Of a stretch of 64,000 nt of DNA, positions 1-64,000 are shown one piece after another (position 1 is the first letter of the stretch; each line of letters starts with the position of its first letter). Made by a program: the position numbers and the translations under genes. Origin of the DNA: Candidatus Nitronauta litoralis. Its GTDB lineage: Bacteria; Nitrospinota; Nitrospinia; Nitrospinales; Nitrospinaceae. Below the pieces are notes generated by a model. The model ran no database searches. It was given only the letters and a program-made list of their open reading frames with translations, and was not told the origin of the DNA. The stretch lies in contig CP048685.1 in assembly GCA_015698285.1 (NCBI GenBank), forward strand, positions 3,784,060 to 3,848,059. Direction: 5' to 3'.

Positions 1-2547
1 CTTCACGGAAAGTGGATCCTGGACAAATTTTTGCAATACCCGCTTGAGAGGACGCGCCCCAAAAACCGGATCGAATCCTTTGTCTGCAAGAAACTCTTTC
101 AATCGATTCGTTAACTCGAGCGTGATGGATTGCTCCGCCAGCCTCCGGCGAAGATCAACCAACAGGATATCGACTATCTCGAATATCTGCTCCCGCCTCA
201 AGCTCCGGAAGATGATCATGTCATCTATGCGATTGAGAAATTCCGGCCGGAAATGATTCCGTAATTCCTGCCGAACCGACTCCTGAATTTTTTCATAGCC
301 GGCATCCCATTCATCCACATCATCCTCTTTTAGATGAGCCATTTGCAATCCAGCATCCTGAATCATTTTCCCTGCAATGTTGGATGTCATCAGAATTACT
401 GTGTTTTTAAAGTCGACCGTCTTCCCTTGCCCATCCGTCAAACGTCCCTCATCCAGAATCTGGAGAAAAAGATTGAAGACATCGGGATGCGCCTTTTCGA
501 TCTCATCAAATAAAATGACAGAGTATGGTTTTCGCCTGATTCGTTCCGTCAGGTAGCCACCCTCGTCATAACCCACATAACCGGGAGGGGCCCCAATAAG
601 CCGGGCAACGGAATGTTTTTCCATGAATTCGGACATATCAATCCGCACCATAGCCTGGGGATCATCAAACAGAAAATCAGCAAGAGATCGTGCCAACTGG
701 GTTTTACCCACACCCGTCGGTCCCAGAAACAAGAAGGAACCAATGGGCCGGTTTGGATCCTGAAGACCGGCACGTGCCCGACGAATGGCATGGGATACAA
801 GACGGACAGCATCTTCCTGCCCCACCACTTGCTTATGAAGGGCCTGCTCCATTTCAAGAAACCGTTTTTTGTCAGACCGAAGCATCTTTTCAACAGGAAT
901 GCCCGTCCATCGCGAAACTATTTCTGCGATCTCATCTTCCCCGACCTCTTCATTCAGAATTTTATTTTGAGACTGCAGTTGGGCAAGGTGTGCTTTGGCT
1001 TTTTCAAATTCTCCTTGCAACCGAGGAAGAGTTCCGTATTTCAGTTCAGCGGCACTTTCCAAATTCCCTTCCCTCTCAGCACGTTCGGTTTCCAGTTTCA
1101 CCGATTCCATACGTTCATTCAAATCCCTGATCTCACTAATCAGTTTTTTCTCTTCTTCCCATTGCTTTAGTTTTTTGTCGCCCTCTTCATTTAGTTTCCT
1201 GATTTCTTCCTCAATTGATTTTATCCGCTCGAGCGATTTTCCGTCGGATTCCTTTTTCAGGGCTTCTTTCTCAATTTCAAGTTGAGTCACACGACGCTGA
1301 ACCTGGTCTACCTCAACAGGAACAGAATCGATCTGCATTCTCAAACTGGAAGCCGCTTCATCAATGAGGTCGATCGCTTTATCAGGAAGAAAGCGATCAG
1401 AAATATAACGGTGCGAGAGTTTCGCTGCTGAAATTATCGCAGCATCCTGAATCCTGACTCCGTGATGAATTTCATACTTTTCCTTAAGCCCACGGAGAAT
1501 TGAAATAGTGTCCTCCACATTGGGCTCACCCACATTGACAGGCTGGAAACGCCGCTCCAGCGCTGCATCTTTCTCAATGTGTTTTCTGTATTCATCCAGA
1601 GTTGTCGCACCAACACAATGCAGTTCGCCTCTTGCCAATGCAGGTTTCAGCATGTTGGAAGCATCCATGGAACCTTCCGCCGAACCCGCTCCAACCAGAG
1701 TGTGCAGTTCGTCAATGAACAAGATTAATTCACCGTCGGACCCATTTATCTCTTTTAGAACGGCTTTTAGTCGATCCTCAAACTCCCCGCGATATTTTGT
1801 TCCCGCTATAAGAGATGCGAGGTCAAGGGAGATGATTCGTTTGTCCTTGAGGCTTTCGGGGACATCGCCATGAACCACCCGTTGAGCAAGCCCTTCAACT
1901 ATTGCCGTCTTGCCCACCCCGGGTTCACCAATCAATACCGGGTTATTCTTTGTCCGGCGAGACAATACCTGGACCACTCTCCGGATTTCAGTATCTCGAC
2001 CAATTACAGGATCCACTTTTCCAGATCGTGCACGTTCTGTTAAATCGATACAATACTTTTCGAGGACTTGGAATTTTTCTTCAGGAGACGGGTCGGTTAT
2101 CCTCTGGGATCCCCTGATTTCTGTGAGTACTTGAAGAACTTTCTCAGAAGTCAAACCATGGGAAGACAGAATTTTGGCAACTGGATGACTTTTTTCTTCA
2201 AGAATGCCAATAATGACATGCTCCGCACTGACAAACTCATCATGCAATTGCTGGGCTGCATTGAAGGCATGATCCATTATTTTTTTGAACGAGTCAGAGA
2301 GGTAGACTTGAAAGTTGGAAGATTCAAGGCGAGGGAATTTTGCGATCCTGGAGCCCAGTTCTTCACTGATACGGGCAACTTCAATGCCTGTTTTTTTCAG
2401 TAGAACATTAGCTAATGAATCAGGATCTTCAAGCAAAGTGGCAGTAAGATGCTCCACTTCCATGGCCTGATGCCGTTCTTTTTCGCAAAGGGCCTGCGCC
2501 TTTTGCACAGCTTCCTGTAGCTTAAGGGTTAATTTATCAAATCGCAT
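1..2547 (-). CDS. clpB: ATP-dependent chaperone ClpB (3' end cut by window edge)
   Basis: This is the Hsp100 disaggregase, which with DnaK pulls proteins out of aggregates in the cytoplasm. The 849 codons present read without a break from an ATG at 2547, preceded by AGGAG at 7 bases. Seen in order: N-terminal Clp repeat domain; first AAA+ module with Walker A GEPGVGKT near residue 206; the long coiled-coil middle domain (about 400-530); second AAA+ module with GPTGVGKT near residue 610; and the start of the C-terminal D2-small domain. The reading frame was checked at both Walker motifs. The protein ends at DPLSVK only because the window ends; the family is usually about 860-880 residues. The middle domain separates it from ClpA and ClpC. 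It is transcribed toward the window edge and has its own leader. Confidence 0.97.
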
Positions 2548-2697
2548 AATCGATCTCCTGGATCATTTTTGTTTGCCTAAAAATAAATAAAACCCACTCG
2601 TCTCCCGGTCAAGCAAGGGAAAAATAAACTTTAACTTTTGGAGAAATCAGGGAATAAAATACGGGGAAGGCTTCTCTGGAAACAGAACGTTTTCGGG

Positions 2698-3126
2698 TCA
2701 GGGCTTTTTAATATCGATGATTCCGTACCCATTGGGGGTGAGGTTGGGCTCACATTCTGAAACATCAGATTTCACCAGGGAATGTTTAAAGGCGTAATCG
2801 ATTCGAATCCATTTCTCTGCCAATGGAACAGGCACATTACACTCTTCAAGACTATCTTTTAGGATATTGGAACGAAGATCAAACAACTCTTCCGTGATAA
2901 ACATATGCCGGTGAGCCATGGATGGGATTCGTCCGCTATACACTTTGCCTCCCCCCATATTCGAAACCATAAAATCAGTTTGCTGATCTTCGATTACCTT
3001 CTGGTTAATCCCCTCAAAAAATTGTTTTAGCCAGGGGTGTGCATACAATTTATCGTAAAAAACTTTATGGACACGCTCCAGGGTGGGACGTCCCCCTATA
3101 TCTTCAAGTAACGAGTTGGCTTCCAT
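2698..3126 (-). CDS. Truncated haemoglobin (trHb-like globin)
   Basis: A 142-residue single-domain haem protein expected to bind O2, NO or related ligands in the cytoplasm. The 2-on-2 globin pattern is visible: a B helix with FY (Tyr24 in the B10 position), the HPWLKQFF stretch at 30-37, a GG pair near 58-60, and AHRHMFIT at 71-78, in which His72 lines up with the proximal haem ligand of group 1 proteins. About 20 residues after the globin fold (ending near NGYGIIDIKKP) are not part of the fold. It lies 16 bases downstream of the PilZ gene on the same strand, so the two may be cotranscribed. The exact truncated-globin subgroup and the physiological ligand cannot be read from the sequence. Confidence 0.85.
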   Translation of the reverse strand: MEANSLLEDIGGRPTLERVHKVFYDKLYAHPWLKQFFEGINQKVIEDQQTDFMVSNMGGGKVYSGRIPSMAHRHMFITEELFDLRSNILKDSLEECNVPVPLAEKWIRIDYAFKHSLVKSDVSECEPNLTPNGYGIIDIKKP

Positions 3127-3142
3127 TTTTCACGGCACATTT

Positions 3143-3466
3143 TTAAATTTTACCTTGATGAATATAAGCCAGGGCATCCATCATAAATTTATCATCGGGG
3201 TTCAGGAGTGAAAAAGCCACAACAAACTTACCTTGCTCCCTCCTTTCACAACGAACAATTTGTCCCTCAAGGATGCAGGAGCTTATCTCCTCGTGCTCAA
3301 GTAAATTCAGTTGTAAACATTTTTCAATTTCCAAAGGCTGGTCGAACTCAAGCAACATACCTTTAACGCTAATATCAATAACCACAGCGGAAAATTTCCG
3401 GCCATCCATTACCAAAGCCACCTTCGCTTCAATGGCTTTCCTGGGAAATGCACGCTTGTCGGCCAT
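3143..3466 (-). CDS. PilZ-domain protein (putative c-di-GMP sensor)
   Basis: A 107-residue protein made of one PilZ domain. The two c-di-GMP contact motifs are present: an Arg-rich RAFPR near the N-terminus and DISVKG (D/N-x-S-x-x-G) near residues 32-37. Family knowledge says such proteins bind cyclic di-GMP and pass the signal to a partner. No output domain is attached, so the target is unknown. I chose the ATG at 3466; a GTG two codons upstream (3472) is also in frame, and neither has a strong ribosome site. The globin gene follows after 16 bases. Confidence 0.85.
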   Translation of the reverse strand: MADKRAFPRKAIEAKVALVMDGRKFSAVVIDISVKGMLLEFDQPLEIEKCLQLNLLEHEEISSCILEGQIVRCERREQGKFVVAFSLLNPDDKFMMDALAYIHQGKI

Positions 3467-3547
3467 AGGCACCAGATCAATTAGGGTTCAAGCACAAAAT
3501 ATATATCGATAAAAGTCTGGGTCAAAAATGAAATAAAATGGAATTAA

Positions 3548-4501
3548 TCAGGCAAGACCCTTTTCACCCAGCCATCTCTCCGCTTCAAGAGCCGCAGCAC
3601 AGCCGGTCCCCGCGGCTGTTACGGCCTGTCGGTATTTGTGGTCATGTACGTCCCCCGCAGCAAAAACACCCTCAACACTGGTCTCCTGCGTTCCCGGTTT
3701 GATCTTTATGTAACCGGAGTCCTCAAGGTCAATTTTCCCCTTGAAGATTTCAGTGTTAGGAGTATGGCCTATGGCATAAAATATTCCAGCGGCTTCCAGT
3801 TCTCGTTGTTCATTGGTCTTCAGGTTTTTTAATCTTGCACCCGTAACAAATTGATCTCCAATGGCATCTTCCAGAACTGAATCCCATACCATTTCAATTT
3901 TTTCATTATTAAGCGCACGTTCCTGCATGATTTTTGAAGCACGAAGCTCGTCGCGACGGTGCACAAGGTAAACGACTGAGCCAAATTTTGTCAGATACGT
4001 TGCTTCTTCAACGGCCGTATCTCCCCCACCAATAACCACCAGAGGTTGGTTTCTAAAAAAAGGCAAAGCCCCATCACAAACCGCACAGGCAGATATACCC
4101 TGGTTCCACAGTTTTTCCTCACTAGGGACTGCCAGACGCCGGGCAGTGGCCCCGGTTGAAATAATTACGGAATGGGCTTTGACCGTTGTGGAGTCACCTT
4201 TTATGGTGAACGGCCGATTCTGGAAGTCCACCTCCTGCACGTCTTCTCCCACCATCCGGGTGCCGAATCTCTCGGATTGCTTCCGGAATAATTGCATGAG
4301 TTCAGGGCCATTGATCCCTTCAGGGAAACCCGGATAGTTTTCTACATCCGTAGTTGTTGTCAATTGCCCTCCAGCCGATCCACCTTTAACATACCCTTCA
4401 TACATAAAAGGATTAAGGTTTGCACGTGCTGCATAGATTGCGGCAGTATGACCCGCCGGTCCCGAACCAATGATCGCTAAATTTTCAATTTCATCTGCCA
4501 A
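3548..4501 (-). CDS. trxB: Thioredoxin-disulfide reductase
   Basis: A 317-residue FAD/NADPH flavoenzyme that reduces thioredoxin and so supplies electrons for cytoplasmic disulfide reduction. Visible parts: FAD-binding GSGPAG at 12-17, redox-active CAVC at 139-142, NADPH-binding GGGDTAVEEA starting near 158, and the C-terminal FAD contact GVFAAGDV. Length is normal for the low-molecular-weight bacterial class. The start is a TTG at 4501 (MADEIENLAIIGSG), preceded by an AGG at about 8 bases; no in-frame ATG lies before the FAD motif. It sits in a minus-strand run between thrC and the PilZ gene, with about 80 bases on either side. Confidence 0.97.
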   Translation of the reverse strand: MADEIENLAIIGSGPAGHTAAIYAARANLNPFMYEGYVKGGSAGGQLTTTTDVENYPGFPEGINGPELMQLFRKQSERFGTRMVGEDVQEVDFQNRPFTIKGDSTTVKAHSVIISTGATARRLAVPSEEKLWNQGISACAVCDGALPFFRNQPLVVIGGGDTAVEEATYLTKFGSVVYLVHRRDELRASKIMQERALNNEKIEMVWDSVLEDAIGDQFVTGARLKNLKTNEQRELEAAGIFYAIGHTPNTEIFKGKIDLEDSGYIKIKPGTQETSVEGVFAAGDVHDHKYRQAVTAAGTGCAAALEAERWLGEKGLA

Positions 4502-4583
4502 GGAAAACCTGCTCTTTCCAAATTTTAATCCCTGTTAATCAAGGAATGTAATTAATTATTTCAGAGGACCCAAAGGATCCCGG

Positions 4584-5945
4584 TTAATTCCGTCGCTCCA
4601 GTTTTTCACTTATAGTCTTCCGGATAACATCAATGTCCGGCGGTAAGTTGATTTCATTAAACGGAAATTCGGTTTTGACATCTTTTATTCTCTCTCCATG
4701 GTAGTTAGCCAGAAAGTCGGTAAACTTTAAACCATTGGCAGTGGAGATAACAACCACACGTTCGTTTTTCTTTATCACACCCCGTTTAACCAGTTTTTCA
4801 AGAGCCGCCAGAGCAACCCCGGTATGTGGGCAACAAAGAAGCCCCGTTCGGTTGGCACGTCCCACTGCATTGGACAATTCATTCTCCGTTGCATCTTCCA
4901 CTACCCCATCAAATTCTTTAAGAGCACGGATCGCCTTCATAACACTTACAGGATTGCCAATCTGAATCGCGCTGGCTTGCGTGGTTTGTGCCTGCACTGG
5001 TTCAAATTTTTCATAGTTTGTTTTAAAACACCTCGCCAAAGGATTTGCCCGTTCAGCCTGCGCGCACACCAGGCGTGGCAGCTTGTTAATAATCCCCAGG
5101 TCATACCACATTTTGAATCCTCGACCAATTGCACTCACATTACCCAGGTTGCCCCCTGGAACAATGACGACATCCGGAACCTCCCAGTCAAATTGCTGGA
5201 CCAGTTCGAAACTGATGGTTTTTTGCCCTTCAATTCGTAGACTGTTCATCGAATTGGCAAGATAAATCTCATTACCGGCGCTTATCTGCTGGACGACCTT
5301 CATACATCCGTCAAAATCTGTATCCAGAGACAAGGTCAAAACTCCGTGTGCAATCGGCTGGATAAGCTGGGTCAAAGAAACTTTTCCCTTTGGGAGGAAA
5401 ACAATCGCAGGGATATCCGCAACTGCGCAATATGCTGCGAGGGCAGCCGAGGTATCGCCAGTCGAAGCGCAAGCAACTGCCTTGATATTCTGACCTTCGG
5501 AACGCATCTGCTTGACCATAGAAACAAGCACCGTCATACCCAGATCTTTAAAAGAACCCGTGTGAGACATACCACATTGCTTAACCCACAAGTCCTTCAT
5601 TCCCAGCTCATTCCCCAGGCGTTCTGCCCAAAAGAGATTGCTTGCTCCCTCATATGTTGAAACAATATTTTCATTGTCCACAACCGGGCAAACCAACTCT
5701 TTCTTCCCCCAAACAGAAGATCCGTAAGGCCAGTCGTTTTTTCGATAACGCTCTTCGAACAACCTCTTCCAATCAGTAGCTGACCGTGTCTTCAACGCCT
5801 CCATATCGTGAACGACTTCAAGCAGGCTGTCGCATTCCGGACATTTGTAAATAATCTCCGTCAATGCATGCCGGGTTGAACACCCGTTCATACATTGAAA
5901 CCAGGCATTGAAAACTCCCTTTGATACCTCAGTCGGTTCACTCAT
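4584..5945 (-). CDS. thrC: Threonine synthase
   Basis: Converts O-phosphohomoserine to threonine, the last step of threonine synthesis, using pyridoxal phosphate. The protein has 453 residues. An N-terminal zinc-ribbon-like element (Cys18, Cys22, Cys35, Cys38) precedes the fold-type II PLP domain. The PLP lysine is Lys133 in SHTGSFKDLG, and the phosphate-binding glycine loop appears as PGGNLGN. The start codon overlaps the hom stop by four bases (ATGA), which implies translational coupling. The pair hom-thrC carries aspartate semialdehyde flux into threonine. The N-terminal Cys ribbon belongs to a recognised threonine synthase subfamily, not to an unusual fusion. Confidence 0.95.
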   Translation of the reverse strand: MSEPTEVSKGVFNAWFQCMNGCSTRHALTEIIYKCPECDSLLEVVHDMEALKTRSATDWKRLFEERYRKNDWPYGSSVWGKKELVCPVVDNENIVSTYEGASNLFWAERLGNELGMKDLWVKQCGMSHTGSFKDLGMTVLVSMVKQMRSEGQNIKAVACASTGDTSAALAAYCAVADIPAIVFLPKGKVSLTQLIQPIAHGVLTLSLDTDFDGCMKVVQQISAGNEIYLANSMNSLRIEGQKTISFELVQQFDWEVPDVVIVPGGNLGNVSAIGRGFKMWYDLGIINKLPRLVCAQAERANPLARCFKTNYEKFEPVQAQTTQASAIQIGNPVSVMKAIRALKEFDGVVEDATENELSNAVGRANRTGLLCCPHTGVALAALEKLVKRGVIKKNERVVVISTANGLKFTDFLANYHGERIKDVKTEFPFNEINLPPDIDVIRKTISEKLERRN

Positions 5946-7246
5946 TCTTCAACTCGAATTAAAACTGTTTTTTCACTAACAATGTCAAGGACGTCAATTT
6001 CCTTGAGTGCATTCTGGACATTGTTTTCCAGAGCCTGATGTGTCATCAGCACCAAAGGAACCCCGCTACCTTCTATACACCGCTCACGCTGGATCATGGT
6101 TCTTATACTGATCTCATGTTGTCCCAGGATCCCTGAAATTTTCGACAATACTCCCGGTTGATCCTTAACCACAAACCGCAGGAAATACTCCCCTTCAATC
6201 TCATTAATATTTTTCAGGGGAATTTCTTTTAGTGATCCCATTGGATAAGACTGGGGTGGAACGCGGCCCTTACAACCCGCGATCACATCTCGTGCGATAT
6301 CCACCACATCTCCAATAACGGCGCTACCTGTTGGCAGTCCACCTGCGCCATGACCTACAAGAATGTTTTCTTCCATACAATCGTCACACACCAGCACCGC
6401 ATTCAATACCCCGTTTACATTTGCAATTGGTTTACCCTGAGGCACCATAGCGGGGTGTACCCGGACATCAATAGATTTGCCGTCGTATTTTGAGATGGCC
6501 AGCAGCTTGATACGGTAGCCAAATTGACTGGCACATTCGATATCCTCCTGCCTGATACTGCTAATTCCCTGCGTGTAGATGGAATCAAACTTGACAGAAG
6601 TTCCGTAGGCCAGCCGCGTGAGCACTGCAATTTTATGCGCAGAGTCAATCCCCTCAATGTCAAAGGTTGGATCTGCTTCCGCAAACCCCTTGGCCTGCGC
6701 TTCTTTTAACACCTGGTCAAAAGGCAACCCTTCATCGGACATTTTGGTGAGGATGTAATTGGCAGTACCATTGACAATCCCTTCTATCGCCTGAATCTTG
6801 TTGGCAACAAAACTTTCCTTGATAGAACGGATAATGGGTATTGCCCCACCTACAGCCGCTTCAAATAAAAGTGCAACCCCAGACTTTTCTGCTGCCCCAA
6901 ACAATTCGTCGCCATGTAAGGCAAGCAGAGCCTTGTTGGCAGTCACAACATGCTTTCCATTTTCCATGGCTTTGAGTACAAAAGTCCGGGCCGGTTCATA
7001 ACCTCCCATCAGTTCAATCACAATATCGATATCTGGAGAGTCGAACACCTCCTCCGCTTGAGTTGTCAGAGTTCCAGGAGGAAGTGCGACCCCCCGGTCG
7101 GTCGTGATATCAAGATCTGCAACCTTTACAAGCTCAAGATTTGCTCCCAGCCGCTGGCTTATCTGATCCCCATTCTGCTGGAGAATTTTCACTACACTGG
7201 AACCGATAGTACCAAATCCAATAATTCCAAGTTTAATTGAGTCCAT
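5942..7246 (-). CDS. hom: Homoserine dehydrogenase with ACT domain
   Basis: Reduces aspartate semialdehyde to homoserine, the branch point toward threonine and methionine. Domains in order: NAD(P)-binding Rossmann fold with GFGTIGSS at about 11-18; a catalytic domain with the GIVNGTANYIL signature near 158-167 and a conserved lysine in DSAHK near residue 206; and a C-terminal ACT domain (about 356-430) that in this family gives feedback inhibition by threonine. There is no aspartokinase fusion. I start at the ATG at 7246 because AGGA lies 8 bases upstream; a TTG one codon earlier is possible. Its stop overlaps the thrC start, and an aminotransferase gene lies 48 bases upstream on the same strand. 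Confidence 0.96.
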   Translation of the reverse strand: MDSIKLGIIGFGTIGSSVVKILQQNGDQISQRLGANLELVKVADLDITTDRGVALPPGTLTTQAEEVFDSPDIDIVIELMGGYEPARTFVLKAMENGKHVVTANKALLALHGDELFGAAEKSGVALLFEAAVGGAIPIIRSIKESFVANKIQAIEGIVNGTANYILTKMSDEGLPFDQVLKEAQAKGFAEADPTFDIEGIDSAHKIAVLTRLAYGTSVKFDSIYTQGISSIRQEDIECASQFGYRIKLLAISKYDGKSIDVRVHPAMVPQGKPIANVNGVLNAVLVCDDCMEENILVGHGAGGLPTGSAVIGDVVDIARDVIAGCKGRVPPQSYPMGSLKEIPLKNINEIEGEYFLRFVVKDQPGVLSKISGILGQHEISIRTMIQRERCIEGSGVPLVLMTHQALENNVQNALKEIDVLDIVSEKTVLIRVEE

Positions 7247-7294
7247 CAAAATTCCTGTAAAGATAAATAGTCGTCATCTCTTCTTTCACAAATA

Positions 7295-8461
7295 TTAAAG
7301 CGCTTCACGAATACCCCGAACCGCCTGTCGGATTCGATGTTCATTTTCTACAAGAGAAATGCGGACAAATTGATCCCCACCCTCTCCAAACCCGATACCC
7401 GGTGATACCGCCACACCTGCTTTTTCGATCAGCATTTTTGAAAACTCCAGAGACCCCATATGTTGAAAGCCTTCCGGGATTTCAGCCCAGACAAACATAG
7501 ATGCCTTGGGAGGTTCAATGTTCCAGCCAATGCGGTTCAGGCCCTCGCACAAAACATCGCGTCTGGTTTTATAGACCTGCCGGATTTCTTCAACACAATC
7601 CTGCGGACCGTTAAGTGCAATGATTGCAGCAATCTGAATTGGTTGAAACATGCCGTAATCCTGATAACTTTTCACCCGTGCCAGTGCCTGGATAATATCA
7701 CGATTTCCGACCATAAAACCGACTCGCCAGCCAGGCATGTTGTAACTTTTTGACAGGGTAAAACATTCAACCCCGACTTCCTTGGCACCCGGAACCTGAA
7801 GGAGGCTTGGAGCCCGGTAACCATCAAAAACAAGATCTGCGTAGGCAAAATCATGCACCACGATTAATTCGTGTTCCCGCGCGAAATCAACGACTTTTTC
7901 AAAAAATTCGAGATCAACACAGGTGGTCGTTGGATTGTGCGGGAAATTGATTATGAGTGCTTTCGGACGTGGCCAATTAGCCTTGAAGGCTTTAAGCAGT
8001 TCCTCAAAGAAATCGACATCCCGGCTAAGCGGAACACTCACCACATCGGCATTCGCAAGAATAAAAGCGTAGGTATGAATTGGGTATGTCGGGGTCGGCA
8101 CCAGAACTGAGTCCCCGGGTCCCGATACGGCCATCGCTAAATGCGATATCCCTTCTTTCGATCCAATAGTCGCAATAGCTTCCGTTTCGGGGTCCAGTTC
8201 CACCCCATGATTTCGTTTGTACCAGTTACAGATAGCCAGACGAAGGTTGGGGATTCCTTTTGATTGCGAGTATCTGTGATTCGGTGGCTTTTGTACGGCT
8301 TCCACCAGTTTTTCGACAATGTGTGGGGGAGTGGGCAAATCGGGGTTTCCCATCCCGAAATCGATCACATCTTCGCCCCGCCTTCGGGCCGCCATTTTAA
8401 GTTCTGTGACAATATTGAAGACGTAGGGAGGGAGGCGTTTTATTCTTGGAAATTCTTTCAT
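7295..8461 (-). CDS. PLP-dependent class I/II aminotransferase, AlaC-like
   Basis: A 388-residue fold-type I aminotransferase. The PLP-binding lysine is in [12 protein letters not shown], with the upstream asparagine and aspartate contacts in INFPHNPTT and [10 protein letters not shown]. The N-terminal [12 protein letters not shown] and the overall pattern match the glutamate-pyruvate transaminase AlaC group, which is commonly encoded beside homoserine dehydrogenase. Substrate choice among alanine, branched-chain and LL-diaminopimelate-type reactions is not certain from sequence. It is the first gene of a likely three-gene run with hom and thrC. A 271-base gap with no recognisable gene separates it from the protease gene upstream. 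Confidence 0.88.
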
Positions 8462-8732
8462 TGTTTTTGCTAAGGTCTATTTTCTAAAGATTCCCTGTTA
8501 AAGCTCAGGGACACACTACCAATTTATTGAATATATCAATTCCCCTTCCCTTTCAAACTCTGGCTCAAACATTAAACCAGAATCTCAAAGATTTTTTGGG
8601 GCGCCGTTGTCTAAGATTGTTTCTGGGGGAAATCGGAAAGCAAAATGCAAAAAAATCAGCTCTAACCCTTTATTTTTAAAGCTTAACACAAAACGAAGTC
8701 ACCTTAGCACAATTACCGAATCCCGGCAATTG

Positions 8733-9560
8733 TTATCGAATTGTGGGCTCCGTATCCATACTTTTCGATCCGGAAGGAAGTGGCAAACCCTTTTTTCCTG
8801 CATACTGGGCAATCGTTCGCGCATTGATTCCTATCCCCTGTTTCAGGAGATTGTTATCATAGTCCGACATCATACTCACCACTCCAACTAATCGTCCTTC
8901 ACAACTGACAATAGTGCCACCGGAATTCCCAAAAAACACTTCGTTGTCCTTGAAGAAAATAAAAGGAGTTTTCTCAATTCTCCCTTTTTTCTTGATCCTC
9001 CCTTTTTGCAGGGAGTAGTATTTCCCATTGGGATGCCCAACAACCATTAGCTCCGAATCTTTTGGTATCCCCGTTTCCAGAAGAAGCCAATTGGAGCTTC
9101 GGCCGCGTGTCTTGATGAAGGCAAGATCCAGGCCGTCGACAGGAATCACCTGTTCAACAGGAATAGAACGTCCAGGTCTCGCAAGATTATCATCCAGAAC
9201 ATTGGGAAGATTTGCTGTGACCTTTGGACTGTCAACAACATGTTTGGCGGTGACGATCAACTCCGGGCCGATAAAAACCCCGGCACCAAGCCCTTCTTCG
9301 GTCTTTAGTACAACCGTTGCAGCAGCCGCTTCACGATAAAGATCGGCCGGGTTTTCACAGTCGATCCCCTTCCCAATTAAATGTTCTTCAAGTTTATTTT
9401 CGGCTGGATTAAAAAACAGACGAAGTGCTCTTTTAATTCTCTTCGGATAAGTGTTTTCCGGGTCCTTCATCGTTAACGCCTGATTACTGAGAGCGATCAA
9501 ACCGACAATAACGATGACGGCAACCCAAATATTTTTCTTTTTCTGTTCAGGTAAGTTCAA
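8733..9560 (-). CDS. Membrane-anchored trypsin-like serine protease
   Basis: A 275-residue protein with one N-terminal transmembrane segment (about 11-27) and a periplasmic chymotrypsin-fold protease domain. The catalytic triad can be assigned: His107 in TAKHVV, Asp145 in DGLDLAFI, Ser213 in GNSGG. There is no PDZ domain, unlike DegP or DegS, so peptide sensing by a PDZ is ruled out. The start is a TTG at 9560; the next methionine (residue 31) would remove the membrane anchor. It is divergent from uppP, with 106 bases shared between their starts. Role in envelope quality control is inference. Confidence 0.85.
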   Translation of the reverse strand: MNLPEQKKKNIWVAVIVIVGLIALSNQALTMKDPENTYPKRIKRALRLFFNPAENKLEEHLIGKGIDCENPADLYREAAAATVVLKTEEGLGAGVFIGPELIVTAKHVVDSPKVTANLPNVLDDNLARPGRSIPVEQVIPVDGLDLAFIKTRGRSSNWLLLETGIPKDSELMVVGHPNGKYYSLQKGRIKKKGRIEKTPFIFFKDNEVFFGNSGGTIVSCEGRLVGVVSMMSDYDNNLLKQGIGINARTIAQYAGKKGLPLPSGSKSMDTEPTIR

Positions 9561-9666
9561 TTTGACTCTCGAAAAAAGCAGAGCGTGGAAAAAAAATTAA
9601 CCCGGAGCTCAAAATTTCAAATATTATAAAACCTAAAACTTTTTTGCAGATTTTTTAAGGGACTAT

Positions 9667-10476
9667 ATGAACGATTGGAATGTCATTATACTCGGTCTGG
9701 TTCAGGGCTTAACAGAATTTCTCCCTGTTTCCAGCTCCGGTCACCTAATACTGGCACCTGCACTTCTCGGGTTCCAGGATCAGGGACTCGCTATGGATGC
9801 GATGCTGCACCTGGGCACCCTGCTCTCCATTATAATCTTTTTCAGAAAGGATCTGTGGGGGCTGTTCCTGGGTCTCTTGCCCGGCCCAAAAGGCGAAAAA
9901 AACCGGGTACTTGCCTGGTCTATTATCGCGGCATCCTTTCCAGCAGGTATATTAGGTCTGGCAGCCGACGATTGGATCGAAGCCAACCTGCGGTCACCCA
10001 TGTTTGTCGCCTGCAGCCTTTTTGCCTGGTCTATTGTGTTCTGGGTAATTGACAAACGTGGAAAATTACAGGAAGGAACTCCTGATGTGCATCGTCTTAC
10101 TCCAAAGCAGGTTTTTTTTATCGGATGCGCACAGGCCCTGGCTTTGTTTCCAGGAACGTCCCGATCTGGTGTAACCCTCGCGGCCGGCCTGTTGACGCAG
10201 TTGAATCATCAGGCAGCTGCACGTTTTTCATTTCTGCTGGGAGCTCCCATTATCACAGCAGCCGGGTCGCTAAAAACTTTCGAATTCTTTTTTAAATCAG
10301 AGTCAACAGAGTTCCTGTTTTCCTCTTACCAGCTTTTCCTTGGATTTGCAGTTTCGTTTGTGGTGGGTTATCTGGCCATTCATTTATTGCTGAAAGTAGT
10401 AGCACGGGTAGGACTCACACCTTTTATCTATTACCGAATCCTGCTGGCGGGTTTTATCGGGTTTTACTTCTGGTAA
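9667..10476 (+). CDS. uppP: Undecaprenyl-diphosphatase UppP/BacA
   Basis: An integral membrane phosphatase of 269 residues that removes a phosphate from undecaprenyl pyrophosphate, recycling the lipid carrier for peptidoglycan and O-antigen. The two family motifs are present: EFLPVSSSGH at 17-26 and PGTSRSG at 162-168, both at the active site, within a largely hydrophobic protein. AAGGGA lies five bases before the ATG. A strong bidirectional hairpin follows the stop. In other bacteria the protein also raises bacitracin resistance. Confidence 0.97.
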   Translation: MNDWNVIILGLVQGLTEFLPVSSSGHLILAPALLGFQDQGLAMDAMLHLGTLLSIIIFFRKDLWGLFLGLLPGPKGEKNRVLAWSIIAASFPAGILGLAADDWIEANLRSPMFVACSLFAWSIVFWVIDKRGKLQEGTPDVHRLTPKQVFFIGCAQALALFPGTSRSGVTLAAGLLTQLNHQAAARFSFLLGAPIITAAGSLKTFEFFFKSESTEFLFSSYQLFLGFAVSFVVGYLAIHLLLKVVARVGLTPFIYYRILLAGFIGFYFW

Positions 10477-10493
10477 GAAAAAGAATAAAAAAA

Positions 10494-10530
10494 AGCCGAC
10501 CTGCCTTTCGGCAGATCGGCTGATTTTTCT
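10494..10530. terminator. Bidirectional intrinsic terminator between uppP and a convergent gene
   Basis: A 12-base-pair stem (10494-10505 with 10510-10521, one mismatch) closes a four-base loop. A T-rich tract follows on the plus strand (10524-10532), and an A-rich tract precedes it (10479-10493), so it also has a T tract when read on the minus strand. It lies between two convergent stops and can end both transcripts. Confidence 0.9.
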
Positions 10531-10539
10531 TTTTAGGAG

Positions 10540-10950
10540 TTAACCGCAGGTTACAGAAATCGGAACCGTACCGGTGTTTGTGATCCGAACCAGACCACTG
10601 ATATCGCCGATGGAGTCGCCACGGCTGAACTCATTCTGCTTGGTCAGGACAACTTTTTTATGGCCCATGCTGTGCTTGTTGGCCATGCCCACTTTGCGCT
10701 CACCTTCAAAACCATTGTGCTCAGCCGGTCCCAAGGTGATCGGAACAGTAGTGGCATTTACAGATTTCCAAACCACTGCGTTCGCATTACTGCGGTCGCC
10801 AGCATTAGATGTTCCTTGGGCTTCCAGAGTGATGCTGTTGGCATTGTTACATTCGGTTTTGTCCCCAGGATTGATGGTACCAGCGTATGCCGTCATAGCA
10901 AAACACAGAGCAACAACCGTCATGATAGAAACCAACGTGAACTTTTTCAT
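10540..10950 (-). CDS. Small secreted protein of unknown function
   Basis: I do not recognise this 136-residue protein. It has a clear Sec signal peptide (MKK, hydrophobic core, AYA cleavage near residue 23). The mature part is polar and rich in Asn, Thr, Ser and Gly, with few aromatics. It has one cysteine near the mature N-terminus (ECNN) and one at the penultimate position (TCG), which could form a disulfide joining the two ends. A strong ribosome site (GGGAGG, 4-5 bases before the ATG), a 431-base upstream region and a strong terminator suggest a single, well-expressed gene. A small beta-rich periplasmic or extracellular protein is a guess from composition. Confidence 0.75.
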   Translation of the reverse strand: MKKFTLVSIMTVVALCFAMTAYAGTINPGDKTECNNANSITLEAQGTSNAGDRSNANAVVWKSVNATTVPITLGPAEHNGFEGERKVGMANKHSMGHKKVVLTKQNEFSRGDSIGDISGLVRITNTGTVPISVTCG

Positions 10951-11381
10951 AGTTTCCTCCCTTACCCATAATTAGTAAAAAGACGAGGTAGCGATCGGAC
11001 TCTTATTGACCTTTCAGGACATTCCCTCACGTTCAGTCCAGATTGAGATCAGAATCCTCAACTATAGTTAATTCCCCGGAATCAAAATCTCCGGAAAAAT
11101 ATAGCCTTAATTGTTTTAATTTTCCTGCATTTCAACCTGGATTAATAATCCAAGCGGAACAGAAAAATATAAATCAGTATACTTTTACGTAGGATCAAGT
11201 CAACCCATTTCTTCCCGTTTTCCTACATTTTTAACCAACCAAACACCTACTCAATATATCGCATTTCCCTCATATACCTTACGTATTCCCCGCCAAAAAA
11301 AAAGAAAACAATAAAAACCAAATCTTCATCCACAGAAACAAGGATAGCCCTTTTAAAATGAATAAGTTAGGTTGATATTGG
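10951..11381. other. Non-coding gap upstream of the secreted-protein gene
   Basis: No credible open reading frame is seen on either strand. The stretch is AT-rich and holds a short hairpin near 11075-11095 (CCGGA/TCCGG arms) and a perfect 15-base palindrome at 11138-11152. It separates two minus-strand genes, so it most likely carries the promoter and control sites of the gene at 10540-10950. Confidence 0.5.
11138..11152. promoter_or_regulatory. Perfect palindrome, candidate operator
   Basis: TGGATTA-A-TAATCCA is a perfect inverted repeat with a one-base centre, about 190 bases before the secreted-protein start. Its size and symmetry fit a dimeric repressor site, but no regulator is identified and chance occurrence in AT-rich DNA is possible. 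Confidence 0.3.
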
Positions 11382-12740
11382 CTAGTTTCGCAATACACAG
11401 TCCTTTAGAACCGCCCCTTCCTCAATTACGAGGGGCTTCGTAGTTCCATTCAACTGGACCACCCCCTGTAAGGTGGCCCTACCTTTGAAAATCACATCCC
11501 CTTCTATTTCCAGCCTTTTTAATTCCAGCATCCCGGGAATTACCGGGATCCGCTTTTCAAAATCCCGGGTATCTTCCAGGGGACCATTTAAAGAAACCTC
11601 TGGCAACCCCTCAAGACATCTTTCCGGATTGAGTTCAAGGTTGCCTTCTCTTTCAATATAAATATCCGATTGCACACGCAATAAATCGCTGGTGGTTTTT
11701 ACTGGAGCAAACCGGGAGCGGGAAACCACCAGCCCCACCGAATCTTTAAAGCACTCCAACCCGGCACCCACTGCCGTTTCAAGTTGAATCACCTTTTCAC
11801 CCTGGATTGTTTTACGGTTGGCAATAATCGGCAAATCCATCAAGCCCTCATTAAGTCTCTTTTTTAGTGAGGGCAAATGAATCCAGATATTATTGGTGTT
11901 AAAAACCTTAAACTTTTCCATCCCCTGGAATTCCTTCACATGCTCCGGAGGAACGTTTCCTAATTCCAGAAGTTTCAAACGACCTTGATCCTGATAAACC
12001 GTTCCGCCTTTTAAATCAGCAGTGGTCTTGGGGGTCAGTTCCATAAGAAAGGGAATGTTGTTTTTAACAATATGGTTTAGAATTTTTTCGTCTACAGCTG
12101 CCCCAAGATTGTCCGCGTTTGAAACAAACAAAACTTCTTTCCCCTCATCGAGCCAGCCGTCCAAAAGCCCCTGCTCCTCAATGCAACAATACAAATCCCC
12201 ATGTCCCGGAGGGTACCAGGTATTCTCTCCAAAACTTTCCAGTTGGAGGGGCAAAAGTGATTTTTCATCAATCCTTGGGAACCTGTTTTGCTGAAAACAT
12301 GTCAGGGGGATTTTTGAAAAAAAAGATTCAACCAGTTTTAAAGTTTCATCGTGTGTGTAGAAACTGTTCATCAAGCTTAATGCTACAGAGGCCTTACTTT
12401 GAAGGTGCCTGACTTGATCTCCAATTAGCTCGAGAAACGACTTTCCATTTTTAACAACAATTGCAGATTTGGGCCCCTGGCATCCCATGCTCGTTCCCAG
12501 TCCACCGTTTAACTTCAGCACCACCAGTTTCTTGTGGAGTTCAGTACTTTTGCCGGCATCAGGGTCTTCAAGATTCTCATAAGGAAATAAATGGGAACTG
12601 TCCGGTGTACAAACAGCTGACCAGTCCTGCACCAACGAGGGTCCCGAAAGAAATTTTCCGTACAAACGTAAATACTGGTCCAAAGCCTGCTTCGGCATCC
12701 CCAATTCACTTAATGCCTTCTTTACATTGGAATCGATCAA
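11382..12740 (-). CDS. UTP-glucose-1-phosphate uridylyltransferase, eukaryote-type UDPGP family
   Basis: Makes UDP-glucose from UTP and glucose 1-phosphate. The 452-residue protein belongs to the long UDPGP family typical of eukaryotes, not to the short bacterial GalU family. The nucleotide-binding loop LNGGLGTSMG is at 77-86, followed by GPKSAI and later by VSNADNLGA near residue 215; the C-terminal part reads like a left-handed beta helix. It starts at a TTG (12740) with GAGG six bases upstream. The related UDP-sugar and UDP-N-acetylhexosamine pyrophosphorylases share the fold, so substrate is likely but not proved. It is divergent from the tandem paralogue genes. Confidence 0.88.
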   Translation of the reverse strand: MIDSNVKKALSELGMPKQALDQYLRLYGKFLSGPSLVQDWSAVCTPDSSHLFPYENLEDPDAGKSTELHKKLVVLKLNGGLGTSMGCQGPKSAIVVKNGKSFLELIGDQVRHLQSKASVALSLMNSFYTHDETLKLVESFFSKIPLTCFQQNRFPRIDEKSLLPLQLESFGENTWYPPGHGDLYCCIEEQGLLDGWLDEGKEVLFVSNADNLGAAVDEKILNHIVKNNIPFLMELTPKTTADLKGGTVYQDQGRLKLLELGNVPPEHVKEFQGMEKFKVFNTNNIWIHLPSLKKRLNEGLMDLPIIANRKTIQGEKVIQLETAVGAGLECFKDSVGLVVSRSRFAPVKTTSDLLRVQSDIYIEREGNLELNPERCLEGLPEVSLNGPLEDTRDFEKRIPVIPGMLELKRLEIEGDVIFKGRATLQGVVQLNGTTKPLVIEEGAVLKDCVLRN

Positions 12741-12832
12741 ATCGACCTCACCTTCAAAACTGGAATAAAAACCTGTAGGATACTAACTGTCCGTCATTTT
12801 AATTTTTGATGTAACTCAATGCCAATTCCCAC

Positions 12833-13507
12833 ATGTTGATTTTCAAAAAAAACATTTATTTTATCAATTACTCATTCAATCGAAAGGCTCCTTTTGGAAT
12901 TGAAAGAGGTGATAATGAGGGCCCAAAACCAATAGCCTACAACTTCATTTTTTCTTCTCTTGCCAATGACCGGAGTCTGTTCATTGAACTCCAGAAAATG
13001 CCGCCCCCCCTGGCGGCTGAGCGCATCAAAATGTTTTTCCCCAATGCCAGCAGATTCGGAACCCCGGCAATTCTAAACCGGATGTCGAAGCGATTGCTCA
13101 AAGCCCTCCTGAATCACAGGGTATGGTACCAGATGAATTGCTATCATTTTTGTTATCTTTACGACACGCTTATGGAACTGGTCGAGGATTACAGTTATGG
13201 TGACCGAAATTTCAGGGAAAACCTGATGCCTGAACTCAAGGGGCAACCTATTAACTTTAATCAATTCCTTAACGAATATTTTTTCCACACTGCATTTCTT
13301 ATTGACCCGGGTCGCTTTAACAGCATGTCCACAAAAGACCGGTTACGCCTGGGTAAAATTGACCACAGCCTGCTGGGTGTCTTACCCATCCCTGAAGCAT
13401 CACCGGATGATGAAGATGTAACCCTGCAGAAAGTCATCAATAAAATTCCTCCCACTCCAGCAGAAATGGAACTTGATATCTACCCGGGAAACCCCTATTT
13501 ACGCTGA
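12833..13507 (+). CDS. Unrecognised protein, tandem paralogue A
   Basis: I do not recognise this 224-residue family. It has no signal peptide and no membrane segment, and is probably cytoplasmic. The centre carries a conserved block, WYQMNCYHFCYLYD at 98-111, preceded by FFPNASRF and followed by PELKG and FFHTAFLID. The next gene has the same blocks in the same order, and both proteins begin MLIFK-x-NIY, which supports this start although no Shine-Dalgarno is seen. The first 60 residues differ between the two. Conserved Trp, Tyr, His and Cys in one block could mark a ligand site, but that is speculation. Confidence 0.75.
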   Translation: MLIFKKNIYFINYSFNRKAPFGIERGDNEGPKPIAYNFIFSSLANDRSLFIELQKMPPPLAAERIKMFFPNASRFGTPAILNRMSKRLLKALLNHRVWYQMNCYHFCYLYDTLMELVEDYSYGDRNFRENLMPELKGQPINFNQFLNEYFFHTAFLIDPGRFNSMSTKDRLRLGKIDHSLLGVLPIPEASPDDEDVTLQKVINKIPPTPAEMELDIYPGNPYLR

Positions 13508-13576
13508 CCTCTCATTTAAAGTTCCCGTTTCATAAGAGGTTCACTGTTTTCAGGCGTCGTTAATAATCAATAAACC

Positions 13577-14191
13577 ATGCTCATCTTCAAAACCAATATC
13601 TACGAAAATGAATCATCTCCCAACCCCTTTTCAAATTCGGTGAAATCATTAAACGAGGCTTTACACCTGTCAAAGTTTATTGAGTCGTCACTCAAAGACG
13701 ACCTGAGCTATCTCGAAAACTTTGACCATTGCCAGGAAGGTCTCCCCCCTGAAGAGTTGGAAAATTTTTACCCGAAAGCCCACAAATTCGCAAAGTCTTC
13801 AATGGTCCAAAGACTTCTCGCCATCTTAATTGAAGGGCTGAATGATCAAAAAACCTGGTACAGGATGAACACATACCACTTTTGCCTGCTCTATGATTGT
13901 CTGAAACGGCAAGTATATTTGTACAATACAGATGACTTAATAAAAAAACTAAGACTGTGCCCAGAAATGAAAGGTAAAAACATCCAGTTCGAAAAATTAA
14001 TCGAGAGGCTGTTTTTTAATACAGTGTTTCTAATGGACAAGGAACAATATGATTTCCTGAGCCATGAGGATAAAATAGAGTTGGGATTCACCTGCCCCAG
14101 CGAGTTCGGTGTCCTCCATGGTCTTATCCCAAACCTGGAGGAAATGAAACTGTTACCTGAACCCGGTTTTTCCTATACCATGGGTGTATAA
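13577..14191 (+). CDS. Unrecognised protein, tandem paralogue B
   Basis: A 204-residue protein similar to the gene just upstream. Shared features in order: MLIFKTNIY at the start; FYPKAHKF; WYRMNTYHFCLLYD at 94-107; PEMKG; FFNTVFLMD; and a C-terminal GVL...EM.L...PG..Y pattern. By eye roughly three in ten positions match, so the duplication is old or the copies have diverged fast. There is no signal peptide or membrane segment, and no enzyme motif I can name. It ends 40 bases before the nnr gene on the same strand and may be cotranscribed with it. Confidence 0.75.
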   Translation: MLIFKTNIYENESSPNPFSNSVKSLNEALHLSKFIESSLKDDLSYLENFDHCQEGLPPEELENFYPKAHKFAKSSMVQRLLAILIEGLNDQKTWYRMNTYHFCLLYDCLKRQVYLYNTDDLIKKLRLCPEMKGKNIQFEKLIERLFFNTVFLMDKEQYDFLSHEDKIELGFTCPSEFGVLHGLIPNLEEMKLLPEPGFSYTMGV

Positions 14192-14231
14192 ACCAGCAAA
14201 ACTCAGAGAGAAAATTTTTTAAGGTCTTCCA

Positions 14232-15782
14232 TTGAAAAATATTTTCACAGCCGAAGAAATGCGCAAAGCCGATTCTTTGACCATACGGGATATTGGAATC
14301 CCCGGGATTGTCCTTATGGAGAATGCGGGAGCCGGAATCGTGTGTGCTATGGAAAAAAAGATAGATAATCTCAAACGAAAAAAAGTGCTGGTGGTGTGTG
14401 GGAAGGGCAATAATGGAGGCGATGGCTTTGTGATCGCCCGCCTCCTACTATTAAAAGGCTTTCATGTCCAGGTGGTTCTACTTGGGGAAATCAAGGACCT
14501 TGCAGGGGATGCGCGCACCAACGCCGAGGTAGCCCGCAATATGAAAGTCCCATTGTATGAAACGGGTAAAGGAAATTCCCGGGAACTGTCTCATGCCATG
14601 CGCCACACCCAAATAGTAGTCGATGCGGTTTTTGGAACAGGACTCACTCGAAAAGTTGAGGGGCCCGCTGCCAAAGTAATCCGGCAATTGAATACCCTGG
14701 GAAAATTCACCGTAGCCGTCGATATCCCGTCAGGAATCGACTCTGATACGGGTCAGTTATCCGGCCCGCATATCCAGGCAAATCTGACACTGGCGCTGGG
14801 AGCCTACAAACGCAGCCATTTTTTATTTCCGGCGGCTGAAGCTATGGGACAACTTGAGTTGATCGACATTGGAATTCCTCACTCTGTTATGGACGGTTTT
14901 GAAGAAAGCGTTTCGTTATTGGAAGCGCAAGACATCCTGGCTTGTTTCCCTGAAAGAAAACGAAACAGTCACAAGGGGACCTATGGACACCTTCTGATCC
15001 TTGCAGGATCAAAGGGTAAGGGAGGAGCCGCTGGGTTGACTGCACTCTCCGGGTTACATTCAGGCGCAGGGCTTGTCACTCTGGGCTGTCCGGAATCTAT
15101 GATTCCCTCGCAGGAATGGCATCCCATGGAAGTGATGTCCCTGCCTTTGCCTGAAACGGGGACAGGAGCAATGGCAGAAAAAGCAGCCGAACCAACTCTT
15201 GAGGCTCTGAAAGGAAAAAATGCACTGGCGATCGGGCCTGGGCTTGGGACCTCGCCTTCCACATTGAAATATCTGGAAGCCTTGCTGCCCGGAATTAGCT
15301 GCCCTATGGTCATAGACGCCGATGGGCTCAATCTACTGGGAAAGAAAAAGTCTCTGCTCAATCAGCTACCAAAGGGCACTATCCTGACTCCACATCCAAA
15401 AGAAATGTCGCGCCTCACAGGGTTGTCCACACCCGTTATCCAGAAGAACCGCCTAAAAACCGTTCAGGATTTTTGTACGCAATTTAAAGTCATCCTTGTT
15501 CTAAAAGGAGCACACTCCCTTATCGGCCTACCGGATGGTCGTATTCGGATCAATCCTACGGGAAACGCCGGGATGGCCACTGGAGGGTCGGGAGATGTCC
15601 TGACAGGTTTAATTGGCGGGTTCCTCGCACAAGGTTTGCCGCCTGAAAAAGCTGCCCTGGCGGGAGTGTATCTGCATGGGCTGTCTGGGGATATCTACAC
15701 TCGTCAATTGTCAGAACGATCACTTATTGCAGGAGACCTTATTGATCACCTGCCGACTGCCATCAAAGAGGCCTTGGGCTGA
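14232..15782 (+). CDS. nnr: Bifunctional NAD(P)HX epimerase / ADP-dependent NAD(P)HX dehydratase
   Basis: Repairs hydrated, damaged NADH and NADPH. The 516-residue protein fuses two enzymes: the N-terminal YjeF epimerase (about 1-215), with CGKGNNGGDGF at 56-66 and a VDIPSGIDSDTG motif; and the C-terminal ribokinase-like dehydratase (about 225-516), with TPHPKEMSRLTG and the ATP/ADP-site GGSGDVLTG. The start is TTG at 14232, with AAGG about eight bases upstream, giving the usual KNIFTAEEMRKAD opening; the first ATG would cut into the domain. The last base of its stop codon is the first base of the tsaE ATG. Confidence 0.95.
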   Translation: MKNIFTAEEMRKADSLTIRDIGIPGIVLMENAGAGIVCAMEKKIDNLKRKKVLVVCGKGNNGGDGFVIARLLLLKGFHVQVVLLGEIKDLAGDARTNAEVARNMKVPLYETGKGNSRELSHAMRHTQIVVDAVFGTGLTRKVEGPAAKVIRQLNTLGKFTVAVDIPSGIDSDTGQLSGPHIQANLTLALGAYKRSHFLFPAAEAMGQLELIDIGIPHSVMDGFEESVSLLEAQDILACFPERKRNSHKGTYGHLLILAGSKGKGGAAGLTALSGLHSGAGLVTLGCPESMIPSQEWHPMEVMSLPLPETGTGAMAEKAAEPTLEALKGKNALAIGPGLGTSPSTLKYLEALLPGISCPMVIDADGLNLLGKKKSLLNQLPKGTILTPHPKEMSRLTGLSTPVIQKNRLKTVQDFCTQFKVILVLKGAHSLIGLPDGRIRINPTGNAGMATGGSGDVLTGLIGGFLAQGLPPEKAALAGVYLHGLSGDIYTRQLSERSLIAGDLIDHLPTAIKEALG

Positions 15783-16270
15783 TGCAGTTCATAACGAAAA
15801 CGGCAGAAGAATCCATTGACCTGGGAATCCAAATTGGGAAATGCCTCGAGCCGGGAGACTGCGTCCTTTTGTTCGGAGATCTGGGTGCGGGAAAAACTAC
15901 GCTGACGCTGGGCTTGTCACGAGGTCTGGGACTTCCGGAAACAGAATATGTCAGAAGTCCCACTTTCACCCTTATCAATCAATATGAAGGGCGCTACCCA
16001 ATTTTCCACCTGGACCTGTATCGAATCGAATCTTTCGAAGAACTCGACCAACTGGGACTGGATGAGGTATTCTCGGATGAGGGGGTTTGCATCGTCGAGT
16101 GGGCAGAAAAATTAAAACCTCCCGGTGATCAGGACAATAACCTCCTTCCATTTGGGATCCAGTCAAGGCTGGAGATTGATATTCAATGTATGGAAGATGA
16201 AGCCAGAAAATTTGAGATTACTCCGATAAATTACCAGTCCGATACCCATCCCATTTTTTCTTTACAATGA
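15782..16270 (+). CDS. tsaE: tRNA threonylcarbamoyladenosine biosynthesis ATPase TsaE
   Basis: A P-loop ATPase of 162 residues that works with TsaB, TsaD and TsaC to make t6A37 in tRNAs that read ANN codons. Walker A is FGDLGAGKTT at 31-40, and the family motifs SPTF (residue 60 region), HLDLYR and CIVEWAEK follow. The last 25 residues after EIDIQ extend slightly past the usual end. Its ATG overlaps the nnr stop (TGATG), a very common nnr-tsaE arrangement. The partner genes are not in this window. Confidence 0.94.
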   Translation: MQFITKTAEESIDLGIQIGKCLEPGDCVLLFGDLGAGKTTLTLGLSRGLGLPETEYVRSPTFTLINQYEGRYPIFHLDLYRIESFEELDQLGLDEVFSDEGVCIVEWAEKLKPPGDQDNNLLPFGIQSRLEIDIQCMEDEARKFEITPINYQSDTHPIFSLQ

Positions 16271-16331
16271 TTTCCCCCTATGGCATCCTCTTTGCTAGGT
16301 ACACCATTTGCATAAAAAGGGTCTGATTCCC

Positions 16332-16754
16332 ATGCTCAATAAAATCAGATTGTTACTGGTTCTTCTGGTGTTAGGTGTTGGCGGCTATGCCGGTTATAAC
16401 CTGTTTGCAAACTATAAAGGGTCCGGATCGCCTGTAAAAGTCAAAATTAAAGAAAAAGGGGTCGATGTTGAAATCGAAAACTTTAAACTTGAACATCAGA
16501 TACTTGGCCGTAAAGACTGGGAATTAAAGGCAGATTTTGCTCAGATAGATACTGAGAAAAAAATCACAAAGCTAAAAAATGTCAAGGTCGTTCTCAATAT
16601 GGAAAACGATCAACAGTCCACCATTTCAGCGGATTCGGGCTATATGAACAATGACACACAGGAGATTGATCTCAAAGGCAATGTCCATTTCACGGCCACT
16701 CTTGAGGAATTCCAGACCCGGTTTAACAAAACTGATCAGAAAATATTTAAATGA
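16332..16754 (+). CDS. lptC: LPS export ABC transporter periplasmic protein LptC
   Basis: Links the inner-membrane LptBFG extractor to the periplasmic LptA bridge. One N-terminal transmembrane anchor (LLLVLLVLGVGGYAGY) is followed by a beta-jellyroll of the OstA-like type; the pattern ISADSGYMNNDTQEIDLKGNV is visible as a motif-containing stretch. I start at ATG 16332, with AAGGG about ten bases upstream, giving 140 residues; an in-frame TTG at 16308 would add eight residues before the anchor. The stop overlaps the lptA start by four bases. Sequence conservation in this family is low, so the call rests on topology and context. Confidence 0.88.
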   Translation: MLNKIRLLLVLLVLGVGGYAGYNLFANYKGSGSPVKVKIKEKGVDVEIENFKLEHQILGRKDWELKADFAQIDTEKKITKLKNVKVVLNMENDQQSTISADSGYMNNDTQEIDLKGNVHFTATLEEFQTRFNKTDQKIFK

Positions 16755-17353
16755 AGCCCTCAATTTATTTTAAAATAATCACCTGCCTCCTCTGGGGGGG
16801 GCTTATTCTCCTCCTCACTCTTCCAGTAAATGCTCAGGATAGAGGGTTAAAGTCATCTCTCTCCGAAAAAAAAGAACCCATTGAAATAACATCGGACCGC
16901 ATGCGCTCGGAAGAACGGGGGCAAAAAATTATATTTTCCGGAAATGTACTCGCTATTTGGGGAGATCTATCTATACGATCGGATATTCTTGAAATCTATA
17001 ACCATTCCGACAAAAAAGACACAAATCCCAGCACCGCATCTTTAGGGGAAGGCCAACAACTGGATAAAATCATCGCTATTGGAAATGTTGATGTCCGGCG
17101 TGGTGACCGTCGGGCAAAAGGGAATCGAGCTACCTATTTAGACAAAGAGCAGACTATAACCCTGAAAGGAAATCCCCGGGCCAAGGCCTGGGAAGGCGAC
17201 AGTATCATTGAGGGCAGGGAAATGATTTTTTTTCTGGATACTGACCGTTTTCAGGCAAACGGTCAGGTCCGTATTAAATCTTATCCAAACAACCATCCAA
17301 CGCAAAAACCCCGATCCAACCCCCGGGGTAAAACGGCGTTAAACCCTCGCTAG
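16751..17353 (+). CDS. lptA: LPS transport periplasmic protein LptA
   Basis: Forms the periplasmic bridge that carries lipopolysaccharide to the outer membrane. The 200-residue precursor has a Sec signal peptide ending near NAQDR, then the OstA-like domain: [19 protein letters not shown], and later [17 protein letters not shown]. The C-terminal tail is basic and Pro-rich ([15 protein letters not shown]), which is typical of LptA tails. It lies between lptC and lptB, the canonical order. Four-base overlap with lptC suggests coupling. Confidence 0.93.
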
Positions 17354-17355
17354 TC

Positions 17356-18078
17356 GTGAAAACCCTCAAAACGGTTAATTTAGTCAAAGCCTATAAGAAA
17401 CGACGCGTCGTTAATCAAATCAGTATCGAGGTTAAACAAGGAGAGATCGTAGGGCTCCTCGGGCCTAACGGGGCTGGAAAAACCACTACCTTTTATATGA
17501 CGGTAGGGCTTACCCGTCCGGATTCCGGCAAGGTCTTGCTGGACAATGAAGATATTACCGCCTTTCCAATGTATCAGCGGGCCAAGCGTGGAATCAGTTA
17601 TCTCCCCCAGGAGCCTTCTGTGTTTCGCAAGCTAACAGTTGAAGAAAATATCATTGCCGTTCTGGAGGCCCAGGACCTCAGCCAATATGACAGGAAAAAA
17701 ATGGCCCGCTCCCTTCTTCGTGAATTCAACATCCTCCATATAAAAAATGCCAAGAGCTATTCTCTGTCGGGTGGGGAGAGACGCCGTGTGGAAATCAGCC
17801 GGGCTCTTGCTACCTCTCCAGGTTTTATTTTGCTGGACGAACCATTTGCTGGAATCGACCCCATTGCCGTTGCGGATATTCAGGGAATCGTGCAGCAACT
17901 CAAGGCTCGCAACATCGGAGTTCTGATTACGGACCACAACGTCAGGGAAACACTCAGCATCACTGATCGAGCTTATATCATCAGTGAAGGCCAGATCATT
18001 GCTTCAGGCCTGCCTCACGCTGTGGCCCAGGATGAAAAAGTAAAACAGATTTATCTCGGGGAGCAGTTTTCTCTATGA
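17356..18078 (+). CDS. lptB: LPS export ABC transporter ATPase LptB
   Basis: The cytoplasmic ATPase that powers LPS extraction by LptFG. The 240-residue protein has Walker [10 protein letters not shown] (36-44), a Q-loop in LPQEPS (83-88), signature LSGGERRR (137-144), Walker B FILLDEP (157-163) and the switch histidine in TDHNVRET. The start is a GTG two bases after the lptA stop. lptF and lptG are not in the window, as is usual in many genomes. The gene runs directly into rpoN after 12 bases. Confidence 0.97.
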
Positions 18079-18090
18079 GGATGACCTGAC

Positions 18091-19593
18091 ATGGGCATGG
18101 AATTAAAGCTCAACCTCAAAATGAGCCAGAAGCTGGTCATGACGCCCATGCTTCAGCAGGCAATCAAACTATTGCCGCTTGCTCGTCTTGAACTGGCCCA
18201 GCTGGTCCAGCAGGAAATGATTGAAAACCCCGTTCTGGAAGAAATTCTGGAAGAAGACGAAGACGAGACCTTACCCGAGGAAACTGAGGAAGAACTTGAA
18301 CCTGGCTTGTCAGATCTGGAGGGCGACGCTACGGCAACCCAGGAACTGGATCCGGGCTCTGAACATACCGAGCCTCTTGTACACGAAGACATAGGACAGG
18401 AAGGTGAATCATCAAAAGACCAGGATATGGAATGGGAGGAATATTTTCAGGACAACTATGAGCCACACGTTCCAGCGGACCATTCCAGCGAGCCTCCCAG
18501 TATTGAAGCCACATGCAAAAAAGAACCCACCCTGCACGACCATCTCCATTGGCAGCTCAATTTATCAGTAGATACCGATGAAGAAAAATTTATCGGCTCA
18601 TGCATTATTGGCAATATCCAAAACGATGGCTACCTGAATATCGGCCTTGAAGAACTTGTTGAAATAAGTAAGGCACCAATTGAAAAAATTGAATCCGTCC
18701 TGAAAGTGATTCAGGGGTTTGACCCTGTCGGCGTTGGTTCTAGAACCCTTAAAGAGTGCCTTTTAATCCAGGCCAATGCTTTGCCCGAAAAAAACCCTAT
18801 TCTGATTGACTTGATTGAAAATTTCCTGGAAAAACTGGACCAGAAGCATTTTCAGAAAATTGCCAACAGCCTTAAGATTTCCATTGATTCTCTCATTTCA
18901 ACCCTCGAAACTTTAAAGGAACTTGATCCCAAACCGGGCCTGCAATTCCAGAGCGAGGGCATCGACTATATCGTGCCGGACATCATCGTGGTCTTGACTC
19001 AGGATGGCTATGAAGTTCTTCTGAATGATGAAGGGGTTCCCAAGGTCCGGATCAGTTCGTATTACCATGACCTTCTGAAAAGCACATCAGAAGACCAGAC
19101 AAAGGAATATCTGGAAAGCAAATACCGGGCAGCCCAATGGTTAATTAAAAGCATTGACCAGCGTAGACAAACTATCTATAAAGTCGGGAAAAGTATTGTG
19201 AAACTGCAGACCGAGTTTTTCGAAAAAGGCTTAAGCTACCTGAAGCCCATGGTCCTCCGCGATGTTGCCCGGGATATAGAAATGCATGAATCTACGGTAA
19301 GCCGTATAACAACCAATAAATACATTGATACGCCACAGGGAATTTTCGAACTGAAATTCTTTTTCCACAGTGGAATCAAGTCCTACATGGGAAACAATAA
19401 TCTGTCCTCAATCCGGGTCAAAAATATGATCCAGGAGATCATCGCAGAGGAAAACCCGAAAAAACCTTACACGGATGATGAGATGGTTGAAATGCTGATG
19501 AAGAAAAACGCTAAAATTGCACGCAGGACAGTGACAAAATATCGAAAAGAATTGAATATTCTTCCGGCCAGCAAACGTAAGAAGCTGTTTTAA
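18091..19593 (+). CDS. rpoN: RNA polymerase sigma-54 factor
   Basis: Directs RNA polymerase to -24/-12 promoters opened by AAA+ activators. The 500-residue protein shows all regions: Gln- and Leu-rich activator-interacting region I (about 1-50, QKLVMTPMLQQAIKLL), an unusually acidic region II (about 50-130, many Glu/Asp), the core-binding domain, the helix-turn-helix near 370-395 (HESTVSRITTNKYI), and the RpoN box ARRTVTKYRKELNI at 477-490. The order lptB-rpoN-hpf-ptsN is the widely conserved arrangement. Confidence 0.98.
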   Translation: MGMELKLNLKMSQKLVMTPMLQQAIKLLPLARLELAQLVQQEMIENPVLEEILEEDEDETLPEETEEELEPGLSDLEGDATATQELDPGSEHTEPLVHEDIGQEGESSKDQDMEWEEYFQDNYEPHVPADHSSEPPSIEATCKKEPTLHDHLHWQLNLSVDTDEEKFIGSCIIGNIQNDGYLNIGLEELVEISKAPIEKIESVLKVIQGFDPVGVGSRTLKECLLIQANALPEKNPILIDLIENFLEKLDQKHFQKIANSLKISIDSLISTLETLKELDPKPGLQFQSEGIDYIVPDIIVVLTQDGYEVLLNDEGVPKVRISSYYHDLLKSTSEDQTKEYLESKYRAAQWLIKSIDQRRQTIYKVGKSIVKLQTEFFEKGLSYLKPMVLRDVARDIEMHESTVSRITTNKYIDTPQGIFELKFFFHSGIKSYMGNNNLSSIRVKNMIQEIIAEENPKKPYTDDEMVEMLMKKNAKIARRTVTKYRKELNILPASKRKKLF

Positions 19594-19752
19594 GCTGAGC
19601 AATTTATGATTAAATTTCCATGAACCCGAAACAGGCTAAAAATATCCGGAAACCCACCCGAAATAAAGGGTTTGCGGGTTGCAAAAACACGGCGAGCGAG
19701 ATATTCTTAACCGCTTGTTCAAAGTAAACTCGTTTCCCTGGAGTATTTTTCC

Positions 19753-20082
19753 ATGAAATTAACCGTCACAGGTCGCCACCTTAAAATTACTGATGGAATT
19801 CAAGAGCATCTGGAAGCTCAGGTAGAGCGCCACATGAAACCCTGGCTGGAAGGTCCGGGAGATATTCATTTTGCATTGGCCGTTGAAAAACAGAGGCATT
19901 TTGCTGAGGTAACGGTTAAGAACAAAGGCTACAGCGTGCATGCAGAAAATGAAACGGGGGACTTGTATGCCGCAATTGATGGCGCCATCCTGAAAGCAGA
20001 AAAACAACTCAAGAAACATAAAGAACGGGCTGTGAGTCTAAAGTCAAAACAAAACAATAAATTGAACGAAAAAACCCTTTGA
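19753..20082 (+). CDS. hpf: Ribosome hibernation promoting factor, short form
   Basis: Binds the 30S decoding centre and silences ribosomes in slow growth. At 109 residues it is the short type, with only the N-terminal HPF/YfiA domain (MKLTVTGRHLKITDGI, and later YAAIDGAILKAEKQLKKHKER) and a short Lys-rich tail; the C-terminal dimerisation domain of the long form is absent. TGGAG lies nine bases before the ATG. It follows rpoN after a 159-base gap that contains an imperfect AACCC/GGGTT hairpin near 19650-19680. Confidence 0.93.
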   Translation: MKLTVTGRHLKITDGIQEHLEAQVERHMKPWLEGPGDIHFALAVEKQRHFAEVTVKNKGYSVHAENETGDLYAAIDGAILKAEKQLKKHKERAVSLKSKQNNKLNEKTL

Positions 20083-20119
20083 CCCACCTTGGTCTTCCTA
20101 CTAACCAGCCAGACGATAT

Positions 20120-20584
20120 ATGAAAATCAGCGAAATCCTTTCTGAAGACTTTATCATTGCCAATCTGGAACCCAAGACCAAGTCGGGTGTCCTTGAAACA
20201 CTGTGCCGATTTTTAAAAGAAAAGGGCATCATCAAGGATGACATTACCCTGCAAGAGGCATTGCTGGAAAGGGAAAAACTGGGCAGTACCGGGATTGGAG
20301 AAAATGTCGCTATCCCCCACGCAAAGTCCGATGATATCGACCGTATTTTTTGTGTTTTTGGTAAATCAGATAATGGGATTGAATACGAATCGCTGGATCA
20401 AAAACCGGTAAACTTTGTATGCCTGTTGTTGGCACCCAGTAACTCAACTGGCCAACACCTGAAAGCCCTCGCGCGCATAGCCCGTCTTCTTAAAAGCCAA
20501 AATTTGAGAGAGGATATTTTAAAAGCCAAGGACGCAGCAGGAATTTACTCACTCATTCTGAACGAAGATTCCAAGTTTATTTAA
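20120..20584 (+). CDS. ptsN: Nitrogen-PTS EIIA component
   Basis: A 154-residue EIIA domain of the fructose/mannitol type used in regulation, not in sugar transport. The phosphorylated histidine is His67 in VAIPHAKSD. There is no attached EIIB or EIIC domain. It is placed 37 bases after hpf and 26 bases before Enzyme I, so all are likely cotranscribed. In other Gram-negative bacteria EIIA-Ntr controls potassium transport, nitrogen and stress functions; which apply here is unknown. Confidence 0.94.
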   Translation: MKISEILSEDFIIANLEPKTKSGVLETLCRFLKEKGIIKDDITLQEALLEREKLGSTGIGENVAIPHAKSDDIDRIFCVFGKSDNGIEYESLDQKPVNFVCLLLAPSNSTGQHLKALARIARLLKSQNLREDILKAKDAAGIYSLILNEDSKFI

Positions 20585-20610
20585 CCCTCCCGCCCCCCAG
20601 ATCGCCAACC

Positions 20611-22386
20611 ATGAAAAAAATACCAGGCATCCAGGTTTCCAGCGGAGTTGCGATAGGAGAAGCTTATTTACTGGATCGCTCCAAGATCTGTGTGATCAAA
20701 AACAAGATACCCAAAAGTAAGGTCAAAACAGAGGTAGACCGTCTTCGTAAAGCGATTGAAAAATCCAAAACGCAAATGCAGGAAATAAAAAAAAGAGCCG
20801 GGTCAGTATCAGATAAATACGCGATCATTCTGGATACCTATACCCTGCTGCTTGAAGATGACATCCTCGTCAATGAAACAATTGAAAATATTGAAAAAGA
20901 GCACCTCAATGCCGAATGGGCACTGACCAGAACCCTCGATAAATTCACCAAACTTTTTAATAACATTAATGATGAATACCTGAAGGGTAAACAGGATGAT
21001 CTCGACCTCGTTGTTCATGGCGTTATTAAAAATCTGGTCGGGCATGAACAGGAAAACCTGTCAGATATCGACAGGCCCGTGATTCTTATCACTCATACTG
21101 TGAGCCCTTCCGATACAGTTTTGATGTCCCGACAATTTATCCTGGGTATGGGAACTGAAGTAGGAGGCAAAACCTCCCATGTTGGAATATTTGCATCTGC
21201 CCTTGGAATTCCTGCTGTGGTGGGAGTGTCAGATCTGTGCCAGCACGTCAATTCCGGTGACAAAATAATTATCGATGGTATCAACGGGGAAATCATCATT
21301 AACCCGGAGGAAGAACAGCTTAAGCTATACCGCCGCAAGCAGGAAAACTATCTGAGATACGAGAAGGCACTGCTGAAGGACGTCAATGAGCCTTCTCAAA
21401 CCCAGGACGGTCACCCCGTGCAACTCATGGGGAATATTGAGTCGGCTCACGAAGTAAAATCGGTAAAGCGCTTTGGGGGCCAGGGTATCGGTTTATTTCG
21501 CACAGAATACCTGTACTTGAGCAATATTGAGAAACTTCCCACGGAAAACGATCTTTACCAAAATTTTAAGGAAGTGGTTCTGGCAGTTCACCCTTCACCC
21601 GTTGTTGTCCGAACGCTTGATATCGGGGCAGATAAACCCCTGCCAGGGATGGACCAAAAATCAGAAGCCAACCCCGCACTGGGGCTTAGAGGAATCCGCC
21701 TTTCCCTTACCAATCCCGACCATCTGGCAAACCAGTTAAGAGCAATACTTCGCGCAAGCCTTTACGGTAAAATTAAAATCCTTTATCCTATGGTCTCCTC
21801 AGCGAAAGAAGTGATTGAAGCCAATCAGCTCCTAAGGAAAATAAAAAAAGAGTTGAGGGAGCAACAGATTCCGTTTGATGATGAAATCCAGGTGGGTGCA
21901 ATGATCGAAACACCCGCTGCCGCAATCAGCGCCGAACATATCCTGAAAGAGGTGGATTTCATCAGCATTGGAACCAATGACCTGATCCAATATTTATTGG
22001 CTGTGGACCGTGTCAATGAAAATGTTGCGCATCTGTATCAACCCTTTCACCCTGCGGTTCTGGCTACACTGAAGCAGGTTTTTACTGTAGCTGAATCCAT
22101 GAACAAACCCGTTGCCATTTGTGGCGAATTGGGGGGCGACCCTCTCGCCACATTTTTATTACTTGGACTAGGGAAGGTCCATGAACTTAGTATGGAGCCT
22201 CATTCCATTCCTAAAGTAAAAAAGATCCTTCGGAAAGTCCGTTTGGATGAGGCTACCCAGATTGCGGACACTGCATTAGCTATGGGATCTTCAGAAGAAA
22301 TTAATCAGTTCATATTGACTGAAATGCGCAAGCGTTTTCCATCTGATTTTGACCGTGATTCAGCTTTTGGGGAAAAAGAAGATTGA
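20611..22386 (+). CDS. ptsI: PTS Enzyme I (phosphoenolpyruvate-protein phosphotransferase)
   Basis: Transfers phosphate from phosphoenolpyruvate to HPr. The 591-residue protein has an N-terminal helical and swivelling domain with the active histidine His190 in GGKTSHVGIFA. The PEP-binding TIM barrel carries LDIGADKPL, GLRGIR, ETPAA and SIGTNDLIQY. There is no N-terminal GAF domain, so this is the sugar-type Enzyme I architecture, not PtsP. It follows ptsN directly. No HPr gene is seen in the window, so its phosphoryl acceptor must be encoded elsewhere. Confidence 0.95.
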   Translation: MKKIPGIQVSSGVAIGEAYLLDRSKICVIKNKIPKSKVKTEVDRLRKAIEKSKTQMQEIKKRAGSVSDKYAIILDTYTLLLEDDILVNETIENIEKEHLNAEWALTRTLDKFTKLFNNINDEYLKGKQDDLDLVVHGVIKNLVGHEQENLSDIDRPVILITHTVSPSDTVLMSRQFILGMGTEVGGKTSHVGIFASALGIPAVVGVSDLCQHVNSGDKIIIDGINGEIIINPEEEQLKLYRRKQENYLRYEKALLKDVNEPSQTQDGHPVQLMGNIESAHEVKSVKRFGGQGIGLFRTEYLYLSNIEKLPTENDLYQNFKEVVLAVHPSPVVVRTLDIGADKPLPGMDQKSEANPALGLRGIRLSLTNPDHLANQLRAILRASLYGKIKILYPMVSSAKEVIEANQLLRKIKKELREQQIPFDDEIQVGAMIETPAAAISAEHILKEVDFISIGTNDLIQYLLAVDRVNENVAHLYQPFHPAVLATLKQVFTVAESMNKPVAICGELGGDPLATFLLLGLGKVHELSMEPHSIPKVKKILRKVRLDEATQIADTALAMGSSEEINQFILTEMRKRFPSDFDRDSAFGEKED

Positions 22387-22429
22387 CTGCGCGAAGGCTA
22401 CGGGAAACCCAATAAACAATGGGACCTCT

Positions 22430-22515
22430 AATAATCGCATTTTTCCGGGAGCAGGCACTGGGTTTTCAAAGCCTGTGACCTTCCGGAAAGGGAATTATCG
22501 GTTTATTAGCGATCC
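22430..22515 (+). promoter_or_regulatory. Structured leader upstream of metK
   Basis: Three nested inverted repeats lie between ptsI and metK: ATCGC 22434-22438 with GCGAT 22509-22513; TTTCCGG 22442-22448 with CCGGAAA 22483-22489; CAGGC 22452-22456 with GCCTG 22471-22475. No T tract follows, so it is not a plain intrinsic terminator. A metK leader is a common place for SAM-sensing RNA, but the sequence does not match the SAM or SAH riboswitch cores I know. Its function is open. Confidence 0.4.
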
Positions 22516-22563
22516 TCAAAAATCTATCATGTACAATCATCCACAAAACAAAAGGACATCAGC

Positions 22564-23724
22564 ATGAGCTCAGGCAATTTTCTTTTCACATCAGAGTCCG
22601 TTTCAGAGGGACACCCCGACAAAATTTCAGACCAGGTATCCGATGCCATTCTCGATGGATTTCTGGCCCAGGATCCGTTATCCCGAGTAGCTTGCGAGAC
22701 CTTGATCACCACCGGGATGGTCATGGTGTCGGGTGAAATCACCTCCAAAGGGAGCTTTGAAGTTCCCAAGTTGATACGAAAGGTCATTAGCGACATTGGC
22801 TACACCAGCTCAGACATGGGTTTTGACAGTGAAACCTGCGCCGTCCTGGTCACTCTGGACGAACAGTCCCCTGACATTGCCCAAGGCGTTGATGATGACA
22901 AAAAAGAGCAGGGCGCAGGCGATCAGGGAATGATGTTCGGCTATGCCAGTAACGAGACCAAGGAACTGATGCCCATGCCAATTCTCTATGCACACAAACT
23001 TGTGCAGAAAATGGCAGAACTTAGAAAGAAAAAGAAACTGAAATACCTGCGGCCGGATAGTAAATCACAGGTTTCGGTCCGTTACGAAAACGGCAAACCG
23101 GTCTGCATTGAAACGGTGGTTATCTCAACCCAGCACGATCCGGATGTGTCCCAAAAGAAAATCAAAAAGGAGATCACCGAACAGGTGATCAACAAAGTGA
23201 TTCCAAAAGGATTTCAAGCCAAAAAAATGAAAGTCCACGTCAACCCAACCGGTCGTTTTGTCATTGGTGGCCCCCTGGGTGACTGCGGGCTGACTGGCCG
23301 GAAAATAATTGTCGACACATACGGTGGGTTTTCACGACACGGTGGAGGAGCATTCTCAGGAAAAGACTCATCCAAAGTTGATCGTTCAGCAGCTTATATG
23401 AGTCGTTATATTGCAAAAAATGTGGTGGCAGCCAAACTTGCGGATCGTTGCGAAGTTCAGTTGGCTTATGCTATTGGGGTTGCAGATCCGGTATCCGTTT
23501 TTGTCGAAACCTTTGGCACACACCATGTGGACCCGACAAAAATCGAAGGTGCCATTCGCTCTAACTTTGATTTGAAACCTGCTGGAATCATTAAAACCCT
23601 TGAGCTTAGAAAACCGCGCTTTCGGGAAACAGCAGCTTATGGTCATTTTGGACGCTCCGGAAAAGCTTTCACATGGGAGCAGACCAACAAAGCCGCAGCA
23701 TTAAAAAAATATTTTGGGGGTTAA
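22564..23724 (+). CDS. metK: S-adenosylmethionine synthetase
   Basis: Makes SAM from methionine and ATP in the cytoplasm. The 386-residue protein begins with the family opening ([17 protein letters not shown]; His17 and Asp19 are active-site residues), and has [12 protein letters not shown] near 117-128 and the phosphate-binding [19 protein letters not shown]. Length is typical. A possible structured leader precedes it. The gene converges on a response-regulator gene with only two bases between the stops. Confidence 0.98.
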
Positions 23725-23726
23725 TT

Positions 23727-24128
23727 TTATTCTTCGGCCGGAGCTCCTGAAGAGTCGTTCAGCAATTCCGTGATCTTACTCTTCAGGTGGCCTGGCTGGA
23801 ATGGCTTTACAACATAGTTGTCCACTCCCAGACGAAGCGCCTTTTGAATTTTTGAAACTTCCTTTTCAGCAGTAACCATCAGGAAAGGAATTTTTCTGAA
23901 TTTCGGCCTTTTTCGAAGCGCTTTTAAAAAATCCAGCCCGTTCAGGTTCGGCATATCCCAATCAGAAATAATCATATCGAATTGTGTCAACTTTAGCTCC
24001 AACAAGGCCGTCTCTCCATCGTCTACAGCCATCACCTTTTCATAGCCCAGCTTTTTCAAAATTCTTTTAATATAGAGCCGGGTAGTGACATTGTCTTCCA
24101 CTACTAGAATTTTCACTTCATTTGTCAT
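23727..24128 (-). CDS. Single-domain response regulator (CheY-like)
   Basis: A 133-residue receiver domain with no output domain. The acidic pair is Glu11-Asp12, the phosphorylated aspartate is Asp56 in MIISDWDMPN, and the switch lysine is in VVKPFQPG. I use the ATG at 24128 (MTNEVKILVVED) because the upstream extension to 24161 is not receiver-like. The partner kinase is not nearby. The sequence resembles CheY-family proteins that act by protein contact, but chemotaxis genes are absent from the window, so its pathway is unknown. Confidence 0.9.
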   Translation of the reverse strand: MTNEVKILVVEDNVTTRLYIKRILKKLGYEKVMAVDDGETALLELKLTQFDMIISDWDMPNLNGLDFLKALRKRPKFRKIPFLMVTAEKEVSKIQKALRLGVDNYVVKPFQPGHLKSKITELLNDSSGAPAEE

Positions 24129-24318
24129 AAAGATTCCAGATTTTTTCCCTGAACGAGTCAACTCAACCTGAACGGCATTATATAGGATTATCTATTTCAA
24201 AATCAGCCAAATAAAAAACCTGCGATATTTTAGAAAAATAAGGTACCCAAAGAATGGTTTGAGTGCCTCCCCAATACAGCCACAGATTGGATAAAGACTT
24301 TGATTTACTTTTTGAACC

Positions 24319-25065
24319 CTAAAGACTGTTTTTTTCAACAGCGATCAACAATCCGGAATCACAATACACCCTCTCGCTCTTCAAGAAGATAAACCCGGTT
24401 TCCTCTAATTCCTCTTTAAAATCCTCAAGCGAATATGCATGCCATATATTTCTATCAAGCTGGCGTTTGATATGTTCCAATCCCATTCGCCTGGTAAATG
24501 GATAAAAAATCCTGGCGAATAAAAAGGCGCCAATACCTTCCTCCTTTTTAACGTTTAACATACTATCCTGAATTATTGTTTTGGGATCGTATGACAACGC
24601 CGGATTGGCAGCCACCAGCATTCCGCCGGGTTCCAAAACAGCGTATATACCGCGCCAGGCGGCAAGCCGTTCTTTTCTATTGCTTAGAGTATAAACACTA
24701 AAATGTGCCAGAGCTTTTGAAACCGAACCGGCATCAAAAGGAAGCGGCTCGGTAATATTGGTTTTTATGAACTTTGCCTTTTTATTTCTGGCAAATTTCC
24801 CAGCTTTTCCTTTGGCCACCTTTAGCCCTTCAGAAAGAATATCAACCCCGTAGTACTCACACTCCCCACTAAACAAAAACGGAATTATAAATGGCAAAGC
24901 CCCCCCTGTCCCACAGCCCACATCCAATATTCGATCACCCGGAACAATTTTCAGATGCTCCACACTGGATCTAATCGATTGGATATATCCCCAGGGAGAC
25001 ATTAAATCATACAGACGGGTTTTGAATCCAAATCTCCAATAATCTTTGTATAGGGAACCCGACAT
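24319..25065 (-). CDS. Class I SAM-dependent methyltransferase
   Basis: A 248-residue protein with the SAM-binding motif I LDVGCGTGG at 47-55, the acidic motif II residue in YYGVDI, and LEPGGMLV as motif IV/post III. The N-terminus (KDYWRFGFKTRLYDLMSPW) and the C-terminal part with two basic helices look like a small-molecule or lipid methyltransferase. The substrate cannot be inferred. A GGAG lies about 11 bases before the ATG. The start is divergent from the orphan gene at 25154, with 88 bases between them. Confidence 0.82.
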   Translation of the reverse strand: MSGSLYKDYWRFGFKTRLYDLMSPWGYIQSIRSSVEHLKIVPGDRILDVGCGTGGALPFIIPFLFSGECEYYGVDILSEGLKVAKGKAGKFARNKKAKFIKTNITEPLPFDAGSVSKALAHFSVYTLSNRKERLAAWRGIYAVLEPGGMLVAANPALSYDPKTIIQDSMLNVKKEEGIGAFLFARIFYPFTRRMGLEHIKRQLDRNIWHAYSLEDFKEELEETGFIFLKSERVYCDSGLLIAVEKNSL

Positions 25066-25153
25066 GGATTTGGCAACTCCTATTGTTTGAATAAAAAAAA
25101 CTCAATATAATACACGGGTTAAAAAAATCTTTTGAACTGAAGGAGCTTTTCTC

Positions 25154-25591
25154 ATGGCCAAAAAGCCATTCATCAACAAATACGGGTTTGTTGAATACCC
25201 TTTTCTGCACGATGACAGAAAAGGAAAAAACTGGTGGTTTTTCAATCTATTGGAAGATTATTTGAAGCGGCGTGCGCGCCAGACTCATGGCAGCGATTAC
25301 ACAAAGCAGCAGATGCACGAAGACATGCTGACTTTCCTGCACGACACAAACCTGAAGTTCTTTGTCCTTCTTCCTTCAGGGATGGGCATGGAGTTCAAAC
25401 TGATCGGTAAATTCAAAACTCCAGAGCTGATTGACCTTGAAGACCCTGTCCCCTTTATTGGCGAGCAATACGGCGGCGGGAAATTCAAGGTCAATATTTA
25501 TCACGAAGGGACTTTCGCAGGGACGGAAAACTATAAAACCCATGGCGACCCTAAGTGGGTCGAAATTCCGGATGATGAGTTAACCGGTTGA
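25154..25591 (+). CDS. Orphan protein of unknown function
   Basis: I do not recognise this 145-residue protein. It is soluble, with no signal peptide, rich in aromatic residues and Lys at the start (MAKKPFINKYGFVEYPFL), and Gly-rich near 98-106 (EQYGGGKF). A good ribosome site (AAGGAG, about nine bases before the ATG) supports real translation. The gene stands alone between a divergent methyltransferase and a convergent Rieske protein gene. The C-terminus is acidic (WVEIPDDELTG). Confidence 0.75.
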   Translation: MAKKPFINKYGFVEYPFLHDDRKGKNWWFFNLLEDYLKRRARQTHGSDYTKQQMHEDMLTFLHDTNLKFFVLLPSGMGMEFKLIGKFKTPELIDLEDPVPFIGEQYGGGKFKVNIYHEGTFAGTENYKTHGDPKWVEIPDDELTG

Positions 25592-25628
25592 GCCTTCCAG
25601 TGAGGATCACCAGAAGGGCTGTGATTGT

Positions 25629-26081
25629 CTAAAGGGTTTCGTCGTGGTTAATCGGTTTCTGAATGGTCGGGATCGTTACTTTAAGTCCTGAAGGCACTTT
25701 TTTCTCTTCTTTGCCAACAGCCGCACCCTTAACCGCTTTACTATCCACATCCGGAACACCAAGCCTCACAATACCCTTGTGGACCCTTACCGGATGAACC
25801 TCAACCCTCAGCTCAGGGTTTTGAGGACAGTCCCCGGTATTCACATCAAAACGCCATTCGTGATTCGGGCAGATGAGTACACCCTCTTCAATCCTGCCTT
25901 CCCCAAGAGGCGCACCTTTGTGAGGACATTTATTGCACATCGCAAAGTATTTGCCTTTGTAATTGAAGACTGCGATCTCTTCACCTTCACGCTGGATAAT
26001 CGCAGATTTACCCGGCTGAAGCTCACCTTCTTCAAATATCTTCACATACTTCAACGGTATTTTTTTTGATTCAGAAGACAC
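25629..26081 (-). CDS. Rieske [2Fe-2S] ferredoxin-like protein
   Basis: A 150-residue protein with one Rieske domain. The cluster ligands are all present: Cys52-x-His54 and Cys71-x-x-His74, with the CPHKGAPLG and CPNHEWRFD boxes. There is no membrane anchor, so it is a soluble electron carrier or the small subunit of a redox enzyme, similar to NirD or dioxygenase ferredoxins. About 30 residues after the domain (PDVDSKAVKGAAVG onward) are low in complexity. The start is GTG at 26081. It lies 29 bases after trigger factor on the same strand. Confidence 0.85.
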   Translation of the reverse strand: MSSESKKIPLKYVKIFEEGELQPGKSAIIQREGEEIAVFNYKGKYFAMCNKCPHKGAPLGEGRIEEGVLICPNHEWRFDVNTGDCPQNPELRVEVHPVRVHKGIVRLGVPDVDSKAVKGAAVGKEEKKVPSGLKVTIPTIQKPINHDETL

Positions 26082-26110
26082 GATATTTTTTCACTCCAGT
26101 CTGGTGTTTC

Positions 26111-27484
26111 TTACGACTGCGCTATTTCTGCATCCGCTTTTTCTTTATCTGATTTAACGTATTCAAACTCACAATGGGAATAAATAAAATTCAATGTTTT
26201 TTGCCCGCGGACCCTTTGCGTTGTCTGGTTCATATTTTCAGCGTTGGCAAATAGTCGCTCCTTCACATCTTCTACTTTTTTTCCGGTCTCCTGTGCAAGT
26301 CGATTATACTCCTCATCCATATCTTCTTGGGAAACATGGATATTTTCCTGGTTTGCAATACCATCCAGAATCAAATAACCCTTTGCATTATGGGTAGCGC
26401 GGGGATTCCATTCTTTCTCTGCCTGACTTTCATCAAACCCGGAGTCCTCAAGCGACATACCGGATTGCATTATCTGGTATTTGGCACCCTCAATCATAAA
26501 CTTGATTTCCTGCTTGACCATCGATTCCGGCACGGTGATATCGTTATTCTCAACAAGTTGATCAAAAATATCCTGTTTTAACTTCATTTCTTCTGTCTGA
26601 TCCTTCATTCCCTGTATTTGTGCCCTCAGTTTAGCTTTGAAGGACTTAACAGAATCTTCACCCTGCCCCTGAACCAATTCGTCGGTCAATTCCGGCAGCA
26701 CCTGCTTCTTGATTTCCTTTATTTTCACCTTAAAGTCTGCCATATCCTGATTCTGGTCCTGATCCTTACCTGGAATGGGCATGCTCACGCGACGCACCTT
26801 GTTATTCCAGTTTTCTGGTAACTTCACTCTTACATCAAACTCTTCATTACAAGTATGCCCAATCAATTGATCCTCAAACCCCGGAATCATTTTCTTGTCA
26901 CCAATCTTGACCGGATAATCGCGTGCACTTCCATTGTCGAGAGGATCCCCTTCAAAGAAACCTTCAAAATCCATGACCACGAAGTCGCCTGCTTCTGCTT
27001 TATGACTTTCATCCATGATTTCAAAAGTACCAAACTGCTCCAGGTGCTTATCAATCGAGGCTTGCAGCTCTGCCTCGGTCACAGAATGCTCGTACTTTTT
27101 TATCTTGATTCCCTTGTAATCCTTGAACTTGGTATCCGGTTTGATATCGACCAGAACTGAAAATGAAAAAGGTTCGTCCTTTTTCACTCCCTTGATATCA
27201 TCGTGATCGATTTCAGGAGGTCCAGCGGGCACAATACCGGAGTCTGCAAGCGCTTTTTCATAGTATTCCTGCATCAGGTCCTGCCACAACTGAGTCATCG
27301 CCTCCAGCGGAACCTGCTTCTCCAGGATTTTCATCGGAATCTTTCCGGGACGGAACCCAGGCATCTTCACCTGCTGGTTCATTTTCTGGTAGGATTTTTT
27401 GACCTTATCAGAGACCACATCTTCCGGCACTTTGATTAAAAGCTTTCTCCGTACCTGATCAATTTCTTCGACTTTGAGTTCCAT
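26111..27484 (-). CDS. tig: Trigger factor (ribosome-associated chaperone)
   Basis: Binds the ribosome exit tunnel and shields nascent chains. Domains in order: ribosome-binding domain with GFRPGK at 43-48; FKBP-type peptidyl-prolyl isomerase domain around 165-245; and the long helical chaperone domain to residue 457. The PPIase part holds the VVMDFEGFFEGDPL stretch. A GAGAGG site precedes the ATG. In many genomes tig is followed by clpP-clpX; here it is followed by a Rieske protein gene and preceded by ispG. Confidence 0.96.
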   Translation of the reverse strand: MELKVEEIDQVRRKLLIKVPEDVVSDKVKKSYQKMNQQVKMPGFRPGKIPMKILEKQVPLEAMTQLWQDLMQEYYEKALADSGIVPAGPPEIDHDDIKGVKKDEPFSFSVLVDIKPDTKFKDYKGIKIKKYEHSVTEAELQASIDKHLEQFGTFEIMDESHKAEAGDFVVMDFEGFFEGDPLDNGSARDYPVKIGDKKMIPGFEDQLIGHTCNEEFDVRVKLPENWNNKVRRVSMPIPGKDQDQNQDMADFKVKIKEIKKQVLPELTDELVQGQGEDSVKSFKAKLRAQIQGMKDQTEEMKLKQDIFDQLVENNDITVPESMVKQEIKFMIEGAKYQIMQSGMSLEDSGFDESQAEKEWNPRATHNAKGYLILDGIANQENIHVSQEDMDEEYNRLAQETGKKVEDVKERLFANAENMNQTTQRVRGQKTLNFIYSHCEFEYVKSDKEKADAEIAQS

Positions 27485-27507
27485 AAAAACCTCTCAACAA
27501 TCCCTTC

Positions 27508-28674
27508 TCAAGAAACTCGGCTTGGAACATTTCCAAACCGGTCTTCAATGATCTTGTCCAGTTCATTCCTCAGTTTATTCAGGATTTCATCGTAGGGAAA
27601 AGCGCCCAGCGACTCCTCCCCCTTCTTCAAGTTAACGTAGGATGGGCCACACCAGAGCCCCAGGTCGGCGTCATCCGTTTCGCCCGGGCCATTTACCCTG
27701 CAACCCATGACGGCTATGGTGATTTTATATTGCTCTGCATATTCCGTAATTTTCCTTACATCCTGTGCCAGCTCCACAAATTTTCCGTTTTCTACACGAG
27801 AACAACTGGGACAGGCTATGATGTTAAGCCCTTCAAGGAAGTTTTTTGGAACCGAGCGAAAACGCCCCTCTTCAATATCCTTTAAAATCTGCCGACCGAC
27901 TTCGATTTCTTCGCCCTTGTCATCATCAGGCAACGTCAGAGAAACTCGTATGGTGTCACCGATTCCAGAAGAAACCAATTGCTCGAAGGCAATCCGCGTT
28001 TTGATGATTCCCTCTGGAGGCAACCCGGCCTCTGTAACCCCGAGGTGAAGCGGTACATCGGGACGCCTTTCAGAAAAACGCTTATTGGCTTCAATCACTT
28101 TTTCAGAATCAGAGTCCTTGAGGCTAACGCAGTAATTCACAAAACCCATTTCATCCAGCATGGCACAATGGTCTACTGCACTTTCCACCATGGACTGCAC
28201 CGAATCATCGGGGAAACGGCTTTTGTAGTCCGGATCAACTGAACCGCAGTTGACGCCAATCCGGATGGCGCAATTATTCTTTTTGGCAGCATCAACAATA
28301 AACTGCACTTTTTCGCGTATCGGTTTTTCCTTTTGAAGATGCCAAAGGTGCCCGGGGTTATAACGGATTTTATCAACAAGAGGAGCCACTTCGGGAGCGA
28401 GGAGATAGTTTTCCTGAAGATCTACCGACAGGACAGCATCCGTGCTTTCTCTTAATTTTTTGAGAGCCTCCACATCTTCCTTGCTGTCTACGGCAATTCG
28501 AATCACATCGGCACCGGCTTTTTCCAGAATTTCGATCTGCCGGCCTGTGGCTTCCAGGTCCTGTGTTCGGGTAGCGGTCATCGATTGGACGGCGATCGGT
28601 GAATCACCTCCAATGGTCAGGCTTCCAATTTTTACTTGACGGGTACTGCGTTTCTTTTTATTGGATTCAGTCAT
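27508..28674 (-). CDS. ispG: 4-hydroxy-3-methylbut-2-enyl diphosphate synthase (IspG/GcpE)
   Basis: A [4Fe-4S] enzyme of the methylerythritol phosphate pathway that makes HMBPP from MEcPP. The three cluster cysteines are Cys288 and Cys291 in ACPSCSR and Cys325 in GCRVNGPGE, with Glu332 as the fourth ligand. The N-terminal TIM barrel holds [11 protein letters not shown] and RIGVNCGS. At 388 residues it is the usual bacterial form, without the inserted domain found in plants and some bacteria. It lies 23 bases before tig on the same strand. Confidence 0.97.
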
Positions 28675-28956
28675 AGGGATCCATTGATATCCTGGCTTTA
28701 CGAACAGGAATTTTATCAGGAGTTTATTAAATGTTCTGGGGGCGAAATAACCGATCAGGAAATACTGGACTTTTCAGGTCCCCTTCAAAGGGCAATCATA
28801 TCAAAAAATGACTCAAAACCCTACAAAACCTACAGGGATCAAATGACTTGCTCTGTGGGTTCCAAATTACGTGAATCCCGGTTTTGAGGTAAGATAGATT
28901 ATTGCGATTCAAGGTTTTCTCAATTAAAGCAGAAGATTTGAAAGGACTTTTACCAA

Positions 28957-30822
28957 ATGAAAAGGATTTCTACCCTTATCCTTCTGACTGTAACTCTTAT
29001 GGCAGCCTATGTCCAAGCCGCACCGGGAACACACGGCTTATCGCTATATGGACCTAAAGGCCTCAAATATGGCCCAAACGAGCCTTACCCCTATGCCAAC
29101 CCTGAAGCTCCCAAAGGAGGCCGGCTGGTTTTGGCTCAATTCGGAGCTTTCACAAAGCTCAATCCTCTTTCCTTGAAAGGTGTGCCAGCGGCAGGGTTGG
29201 GACAGCTCGTCTTTGAAACTCCAATGGACGGCTCCTTTTCGGACGAGGAACCCTTTTCTCAATATGGGCACCTGGTAGAGTCCGTCGAACTGGCAGAAGA
29301 CAGAATGAGCATGGTTTACCACATCCACCCTGAAGCAAAATTTTCAGATGGACACCCTGTAACCGCAGAGGACTTTGTATTCTCATGGGAGTTGATAAAA
29401 GACCCGGAATATCACCCCATGTACAAGCAATATTTTAAAGACATCAAACACGTTGAAGCCTTGGATGAGCACAGCGTTAAATATACGTTTGCTATTCTCA
29501 ATCAGGAATTGCCACTCATCACGGGACAAATGAGTATCCTGCCCAAACATGTTTATGGGCAAACAGGCAAAAAGTTTGGCTCGGATTTCGACGAGATGGC
29601 AGTGGGAAGCGGCCCCTATGTGATCGACAAGTTTGAATTCGGGAAATTCATCACTTACAAACGGAACCCCAACTGGTGGGCCAAGAACCTTGCAAAAAAC
29701 AAGGGCCGCTATAACTGGAATGAAGTCACCTGGCGGGTTTACCTGGACCAGGTTGCCATGCGGGAAGCACTAAAAGGCGGGGATTACGATGCAGACCAGA
29801 TTGCAAGTTCCCGCGACTGGGCACTGGATTTCAAAGGACCATTCATAAAAAAAGGCTACTACCTCAAAAAGGAACTAACCCACACTCGTGTTTCCGGTAT
29901 GCAGGGCTTTGCCTTCAACACGCGCAAACCAATTTTTAAAAGCCGCAAGGTACGGGCAGCACTGGCTTTGGCGTTCGATTTTGAATGGAGCAACACGAAT
30001 CTTTTTTACGGGCAATACACACGGCAGGATTGTTACTTCGATAACGATCCGGAAATGAAAGCGACCGGGCTTCCCAAAGGGAAGGTTAAAAAATTGCTAG
30101 CCGACCTAAAGGAAAAATACCCGAAGCATGTTCCCAAAACAGTTTTTACCAAGCCTGTAGGCGCACCTGGCCAAGGCCAACCAACATCCAAAAATATTGC
30201 ACTCGCAAAAAAACTTCTCGACTCTGCCGGGTGGAAGGTTGGAAAAGATGGCATTCGCACTAAAGGCAAAGATCGAATGAGCTTTACAATTATCCTGGCG
30301 AGTCCGCAATTTGAACGAATCGTAGAGCCGTACAAAAACAATCTAAAAAAGATCGGTGTCGAAATGAAAATCAAGGTCGTGCAGGTTGCTCAGTACGAAG
30401 AGCGTTTGCGCGAGTTTAAATTCGATATGATCGTAGCGAGCTATGGTCAAAGCCGGTCACCCGGAAATGAGCAGCGTGATATGTGGAAAAGTGATGCAGC
30501 GGACCAGTTGGGTTCGCGTAATTATGCGGGAATCAAAAACCCCGCTGTTGATGAACTGGTCGAAAAACTCATCGCTGCCACAACACGCGAAGACCTTGTC
30601 GCGGCTATTCAGGCTCTCGATAGGCTACTGACCCATCATTTTTTTATTGTTCCTCACTGGTACATTTCTTACGATCGGGTCATCCATTGGAACAAGTTTT
30701 CCGGTCCAGAAAATTATGCCTCCCGAAGCGGTTTTTTGCGAACCCTGCTGGAGTGGTGGTGGTGGGATGAAGACAAAGCCACAAGACTCGCCAAAGCGAT
30801 GAAAAGCGGGGAAGCTTTATAA
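28957..30822 (+). CDS. yejA: Peptide ABC transporter periplasmic binding protein, YejA-like
   Basis: A family 5 extracellular solute-binding protein of 621 residues with a Sec signal peptide (cleavage near VQA/APG, residue 21). The opening HGLSLYGPKGLKYGPN and the PKGGRLVLAQFG region match the YejA group. In enteric bacteria the Yej importer takes up oligopeptides, including the antibiotic microcin C. The gene ends before a hairpin at 30899-30923. The permease and ATPase genes (yejB, yejE, yejF) start only 2.2 kb farther on the same strand, with other genes between. Confidence 0.92.
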   Translation: MKRISTLILLTVTLMAAYVQAAPGTHGLSLYGPKGLKYGPNEPYPYANPEAPKGGRLVLAQFGAFTKLNPLSLKGVPAAGLGQLVFETPMDGSFSDEEPFSQYGHLVESVELAEDRMSMVYHIHPEAKFSDGHPVTAEDFVFSWELIKDPEYHPMYKQYFKDIKHVEALDEHSVKYTFAILNQELPLITGQMSILPKHVYGQTGKKFGSDFDEMAVGSGPYVIDKFEFGKFITYKRNPNWWAKNLAKNKGRYNWNEVTWRVYLDQVAMREALKGGDYDADQIASSRDWALDFKGPFIKKGYYLKKELTHTRVSGMQGFAFNTRKPIFKSRKVRAALALAFDFEWSNTNLFYGQYTRQDCYFDNDPEMKATGLPKGKVKKLLADLKEKYPKHVPKTVFTKPVGAPGQGQPTSKNIALAKKLLDSAGWKVGKDGIRTKGKDRMSFTIILASPQFERIVEPYKNNLKKIGVEMKIKVVQVAQYEERLREFKFDMIVASYGQSRSPGNEQRDMWKSDAADQLGSRNYAGIKNPAVDELVEKLIAATTREDLVAAIQALDRLLTHHFFIVPHWYISYDRVIHWNKFSGPENYASRSGFLRTLLEWWWWDEDKATRLAKAMKSGEAL

Positions 30823-30898
30823 TAATTCCCGCATTTCCAGGAAAACGCGGAGGGCCATTAAATTTACATTATTTTACATTTTCTCTCTTACTGTTTCT

Positions 30899-30923
30899 CC
30901 CTATAAAACAAGCTTTTGTAGGG
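30899..30923 (+). terminator. Hairpin after yejA, probable terminator
   Basis: CCCTATAAAA (30899-30908) pairs with TTTTGTAGGG (30914-30923), one G-T pair included, around a five-base loop. Only three T residues follow, so it is a weak intrinsic terminator or an mRNA end protector. The next gene starts about 200 bases later. Confidence 0.5.
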
Positions 30924-31118
30924 TTTCGTGGCCTAATCCTATTGAAGCCATAGGGCTTATAAGTTTTTGAAATAATATAATTTAGATGTATACTTAATGA
31001 AAATATACCTAAGGGTGTCCCATGTGGCCTTGGATCAGACCGCCCTTAAAACACCGGGTCTTGAAAACGCTAACCTCAAATAATTCAAAGGCTTAAGACC
31101 CTTTCCAAGGAGTAAGTC

Positions 31119-31493
31119 ATGGCAAAAATTCTGATTGTGGAAGATCACAATGGGACCCGGGTCACCCTGACACGTCGACTAAGTAAAAGTGGGCATGAAG
31201 TCACTACTGTTGCCACTGGTTATGATGGCGTCGAAAAGCTTCGCGAAGATGATTACGATCTGGTTCTTCTCGATTTTATGATGAAGGGTATGAACGGCAT
31301 ACACACGTTCGAGCAAATGAAAGAAATCCGCAACGACCTGCCATACATCATGGTCACCGCTTACGCCCACTCCGGCCTGGTTAAGGAGTTCATGGGAGAG
31401 GGAGGCGCTGACTTCATAGTTAAACCCTTCGGTGAAGATTTTGAAGAACGCATTAACCTGAACCTTGAGCGCCACTACGGCACTACGGCCTAA
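31119..31493 (+). CDS. Single-domain response regulator
   Basis: A receiver-only protein of 124 residues. The phosphorylation site is Asp52 in LVLLDFMMKG; Glu8 and Asp9 form the acidic pair, and VKPFGED holds the switch lysine. No output domain and no neighbouring kinase are present. AAGGAG lies before the ATG at about 6 bases. The leader contains a GGGTCTT/AAGACCC inverted repeat (31056-31062 with 31095-31101). It sits between yejA and yejB, so a link with the transporter or the Hsp20 gene is possible but unproved. Confidence 0.9.
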   Translation: MAKILIVEDHNGTRVTLTRRLSKSGHEVTTVATGYDGVEKLREDDYDLVLLDFMMKGMNGIHTFEQMKEIRNDLPYIMVTAYAHSGLVKEFMGEGGADFIVKPFGEDFEERINLNLERHYGTTA

Positions 31494-31539
31494 GTTCTTT
31501 CCAACGTTCTTCCCATCAATTAAAGCCAAAAATAAAACA

Positions 31540-31612
31540 CGACCCGCATCAGGCTGGAAATTTAAAAGAATTTCCAGAGGATGGGCAACAAACAAATTCC
31601 TGAAACGGGTCG
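31540..31612. ncRNA. Multi-stem structured element in a convergent gap
   Basis: CGACCCG (31540-31546) pairs with CGGGTCG (31606-31612); TCAGG (31549-31553) with CCTGA (31599-31603); and CTGGAAATT (31554-31562) with AATTTCCAG (31569-31577), all perfectly. The result is a closed two-part stem carrying an inner hairpin. Read on the minus strand, the element is followed by a T-rich tract, so it could end the gene at 31623-31931. It may instead be a processed small RNA; neither is shown. Confidence 0.45.
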
Positions 31613-31622
31613 AGTGATTTAC

Positions 31623-31931
31623 CTAGGAAGCTTTGCCACGATCATGGTCATAGTCGTAGGACTTTGTCTCCTGGATAAAATCGAAATGTCGAGTAAAACC
31701 CTCCATCTCATCAGGTGCCGCTTCCTCGGTTGAAATATTTCGGGTACGGCCTTCGCCAGACCCCATACTCGTCAGATTGTCAGCAGGCCCCCGCCATTGT
31801 TCTTCTACAGACGGAGCAGTCCACACTGCATGACGATCCAACATGTTTACTTTAACTTCATCCGCAAATGCGGTTCCGAGGCTCAGAACACAAAAGAAAA
31901 GGGCAATTGACAGTACACTCAGTTTTTTCAT
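31623..31931 (-). CDS. Small secreted protein of unknown function
   Basis: An unrecognised 102-residue protein with a clear Sec signal peptide (MKKLSVLSIALFF, cleavage near AFA/DEV, residue 23). The mature part is about 79 residues, acidic, and has no cysteines; it contains WTAPSVEEQWRGPADN and a His/Asp-rich tail (SYDYDHDRGKAS). AGGAGG lies just before the ATG. A 30-residue membrane peptide gene lies 64 bases upstream on the same strand, and Hsp20 beyond that. The nearby convergent element could act as its terminator. Confidence 0.72.
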   Translation of the reverse strand: MKKLSVLSIALFFCVLSLGTAFADEVKVNMLDRHAVWTAPSVEEQWRGPADNLTSMGSGEGRTRNISTEEAAPDEMEGFTRHFDFIQETKSYDYDHDRGKAS

Positions 31932-31995
31932 GACAATCCTCCTTTAATTTTATAAACGGATTATTGTTTCATAATTTCAATGATTGAAATGGCTG

Positions 31996-32088
31996 CTATT
32001 TTTGAAAAATTCCGGAGCCGAAAATCGCAAAAAACCCCATGGCTGCCAGCCCGGCCATAACAGCCATTAACATGGCATCAGTAACCAT
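31996..32088 (-). CDS. 30-residue single-span membrane peptide
   Basis: A small open reading frame: MVTDAMLMAVMAGLAAMG... ending FQK. It is nearly all hydrophobic over residues 5-28, enough for one membrane span, with Met in five positions. Translation is well supported: a perfect AGGAGGG lies six bases before the ATG. It lies between Hsp20 and the secreted 102-residue protein, all on the minus strand, and may belong to their operon. I know of no family match. It could be a regulator or subunit of a membrane complex; this is inference. Confidence 0.6.
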   Translation of the reverse strand: MVTDAMLMAVMAGLAAMGFFAIFGSGIFQK

Positions 32089-32202
32089 ATTTTCCCTCCT
32101 GATTATATTTAAAGTTGAGAAGATTTCTGCTTTAGAGAGAGGAGTTTCTTCAGGGCACAGAACTTCCATGCCCAAAATACTCTCTGAGCAAAATACTGCC
32201 CT

Positions 32203-32706
32203 TTAAACCTGGACAGGAATCTTTCTCACGCTTTCTTTTGCTTTTTGTGTTTTTGGAAGCTTGATGCTTAATACCCCATTGGCGTAAGAGGCATTAATTT
32301 TATCTTCTTCCACTTCCTTAGCTAAAATAATTCGCCGATAGAACTTTCCACAAATGGATTCCTTGTGGTGATAATGCATATTTTCACATTCCAGAGTGGG
32401 TTTCTTTTCACCTTTCAGAACAAGGATACCTTCCGAAAAAGTAACGTCGATATCCTTTTCAGCCACACCTGGAAGTTCGGCAATTACATGAACCATTTCA
32501 TCCGTTTCCGCCAGGTCAACCCTGGGCGCAAACGTCAAATGGCTGGTGCCGGTTTTGGAACCCTCATGACCATATGTTTTTTCACTGTGTGAATCAAAAA
32601 AGAGTCCCGTCCCTCTAAACAGGGAAGACAACCATCGTTCCACTTCATTGGAGATAGTCTCACCACTTCTATTCAAAGAAATGGGGACCAGGGTAGAGCT
32701 GTTCAT
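32203..32706 (-). CDS. Hsp20/alpha-crystallin small heat-shock protein
   Basis: A holdase of 167 residues that binds unfolding proteins without ATP. The alpha-crystallin domain spans about 58-155 (APRVDLAETDE, VIAELPGVAEKDI, and the conserved ANGVLSIKLPK); the C-terminal IPV (residues 163-165) is the I-x-I/V-like tail that links dimers. AAAGGAGG lies just before the ATG. No CIRCE or sigma-32 box was seen upstream. It diverges from yejB, with a 312-base gap between. Confidence 0.93.
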   Translation of the reverse strand: MNSSTLVPISLNRSGETISNEVERWLSSLFRGTGLFFDSHSEKTYGHEGSKTGTSHLTFAPRVDLAETDEMVHVIAELPGVAEKDIDVTFSEGILVLKGEKKPTLECENMHYHHKESICGKFYRRIILAKEVEEDKINASYANGVLSIKLPKTQKAKESVRKIPVQV

Positions 32707-33018
32707 AACAGCCTCCTTTCTTCAAATAAATGTTGTGAATTTTCGAGAAAAACCACCAAATAATTACTTGCTAAATTTATTGGCAGTTTCTCTCATTCCT
32801 CTTGAAAAAAATAAAACTGAAATTTAATCAGTCAAGCCCGGGAAAATTAAAACTTTTTAATTTTTTAACCTGGTGTCAGAATTTCCATTTCATTTCAACC
32901 TGCCCTGAATTACTGTTAATCTCAACAGCCCAGACCTTCCTTATGATAAAATTTCAGGATTGACTGAATCTGGTTAAAAAATACCAGGTCGAACACCTCT
33001 TCCCGGTTTGATTTTCAT
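32707..33018. promoter_or_regulatory. Divergent control region between hsp20 and yejB
   Basis: No open reading frame is seen. The gap contains a perfect 10-base AT-only inverted repeat, AAAATTAAAA (32843-32852) and TTTTAATTTT (32855-32864), with a two-base centre. It must carry promoters for both directions. I could not assign clear -35/-10 boxes. Confidence 0.4.
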
Positions 33019-34161
33019 ATGCTCAGTTACATCATCCGCCGACTTTTGTTAATGATTCCGACACTGATCGGAATCCTGACGATCACTTTCATCGTTATTC
33101 AATTTGTCCCAGGCGGTCCTATCGATCAGATGAAATCCCTGTTACGAGGGCATTCCGGCGTTATCGGTGAAGCCGGAGGCGGATCTTCCCTGACTCAGTC
33201 AACCAACAAAGCGCAGGAAATGGATCCCCGCCATTTTGAAGCACTCAAGCGAATCTATCATCTCGATCGTCCCCTCTGGGAACGCTATCTTCGTACCTTT
33301 CTCTGGTATTCACCCAAGGAACAAAGTGGTACATTCACGGAACGGTTCTTCAATCGTGACAACTGGGAAGGATTTCTCATCTTTAAATTCGGGGATTCTT
33401 TTTACAGGAACAAATCTGTCCTCCAGCTTATTAAAGAAAAACTGCCGGTTTCTGTTTCTCTCGGGGTTATCAGTTTTTTCACCACTTACATCGCCTGTAT
33501 TATTCTTGGGATCGCCAAAGCGGTCAAAAGCGGAACCCCTTTTGATACTACCTCCAGCTTTCTAGTCCTGATAGGTTACAGTACCCCTGGCTTTGTACTT
33601 GGGATCCTGTTCATCGTTTTGCTTGGCCCGGGTGACGGTGCCATTGCACATTGGATACCTCTGTCCGGCCTGACCTCTGCCGGAACTCCAGGGTATGAAA
33701 GCTGGACCCTTTGGGAAAAGTTCGTCGACTATCTGCACCACCTGGCAGCGCCTCTCTTATGCTTCATGATCGGGAGTTTCGCCACGCTGACCATTCTCAC
33801 AAAAAACTCTATCATTGAAGAAATGCACAAGCAGTACGTCCTGACCGCTCGTGCAAAAGGCCTGACCGAAAAAAGAGTTCTCTACAAACACGTTTTAAAA
33901 AATGCCCTGATCCCTTTAATCACAGGATTTCCCATAGGGTTCCTGGCTATGTTTTTTACAGGGTCACTTTTAATAGAACAGATCTTTTCATTAAACGGTC
34001 TCGGGCTACTTTCTTATGAAGCCGTCATTCAACGGGATTACCCTATTGTTCTCGGTTCGCTTTTTATTTTCTCCTTGTTGACGCTGGTGGGTCAATTATT
34101 GACCGATATCTCCTATGTGTTGATTGACCGCAGGATCACCTTTGATGAGTCACAAGTCTGA
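33019..34161 (+). CDS. yejB: Peptide ABC transporter permease, YejB-like
   Basis: A 380-residue inner-membrane permease of the DppB/OppB type. The N-terminal span (MLSYIIRRLLLMIPTLIG) is followed by a large periplasmic loop, then five more segments. The EAA loop reads KQYVLTARAKGLTEKRVLYKHVLKN, and the end (GLLSYEAVIQRDYPIVLGS) matches YejB. At 380 residues it is a little longer than the enteric protein. It is followed by yejE two bases after its stop, and by yejF. The operon is separated from yejA by about 2.2 kb. Confidence 0.93.
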   Translation: MLSYIIRRLLLMIPTLIGILTITFIVIQFVPGGPIDQMKSLLRGHSGVIGEAGGGSSLTQSTNKAQEMDPRHFEALKRIYHLDRPLWERYLRTFLWYSPKEQSGTFTERFFNRDNWEGFLIFKFGDSFYRNKSVLQLIKEKLPVSVSLGVISFFTTYIACIILGIAKAVKSGTPFDTTSSFLVLIGYSTPGFVLGILFIVLLGPGDGAIAHWIPLSGLTSAGTPGYESWTLWEKFVDYLHHLAAPLLCFMIGSFATLTILTKNSIIEEMHKQYVLTARAKGLTEKRVLYKHVLKNALIPLITGFPIGFLAMFFTGSLLIEQIFSLNGLGLLSYEAVIQRDYPIVLGSLFIFSLLTLVGQLLTDISYVLIDRRITFDESQV

Positions 34162-34163
34162 CC

Positions 34164-35513
34164 ATGATCAGCAAAGACCTTTCACTCAAACTGGATCGCT
34201 TTAAGGCAGACCGCCGAGCCTGGTACAGTTTCACAATACTCACCTTTTTATTTCTAATCTCCCTCCCGGCCGAACTTCTCTGCAATATCCGCCCCCTGGT
34301 GATGACGGTAGACGGGAAGTGGTATTTCCCCATTGCCTTTACCTACTCCTGGAAAGATTTTGGTGGAGAGAGCCCCGCAGAACCGGATTATAAATCCAGA
34401 GAATTCATCCAATTATTTGGCACTACTTTTGACGAGCAAGAGCAGGACTCATTACCCTCTCCTATTCAAAGCACACCTGAAGAATCTGCGATGTCCCTGG
34501 ATGATTTTGAAGAAGAGTTTTCGACGGAAGAATCCGCAGATGAATCTGGGGGAATGGGGTTAAATTTCGGGGATTTTGACGAAACTGAAGAACCCACACT
34601 TTTCATCATTGAGATGTCAGACTTCGATGAAGATACCAACAGTGAAATTACCGATGCTGCCTTTTCTTCAACAACCACAGCATCCAAAAAGCAGGAGCGG
34701 GATGTCTGGATGCTGTGGCCACCCATCCGCTATGATTACAAATATATTCCATCCGAGAGTAAAGCGGGACAAGTCGCACTCGCATCTCCAGTCGAAACGT
34801 TTTCTCCGCATCTTGAACAGACTTTACCTTCCTCATGGGTAGACGGTCATTACCTCGGAACAGATGACCGGGGACGTGATGTGTTAGCCAGACTGATTTA
34901 TGGATTCCGGATCTCCATGGTATTCGGTCTTTCGCTTGCGATTACCGGGACCCTTATTGGCTGCCTGCTGGGGGGTATTCAGGGATATTTCGGCGGCTGG
35001 GTGGATCTCATAGGTCAACGCCTGACCGAAATATGGGGATCCATGCCACGCCTTTACATCCTGATTATTTTGAGCGCGCTACTGACACCCTCCGGACTCC
35101 TTCTATTTATGATCCTCAACCTGACAGCCTGGATGGGTATCGCCGCGTATATTCGTGCAGAATTTTTGAAGAGCCGCAACCTTGAATACGTCAAAGCAGC
35201 CAGAGCTCTGGGGGTTTCCAACTTTTCAATCATGAAAAACCACATCCTCCCAAACTCACTCACACCAGTCATCACCTTTTTCCCCTTTGAAGTGACAGCC
35301 GGAATCCTGGCGCTTGTGAGTCTGGATTTTCTTAACCTTGGAGTCCCAAGTCCCGCTCCAAGCATTGGTGAATTACTGGCCCAGGGAAAAACCAATCTCC
35401 AGGCATTGTGGATTCTGCTGCCAACATTTTTTGTTTTGACCACGACCCTGACTTTGCTAACGTTTGTCGGCGATGGTATCCGAAATGCGTTCGATCCCAA
35501 AAAATCGGTATAA
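34164..35513 (+). CDS. yejE: Peptide ABC transporter permease, YejE-like, with acidic insert
   Basis: A 449-residue permease, about 100 residues longer than the enteric YejE. TM1 (about 20-40) is followed by the usual YFPIAFTYSWKDFGGE stretch. Then comes an insert at roughly 86-180 with about 28 acidic residues, many Ser and Thr, and almost no aliphatics. The normal sequence resumes at LWPPIRYDY and GTDDRGRDVLARLIYG. The EAA loop appears later in the VKAARALGVSNF region. The insert would lie in the periplasm. Both flanks align as one continuous frame, so it is a real insertion, not a frameshift. Confidence 0.93.
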   Translation: MISKDLSLKLDRFKADRRAWYSFTILTFLFLISLPAELLCNIRPLVMTVDGKWYFPIAFTYSWKDFGGESPAEPDYKSREFIQLFGTTFDEQEQDSLPSPIQSTPEESAMSLDDFEEEFSTEESADESGGMGLNFGDFDETEEPTLFIIEMSDFDEDTNSEITDAAFSSTTTASKKQERDVWMLWPPIRYDYKYIPSESKAGQVALASPVETFSPHLEQTLPSSWVDGHYLGTDDRGRDVLARLIYGFRISMVFGLSLAITGTLIGCLLGGIQGYFGGWVDLIGQRLTEIWGSMPRLYILIILSALLTPSGLLLFMILNLTAWMGIAAYIRAEFLKSRNLEYVKAARALGVSNFSIMKNHILPNSLTPVITFFPFEVTAGILALVSLDFLNLGVPSPAPSIGELLAQGKTNLQALWILLPTFFVLTTTLTLLTFVGDGIRNAFDPKKSV

Positions 35514-35527
35514 GCGAGAACACGTCC

Positions 35528-37540
35528 ATGCTCAAAGTTGAAAATTTAAAAACACATTTCAAGGTCGGGTTCGACAAAACCGCACGGGCTGTTGACGGTA
35601 TCTCCTTTGAACTGGAATCCGGAAAAACGCTGGCCATGGTTGGGGAGTCAGGATGCGGCAAATCCCAGACAGCTCTCTCCATCATGAGGCTGGTCGCAGA
35701 AAACGGATTTCACCCTGAAGGCAGAATTCTGATGGAGGGACGCGACCTTTTCAGTCTCGATGAAGATGAAATGCGGTCCATTCGTGGCAATGACATCGCC
35801 ATGATTTTCCAGGAACCGATGACTTCACTCAATCCCCTTTACAAGGTAGGCAATCAACTTGAGGAACCTCTTCGATTGCACCGGCAAATGCAAAAGGGAC
35901 CAGCACGGCAAACCGCCATTGAGCTTCTGGATCAGGTGGGCATCCCCGACCCGGAACGTCGCATCGACACCTACCCCCATGAACTTTCCGGCGGAATGAA
36001 ACAACGCGTGATGATTGCAATGGCACTGGCCTGCGAACCAAAAGTCCTGATCGCCGATGAGCCAACGACCGCCCTTGATGTCACTATTCAAGCCCAGGTC
36101 CTTCGGTTGATGTCTGACCTTCAACAGCAGAAGGGCATGGCTATTCTTCTCATCACCCATGACATGGGTATTGTCAACCAGATGGCCGATAACGTCAGCA
36201 TCATGTATGCCGGAAAAATTGTCGAGCAGGGGACTCGCGAACAGGTCTTTTCTCAAATGGGACACCCCTACACCCGGCGTCTGCTGGACTCCATTCCTAA
36301 ATCTGGAGACTCGCCTTACTTACTCAATACTATACCGGGTCTTGTTCCACCGGCAACGGAGTACGGAACGGGGTGTCGTTTTGCTGATCGTTGCGAATAC
36401 ACGTTCGATGATTGCCACACGATAGACCCTGAGGAGATTCCTCTCGAACCTGGGCATCGAGTGTCTTGTCTGTTACATGAATCGGAAAAAGAATTTCCAA
36501 AACTGGAGAGCGAGGAACGCCAACCTGCCCCGTCTAAAAAAATTGAAAATGACAACCTGATCTCTATCCGAAACGTAAAAACCTGGTTCCCTGTTCATAA
36601 GGGGGTTTTCCGACGGGTGGCAAATTACGTCAAGGCTGTAGACAATATAGATCTTGATATCAAGCGTGGCTCTACCGTTGCGCTGGTCGGTGAGTCCGGG
36701 TGCGGCAAAACCACTTTAGGAGAATCCATCCTGCGCCTCAACCGTGAGGTCCGTGGCCAGATCACGTTCGACGGAAAGCAGGTAATGGACCTGGATTCGG
36801 GAGATCTAAAAGATATGCGGCAGCATATGCAGATCGTGTTTCAGGACCCTTATGGTTCACTATCCCCGCGTATGCGTATTTTCGAAATTGTGGGTGAAGG
36901 CCTGAAAATCCATTACCCAGAAATAAAAGGTGCTGAATTACGAAAAAAAATTGATGACGTGCTGGAAGAGGTCGGGCTTCATGCTTCCGTAGCCGACCGT
37001 TACCCGCATGAATTTTCCGGAGGACAGCGTCAACGCATCAGTATTGCCCGGGCCCTGATCCTGGAGCCGGAATTCCTCGTATTGGATGAACCCACGAGTG
37101 CTTTGGACGTTTCGGTTCAGGCACAGGTTCTTAATTTATTACGCGACTTGCAATCACGGCGTGGACTCACCTACCTGTTCATCACTCACAATTTGAATGT
37201 TGTTGAGTATATTGCGGATCAAGTGGCCATCATGTACCTTGGACGGGTTGTCGAATATAGTAATGTGAAAAACCTGTTTGCAAACCCGAGACACCCCTAT
37301 ACCCGATCGTTACTGGAAGCCGTACCTTCCCTTGGGGAACGCGTCCCCTTCAAGACCATCGTCGGCGATGTCCCCTCCCCTCTAAACCCGCCACCCGGGT
37401 GCCACTTCCATCCACGCTGCCCTATTTACCTGGCAGAACAAGAAGGTTCACCTTTGCAGCAAAACTGTAAAAATGTCTACCCAGAAGAAACACCTTTAGA
37501 ATCCGGTTACGCCAGATGCCACGCAGTGGATAAGCCATAA
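35528..37540 (+). CDS. yejF: Peptide ABC transporter ATPase, YejF-like (two ABC domains)
   Basis: A 670-residue ATPase with two fused ABC cassettes. First: Walker [10 protein letters not shown], signature LSGGMKQR, Walker [12 protein letters not shown]. Second: [28 protein letters not shown]. Each cassette ends with an oligopeptide-transporter Cys tail ([10 protein letters not shown] and [10 protein letters not shown]). I use the ATG at 35528 because the upstream in-frame extension overlaps yejE. The gap from yejE is 14 bases. One YejF serves both permeases. Confidence 0.95.
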
Positions 37541-37765
37541 CCTGTTCTCAAATGTAGTGGCCTCAATATTAAATATCAGAAATAAAATCCCCGAGAGGTA
37601 GAATTCCCAAATTATTTTTTCAAAACATGTGATTACTGTTCATGATTTACTGCTTTGAAAAATATGCGATTTTTCTTTCCTTTGCAAATTACATCTTCTG
37701 TTGATGTCTTTAGGCCGGGTCAGGTTATCGTTGAAATCTGTCAGGCATATAGCTACACTTAGTCG

Positions 37766-37783
37766 CCTTATCCACGGATAAGG
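37766..37783. promoter_or_regulatory. 18-base palindrome upstream of the TPR lipoprotein gene
   Basis: CCTTATCC-AC-GGATAAGG is a perfect inverted repeat (8-base arms, two-base centre) ending about 30 bases before the ATG at 37813. It could be an operator or a hairpin near the 5' end of the mRNA. No regulator is identified. Confidence 0.4.
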
Positions 37784-37812
37784 TATCGATCTTCAATGTG
37801 GTGCTATGGGTT

Positions 37813-38538
37813 ATGAAACGATTTTTCATTATTCCATTCTTGACGACATTTGGCCTGATAGCAGGCTGTTCTCAGTCAACTGTCAGTACTGAAGTTGACG
37901 AAGTCACAGTCGCTAAAAATATCGTTGGTGAAAATCCGGAATCGGTTCAGGATCTTACCGATCTTGGTTTCGCTTATCTAACGGCGGGGCGAATTGAGGA
38001 GTCTCTGGTGCCTCTGGAAAAGGCTGCAGAATTGCATCCGGATTCGGCAAAAGCTAATTTTGAATTGGGTCTTGCCTATGGTGCGTTGGGTCGGCACAAG
38101 GAAAAGATGCAAAAGTATCGCGAAGTTGTAAAACTACAGCCGGAATTCGCCCCGGCCCACTTCAAGCTGGGACAGGCACTCGCTGTCGAAGACCTGCATC
38201 AGGAAGCGATCCAGCATTACCAAAAAGCCTTGAAACTCTCACCAGCAAATGCGGAAACTCATTACTATCTCGGAATGTCTTACTATTTGTCCAAACGGCA
38301 CAAGGAAGCGGTTGGGGCATTTGAAAATGCGACCCAACTGGCACCGGACAATGGCAAAGTGTGGCACGGGCTAGCACTGGCGTATCTTGAGCTGGGTCGT
38401 TACCGGGATGCGCTGGAGCCCTTCAAGAAGGCTTTGGCCTTGAACCCTCCAGCAGGAAAAGAAAATAAAACACCTGCAGAACAAAGCCCAACTCCAGTTT
38501 TATTCGAGGAAAAGGGGCAAGTCGCCCGCATCCCCTGA
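37813..38538 (+). CDS. TPR-repeat lipoprotein
   Basis: A 241-residue protein. A lipoprotein signal (KRFFIIPFLTTFGLIAGC, lipobox LIAGC with the cysteine near residue 18) should anchor it in the inner leaflet of the outer or inner membrane. The rest is mostly tetratricopeptide repeats, five or so in tandem, each with the usual A-x-x-x-L/G pattern (LGLAYGALGRHKEKMQKY, LGMSYYLSKRHKEAVGAF, LALAYLELGRYRDALEPF). A Lys/Pro-rich tail follows. I start at ATG 37813; GTG 37798 would put five residues before the signal. It likely acts as a scaffold in an envelope complex; the partner is unknown. Confidence 0.85.
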   Translation: MKRFFIIPFLTTFGLIAGCSQSTVSTEVDEVTVAKNIVGENPESVQDLTDLGFAYLTAGRIEESLVPLEKAAELHPDSAKANFELGLAYGALGRHKEKMQKYREVVKLQPEFAPAHFKLGQALAVEDLHQEAIQHYQKALKLSPANAETHYYLGMSYYLSKRHKEAVGAFENATQLAPDNGKVWHGLALAYLELGRYRDALEPFKKALALNPPAGKENKTPAEQSPTPVLFEEKGQVARIP

Positions 38539-38557
38539 ATTTTTGAGCAACAATTAC

Positions 38558-38653
38558 CTACCCGTTATCTCGACGACAGGCCATAAAATAGTACAGGAAG
38601 CCGATAAAGGCGACCCCTACCAGCCCGGCCAGCAACAATGATTGCGGATCCAT
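38558..38653 (-). CDS. 31-residue single-span membrane peptide
   Basis: A small open reading frame: MDPQSLLLAGLVGVAFIGFL... ending RRDNG. Residues 6-25 form a strong hydrophobic span; a Cys and two Arg follow at the end of the span, so the C-terminus is likely cytoplasmic by the positive-inside rule. GGGA lies about seven bases before the ATG, which is moderate support. It is convergent with the TPR lipoprotein and divergent from proline dehydrogenase. I do not recognise a family. Confidence 0.5.
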   Translation of the reverse strand: MDPQSLLLAGLVGVAFIGFLYYFMACRRDNG

Positions 38654-38812
38654 ATTATTTCCCGAAAAGGTTGAAATTGCGCTGCCTACTATAATCTAAT
38701 TCCAGAATTTTTCAATATTCAGTCCCCATTTTCTGAAAAAGGGACCATATTACTGGGAGAAGCTGTTTACGCCTCAACGGCTCTATTTTGTTCATATTTC
38801 CCGGAGGTCAAT

Positions 38813-39691
38813 ATGCATCTCCTTTATCCATTTGCCAAACGATTCATCGCTGGTGAAGATTTAAAAACCGCACTTCACAATGTTCTATCGCTAAACCGGC
38901 ATGGCTATCTGTCGACCATTGATGTTCTCGGAGAAGACACGCGTACCCGGGAACAGGCACTGGCTGCCAGACAGGAGTATCTCGATCTTCTCGAAAAGAT
39001 GAAGGATCAACCTTTTCCACTCGACCTTTCAGTCAAACTGACTCAAATGGGTCTCAACCTGGATCGCGAATTTTGTCGAAACAATCTGGAAACCATATTA
39101 AAAGCCGCCAGACACCACACAGTCAGGCTCGATATGGAGGGTTCAGACACCACCCAACAGATTTTGTATGAAGGAATCGAAATGCACAGACAATATCCAA
39201 ACCTTGGTCTGGTACTACAGGCTTATTTACACAGAACCGCAGATGATATTGGCCGTGTGATTCGCGAAGGAATATCAACTCGACTTTGCAAAGGTGCCTA
39301 TAGCGAACCGGAGCATATCGCCCTGCAATCAATGGACGATATTCGGGAAAACTTTTTAATGCAAGCTCGGCGATTACTAACTTCCGGCTTCCAACCAGCG
39401 ATCGCCACACACGATGAAATGCTGCTTAAGGAAATATTGAAATTCGTGAAAGCAGAGCATATTTCTTCCAAAACATTTTATTTTGAAATGCTGTATGGGG
39501 TCAGGCGTGATCTGCAAAAGGATTTACTGGACAAAGGCTTCCGGGTCCGGGTTTACGTCCCGTTCGGAAAATCCTGGCTTCCCTATACTTTACGAAGGCT
39601 GGCTGAACGAAAGGAAAACCTCCTGTTCGTGATCAAGAGTGTATTTCGTGAAACCTTTGGCCTGGGAGGATTACGGGAAGCAAACCCTTAA
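38813..39691 (+). CDS. Proline dehydrogenase (monofunctional PutA-type barrel)
   Basis: Oxidises proline to pyrroline-5-carboxylate with FAD, feeding electrons to quinone. The 292-residue protein is the single-domain type. The family signature is clear: YVPFGKSWLPYTLRRLAERKEN at 248-269 carries the substrate- and flavin-contact residues, with KGAY (160-163) and ATHD (198-201) earlier in the barrel. CGGAGG precedes the ATG. No P5C dehydrogenase gene is next to it, so the second step must be encoded elsewhere. Confidence 0.92.
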   Translation: MHLLYPFAKRFIAGEDLKTALHNVLSLNRHGYLSTIDVLGEDTRTREQALAARQEYLDLLEKMKDQPFPLDLSVKLTQMGLNLDREFCRNNLETILKAARHHTVRLDMEGSDTTQQILYEGIEMHRQYPNLGLVLQAYLHRTADDIGRVIREGISTRLCKGAYSEPEHIALQSMDDIRENFLMQARRLLTSGFQPAIATHDEMLLKEILKFVKAEHISSKTFYFEMLYGVRRDLQKDLLDKGFRVRVYVPFGKSWLPYTLRRLAERKENLLFVIKSVFRETFGLGGLREANP

Positions 39692-39743
39692 ATTTTCTCA
39701 AACTCATCCGTGTAGTCGTTTCCAACATCATGCGGCAATTTTA

Positions 39744-42089
39744 TTATTGGACGACACCTATTTTGATGGTCCGGCTATCCGATGCACCGCTATCGTCAAC
39801 TGCGCGCAGGGTAAATTCACCCGGCTGCGGGTTCCATTCCAGAGGCTCGGTTCCATCATTCCTGCCAAGAAATTCCTCATTAGCAAACCAGTACACAGAT
39901 CTCACTTCAGAGTCGGTGGTCACCATGAGTGGTAAGGATAAATCCGGTCGGCCCAGTGTGATCGCATATTCCACTCCTGCACGAGGTGAAGTGATGCGAG
40001 GTTTTAAATGCTGGGCTGATTGTCTATCCCGCTCACACGATACCAGAAATGGAGGAGGCGTCCTTCGGGAGATTCCAGCTTTTTTAAATACGCTCAGCAA
40101 ATCGCTCGGCCAGAATTCATAAACCTCATATTCGACTTTAGTTGGGTCGGAAGTACAAGCCCGGTATCCGCTATCCGGGTCAATAGCCACTTTTCTGAAT
40201 ATCCCGGAATTCCTGATAGGCGATTTCCCCGGGATAAAATCTCCCCATTCCGTGCGCGGACACAACTCATCGGCAAGATCACCTGTTTCCGAACACAGCT
40301 CAACTTTTGAAATGTTGAGGAATTTTTTTCTGCTTTGAATCTCGTCGACCAGGTGCTCTGTTTCCTGAACGGCATCAACAATATCGAAAAAAAGTGGAGC
40401 CGCCAACGATCCACCAATAAATTCCGGGTTGGGGGTCCCATCAAAATTACCCAGCCAGACCGCGAGCGCATAGTGGCCAAACAATCCGACCGCCCAGGCA
40501 TCCTTGAACCCATTGGAAGTGCCTGTTTTCCAGTACACAGGAAGTCGTTTCACATTCTGCCCGATAAAACTGTGTCGCGTGGCTATGGGGTTGTCCCTGA
40601 GCATTGCAAGAGTCAGATAAGCCGCTTCAGGACTCAGCAAAGATTTACCGGAGGCAGTGGGAGCGTTCTTTAAAAATCGAAGGGGCTTGAGCTCACCCTG
40701 ATTAGCCAGCATAGCGTATAACCGGACCAACTCCTGCATGGTGACCTCCCCTCCACCCAAAACAAGGGCCAACCCATAGTGTTCCCGGGTTTCCATTTTT
40801 CGAACACCAGCAGTTTTAAGAAAGGAATACAGGTCGGGACGTTGCAGCCGTGAGGCAAGATACAGGGCAGGAATATTTCGGCTCATCACCAGAGCATCCC
40901 GCGCATGCAGAGGTCCACGAAACCTGCCATCAAAATTTTCAGGACGGTAATCTGCAAACCGACTGGGGGCATCTTTGAGTAAAGTTTTCGGATGAATAAT
41001 CCCCTGCTCCAGAGCAAGCCCATAAATAAAGGGTTTCAGGGTAGAACCAGGAGACCTTTTTCCTCGTGTTCCATCAACAGCACCATCAATCGAGGCATCA
41101 AAATAGTTCGCGGAACCGACCAGAGCCCTTACTGACATATCCCGGAAGTCCACCATGATCGCCGAGGCATTTCGAACTCCCAGGGGACGACGTCGTTCTA
41201 CATAACCTTTAAGGACCGCCTCCAATCGAACCTGCAATTTACTATCAAGCTGGGTTTCCACTCTTCCCAGGGATGGGCTTAGAATATTTTCCAGGAAATG
41301 CGGCGAATAAAAAGGAAGTCTTGAAGGTGAATACACCTGCAATGGAAGCTCTAACAAAGCGTGCTGGCCTTTATCTTCCGGATGCTTCTTTATCCAGGCA
41401 TCAAAAAGGCGGGATCGGGCCTTGACCAACTCAGTATTTCCACTCCCTTTCAGAGGATTTCGTTTTGAAGGGTTTTGAGGAACGATCGATAGGGCCAGAG
41501 TTTCAGCAAGACTCAGTTCATATGCAGGTCGGTGATAATAAATCAGACTGGCAGCCCCCACCCCTTCAATATTTCCTCCATAAGGCGCAAGATTCAGGTA
41601 GGCTTCTAAAATTTCTTCTTTCTCATAATGCCTTTCCAGTTGTAGAGCGCGGAAAATTTGAACCAGTTTCCCCGGTATGGTGTACGAATCAATTTTAAAA
41701 CGCATTCGCGCCAGTTGCATGGTGAGAGTGGAACCACCCACCCGCCTGTTTCGCTTTATATACGTTTCATAAAAGGCCCGCATCAGCGAAAATGGGTTAA
41801 CTCCAGGGTGTTCAAAAAAATAACGATCTTCCTGCAGAAGTGTGGCCTCAATCAGTCCAGGAGCGATATCTCCAAGTGACAAGCGAACCCGGTAGATTTC
41901 ATCCGGTGCCAGGGTCAGGCGCAACAGTTTTCCATGACGATCATAGTAAGTACTCGAATAGCCAACGCCATCCATTAAATTCGGCTTGGGAAGAAAAAAA
42001 TAAACAGTCCCGAGAGCAAGAAAAAGCAGCAGACACACTTTCCCCCATAGGCCGGGTTTATAAAATATTTGGATCACTCTATTCAACAT
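39744..42089 (-). CDS. pbpC: Penicillin-binding protein 1C
   Basis: A class A penicillin-binding protein of 781 residues that polymerises and crosslinks peptidoglycan. After one N-terminal anchor (about 17-33) come: the GT51 glycosyltransferase, with Glu87 in LQEDRYFFEHPGV and GGSTLTMQLARM; the transpeptidase, with the active serine Ser349 in SPGSTLKPFIYG, an SRN triad motif, and KTGTSNGFKDAW; and the C-terminal BiPBP domain of the 1C subclass. Its start overlaps the end of the macroglobulin gene by 11 bases, the classical yfhM-pbpC pair. Confidence 0.95.
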   Translation of the reverse strand: MLNRVIQIFYKPGLWGKVCLLLFLALGTVYFFLPKPNLMDGVGYSSTYYDRHGKLLRLTLAPDEIYRVRLSLGDIAPGLIEATLLQEDRYFFEHPGVNPFSLMRAFYETYIKRNRRVGGSTLTMQLARMRFKIDSYTIPGKLVQIFRALQLERHYEKEEILEAYLNLAPYGGNIEGVGAASLIYYHRPAYELSLAETLALSIVPQNPSKRNPLKGSGNTELVKARSRLFDAWIKKHPEDKGQHALLELPLQVYSPSRLPFYSPHFLENILSPSLGRVETQLDSKLQVRLEAVLKGYVERRRPLGVRNASAIMVDFRDMSVRALVGSANYFDASIDGAVDGTRGKRSPGSTLKPFIYGLALEQGIIHPKTLLKDAPSRFADYRPENFDGRFRGPLHARDALVMSRNIPALYLASRLQRPDLYSFLKTAGVRKMETREHYGLALVLGGGEVTMQELVRLYAMLANQGELKPLRFLKNAPTASGKSLLSPEAAYLTLAMLRDNPIATRHSFIGQNVKRLPVYWKTGTSNGFKDAWAVGLFGHYALAVWLGNFDGTPNPEFIGGSLAAPLFFDIVDAVQETEHLVDEIQSRKKFLNISKVELCSETGDLADELCPRTEWGDFIPGKSPIRNSGIFRKVAIDPDSGYRACTSDPTKVEYEVYEFWPSDLLSVFKKAGISRRTPPPFLVSCERDRQSAQHLKPRITSPRAGVEYAITLGRPDLSLPLMVTTDSEVRSVYWFANEEFLGRNDGTEPLEWNPQPGEFTLRAVDDSGASDSRTIKIGVVQ

Positions 42090-45000
42090 GAATCTTTTTG
42101 GCCAACCCTCTTGCCTGTATTCTCAAGTCGTACATGGATTCAGCATACGGTGGCGGAATGGTGTATTCCCCTTTGTTGGTTGGTCGAATCCTATAGCGAA
42201 AGGATTTTTCCTTTGGTTGAACAGACACATAGGCAACAACACGATCTTCCCTTTTATCGATAAATTCAGTTTCCAAAGTTGAGCCTTCACCGGCCTTGTC
42301 AAGCACGAGATCAAATCCTCCTGGAAGCAGATCCACCAGGGCAATATTGTCTATCCATTTGTTCTCATGCGAGTGAAGGGTGATCACCACATCCAGCTCT
42401 TCTCCAAGTTTTGCTTTGGTTACAACCTCTCCCTTTAAATTCTGAAATTCACGGGTGATCTCCATTCCCTTTACAATTGGTTTTTCAGGAAGAGCTTTAT
42501 CAAAACCCGTATTCGCTACCTGATAAAATAACCCGTGTTTCCCACTGCCCTTGAACCTGAATGAGGACACCTCACCGTCGACTCTGCCCCGCTTTACTGA
42601 TACTCCAGTCGTGTCGAGGGGCGTGAAACTTCCTGCGCTCTCCTCCTGTTCGATAAGAAGGTTTACAGACTCCTGGTTGCCTACCGCAAGGGTGTATTCA
42701 TTTAAGGCTTGAATCGCGTAGGAAGATGACAACGAGTTGTACAGGGTTTCTCCAATATAATTTGCGATTTTAAAAATTATTTCCCGGTCCATATTTTTTA
42801 ATCGATCAGGGAAATGCCTTGCCAGCAACACGACATACTGACTGTACTTAACCAGGCTATTGTAATAACTGTACCGCGGCCAGAAGTCCTCCTTCTTAAA
42901 TACAAACTTTTCCAGGATGTCTTCTGCAAGGTCATCCTGTTTCATTAATTTAAAAGCACCGGCCAGATAAACCATGGTGAGATCATTGTCCCATTCCCAT
43001 TTTGAATGGCTAGAAATATAACTCATCAAGTGGGTAATATAATTAGTCGTCACCTCACCATTTCGTGTCAGGATATAAATCCCATAGGCCTTGGCTCTCG
43101 CGTCATCCTTGGACCGGATGGATTGATTGACAACATCTTTAAGATAGACAAGCCCTCTTTGAGTCAAATCAGTCGGAACAGGGAATCCTTTCTCACGACT
43201 TAGAGTCAGAAAATCCATAGCATATACACTTGCAAACAAAGATGGAGCCTCGTTCCCGGTCCAGTTTCCAAAACCACCTTCGGAAGTTTGCCTTTCCCGG
43301 AGACGATCCACCGTACGCTTCAAATTATTTTTTATTTTCTCATCATCAAAGCGGTAATCGGGATTTTGAAGCAGAGCTATGGGTGGAAAAGCTCGACTGA
43401 TGGTCTGCTCGGTGCAACTGTGCACATTATTTTCCAGAAAATCGATAAGCCCCTGAATAAGCCCAGAAGGAAGAGCCGAGAGGCTGACTTCGGTTTTAGC
43501 GAATTCCTGATAACGTTCCCGTTTTAAAGCGACTGTTTTGACACCATCCGAAAAATAACCGGAAGTCAACAGAGTGGCTTTTGGAACCGGAGGGCGAACA
43601 CTCAAGGTTGACTGGTATCGAACGGCATGGGCCTCACCACCAGCTACAAAATCAATTGACGCGGAACCCAGGACCTCATTTGCTTTCACTCTAAATCGTA
43701 CAAGCCCCTCACGACCTTCCGGAATCGAAACAACTTTTTCCGCAGGCTCCACCAACGAAAGATGCTTTGACAGGGAAACCGAGAAAGGAACCTGGGCCTG
43801 CTCGCCTGAACCTTCCAGATTATTGGCAAGTGTTGCCGTCACTTCAAAAGTGTCTCCAGGAGCGACGAACAAGGGGACGTTAGGACTGATGACATAATCA
43901 CCTTTTACTGTTGATTTCCTGGCAGAAGCCCCCACTCCACCAGCGGCAACCGCAACCGCCATCACACGCAATGTTCCATTAAAATAGGACGGAACCTCAT
44001 AAGTAACTGTTTGAGGATTCCTGTCTGCTCCAAGGATTCCGGACCAGAAGACTACAGGAGCATCGGTTTTCCTGCGGAAGGGATTGAGATGCTTTCCGCC
44101 CACAGCCGACATTCCACCTCCAAAGTTGAGAGACTCACGAACGGCGGAATACTCAGGCATAATTAGATCAAGAATCTGGGTCGTGTCCACATCCAAAGCG
44201 CGTCCTTTCAAGAAATAATCCAGTGGACGAGGGGTTTTGTATTGAGCCACCTGCAAAATGCCCTCATCAACCGCAAACACAACAATTCGGCTTGGTCTGT
44301 CTGTAGCCACCTTAAAAGAAAGTGGATTTCCCGGGCGGGCCTTATCAGGAACCTGGAGGTCAATTTCCACGCGCCTCTTTTCTATATTGGCTGTAAATGG
44401 AACAACAGCATAGGTTAAGGGGCTCATATAAATTTCAGGGGAACCCATTGCCCGGGTGAACGTCACATTCACAAACCCATTGCCCTCAAAATCATCTGGA
44501 ACCTTTATTTTTTGCAAAGTGTCGGTTTTGTCGGTGAGGAACCAGTGATGGGCATATACACGATCGCTTTCAATCGTGATCAAACCAGCGCCTGTATAGG
44601 GCGCCACAATATTCATTTCAATCTCTTCACCCGCCTGGTAGTAAGGCTTGTTCAGTTTGACTTTGAGCTCTGCCCGTGTGTCCAGCCTTCCTGCAAGATT
44701 GGCCTCGCCAGCAACCGAGTATTCAACGCGAGACACATCAAGCCCGTTCAAATCGGACAGAATCAAAACATAATCACCAGGATGGCTTGCGTCCAATTTC
44801 CACTTTAACCCGTCTGCTCCGATCTCCACCTGGCGGGTATCCAGAATACGTTCTTTGGGAACCGACTCATAACCCAGTTTCCCGTTCCGCTTAACCAGGG
44901 TTGATATATAGTCCTTACGTACCCGACTGAGTATCAGTTTCTGCCCGGAGACCTTATTCAGATCAGAATCTACAGCGATCCATTCGAGGGTGTGGTTCCG

Positions 45001-47700
45001 GTCATTTTTCAGGTAAGCAAGATTAGAAGCTGTTTTATGCCCAACGACAAATTTAAGGGGTGACACCAGCAGGTCTGCGTCCACCGCAACACTACGCCCT
45101 CCTCCTGCTTCGAAACCTTCACCTCTAAAGCTCAGGTAAGCGCTTGTCTTGCCATATCGTTTCAGGTCAAGGGCGAATTCTGCGTCTCCATTTTGATCTG
45201 ATTTCTCATCCGGCAAAGATTCCTGGATTTGACTGTTCTTCAAATTTAAACCGTTAAAAAACTGATATTCAGAAAACTCTTTAAACGAAAAGGCTCCAGG
45301 AGATAAGGTGAGTGTTCCCTTTATACGGCGATTGGTCGCCGGTGTGCCGTACAAGTTCTTAAGATTCACTTTTACTTTAAGGTCTTTCGGAGACACCCAG
45401 CCTTTTTTGCGCGGGACATTAAAGTCGGCCCTGATTTTCAAACGGTCCGGAAGAAATTCCTCCACTCGAACGCTGGTGGAGTTCAACAAGCTTCCACGCT
45501 TGCCATCATTGGAGATATAAAGATGAGCATGATAACGGCCAGTTGGTGAGGTTTCCCGTGTTTGGAATTCATATTCCTGATAACCGTTTGCCGCAAGTTT
45601 TATCGTTTCCTTTTTTATACGAATTCCACGGGAATCAATGATATCCAGTTGCAATGGGATTCCCTCAAGATCCTTGTCCCAATCCCGGGGTTTAACGATC
45701 AAGCCAAAATGAACCAGGTCCCCCGGGCGGTAAATCCCCCGGTCGGAAAACAGATAGGCTTTCATTCCTGTTTGGGAGAAGTGGGTACCGGAAACAGGGA
45801 ACCCGGAAAAATTCAGGCCGCGGTCTCTCCGGTTATAAGCCATGAACGAAAGGTCATCATCTTTAGATACCACCACTGCCACAGGCAACTTATCCCGGCT
45901 AATACCGCTCAGGTTTGGGACCGATGCCCTGCCCTCATCTCCAGTTAGGACAGTAAACACAGGCTTGCCGTTGTTACCTAAAACCTGGACCTGCGCACCC
46001 GACACAGGTTTTCCTGTAGCTATTGACTGAACAAAAACTTCACGGCTTTTGTCCGCATTTCTTTTGATAATAAACCCAAGGTCCGTGACTAGAATAAATC
46101 GATTATCCTGTCTTACCCGTAGATTCTTCCCCCGTTGACCAAATGCTTTTAGAAAGAATAATCCTTTCTTCCCCCTCTCTAAATAAGATGAAAAGTCAAA
46201 TGAAGTGAACTGAGCTTTTCTGTCGTCGTCCCTAAAGAGAGAAATCTCTTCAGTTTTCATATCGGCAATATGCTGCCGATCAAAATTATAATTAGTAAAA
46301 TAGGGGCTATCGAAATTCCCACGAGTCTGTGTTACCAGATGACTTATAAATCGTGGGAGCACTCTTGCCACCTCAAACTTGATCCTGTCCAGGCCGCGCG
46401 CCACAATGGATATTTTCTTTTCTCCGCTCAATGCTAAAAGTCCACCGGACTGCATAATTGAGAGCTCTTTTGGGAAAAAAGGTACCTGGGCGATGACCAT
46501 ATAATCCTCAGCCAGGACAAAACCTCCAAAGGTCTTCACTCCACCTTTCAATTTCACATACAGAAATCTCCCGGGTGCTGTGTCGAGTTTAAGGCTATGG
46601 GTAGCAGCATATTTTCTTGATTGTGGAATAAGGGATACATCCAAGGGATCAGCATACTTCAAAATCGAGTCAGTCACTTCATTGGCCGCCTGCCATCGAT
46701 ATGGCTTTTTATTCTCTGGATCTCTTTTTGCCACCGGATGAAACTCTGGAAGCAAATACACCTCTAGGTTCTTTGCAATCACCTCCGGCTCTGCCTTGAC
46801 ATTAGTGTCCAGGGTCAGCACCTGATCCGTTCCATACTTCCTGTTTTTGACCAAAGCTACTTTTGCAGATTTAACCTGATAGTAGTTTTCCAGACTGGGA
46901 ACTCTCACCCTCTCCCTGAACGTTTTTATTGAGGGTCGCTTTTGCCCCTTGGGTTCCACCCCTGTATCAACAACAAGACTTAGAAATTTTTCCTTATCGG
47001 GGAGCAATGGCAAGGCTGTAGTCAGGTCGGCCTGAGTAGCATCTGCGCTGTAAATTATTTCAAAGGGAAACTTATCATCCTGGCTTAATTTTTTATTGTT
47101 GCCACGTTTCACAAAACTAAAAGCCAATCTGTCTTCCAGGGACTTTTTATTTACGGGGTAATTAAAGTCAAGGTGAGTGGCAATGACTTTCCGGGCCGGA
47201 TTATCCGGATCCTGGAAAAATTTCATTTTTCGAGGAGAGACTCGAAAAGGGTTCGATCGAAATTTATACGCGTAAGTGTCCACTATCAAATGTTCGGGAA
47301 ATACAGACTTGTCAAAAACCACCTTATATTCCTGACCCGCAACCCATGGCGAATCCGGAGTAAATTTGATCGTGTAATCGTAATCCCAGCGCCATTCTCC
47401 TGGAATTTCCGGGACCATGGAAATACCCCGTGGGATCGTCTTACCAGCAAGCCTCAGGTTGGCACGACAGGAAGAGTAATAGCGTTTGCCATATCTTTTT
47501 TCACAGGCCTTTTTATCCATTCGGAAATAAAGGCTCAAAATCCGTTTGTTTTCGACCGTAGTTTTTCTGGGCATTTTTACGAACACAGGCTCGTCCAGAT
47601 GCCCTTTTATGGGGTTTTCTTCTGCTCTAGTAGCCCCCCCCCCAGCAATAAAACTAAAAAATATCCCACCAATTAAAATGCCCTTTTTTATAAATCCCAT
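42079..47700 (-). CDS. yfhM: Bacterial alpha-2-macroglobulin
   Basis: A giant periplasmic protease trap of 1873 residues. It has many macroglobulin-like domains, a bait region, and the thioester motif CTEQ at 1429-1432 (Cys1429, Gln1432), which covalently captures attacking proteases. I use the ATG at 47700 because it gives a clean signal peptide (FIKKGILIGGIFFSFIAGGG, cleavage near TRA/EEN) with GGGG about nine bases upstream; the frame extends to 47766 without a signal. The enteric YfhM is a lipoprotein, but no lipobox cysteine is found here. The pbpC gene overlaps its stop, linking the trap to wall repair. Confidence 0.95.
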   Translation of the reverse strand: MGFIKKGILIGGIFFSFIAGGGATRAEENPIKGHLDEPVFVKMPRKTTVENKRILSLYFRMDKKACEKRYGKRYYSSCRANLRLAGKTIPRGISMVPEIPGEWRWDYDYTIKFTPDSPWVAGQEYKVVFDKSVFPEHLIVDTYAYKFRSNPFRVSPRKMKFFQDPDNPARKVIATHLDFNYPVNKKSLEDRLAFSFVKRGNNKKLSQDDKFPFEIIYSADATQADLTTALPLLPDKEKFLSLVVDTGVEPKGQKRPSIKTFRERVRVPSLENYYQVKSAKVALVKNRKYGTDQVLTLDTNVKAEPEVIAKNLEVYLLPEFHPVAKRDPENKKPYRWQAANEVTDSILKYADPLDVSLIPQSRKYAATHSLKLDTAPGRFLYVKLKGGVKTFGGFVLAEDYMVIAQVPFFPKELSIMQSGGLLALSGEKKISIVARGLDRIKFEVARVLPRFISHLVTQTRGNFDSPYFTNYNFDRQHIADMKTEEISLFRDDDRKAQFTSFDFSSYLERGKKGLFFLKAFGQRGKNLRVRQDNRFILVTDLGFIIKRNADKSREVFVQSIATGKPVSGAQVQVLGNNGKPVFTVLTGDEGRASVPNLSGISRDKLPVAVVVSKDDDLSFMAYNRRDRGLNFSGFPVSGTHFSQTGMKAYLFSDRGIYRPGDLVHFGLIVKPRDWDKDLEGIPLQLDIIDSRGIRIKKETIKLAANGYQEYEFQTRETSPTGRYHAHLYISNDGKRGSLLNSTSVRVEEFLPDRLKIRADFNVPRKKGWVSPKDLKVKVNLKNLYGTPATNRRIKGTLTLSPGAFSFKEFSEYQFFNGLNLKNSQIQESLPDEKSDQNGDAEFALDLKRYGKTSAYLSFRGEGFEAGGGRSVAVDADLLVSPLKFVVGHKTASNLAYLKNDRNHTLEWIAVDSDLNKVSGQKLILSRVRKDYISTLVKRNGKLGYESVPKERILDTRQVEIGADGLKWKLDASHPGDYVLILSDLNGLDVSRVEYSVAGEANLAGRLDTRAELKVKLNKPYYQAGEEIEMNIVAPYTGAGLITIESDRVYAHHWFLTDKTDTLQKIKVPDDFEGNGFVNVTFTRAMGSPEIYMSPLTYAVVPFTANIEKRRVEIDLQVPDKARPGNPLSFKVATDRPSRIVVFAVDEGILQVAQYKTPRPLDYFLKGRALDVDTTQILDLIMPEYSAVRESLNFGGGMSAVGGKHLNPFRRKTDAPVVFWSGILGADRNPQTVTYEVPSYFNGTLRVMAVAVAAGGVGASARKSTVKGDYVISPNVPLFVAPGDTFEVTATLANNLEGSGEQAQVPFSVSLSKHLSLVEPAEKVVSIPEGREGLVRFRVKANEVLGSASIDFVAGGEAHAVRYQSTLSVRPPVPKATLLTSGYFSDGVKTVALKRERYQEFAKTEVSLSALPSGLIQGLIDFLENNVHSCTEQTISRAFPPIALLQNPDYRFDDEKIKNNLKRTVDRLRERQTSEGGFGNWTGNEAPSLFASVYAMDFLTLSREKGFPVPTDLTQRGLVYLKDVVNQSIRSKDDARAKAYGIYILTRNGEVTTNYITHLMSYISSHSKWEWDNDLTMVYLAGAFKLMKQDDLAEDILEKFVFKKEDFWPRYSYYNSLVKYSQYVVLLARHFPDRLKNMDREIIFKIANYIGETLYNSLSSSYAIQALNEYTLAVGNQESVNLLIEQEESAGSFTPLDTTGVSVKRGRVDGEVSSFRFKGSGKHGLFYQVANTGFDKALPEKPIVKGMEITREFQNLKGEVVTKAKLGEELDVVITLHSHENKWIDNIALVDLLPGGFDLVLDKAGEGSTLETEFIDKREDRVVAYVSVQPKEKSFRYRIRPTNKGEYTIPPPYAESMYDLRIQARGLAKKIHVE

Positions 47701-47971
47701 TGAAGGTTTCCCCGACCCAAAAGTTGTTTTTGAAAATATATCGCTGGCACCAGTGGTGACTTCCATCTGGAACCCGTTTCCAGACTATTTAGATTACTGC
47801 GGAATTCCCACCAATCCCAGAATCTTTTGATTTGACCCAACGTTGTATTGTGAGTATTTATTTTTTTCCTTCAAAACCAAGGATATAAGCACTCTACATT
47901 CCGAAAGAAAAATATATATTCAATCCTTCTTGATTTTTTATCTCTCACCGTTATTCTAAATCTTAGACAGG

Positions 47972-48868
47972 TTGAAAAACATCCCAGAACGGTTGCGGCA
48001 CCAACACAACCAGTTTTTCGAGGTTATTGTGGCTCTGACACTTCAGCAAGTAAAAGACAGTAAAATAGCTTCCCCGCCCGGCGCATACTTTAGTTTGAGA
48101 GAAGCGATAGAAAACCCGGACTCCTCCATTGCAGATTTCAGCTCAATCATCGGCGCCGACCCTGCTCTGGCAGCCCGACTTTTAAAAGTTGTTAATTCGC
48201 CGTTTTATGGCCTCACAGCTAAAGTAGAAACAATCCCGCATGCCCTGAACATTATCGGCTCGGATCAATTAGCCGACCTTGCCCTGGCTACGTCGGTTGC
48301 GTCCCAGTTTGACGGGATGAAAAATGTAGGAATCGACCTGGAAGCTTTCTGGAAACATTCCGTTGGTGTAGGAGTTGCCGCAAGAAATATGGCGAAGTTT
48401 CTGAATCTACCTGACGTTGACCGCTACTATCTTGCCGGCATGTTGCATGATATAGGGAAATTAATTTTATATCGAGAAGCACCGGGACAAATTGAAACTG
48501 TGCTCGCTCAATTTGATGCCAATAACGATGGAAGTATGTTGGCTTTCGAAGAAAAACTGATGGGTTTTAATCATTCACAGGTCGGCAGCATCCTGTTAAA
48601 TGAATGGAAACTCCCCTCCAGTATAGTAAATTCGGTCAAAGGTCACCATGACCCGTCGAAGGCAAAAGACAACCAACAGGAAGCGGCGGTTATTCATGTA
48701 GCTGATTTTCTGGTATACGAAATGAAACTTGGCAGCAGCGGTGAACCTATACTACCCCCACTGCACAAAACGTGGTTGAAGGAACTCAACCTGACCATTG
48801 ACTTTATTAACGAAGCAAAGCCGGTGATAATTGAAGAAACAGAAAAGGCACTCGAGATGTTTCTTTAA
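47972..48868 (+). CDS. HDOD-domain signalling protein
   Basis: A 298-residue protein made almost entirely of one HDOD domain. Residues ADPALAARLLKVVNSPFYG (62-80) form the conserved helical core, and the HD pair is kept as LHD at 158-160 (GMLHDIGKL). The C-terminal part has HHDPS and HVADFL. HDOD proteins usually act as signalling adaptors, but the kept HD pair leaves open phosphohydrolase activity. It begins with a TTG at 47972, since no early ATG exists. A second HDOD gene with a zinc ribbon lies at 56897. Confidence 0.88.
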   Translation: MKNIPERLRHQHNQFFEVIVALTLQQVKDSKIASPPGAYFSLREAIENPDSSIADFSSIIGADPALAARLLKVVNSPFYGLTAKVETIPHALNIIGSDQLADLALATSVASQFDGMKNVGIDLEAFWKHSVGVGVAARNMAKFLNLPDVDRYYLAGMLHDIGKLILYREAPGQIETVLAQFDANNDGSMLAFEEKLMGFNHSQVGSILLNEWKLPSSIVNSVKGHHDPSKAKDNQQEAAVIHVADFLVYEMKLGSSGEPILPPLHKTWLKELNLTIDFINEAKPVIIEETEKALEMFL

Positions 48869-48890
48869 AACCATCTTTTCAACAAATTAT

Positions 48891-49856
48891 TCATACCAAT
48901 TCAATCAAGGAAACTTCTGGCGGACAATTAAACCGAAGAGGCACCACCAGATGACCGATTCCCCGAGTCACGTAGGTCTGTCTTCCTTTTTCTTCCACCA
49001 ATCCTGCGATATATTTTTTATTGCGTATTCCTGGTAAAAAGGGTGGACCAATAAACGGGAGCACTACCTGTCCACCATGAGTATGCCCAGAAAGAATCAA
49101 TTCAGCAGACAACCCAGGGTTCCATTGAAACTCTTCATTAACTTCCGGATTATGGCTCAATAAAATTCGCGTTCGCCCGTGATCCACTTTTCGATAAGCC
49201 TTTCTGAGGGAAAATGAATCCTGCCACAAGTCGTCCACCCCAATTAATTGAATACTATCTCTTCCCCGTTGCAATTCTACCCGGTCATTTCGAAGCCATT
49301 GGGCTCCCAACCCCTTGGAAAACCTATCAATGAGGTATTGAGTTGCTTCAGGACCACTCCAGAAATCATGATTACCCAAAACCGAAAAAATTCCATGAGC
49401 GGGTTTTAAAACAGAAAGTGCCTCCACAATATTATCAACATACTGTTTGTCGAACTCATGAATTTCGCGCCGGTGAGTCCGTATTTTATGACCAATAAAG
49501 TCACCGGTTAAAACAACCAGGTCCGGGTTTTCCTTTTTTGCAAGAATAGCTGCAGCTTTCAGGTGATTTACACTCACCAGAGGAGATGAATGAAGGTCAC
49601 TTAACTGAGCAATTTTAAATCCCTTGAAAGCCTTCGGGAGGTTGGATATTTTGACAGGAACCTTCTCCACAACAATTTCATTTTTATCTGTATTTGCATA
49701 TCCTTTTCCAATACCCAGGGCAGACACCCCTAAAACTCCGGCCATTCCCTTGATAAATGCCCGCCTATCAATTAGAGGATTGAATAGTAATTCCTTTGCT
49801 CCAGATTCTTCACAAGGCTCATTTGATTGAGGATCATCTTTTTCTTTTGAATCCAT
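48891..49856 (-). CDS. Tat-exported metallophosphoesterase (YkuE-like)
   Basis: A 321-residue calcineurin-type phosphoesterase. Metal-ligand motifs: SDLH (Asp87, His89), TGDFIGH, GNHDFW and SGHTHGG. A twin-arginine signal (Arg31-Arg32 in DRRAFIKG, then a hydrophobic stretch) comes after 30 polar residues, longer than usual. Homologous proteins hydrolyse small phosphoesters or UDP-sugars in the envelope; substrate here is unknown. It is convergent with the HDOD gene and divergent from a 49-residue membrane-protein gene. Confidence 0.88.
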   Translation of the reverse strand: MDSKEKDDPQSNEPCEESGAKELLFNPLIDRRAFIKGMAGVLGVSALGIGKGYANTDKNEIVVEKVPVKISNLPKAFKGFKIAQLSDLHSSPLVSVNHLKAAAILAKKENPDLVVLTGDFIGHKIRTHRREIHEFDKQYVDNIVEALSVLKPAHGIFSVLGNHDFWSGPEATQYLIDRFSKGLGAQWLRNDRVELQRGRDSIQLIGVDDLWQDSFSLRKAYRKVDHGRTRILLSHNPEVNEEFQWNPGLSAELILSGHTHGGQVVLPFIGPPFLPGIRNKKYIAGLVEEKGRQTYVTRGIGHLVVPLRFNCPPEVSLIELV

Positions 49857-50041
49857 AGACCTTTACCCTGAACTCCGAAAGGTTGAAGTTTTTGGAAAAT
49901 TGTTCATGGGCGTTTGCTAAACAAAAACCGCAACCATACGGACATTTTTGCCGCTTATTTTTGGTGCTGGCATTAAGTTTAGGCTGATTCCTTCCGAAAC
50001 TATAGTAGAGAATGGGATAACAATAGGAAGGAGAAAAATTC

Positions 50042-50191
50042 ATGGCCAGTCCAAAGGCGAGTTTGGGTATTTCAGCGGAAACCAGCCTAACCACAAACCC
50101 GGGCTCAGTATCTTCATTTGTCTGGAAATCGGTAGGTGCAGCTATTTGCGGAGCGGCAATCCCGGGAGTGATTTTCTATTTCCTTTTCTAA
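50042..50191 (+). CDS. 49-residue membrane protein
   Basis: A small open reading frame too short for most ORF screens. It begins MASPKASLGISAETS, then SFVWKSVGAAICGAAIPG and a C-terminal VIFYFLF, forming one tail-type membrane span (about residues 26-48). Support for translation is strong: AGGAAGGAG lies about nine bases before the ATG. It is divergent from the metallophosphoesterase and convergent with the secretin-like gene. I do not recognise the family. Confidence 0.6.
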   Translation: MASPKASLGISAETSLTTNPGSVSSFVWKSVGAAICGAAIPGVIFYFLF

Positions 50192-50244
50192 CCAATAAAT
50201 CTCCAAAACCTGGAAATGAGAGAAATCTATTCGTAATTCCTGCC

Positions 50245-51156
50245 CTAATCCGCAACCTCTACTTTAAAAAAAACAGATCGGTTTTCATGGCTTCTGCTTT
50301 GGCTGGAACCAGAAATCCTGTTATTGCTTCTATTGGTATGTGTGAGCAACCCGCCAATTTCGATCCATTCCCCTATTTTCCCACTTGCCGTAGTTTGCAC
50401 TTCCTGAACCTGAATCCCACGTGCATTTAACTTTGAAACTGTAGGATTAATTTCCAGTGTCACTATATCTCCGTTTACTTTTGGAAGAACACTGAAACCA
50501 GTTGGAACATCCTCAAAAGAGGTGCTTTGCGAACGGGTTGAAAAGGGGCCTACCCCCTGTGTAACCGTGGTTTGAACAGGAATACGCTGACTGATATAAA
50601 TGGTAGCAGGACGACCTTCCAAAGTTGTCACCTGTTGCGTATGACGTTCATCAAGAGTCCTGCTGTTTTCACCAATTGTTCCGCTTACCACGCCCCTGTT
50701 TCCGCCAATGGTACCGGTGACACCGCCCCCACCGCGATTTGCAGGCGGGATGACCACCCTCCCCCTTCCTCCGCCAAAGGGAATATTTGCTCCGACATCA
50801 ACAGAGGATCTCTCCCGTTTACCTGAAAGACCCTGTCGGACCGTAATGCGAAGATTGCGCAAGCGGGTATCCAACTGCGTCAATAGTCCCTGAATCATTT
50901 GGAGGTTTTGGGGAGATGATCGAACGATCAACTGATCATTCATACCCGTGACGGTTCCATTCCCCTGCAACAAAGGTTCGATAACAGGAATGATCTCACT
51001 AGCCATCCGGTTTTGAAGTTTGAAAATTTTAAGTTGCGATTGAGAATAGACAGGACTTGCTATAAAAAAAATCAAAAGGATAAGAGCCAAACCTGCTGGC
51101 ACAAGCAGCCGGTTTGCTATGCCACAGTTTCGTTCATTTGAAAGAAGTGGATCCAT
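50245..51156 (-). CDS. Secretin-like exported protein (short)
   Basis: A 303-residue protein with an N-terminal signal (residues 18-38, ending SQS). Residues 40-105 resemble the secretin N-domain (LQNRMASEIIPVIEPLLQGNGTVTGMNDQLIVRSSP), followed by a Gly-rich linker and then the family signature of the secretin barrel (EGRPATIYISQRIPV, FEDVPTGFSVLPKVNGDIVTLEINPTVS, TTASGKIGEWIEIGGL). The usual end of the secretin domain is missing, and the length is well below full secretins. I use the ATG at 51156; the start lies inside the end of the upstream gene, suggesting coupling. It may be a channel-like or adaptor variant. Confidence 0.75.
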   Translation of the reverse strand: MDPLLSNERNCGIANRLLVPAGLALILLIFFIASPVYSQSQLKIFKLQNRMASEIIPVIEPLLQGNGTVTGMNDQLIVRSSPQNLQMIQGLLTQLDTRLRNLRITVRQGLSGKRERSSVDVGANIPFGGGRGRVVIPPANRGGGGVTGTIGGNRGVVSGTIGENSRTLDERHTQQVTTLEGRPATIYISQRIPVQTTVTQGVGPFSTRSQSTSFEDVPTGFSVLPKVNGDIVTLEINPTVSKLNARGIQVQEVQTTASGKIGEWIEIGGLLTHTNRSNNRISGSSQSRSHENRSVFFKVEVAD

Positions 51157-51392
51157 TGTTCCAAATAGAATATTTTGCAAACAACCGGGTCGCGCATATC
51201 AAAAAACTTTGCGCCCTGGAACTCTTCCCGGTCCAGCTCTTCAACATTATTAAGACGCTGGCACCAAATACCGAGTTTCACGGCTGCTTCCAGTTTACCA
51301 TTCAGGAAATTTTCGTTTTCAAACTCCAGAACTGTCAATTTCCCATCTTTTGATTTTAACACAAGCAAATATGCCTGCGTGTCGCTTTCCAT
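51117..51392 (-). CDS. Small protein coupled to the secretin-like gene
   Basis: An unrecognised 91-residue soluble protein. It is acidic, with two Cys and several aromatics (LGIWCQRLNNVEEL, KIFYLEQWIHFF). AGGGG lies about nine bases before the ATG, and its last 40 bases overlap the start of the secretin-like gene. The overlap implies translational coupling. There is no signal peptide, so a partner role inside the cell or in assembly is possible. polA begins 78 bases away in the other part of the minus strand. Confidence 0.65.
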   Translation of the reverse strand: MESDTQAYLLVLKSKDGKLTVLEFENENFLNGKLEAAVKLGIWCQRLNNVEELDREEFQGAKFFDMRDPVVCKIFYLEQWIHFFQMNETVA

Positions 51393-51470
51393 CTAATACA
51401 CCCCTGAAAATAAAGATTTTATCGTCTATTCCAAGTTAAAGGTTAAAAGGAAACCTGTCAAATAAAGTAT

Positions 51471-54158
51471 TTACTTGGCATCACGCCAATTTTGCCCCCA
51501 GGCCATATCGACCACCAAAGGCACTTTTAACTTGAAAACTCCTTCCATTTCCTTACGAACCAACTTCTCCAGCTTATTCTTTTCATTACTCGGACATTCA
51601 AAAACAAGTTCATCGTGAACCTGTAATATCATTCTCGATTTGAAATTATTCTTGTTGAGGTGTTGATGTAAACGAATCATCGCAATTTTTATCAAGTCCG
51701 CCGCACTTCCTTGTACGGGAGAATTGATTGCGATGCGTTCAGTAGCTTCACGAAGCTGCCTGTTTTTACTGTGGATATCCGGAAGGTAACGTCGTCGATC
51801 AAGCAGTGTAGTGGAATACCCTCGGCCCCTCACCTGTTCTATCGTGGACTCCATGAACTGTTTCACGTTCTTGTACAGTTCGAAATATTTCTCTATAAAT
51901 GTTTTCGCCTCCTTTGGCGAGATTTTCAATTGACGGGAAAGGCCAAAGGCGCTCAAACCATAAACAATTCCAAAGTTGACTGCTTTAGCAATTCTTCTCG
52001 AATCCTCTCCAACCTCGTCCAGTGAGGTTCCAAAGATTTCTGCCGCTGTTCTCGTATGAATGTCTTCTCCTTTTTCAAAAGCCTGGACCAGAGCAGGGTC
52101 ATTGGACAAGTGAGCCAACACCCGGAGTTCAATCTGGGAATAGTCGGCAGCAAGAAGCTCACATCCTTCATCGGCAACAAAAGCTTTCCGGATCTCCTTA
52201 CCCAACTTTGTTCGAATAGGAATGTTCTGTAAATTAGGATCACTGCTGCTCAGCCGACCTGTTGCGGCAACCGTTTGGTTATAAGACGTATGCACCCTTC
52301 CTGTCTTTTCAAATATCTCACCAGGAAGAGAATCAACGTAAGTAGATTTTAATTTTGCCATTTGCCTGTAGGTCAGAATTTTATCTGGGAGGGGGTGTTT
52401 GGAGGCTAATTCCTCCAGGACTTTTACATCGGTGGAGAATCCTGTTTTGGTTTTTTTAACCACAGGCAGATTTAGCTTCTCAAACAGGATAACCGCAAGT
52501 TGTTTGGGAGAATTAACATTAAACTCTTCCTCCGCAAGCAGATGAATTTCTTTTTCCAGTCCTGCCATATCTTTTTTAAGAACTTTGGATAATTCACCAA
52601 GATGCTCTTGATTCAACTTGATTCCCGTCAATTCCATAGACGCAAGTACATCGATCAAAGGCATTTCAATTTCTTCGAATAGTTTTTTTTCTGCGTCCTT
52701 TAATTGAGGCTTAAGCTTTTGGGTAAGTTGAAGAGTCACATCGGCATCTTCAGCGGCATAATCAGTCGCTGACTCAATAGAGACCTCATCAAAACCGATT
52801 TGTTTTGCTCCCTTTCCTGCGACATCTTCATAGTGAATCGTTTTTCTGTTCAAAAGCTCGAGAGAAAGAGCATCCATACTGTAATTCCGACGGGTGGGGT
52901 CCAGTACATAGGCAGCAAGCATCGAATCAAAATCAATTCCCTGCAAACCAACCCCTTCATTTTTTAAAACGATCAGATCATATTTGATGTTGTGTCCAAA
53001 CTTAAAAAGCTTGGGATCCTCAAGCAAAGGTTTAAGTTTCTCCATTACCATCTGCTTATTGAGTTGAACTGGAGCACCCAGATACTGATGGCCTACAGGA
53101 ATGTACCAACCACTTCCTTCCTTTATAGAAAAAGAAAGCCCCACGATCCTGGCCCAAACGGGACGTATCCCGGTTGTTTCAAGATCGACCGCAAATTTCC
53201 CAGCCTTTTTCAGTTCCTTGATCAAGGCATCCAACTGCTTTTCAGTCAACACTGCCTCGTATTTTGTATCCATCACTTCTGGGACCTGAGTTGATTCCGA
53301 ATCAGGCAATTCATTTAGGAGTGTGTTGAATTCAAGCTCCTCAAAAAGAATACGCATTTTTTCAATATCCGGGTCTCTCCGGACCATATCTTTAATTTCG
53401 CAATCCAATGTCATTTCAGTGTCAATGGTAACGAGCTTACGGCTTAAAAACGCGTTGTCTTTGTGGATTTCAAGCTTTTCCTTGAGTTTCTTTTTATCAA
53501 TAGAATCGAGCTTTTCATACAAACCTGCCATTGAACCATATTTTTGAATCAGGTCCGCGGCTGTTTTGGGACCAACACCTGCTACGCCAGGAACATTATC
53601 GCTGCTATCCCCCATTAACCCGAGAACCTCAATGACCCGCTCGGGTTTGACACCAAACTTTTCTTCAACCTCAGCTTCGCCCAGGGTTTTATTTTTCATC
53701 GTATCCAACATCACAATATCTGGCCCTACAAGTTGCATCATGTCCTTGTCGCCACTCACAATGACTACATGCATCCCGTTCCGCTCACCCTGCCGAGCCA
53801 AAGTTCCAATAATGTCGTCCGCTTCATAGCCTTCCCGACTCAGTGTAGTAATATTGAAGCAATCCACCAGTTCTTTAAAATACGGAAATTGGGCTTTTAA
53901 GTCCTCAGGGGGTTCTCCCCGATTTGCCTTATATTCTGGAAAAAGATCATGACGGAAGGTTTTTTCCTTGGTATCAAATATTACCGCCAGATAATCCGGC
54001 CCCTCTTCACGTACAACCTTCATTAACATTGTGGTAAAACCATATAGAGCGTTTGTTGGCATTCCTTTGGAATTGGTCAGGTGATGACGCACACCATAAA
54101 AAGCACGGAAGATGTACGCTGAACCGTCTATTAAATAAAGGCTGGGTTTCTTTTTCAT
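51471..54158 (-). CDS. polA: DNA polymerase I
   Basis: Removes RNA primers and fills gaps during lagging-strand synthesis and repair. The 895-residue protein has all three modules: the 5'-3' exonuclease (about 1-295, YLIDGSAYIFRAFYG, GDKDMMQLV); the 3'-5' proofreading exonuclease, with its catalytic acidic pair kept in VDLETTGIRP (a change often lost in Bacillus-type Pol I); and the A-family polymerase (AADYSQIELRVLAHLS, RIAKAVNFGIVYGLS, LQVHDELVF). Length is normal. It stands alone on the minus strand. Confidence 0.98.
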   Translation of the reverse strand: MKKKPSLYLIDGSAYIFRAFYGVRHHLTNSKGMPTNALYGFTTMLMKVVREEGPDYLAVIFDTKEKTFRHDLFPEYKANRGEPPEDLKAQFPYFKELVDCFNITTLSREGYEADDIIGTLARQGERNGMHVVIVSGDKDMMQLVGPDIVMLDTMKNKTLGEAEVEEKFGVKPERVIEVLGLMGDSSDNVPGVAGVGPKTAADLIQKYGSMAGLYEKLDSIDKKKLKEKLEIHKDNAFLSRKLVTIDTEMTLDCEIKDMVRRDPDIEKMRILFEELEFNTLLNELPDSESTQVPEVMDTKYEAVLTEKQLDALIKELKKAGKFAVDLETTGIRPVWARIVGLSFSIKEGSGWYIPVGHQYLGAPVQLNKQMVMEKLKPLLEDPKLFKFGHNIKYDLIVLKNEGVGLQGIDFDSMLAAYVLDPTRRNYSMDALSLELLNRKTIHYEDVAGKGAKQIGFDEVSIESATDYAAEDADVTLQLTQKLKPQLKDAEKKLFEEIEMPLIDVLASMELTGIKLNQEHLGELSKVLKKDMAGLEKEIHLLAEEEFNVNSPKQLAVILFEKLNLPVVKKTKTGFSTDVKVLEELASKHPLPDKILTYRQMAKLKSTYVDSLPGEIFEKTGRVHTSYNQTVAATGRLSSSDPNLQNIPIRTKLGKEIRKAFVADEGCELLAADYSQIELRVLAHLSNDPALVQAFEKGEDIHTRTAAEIFGTSLDEVGEDSRRIAKAVNFGIVYGLSAFGLSRQLKISPKEAKTFIEKYFELYKNVKQFMESTIEQVRGRGYSTTLLDRRRYLPDIHSKNRQLREATERIAINSPVQGSAADLIKIAMIRLHQHLNKNNFKSRMILQVHDELVFECPSNEKNKLEKLVRKEMEGVFKLKVPLVVDMAWGQNWRDAK

Positions 54159-54303
54159 TTATAGATTCCTGTTTATTCCCGAATAAAGATTGGTGCCTTG
54201 GTATTCAAAACACATATTTCGAGATATATTAAATAGAAGGCATTGAGGCACGCCATCATATCAAATAATAGACACACCAACTTATCTTTCTAATACTCTT
54301 ATA

Positions 54304-55695
54304 GTGAAAATGCCAACAACAAAAAAACCACGGAAAACAGTTCAAAAAAAAAGCTCCAAAACCACTTTAAAGAATAAGTCGAACAAAGCAGGTTCAAAAT
54401 CCCGGAACCCAGACTCCGCATATCTCCAGCAAAGTGCTCTGGACCTTCTTCATCAAGGCACTCCCATTAAAAACATATTCAACTTCCTTGCAAAACAAAT
54501 TGAAACCTCCATACACGAAACCGCAGCTCTCCTTTGTTATTTTGATTCCCAATCCATCAGGCAAGTGACAGGTCCTGGCCTTCCCCCCAGGTTTTTAAAA
54601 GAAATAAAAGATCTGAAGCATTCCACTTTTAAAAGTGTCTTTTCTGGGGCAAACCATGAGGAAAAAAAAATAATCTCCGCAGACCTTAAAAACGCTCCCG
54701 GCTGGAAGGCCATAAGCGTTGGGTCGCTATACCCAGCCTACCGGTATTGTCACACCGCCTTGATATCAAACTCAAAGGGTGCTTGGCTCGGAACCATTAG
54801 CCTGTTGACCCATTCAAAAAGAAAACCTACACAATCGCAATTTTCCTTTATTCAGAACATAGCGAAAATAGCAAGCCTAGCGATTGAAGATCAAAAGAGG
54901 AAAATTGAAATAAGAAAACTAAAAGCTAAAGCATCAAATGAAGTTGAGGATCGCACACAAAAAATAAGGGAAGCTATCCGGCAATTGCAGGATGAAATCG
55001 TTCAGCGAAAAATAATGGAACGAAGCCTGAAAACCTCAAACGAGAAACTCCAAAACCTAAGCAACCACCTCGAAAATGTGCGAGAAGAAGAACGCACCCG
55101 GATATCAAGAGAAATCCACGATGAACTTGGGCAGATGTTGACCACATTAAAAATGAAACTGGCAATACTCGAAGAAAGAACTCTCGAGGAAGGATTTCCT
55201 ATTCAGGAAGACATACAAGTGATGATGGGACTGGTAGAGACAACACTTGAAACAGTCCGCAGAATCTCAACAGAATTACGACCCGGCATCCTTGATGTAC
55301 TGGGGCTATCAGAAGCTCTTGAATGGCAGGCACAGGAATTTCAAGAACAAACCCAGATTAAAATACACAGTGAAATTCAGCGCTTACCTGAAAACCTCGG
55401 AAAGGAACTGTCGACAACCTGTTTCAGAATTTGCCAGGAAGCCTTAACAAACGTTGCCAGGCACGCAAATGCCAAGCATGTCACAGTTTCCCTGAAGCAT
55501 GAACAAGGAAAGCTCGAGCTTATTGTTCGTGATAACGGCAAGGGCATTACGAACGAACAACTATCAAGAATCACATCTCTAGGATTAATTGGAATGAGAG
55601 AAAGAGCCCAAAACCTCGGGGGTGATCTTAATATTGAACGCGCCGCACCAAACGGCACTGAAGTTAGTTTTTCTTTTCCTTTGGAATTAGCCTGA
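54304..55695 (+). CDS. Cytoplasmic sensor histidine kinase (GAF, NarX/DegS-type)
   Basis: A 463-residue kinase. No membrane segment is seen, so the signal is cytoplasmic. An alkaline N-terminus is followed by a GAF-like sensory region (about 40-200), a coiled coil, the HisKA_3 dimerisation domain with the phosphorylated histidine His272 in REIHDELGQ, and the ATP-binding domain (DNGKGI, GLIGMRERAQNLGG). The NarL-type regulator follows 60 bases later, so the pair forms one two-component system. I use the GTG at 54304; an ATG at 54310 is equally possible. Confidence 0.92.
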   Translation: MKMPTTKKPRKTVQKKSSKTTLKNKSNKAGSKSRNPDSAYLQQSALDLLHQGTPIKNIFNFLAKQIETSIHETAALLCYFDSQSIRQVTGPGLPPRFLKEIKDLKHSTFKSVFSGANHEEKKIISADLKNAPGWKAISVGSLYPAYRYCHTALISNSKGAWLGTISLLTHSKRKPTQSQFSFIQNIAKIASLAIEDQKRKIEIRKLKAKASNEVEDRTQKIREAIRQLQDEIVQRKIMERSLKTSNEKLQNLSNHLENVREEERTRISREIHDELGQMLTTLKMKLAILEERTLEEGFPIQEDIQVMMGLVETTLETVRRISTELRPGILDVLGLSEALEWQAQEFQEQTQIKIHSEIQRLPENLGKELSTTCFRICQEALTNVARHANAKHVTVSLKHEQGKLELIVRDNGKGITNEQLSRITSLGLIGMRERAQNLGGDLNIERAAPNGTEVSFSFPLELA

Positions 55696-55755
55696 TAAAA
55701 TAAAAAAAATGTTATCAGGCATAGACAGACACGATCTCTGTTATATAATAAAAAC

Positions 55756-56403
55756 ATGATTACTACTGACACGATTCAACTGCTGATCGCAGACGACCAT
55801 CCGATTTTCCGTCAAGGTTTAAAAACCGCCTTCTCTCGGTTTCCAGAATTTGAGGTCATCGATGAAGCTGAAGATGGATTTCAACTTCTGGACAAAATCA
55901 AAAACAAACAGTACAACGTTTTGCTTCTGGATATTTCAATGCCTGGGCCAAACGGGCTTGAACTTCTAAAGCAACTTAAAAAGGATCAACCTGATCTTCC
56001 TGTTTTGATTTTAAGTATGTATCCGGAAGATCGCTATGCGATTCGTTTCATGAAAGCGGGAGCCTCGGGCTATCTCACTAAAGAAAGTCCTCCCAGCCAG
56101 ATTGTGGATGCATTACGCAAAGTGTCCCAGGGCGGGAAATTTATGAGCCCTAGGTTGACAGAAAAAATCGCTTATGAATTCCTGGATCATGAAAAAGCTC
56201 CACATGAAACATTATCCGATCGGGAGTTCCAGGTTTTATGTATGATCGCATCTGGAAAAACAGTGACAGGAATCGCGCAGGAGTTGACCCTAAGTGTCAA
56301 TACCATCAGTACCCACAGAAGTCGCATCCTGAACAAAATGAAAATGAAAAATAACGCGCAACTAACCCATTATGCAATTCAGGCCGGGTTAGTTGAGGAC
56401 TGA
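55756..56403 (+). CDS. NarL/FixJ-family response regulator
   Basis: A 215-residue DNA-binding regulator, partner of the kinase just upstream. The receiver (about 1-125) has the acidic pair at Asp13-Asp14 and the phosphorylation site at Asp59 in LLLDISMPG; the C-terminal LuxR-type helix-turn-helix lies near 150-210 (LSDREFQVLCMIASGKT, SVNTISTHRSRILNKM). Receivers of this group bind target promoters as dimers after phosphorylation. The target genes are not identified here. Confidence 0.95.
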   Translation: MITTDTIQLLIADDHPIFRQGLKTAFSRFPEFEVIDEAEDGFQLLDKIKNKQYNVLLLDISMPGPNGLELLKQLKKDQPDLPVLILSMYPEDRYAIRFMKAGASGYLTKESPPSQIVDALRKVSQGGKFMSPRLTEKIAYEFLDHEKAPHETLSDREFQVLCMIASGKTVTGIAQELTLSVNTISTHRSRILNKMKMKNNAQLTHYAIQAGLVED

Positions 56404-56407
56404 TGGG

Positions 56408-56431
56408 TCAGGGAATTTAGTTTTTCCCTGA
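56408..56431 (+). terminator. Hairpin after the response regulator gene
   Basis: TCAGGGAA (56408-56415) pairs perfectly with TTCCCTGA (56424-56431) around an eight-base T-rich loop, four bases after the stop codon. The following TTATATTT is only a weak T tract, so it may be a partial terminator or an mRNA 3' end protector. Confidence 0.6.
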
Positions 56432-56493
56432 TTATATTTCCCCGAAATTATCCAGTTAGTTTCTAGAAGGCTTATTAAATAGTTTTTTGCAGT

Positions 56494-56526
56494 GAGGCAT
56501 CCGGTCCCCGGTTGCCTCTTTTTTTT
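56494..56526 (+). terminator. Strong intrinsic terminator
   Basis: GAGGCA (56494-56499) pairs with TGCCTC (56513-56518); an inner CCGG/CCGG pair extends the stem. Eight T residues follow. It lies 90 bases after the end of the regulator gene, downstream of a first hairpin, so it either backs that one up or ends a short RNA between them. Confidence 0.85.
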
Positions 56527-56896
56527 GGACAGCTTTGCATAAGTGGAATATTTTGGAACAAAGTGTTCACCACTACGAGGAACCGTTGCGAAGAAACAAT
56601 CCAGCCGGGCAACGCCCGGAAGAAACTGAAAAAAAACCTCTGGGTCCACCCCTCTGGACACTAAAGCTCCGGAAAAACAACTTGGCCGAGTCCCCTCTTC
56701 CCGTTCGCGATGACGGAATTTTTGTCTCTGTTCCTACCAGACCGACACTGCTTTGATACCGGGGTTATGCAAAGGTCTTCTTTTTTGGAAATAAGACGGT
56801 CCCCTTTTACTATTCGATACTTCGTGATACCATCCGCCTATATTTATTGTCCCCATCTTTTTTCTACTTTTCAGATCGTTTCCGGAATTTTTTTCC

Positions 56897-57952
56897 ATGA
56901 AATGCCCAAAATGTTCTTCGGAAAATATTAAAAGCGAAGGCAATCGTTCCCTGTATTCGAAATCGATCACCTTCGATTTTTTTGAATGCGGCGATTGTGG
57001 AATGCAATTTGCCGAAAACCCTGACAGTCAGCAGGAAGAGTCAACGCGCTCTCTTCCTTCAAAAGAGGAACTGATTGAAAAAATCCGCCAAAAGCATAAA
57101 AAAGAAGATGAACGACAGGAGAAAATCGAAAACCTTCTAAACGGAAATCCCTTCCAACCCCCACCCCTTTTCAACGCACTAAACAATCTAAAGAATAAAA
57201 ATAATCCAAGCAGCGAGGAGATTGCAGATCTCCTTGGAAAATTTCCTTTCCTGGGAGAAAGACTGCTGGAACTGATCAATGGCCCCTGTTTTTTCGACCA
57301 GGACACCTTTCAAAACTTTCGAGATCTCCTTGAGAATTGGCCTCTGGAGGCTGTGGCTCAAATGGTTCTTGCTCTTGAAATTGTCGACCTTATTCAAACT
57401 CCAGAGTCATTCCTGGTTTCCAAGAACGCCTTTTGGACCCATGGAATTGTTTCCGGCCTTGCCGCGAAATCTATAGCCAATTTTCTAGGAGAGGAAAATA
57501 ATCAAAAGTATTTTTTGGCGGGGCTGGTGCTTAATATTGGGAGATTAATCCTAGCCAATCATTTCCCGGATGCCACCTTCAAGGCAGTCACTCTATGCAA
57601 GAATTCGGGTTCTTCACTTTTTGAGGCGGAGGAAAAGGTGTTTGACTTCACTCACGCGCAAATTGGAGGCAATCTGCTTCGGAAGTGGGGATTCGAAAAT
57701 GCGATCACAGAGGGAGTGATTTACCACCATCGTCCAAATGATCTGAAAAACCCCTCGCAGTCGGTATATATCCTCCATTTGAGTGAGGCTATTGCTCATG
57801 ATTTAAAACTGGGTAGTTCTGGAGAAAAACATTTCCCCAGACCCGATTCTCTGGCTGTTCAGTCACTGGGCCTGACCCGATCCCTCCTTGAAAATATTAA
57901 AGGCAATGTCACTTCACTGACAGATGAAGCAAAACGCCTGATAATCGCCTGA
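56897..57952 (+). CDS. HDOD protein with N-terminal zinc ribbon and degenerate HD pair
   Basis: A 351-residue protein. Residues 1-36 form a zinc ribbon (Cys3-x-x-Cys6 and Cys31-x-x-Cys34), followed by an acidic/basic charged linker and an HDOD domain (about 90-300). The usual HD pair is replaced: the motif reads GLVLNIGRL at 209-217, where the HDOD protein at 47972 has GMLHDIGKL. It probably works as a non-catalytic signalling adaptor. No ribosome site stands out, but the zinc ribbon supports the start. Confidence 0.83.
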   Translation: MKCPKCSSENIKSEGNRSLYSKSITFDFFECGDCGMQFAENPDSQQEESTRSLPSKEELIEKIRQKHKKEDERQEKIENLLNGNPFQPPPLFNALNNLKNKNNPSSEEIADLLGKFPFLGERLLELINGPCFFDQDTFQNFRDLLENWPLEAVAQMVLALEIVDLIQTPESFLVSKNAFWTHGIVSGLAAKSIANFLGEENNQKYFLAGLVLNIGRLILANHFPDATFKAVTLCKNSGSSLFEAEEKVFDFTHAQIGGNLLRKWGFENAITEGVIYHHRPNDLKNPSQSVYILHLSEAIAHDLKLGSSGEKHFPRPDSLAVQSLGLTRSLLENIKGNVTSLTDEAKRLIIA

Positions 57953-58099
57953 TCCATTTTTTCATATAAAATTTCTTTTTTAATCCAATAAGTTACAGCC
58001 TCTTTCCTCCTGAATGTCTGAGGAGAATGTTGGTTATTGAAATAAGGTAATTGTGATACTATATGGCAGTAAATTTTCTCCTTAAAAAACAACACGTTT

Positions 58100-59110
58100 A
58101 TGACCCAAACTGCTAAAAAGATCCAACAGGATTCGCCCGACTTCAAGCTTCTGGAAGCTGGACGTAAAGCGCTCGAAATAGAAAGCCAGGCTCTGGACGA
58201 TATGAGGAAGAGGTTGGATTCTTCATTTATCAGTCTTGTCAATCATTTGGATCAACTCGTCAGCCAATCCAGGAATCTGGTCATAACAGGAATCGGGAAA
58301 TCTGGATTGGTTGGCACCAAGATTGCCGCCACATTTTCCAGTATTGGCTTGCCCACTATTTTTCTTCATGCAGCAGAAGCAAGCCATGGCGATCTGGGGG
58401 TTTTAAAACAAAATGACACGTTGCTGATGATTTCGAACAGTGGGGAAACGGAAGAGCTGTTAAAGTTGTTACCCGCGATCAACCGGAGGAAATGCACATT
58501 AATCGCTATGACTGGAGCTCCGGAATCAACTCTTGGGCGGCGTGCGCAATTGGTCCTTGATGTGAGTGTTCAGGAAGAAGCCTGTTCTCTCAATCTAGTT
58601 CCCACCGCTAGCACAACCGCCACCATGGCCATGGGAGATGCCCTCGCCATGGCCCTATTGGCGAAAAGAGGGTTTCGTCCGGAGGATTTTGCGCAATTCC
58701 ATCCCGGTGGGAGCCTGGGGCGCAAACTATTAACAACCGTTGAAGATCTGATGCACAGTGGTAACGAAATACCAACAGTCCCCGCAGATGCAGGGTTTTT
58801 TTGCGTGCTTGATGAGATGAGCTCCAAACGGCTGGGTGCCACTCTCGTCACCGATACCAACAGGCAGATTCTTGGAATAATCACCGATGGAGATATTCGT
58901 CGTTTGATTGAGAAGAAAACAGACACGACCCAACTCAAGGCGTCAGGATTCATGAAACCTTCTCCCCGACACATTGATAAAAACGAACTCGCAGCAAAAG
59001 CCTTGCAAAAAATGGAAGAGCATCAAATCACAAGCCTGGTTGTTTCACCAGATGGAATCAACCTGGATGGATTTCTACACCTTCATGACCTTTTAAAAGC
59101 AGGTTTATAA
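58100..59110 (+). CDS. kdsD: D-arabinose 5-phosphate isomerase
   Basis: Converts ribulose 5-phosphate to arabinose 5-phosphate, the first step toward Kdo in LPS. The 336-residue protein has a SIS isomerase domain (about 55-195; GIGKSGLVGTKIAATF, a conserved His in AEASHGDLG, NSGETEE) and two C-terminal CBS domains (about 215-335, ending near VVSPDGINLDGF), which usually bind nucleotides. It complements the LPS export cluster at 16332-18078. The N-terminus is extended by about 10 residues compared with the enteric enzyme. Confidence 0.95.
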   Translation: MTQTAKKIQQDSPDFKLLEAGRKALEIESQALDDMRKRLDSSFISLVNHLDQLVSQSRNLVITGIGKSGLVGTKIAATFSSIGLPTIFLHAAEASHGDLGVLKQNDTLLMISNSGETEELLKLLPAINRRKCTLIAMTGAPESTLGRRAQLVLDVSVQEEACSLNLVPTASTTATMAMGDALAMALLAKRGFRPEDFAQFHPGGSLGRKLLTTVEDLMHSGNEIPTVPADAGFFCVLDEMSSKRLGATLVTDTNRQILGIITDGDIRRLIEKKTDTTQLKASGFMKPSPRHIDKNELAAKALQKMEEHQITSLVVSPDGINLDGFLHLHDLLKAGL

Positions 59111-59205
59111 AAATCCCTGGGAGATTGCGTGGGCAATCACCCTTTAATTTACAACTTCAGCGGCTTTAGCTATTCCGATCCGCTTTTGACCAAGACTTTG
59201 CAAAC

Positions 59206-61839
59206 ATGACTGGCGAAGAAATAAGAAAAAAATTCATTAAATATTTTGGAGATCGAGAGCATTCCATCATTCCGAGTGCCCCTCTTGTACCCCAAAATGA
59301 TCCCACCCTGATGTTCACCAACGCAGGAATGGTTCAATTCAAAAATATTTTTCTTGGCCAGGAAAAACCGCCTCACCCTCGAGCGGTAACAGTACAAAAG
59401 TGCGTTCGCGCAGGAGGCAAGCACAACGACCTCGAAATGGTAGGCCGGACCGCCCGCCACCACACCTTCTTTGAAATGCTGGGCAACTTTTCCTTCGGGG
59501 ACTATTTCAAAGAAGAAGCGATTGCCTTCGCCTGGGAATTCTTAACCAAAGAAATTGGCCTTCCTGAAAACCGCCTCTACGCTTCTGTTTATGAAGAGGA
59601 CGACGATGCGTACAAGATATGGGAAACATCAATGGGTCTTCCTCAGGAACGAATCTACCGTATGGGAGAAGAGGATAACTTCTGGTCTATGGGGCCAACC
59701 GGCCCTTGCGGTCCCTGCTCTGAAATTTATATCGACCAGGGAGAAGCTTTGGGCTGTGGCAAACCGGAATGTTCTGTCGGTTGTGAATGCGATCGTTACC
59801 TTGAAATCTGGAACCTCGTGTTTATGCAATACGACCGAGACGCGGCAGGGAAGCTTTCGCCCCTTCCCAAACCCTGTATCGACACCGGTATGGGGCTCGA
59901 ACGGTTAACTGCTGTCGTCCAAAATCAGCCAAGTAATTACGACTGTGACTTGATGATGGGAATTATCACATCCATTGCAAAAGTCACCGGCACACCTTAT
60001 GACCCTAAACTGGAAAGCGGCGTCTCACAGCGGGTGATTGCGGATCATGCGCGATCTGCAGCTTTCCTGATTTCGGACGGTGTTCTACCGTCCAATGAAG
60101 GGCGCGGTTATGTTCTTAGAAGAATCATGAGGAGAGCCTTGAGGCATGGTCGGCTGCTGGGAATGGAAAAGCCTTTCTTTTATAAAATTACGGACCAGGT
60201 TGTCACGGATTTCAAACCCGCTTATCCCGACCTGGACAACAACAGGAGTTTCATCCAGAAAGTGGTACGCCATGAAGAAGAGGGCTTTATCAACACCCTC
60301 ACCTACGGCACACGGATGCTCGACGATATCCTGGACAAAATGAAAAAGAACAACCAGACTACCATTCCGGGAGAAGAAGTTTTCAAACTTTATGACACGT
60401 ATGGTTTCCCAGTGGATCTGGTCGAAGAAACAGCAAAAGATACCGGGACTCGGCTCGACATGGTAGGGTTTAACAAAGCCATGAAGGAACAGAAAACCAA
60501 GGCCATGGCTTCCTGGAAAGGCTCCGGTGAAAAAACAATCTCTCCTGTATACAATCAGATTCTTGAGGAGAACGGGCCAACACGATTTCTTGGCTATGAA
60601 AACATTCAGGATGAAGGACGAGTGATCGCGATTCTTTCTGATGGCAAAGAAACCGGTCAACTCTCCGCCGGTGAAGAGGGACAACTTTTGTTTGACCAAA
60701 CTCCTTTTTATGGAGAATCAGGTGGACAAGTGGGAGACAGTGGACGCGCGACTAATGAAGGCCTGATAGTAGAAATACTTGATTCTAAAAAACCTGTTTC
60801 GAAGTTAATTGCCCATGAAGTCAAAGTTAAACAGGGCAATGTGAGGTTGGGTGATATTTTGCACCTTGAAGTCGATAAGGAAAGGCGTTCGAACACCATG
60901 TTCAATCATACAGCCACCCACCTATTGCATGCAGCCCTGAAGGAAACGCTTGGCAACCATATCAAGCAGGCCGGATCATTGGTCGCTCCAGACAAACTCC
61001 GTTTCGATTTCACTCATTTTACTCCCTTAAGTCCTCAGGAAAGGTTTCGTCTTGAAGACCTGGTCAATGAAAAAATTCGAAATAATATACCTGTTCAAAA
61101 AGATGAAATGGATATTGAACAAGCCATAGAAGAAGGTGCCGTCGCCCTATTCGGAGAAAAGTATGGTGATCGTGTTCGTGTGGTGGATGTTCCCGGTTTC
61201 AGCAAAGAATTGTGTGGCGGCACACATGTCAACGCTACCGGCGAAATCGGTTTTTTTCGCATCGTACAGGAAACAGGGGTCGCTTCCGGTGTCCGCAGAA
61301 TCGAGGCAGTAACAGGACCGATTTCCTTTCAACGTATCCAGAAAGAATTTCAGGATATAACCTCTATTCGGTCCATGCTTAAAGCCCCCCCTGATGAAGA
61401 AGTCGCACGACTGGAGAAACTTTTAATTAAGCAAAAGGAAATGGAAAAGGAAATCGCCTCCCTGAAAGAAAAGCTGGTGAGCGGTAAAAGCTCAGGTGGC
61501 AGTATTCTGGATGGAGTCCAGAAAATTGGAGACGTTTCCCTTCTTGTAAAAAAACTTGAAAGCGTTGACACCAAAACCCTGCGGGGATTCATAGACAATG
61601 CTAAAGAACAGATAAAATCAGGTGTCGTTGTAGCCGGAGGCGTTGACAAGGGCAAGGTCATATTGGCCGCAGGCGTAACCAAAGATCTCACGGGCTCCCA
61701 TCATGCGGGAAATATTTTAAAGAATATCTCAGCCATTGTTGGGGGAAGCGGTGGGGGTCGGCCGGATATGGCACAAGCGGGCGGCACGCTGCCGGAGAAA
61801 CTTGATGAAGCACTAAACGCGGTCAAGGGCTTACTCTGA
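59206..61839 (+). CDS. alaS: Alanine-tRNA ligase
   Basis: Charges tRNA-Ala and edits mischarged Ser and Gly. The 877-residue protein has the class II aminoacylation domain, with the editing-domain zinc ligands HTATHLLH (His568, His572) and CGGTHV (Cys670, His674) and a C-terminal C-Ala domain (VVAGGVDKGKVILAAGV, GGSGGGRPDMAQAG). Length is typical. The upstream gap of 95 bases has no clear promoter. A small leader-like gene follows after 36 bases. Confidence 0.98.
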   Translation: MTGEEIRKKFIKYFGDREHSIIPSAPLVPQNDPTLMFTNAGMVQFKNIFLGQEKPPHPRAVTVQKCVRAGGKHNDLEMVGRTARHHTFFEMLGNFSFGDYFKEEAIAFAWEFLTKEIGLPENRLYASVYEEDDDAYKIWETSMGLPQERIYRMGEEDNFWSMGPTGPCGPCSEIYIDQGEALGCGKPECSVGCECDRYLEIWNLVFMQYDRDAAGKLSPLPKPCIDTGMGLERLTAVVQNQPSNYDCDLMMGIITSIAKVTGTPYDPKLESGVSQRVIADHARSAAFLISDGVLPSNEGRGYVLRRIMRRALRHGRLLGMEKPFFYKITDQVVTDFKPAYPDLDNNRSFIQKVVRHEEEGFINTLTYGTRMLDDILDKMKKNNQTTIPGEEVFKLYDTYGFPVDLVEETAKDTGTRLDMVGFNKAMKEQKTKAMASWKGSGEKTISPVYNQILEENGPTRFLGYENIQDEGRVIAILSDGKETGQLSAGEEGQLLFDQTPFYGESGGQVGDSGRATNEGLIVEILDSKKPVSKLIAHEVKVKQGNVRLGDILHLEVDKERRSNTMFNHTATHLLHAALKETLGNHIKQAGSLVAPDKLRFDFTHFTPLSPQERFRLEDLVNEKIRNNIPVQKDEMDIEQAIEEGAVALFGEKYGDRVRVVDVPGFSKELCGGTHVNATGEIGFFRIVQETGVASGVRRIEAVTGPISFQRIQKEFQDITSIRSMLKAPPDEEVARLEKLLIKQKEMEKEIASLKEKLVSGKSSGGSILDGVQKIGDVSLLVKKLESVDTKTLRGFIDNAKEQIKSGVVVAGGVDKGKVILAAGVTKDLTGSHHAGNILKNISAIVGGSGGGRPDMAQAGGTLPEKLDEALNAVKGLL

Positions 61840-61875
61840 CCGTTTAATAGTTGAACTTATCTATACAGAGGATAC

Positions 61876-62208
61876 ATGAAAAACGTACGCAAGCAGGAAT
61901 TACTGGAAAAATGGAAAAAAGTTGCAACAAAAGCAGTCACTGACGACCTTTTCAAGGAAAAACTGGTCAAGGACCCAATCGGAAAAATGGCTGAGTTTGA
62001 CTTGACGCTGCCGGAGGAAATTGAAGTGCTCACCGGCCACGCCAACACGATAACTCTGGTAGAACCCAAGGATGCCACGGAGAATCTGAAATCTGAAATT
62101 AAATGGTGGCGGGTACGCCTTGATGTCATCCAGGAGTTCGGTCAGGATGAACGTGGTGGCAATGCAGCGGTGGCCGGACCTGCTGGAGACGAAGACGAGG
62201 ATGTTTAA
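61876..62208 (+). CDS. NHLP-type leader-like peptide protein
   Basis: A 110-residue protein with the hallmark pattern of nitrile-hydratase-alpha-like leader peptides: an N-terminal helix rich in charged residues, DDLFKEKLVKDPIGKMAEFDLTLPEEIEVLTGH, then a valine-rich stretch (ANTITLVEP). Family leaders have a similar DP...LP.GVEV pattern followed by a Gly-Gly-type cut site. After about residue 80 the sequence is polar (GGNAAVAGPAGDEDEDV), which would be the core or a stabilising tail. No cyclodehydratase, radical SAM enzyme or peptidase exporter is near. GAGGAT lies about 5 bases before the ATG. A non-biosynthetic role is equally possible. Confidence 0.55.
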   Translation: MKNVRKQELLEKWKKVATKAVTDDLFKEKLVKDPIGKMAEFDLTLPEEIEVLTGHANTITLVEPKDATENLKSEIKWWRVRLDVIQEFGQDERGGNAAVAGPAGDEDEDV

Positions 62209-62311
62209 GAATTTTTTTCCGTTTTTAACCCGCAATTCGCAGGCGTTATCAAAAACAGAGTTTTTATATTTTTAGCTAAATTATGATAACATCTGTGTTT
62301 AGCTCGATTGA

Positions 62312-62388
62312 GCGCCCGTAGCTCAGCTGGATAGAGTGTCGGATTCCGGTTCCGAAGGTCGCAGGTTCGACTCCTGCCGGGCGCGCCA
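62312..62388 (+). tRNA. tRNA-Arg (anticodon CCG)
   Basis: A complete 77-base tRNA with encoded CCA. The acceptor stem GCGCCCG/CGGGCGC is perfect (7 pairs), the T arm GCAGG-TTCGACT-CCTGC is perfect, and the anticodon stem TCGGA/TCCGA closes a 7-base loop with CCG at positions 34-36, so it reads CGG arginine codons. It stands alone. Confidence 0.97.
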
Positions 62389-62660
62389 TTTTCGCAAAAG
62401 GGCTTACCCTTGCCAGCCGAAAATTACCCTCAAAACATCCTCAAAGCAATCCCCTCCAAAAAACGCTTTTGCTACTTCAAGGATTGCTAAATTTATCCAG
62501 CAGAGGGACAAGAATAGTCCTCATTAATTAATTGTATTGCCCTACCTCTCCAGCCAGTTAACGCATTAACAAATTTTTTAAACCGCAACGCTTTCCAAAT
62601 CCTGAAACTCCTGGCACTCCCTCAAACTTTCAATCAAAGCGTCAATTCTGGCTCAATGAC

Positions 62661-63011
62661 ATGAAAGAACTCTATAAAATCACACTCTTTCTTTTCCTTC
62701 CCGCGTTATTGGCCAGCATTTTCTGGAAACTTTTTAATTATATTTTTCACAGCATTCCTCTCGGTATAGGATTGACCATCGGTATATTTTGGGCTGCAAT
62801 GTTGCTTACAGGCCTTTATCTATGGGCAGATAAAAAGGTCAAGGCCTCAATCAATGAAAAACTTTATCCAGCACTAAATTATTTTAAAGTTATTTGCCTG
62901 GGAATATTTTGCATATGCGCTCTATTAATTTTTATCACACTTACAATGGATTACTTTTCCTCACCCCCACAACCTCCCGTCAATATTCCTCAAAACCTGG
63001 CAACAGGATAA
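62661..63011 (+). CDS. Small multi-span membrane protein of unknown function
   Basis: A 116-residue protein with three likely membrane spans (about 7-25, 33-54, 74-95) and a Pro-rich tail (SSPPQPPVNIPQNLATG). No family is recognised. No good ribosome site lies before the ATG, so confidence is modest. A 446-base gap follows it. Confidence 0.55.
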   Translation: MKELYKITLFLFLPALLASIFWKLFNYIFHSIPLGIGLTIGIFWAAMLLTGLYLWADKKVKASINEKLYPALNYFKVICLGIFCICALLIFITLTMDYFSSPPQPPVNIPQNLATG

Positions 63012-63457
63012 AAAGCTTCAGTAAGAAACAGCTCCCCAAGCTTCCAGCATCAAAGATCTGCCAGCCGGAAAACCGCCTAAAACCGATATTATCTCTAACG
63101 GTTTTGGAAAGTTCCAGGCTGTATTACTCTAAATCTTAACTCCTCATACCGCTAACAGAACAAGGTAACTGAATAAAATTTTAATTTTGTTCTCCCCTCT
63201 TTTACCTTTGCCAACTACTTTAAAAATGCGAAATACAAGTTTTTGAAACAGCCCTCCTATCTCGGGTAGTGGAAACGTGGACGAAAAAATCATACTGATT
63301 TTAAAGGTCTTTTCCTTTCTTTTTGCCATATTTTTTCTTAACTTAATTTAGGCAACACACACTTGAATACATGGCGACAGGGGCAAACGGGTTTTGTGTT
63401 TTTCAAAAACACCGTTTTTTATTTTGCCCAATCAGGCAAACAGAAGAAAGGATCTTT
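63012..63457. other. Non-coding gap before the FG-GAP gene
   Basis: No credible gene is seen. A hairpin GTGTTTTT (63396-63403) with AAAAACAC (63405-63412), followed by a T run (63415-63420), lies about 40 bases before the FG-GAP start and may be a terminator or leader attenuator. Another weak AT-rich inverted repeat sits near 63157-63193. Confidence 0.4.
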
Positions 63458-64000
63458 ATGAAACACAAAACTCGGAGTTTTTTTATTCCAACGGCTTTTT
63501 TCCTGGCTATGGCTTTATTGGCGAATGTATTCGCAATTGCCTTAGCCGCCGAACCCTTATCAGGCGAAGGCCTCGCTTTAACAGGAAAAACAATCGCTGG
63601 CCCCACCAGTGCGCCCGGAACTGTAAGAAATAATTTTGATGGTGATCCGGGTTCGGAGTTGCTTGGCGTCCGTGGTGACGGCGTAATTGGTATTGGCCTT
63701 CTGAATGGTTCGACCTTTCAGAGTTTTGACCCGGTCTCAGTCCTCGACCCTGCGGCTGGTTGGTCTGTAAATTCCACCGCCGATATGAACGGGGACAATC
63801 AATCCGATCTATTCCTCTACAACTCAACCACCGGAGAAATCCGCATCACTCTGATCAATGGAAACTCCATCATCTCCGATGACCTCGTCATGATCCTGGA
63901 TCCAACACACAATCTGACCCCAGTGGGCGCATCAGATTTTGATGGTGATGGCCGGGCAGAAATCCTTCTCCATGACTCAACAAGTGGATTCACTGGATTG
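63458..64000 (+). CDS. Secreted FG-GAP/VCBS-repeat protein (5' part)
   Basis: The first 181 codons of a longer gene, cut at the window end. A signal peptide (MKHKTRSFFIPTAFF, cleavage near LAA/EPL) is followed by FG-GAP-type calcium-binding repeats: NFDGDPGSELLG, DMNGDNQSDLFLYN, DFDGDGRAEILLHD, spaced about 50 residues apart. Such domains form a beta-propeller in surface or secreted proteins. AAAGGA lies six bases before the ATG. No enzyme domain is visible in the part present. Confidence 0.85.
   Translation, partial: MKHKTRSFFIPTAFFLAMALLANVFAIALAAEPLSGEGLALTGKTIAGPTSAPGTVRNNFDGDPGSELLGVRGDGVIGIGLLNGSTFQSFDPVSVLDPAAGWSVNSTADMNGDNQSDLFLYNSTTGEIRITLINGNSIISDDLVMILDPTHNLTPVGASDFDGDGRAEILLHDSTSGFTGL

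Follow-up and report, generated by a model that had tools for sequence, protein, structure and literature searches.

Two ancient tandem paralogues from a protein family without a name, largely restricted to a single order of Nitrospinota

The window, that is the whole stretch of 64,000 nucleotides analysed here from Candidatus Nitronauta litoralis, contains two adjacent genes, A and B, that lie on the same strand with 69 nt between them. They are flanked by a divergently encoded UTP-glucose-1-phosphate uridylyltransferase on the side of A and by an nnr-like gene on the side of B, as follows.

11382 to 12740, reverse strand: UTP-glucose-1-phosphate uridylyltransferase (UGPase, PF01704; Pfam E 1.4e-139), divergent neighbour of A
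12833 to 13507, forward strand: gene A, 224 amino acids (aa), short branch A of the family (open reading frame, tree clade, AlphaFold model)
12833 to 12859, forward strand: N-terminal peptide MLIFKKNIY of A, a family-wide motif; the first ten-residue block has a pLDDT of 83 and is followed by a low-confidence linker
13124 to 13165, forward strand: WYQMNCYHFCYLYD block of A, residues 98-111, the W, N, Y and D of which are conserved family-wide
13577 to 14191, forward strand: gene B, 204 aa, short branch B of the family (open reading frame, BLASTP to A, AlphaFold model)
13577 to 13603, forward strand: N-terminal peptide MLIFKTNIY of B, the same family-wide motif, with a DSSP bridge at residue 2 of the model
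13856 to 13897, forward strand: WYRMNTYHFCLLYD block of B, residues 94-107, modelled as a strand (94-96) and then a helix (99-118)
14232 to 15782, forward strand: nnr-like gene, an open reading frame that starts 40 nt after the end of B; the name comes from the original prediction and not from a profile

A and B are ancient tandem paralogues. BLASTP aligns them with 66 of 185 positions identical (36%) at an E-value of 3e-31, so that chance does not account for their likeness, and this bears out the original prediction, according to which the two adjacent open reading frames are tandem copies of an unnamed family. The four sequence blocks named in that prediction are all present in both proteins, namely the MLIFKxNIY start, the WYQMNCYHFCYLYD/WYRMNTYHFCLLYD block, a PE-x-KG block (PELKG and PEMKG) and an FF-x-T-x-FL-x-D block (FFHTAFLID and FFNTVFLMD). 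The accompanying claim that the proteins differ over their first 60 residues needs correction, as residues 1-9 are nearly identical and variability is confined to about residues 10-36. Both A and B are real genes under purifying selection, with omega values, from three close pairs each, of 0.06-0.11 (A) and 0.10-0.12 (B). In the window's genus, identity to the two congeners amounts to 84% and 88% for A but is lower for UGPase (55% and 70%) and nnr (62% and 73%).

A separate observation concerns B in that genus (g1), where it looks to be under relaxed or fast evolution. It is just 41% identical to the sole congener copy (13577-14191 versus L044:3399-4004), and it was not found in the third species of the genus. 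No omega is given for B within the genus, since synonymous sites are near saturation in genus-level pairs. A promoter and terminator scan returned four promoter-like sites against 3.3 expected and five terminator-like sites against 2.8 expected.

That no known family would be recognised was also anticipated, and profile libraries indeed place neither A nor B. Curated cut-offs served as the criterion for Pfam-A and NCBIfam, and wherever such a score is given the match falls short of it. In Pfam-A, A matched no family and B three below threshold, among them Acyl-CoA_ox_N (E 0.08); over 75 short proteins the best matches were DUF6964 and HAMP_N3 (E 0.0026, in three and two members, respectively), none of them recurrent, and over 10 long members nothing consistent emerged. 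In NCBIfam, A had no match, B had one at 13.8 bits against a cut-off of 385, and 10 long members gave scattered weak matches only. The anti-phage defence models of PADLOC-DB gave four scattered families over 75 members (best E 0.014), none of which identifies the family, and no PHROG family matches A or B. Thylakoid formation protein Thf1 (PF11264), a helical protein family, matched one of the 10 long proteins at E 0.044 over 50 residues, but at 13.9 bits against a gathering cut-off of 27, and the other nine long and the 75 short proteins had no match to it. Searches of viral contigs with the short and long profiles, and of plasmids for A, returned no relative, and a literature search found no paper that describes the family. 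It could be assigned to no known family and is in that sense new as a family, with no claim to a new mechanism.

The two genes represent two branches of a family with few members outside a single order of Nitrospinota. A profile of 75 A- or B-type proteins matches 66 of 77 genomes of the phylum, comprising all 64 of the window's order and two of the 13 others of the class, and a profile of the long paralogues matches 65 of the 77. Judged by best E-value, a short copy (A or B type) is present in 54 of the 64 order genomes, and the remaining ten show none. The family can thus be called order-wide, but the A/B pair is not universal. Those ten are mostly incomplete genomes, although one of them (G015) is 97% complete. 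The window's own genome, a single contig of 3.92 Mb, has four members, which are A, B and two encoded elsewhere, of 288 and 284 aa. Genomes of the order typically also carry two paralogues of about 290 aa, and some a third. The duplicated pair of the original prediction thus stands as a pair of tandem paralogues but has to be seen within a larger family, which has four or five ancient paralogues.

Among the 47 related loci recovered by pattern scan, 43 are titled Nitrospina, Nitrospinaceae or Nitrospinota, and three are titled Nitrospirae or Nitrospirota and match genomes placed in the window's order. Reach across phyla was assessed by one degenerate-pattern contig scan, which performs best for A/B-like proteins and which a long-branch relative in another phylum could escape. 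Mapping in related genomes, as had been proposed, showed that relatives keep the pair, the order of A before B and the WY-MN block. Two outcomes had been set beforehand as refuting the prediction, placement in a known family and absence of the WY-MN-YHFC block from relatives, and neither occurred. One further locus (L073), which has UGPase, A, a GPx-like gene and B and falls among the Nitrospinota rows, bears the title Emcibacteraceae (Pseudomonadota); its contig is probably misbinned. A distant single member (L101:1435-1872, forward strand) lies at a contig end in another family of the class (G067), where it is preceded by what is presumably a phosphoenolpyruvate-utilising enzyme.

The branches were delineated in a tree of 135 rows, built by a quick method with SH-aLRT support and without bootstrap. 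Support is 100 both for the A clade (43 rows) and for long clade D (12 rows), 98 for long clade E (27 rows) and 86 for a further long group, C (10 rows). The B rows group less firmly, and two fast rows from the window's genus are unplaced. Each clade spans several of the order's families, which indicates that the split between A and B predates those families.

The joint alignment of 134 sequences, 82 short and 52 long, has as its family-wide elements the N-terminal MLxFxK[ND]I, W94, N98-x-Y100, D107 and F151. At the N-terminus, the conserved residues are M1 (132 of the 134 sequences), L2 (131), F4 (125) and I8 (131); in the middle of the proteins they are L39 (132), P66 (130), L84 (126), W94 (123), N98 (129), Y100 (118) and D107 (128), and further on Y116 (126), Y145 (120), F146 (122), F151 (134), L192 (129) and Y200 (129). 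At position 7, 79 of the 82 short proteins have Asn and all 52 long ones Asp. The original prediction had read the duplication and the kept Trp/Tyr/His/Cys block as pointing to a small binding function, which is possible. A binding site shared through the His and Cys of YHFC is not supported, since position 101, which is His in 81 of the 82 short proteins, is Tyr in 35 of the 52 long ones, and Cys103 is off the family-wide list. The only polar positions common to the whole family are Asn98, Asp107 and Asn/Asp7. Because the shared core is otherwise aromatic and structural, a structural or binding role is favoured over shared catalysis, and the pattern of conservation suggests that the family consists of structural or binding proteins rather than enzymes.

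AlphaFold2 models, built on alignments of the window proteins plus the proteins of related loci, are confident, single-domain and helical, with matching elements in A (pLDDT 84.1, pTM 0.83) and B (pLDDT 87.8, pTM 0.85), and both proteins look soluble. In the B model, residues 1-10 have a pLDDT of 90 and precede a linker below 50, and DSSP assigns strands at 94-96 and 193-195 in addition to the bridge at residue 2. Together, the DSSP assignments and the model confidence are consistent with a putative N-terminal latch. Comparisons of the models with known folds gave no usable match, be it by Foldseek against the PDB (best E-value 2.5 with B and 3.6 with A, no probability above 0.04), by Foldseek against BFVD (best E 2.6) or by VIA-align, in which B had no Z of at least 2 and A a best Z of 3.1 (rmsd 4.0, 95 residues aligned). 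Sequence profiles searched against PDB chains were likewise unconvincing, the short profile reaching at best E 0.36 and the long one E 0.037. The missing PDB match is not proof of a new fold, and the family might still correspond to one absent from the searched lists.

The neighbourhood of A and B was counted over 48 loci, the window plus the 47 related ones. Both genes are present in 32 of them, always with A first and on one strand, and in 22 of those 32 they are separated by a glutathione-peroxidase-like gene (PF00255 in L069) on the opposite strand; A is at a contig edge in two of the 48 loci and was not found in five. Where the upstream side of A is covered, in 41 loci, the next gene is the divergent UGPase in 30 and a co-directional glycogen phosphorylase in 11, with UGPase beyond it in seven of the 11. 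Measured from profile-match ends, the gap between the glycogen phosphorylase gene glgP (PF00343) and the downstream, co-directional A is 30-58 nt in 13 genomes; in G022, where no A was found, glgP is located 192 nt before B. These 14 genomes are spread over families f1, f2 and f4, which suggests that the glgP-A arrangement is old. The nearness of UGPase, on the other hand, proves little by itself, because the region from uppP to ptsN, in which several gene names are read from sequence and are not profile calls, is syntenic across the order. Among the neighbours of A and B, only the close co-directional spacing of glgP and A exceeds this background. Neither A nor B contains a recognisable part of glycogen phosphorylase or UGPase, although these enzymes are their neighbours in many genomes.

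The place directly before the nnr-tsaE-lpt run, to which the original prediction had drawn attention, belongs to the shared synteny, and the upstream neighbours, glycogen phosphorylase and UGPase, are more telling than that side. An operon with nnr-lpt was considered and rejected as a general rule, since the gap between B and nnr is at least 1 kb in several loci and reverse-strand genes lie between them in L069. PF00343 had no match in 19 of the 64 order genomes, including the near-complete G013 and G021, which have kept A and B, and in the window genome its matches are only low-scoring and elsewhere than A/B. No UGPase of the PF01704 family was found in G067, where a family member is present. 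Between uppP and UGPase, most loci have a gene for a small protein (window 10540-10950, reverse strand) with a signal-peptide-like start and no Pfam match.

The long branches have surroundings of their own. A radical SAM/SPASM gene (PF04055, E 3.7e-9; SPASM model TIGR04085 at 26.6 bits in one enzyme and 30.1 in another, cut-off 27) is encoded divergently to branch E, and its product reaches no NCBIfam equivalog cut-off. This enzyme occurs in 53 of the 77 phylum genomes (e.g., L145:6392-7453 and L147:6566-7630, both on the forward strand) and comes in two types, with identities to the G012 protein of about 77-100% and 63-70%. Type I, defined by at least 77% identity to that protein, has 42 matches in 39 genomes, and 18 of the matches are without an adjoining long paralogue; it adjoins one in 24 genomes, always divergently and with 254-446 nt between. 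Type I is present in 25 of 27 E-clade genomes versus none of six tree genomes without an E row (Fisher p 2.5e-5, with kinship ignored and only genomes in the tree counted). At E 1e-20, no radical SAM enzyme of this kind was matched in the window genome (G000) or in G001, G020, G022, G031, G042 and G043. In several genomes the second type has its own conserved neighbourhood (L173-L176, L179, L180), with no family member nearby. Two neighbour links exceed general synteny, glgP-A and E-radical SAM/SPASM. In addition, of 13 loci examined for the non-D long gene, 11 contain hflKC genes (HflK by NCBIfam in L145). Of the 12 loci of D, 11 have a gene for a small conserved protein in the vicinity, and five have a phosphoglucomutase-like gene (PF02878, E 4.4e-22) there.

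The explanation that we prefer, tentatively as a whole, is that the family consists of non-enzymatic partner proteins, of which A and B would serve glucose-1-phosphate/glycogen metabolism. What it says of the family and its structure is very probably correct. The N-terminal peptide would fold back so as to contact the WYxMN and C-terminal segments, and the three conserved stretches together might act as a latch, holding the helical bundle and forming the binding surface. Each paralogue would be an adaptor or allosteric regulator with a client of its own. The clients of A and B would most likely be glycogen phosphorylase and UGPase, at the glucose-1-phosphate node, so that the pair would tune glycogen turnover; for branch E, the likely partner would be the divergently encoded radical SAM/SPASM enzyme. 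This last link leaves A to D unexplained, given that the window genome is without such an enzyme at the threshold used. Nitrospina gracilis stores glycogen, according to PMC3578206. A function of A and B at the glycogen node, to which their neighbours point, is nevertheless doubtful.

The paralogues could also be helical ligand sensors or regulators, each of which would control its own neighbours, with no common role in glycogen metabolism. The pairs would be the hflKC-side long gene with its neighbours, E with the radical SAM gene, D with a CBS protein and the small conserved protein, and A/B with UGPase and glgP. Regulator-target pairs are often divergent in the manner of E and its radical SAM gene in those 24 genomes, and each branch does have its own context, as with hflKC beside the non-D long gene; yet profile scans of the family recognised no DNA-binding or known ligand-binding domain, and Rfam detected only tRNAs, with no element other than a tRNA in eight E loci. 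We regard this reading as possible but rather unlikely. The assembly of the four or five paralogues into one lineage-specific complex, a hetero-oligomer, appears improbable. Most genomes of the order have retained several branches at once, and the tandem of A and B in 32 of 48 loci, always with A first, would suit such a complex; single branches have been lost, however, as shown by the five loci in which A was not found and by the loci of genus g2 and genome G002, in which B was not found, and in the window's genus B is fast at 41% identity while A is steady at 84%.

Catalysis by an unrecognised enzyme family using His101, Cys103, Asp107 and Glu130 would agree with the invariance of H101 and D107 and the near-invariance of E130 among the 75 short proteins, and with C103, which is nearly invariant in a narrower alignment (A1). 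The replacement of the His by Tyr in most long paralogues, the absence of Cys and Glu from the family-wide list and the small set of shared polar positions argue against it, and we consider it quite improbable. Least probable, and indeed very unlikely, is that the proteins are substrates or chaperones of the radical SAM/SPASM enzyme and are modified post-translationally on the N-terminal peptide. The divergent linkage of E to the enzyme gene and the conserved peptide anchored at residue 1 are what this would predict, but the seven genomes named above as having no match to the enzyme keep family members, and A and B are modelled as folded domains and not as short precursors. As for RiPP-like precursors, a linked radical SAM/SPASM gene exists for branch E in 24 genomes and not for A/B, and no short leader-core peptide was seen in proteins of about 200-300 aa, of which A and B have confidently folded models.

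The preferred explanation, non-enzymatic partner proteins with a client for each branch, has a bolder version, which we hold to be improbable. The N-terminal latch over a WYxMN pocket would be a ligand-dependent switch acting on partner enzymes, in a fold new to the PDB; A and B would gate the flow of carbon to and from glycogen at the glucose-1-phosphate node of nitrite oxidisers, and E would work with, or be matured by, a radical SAM/SPASM enzyme of no named type.

Nitrospina-type bacteria are major marine nitrite oxidisers according to PMC3578206. Of the nitrite-oxidation markers, PF02665 was found in neither of two genomes and PF14711 in none of 77, and these models may miss the oxidoreductase of this group. 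Because all 64 searched genomes of the order keep members of the family, usually several, under purifying selection, nameless and without a fold match, it offers an obvious way into the biology particular to these bacteria. The gene neighbourhoods point to two sets of enzymes, glycogen phosphorylase and UGPase for A/B and the radical SAM enzyme for branch E. Lastly, the D paralogue has in-frame stops in genus g8 (G017:C1:1058337-1059101 and G043:C79:19329-20162), where it may be decaying.
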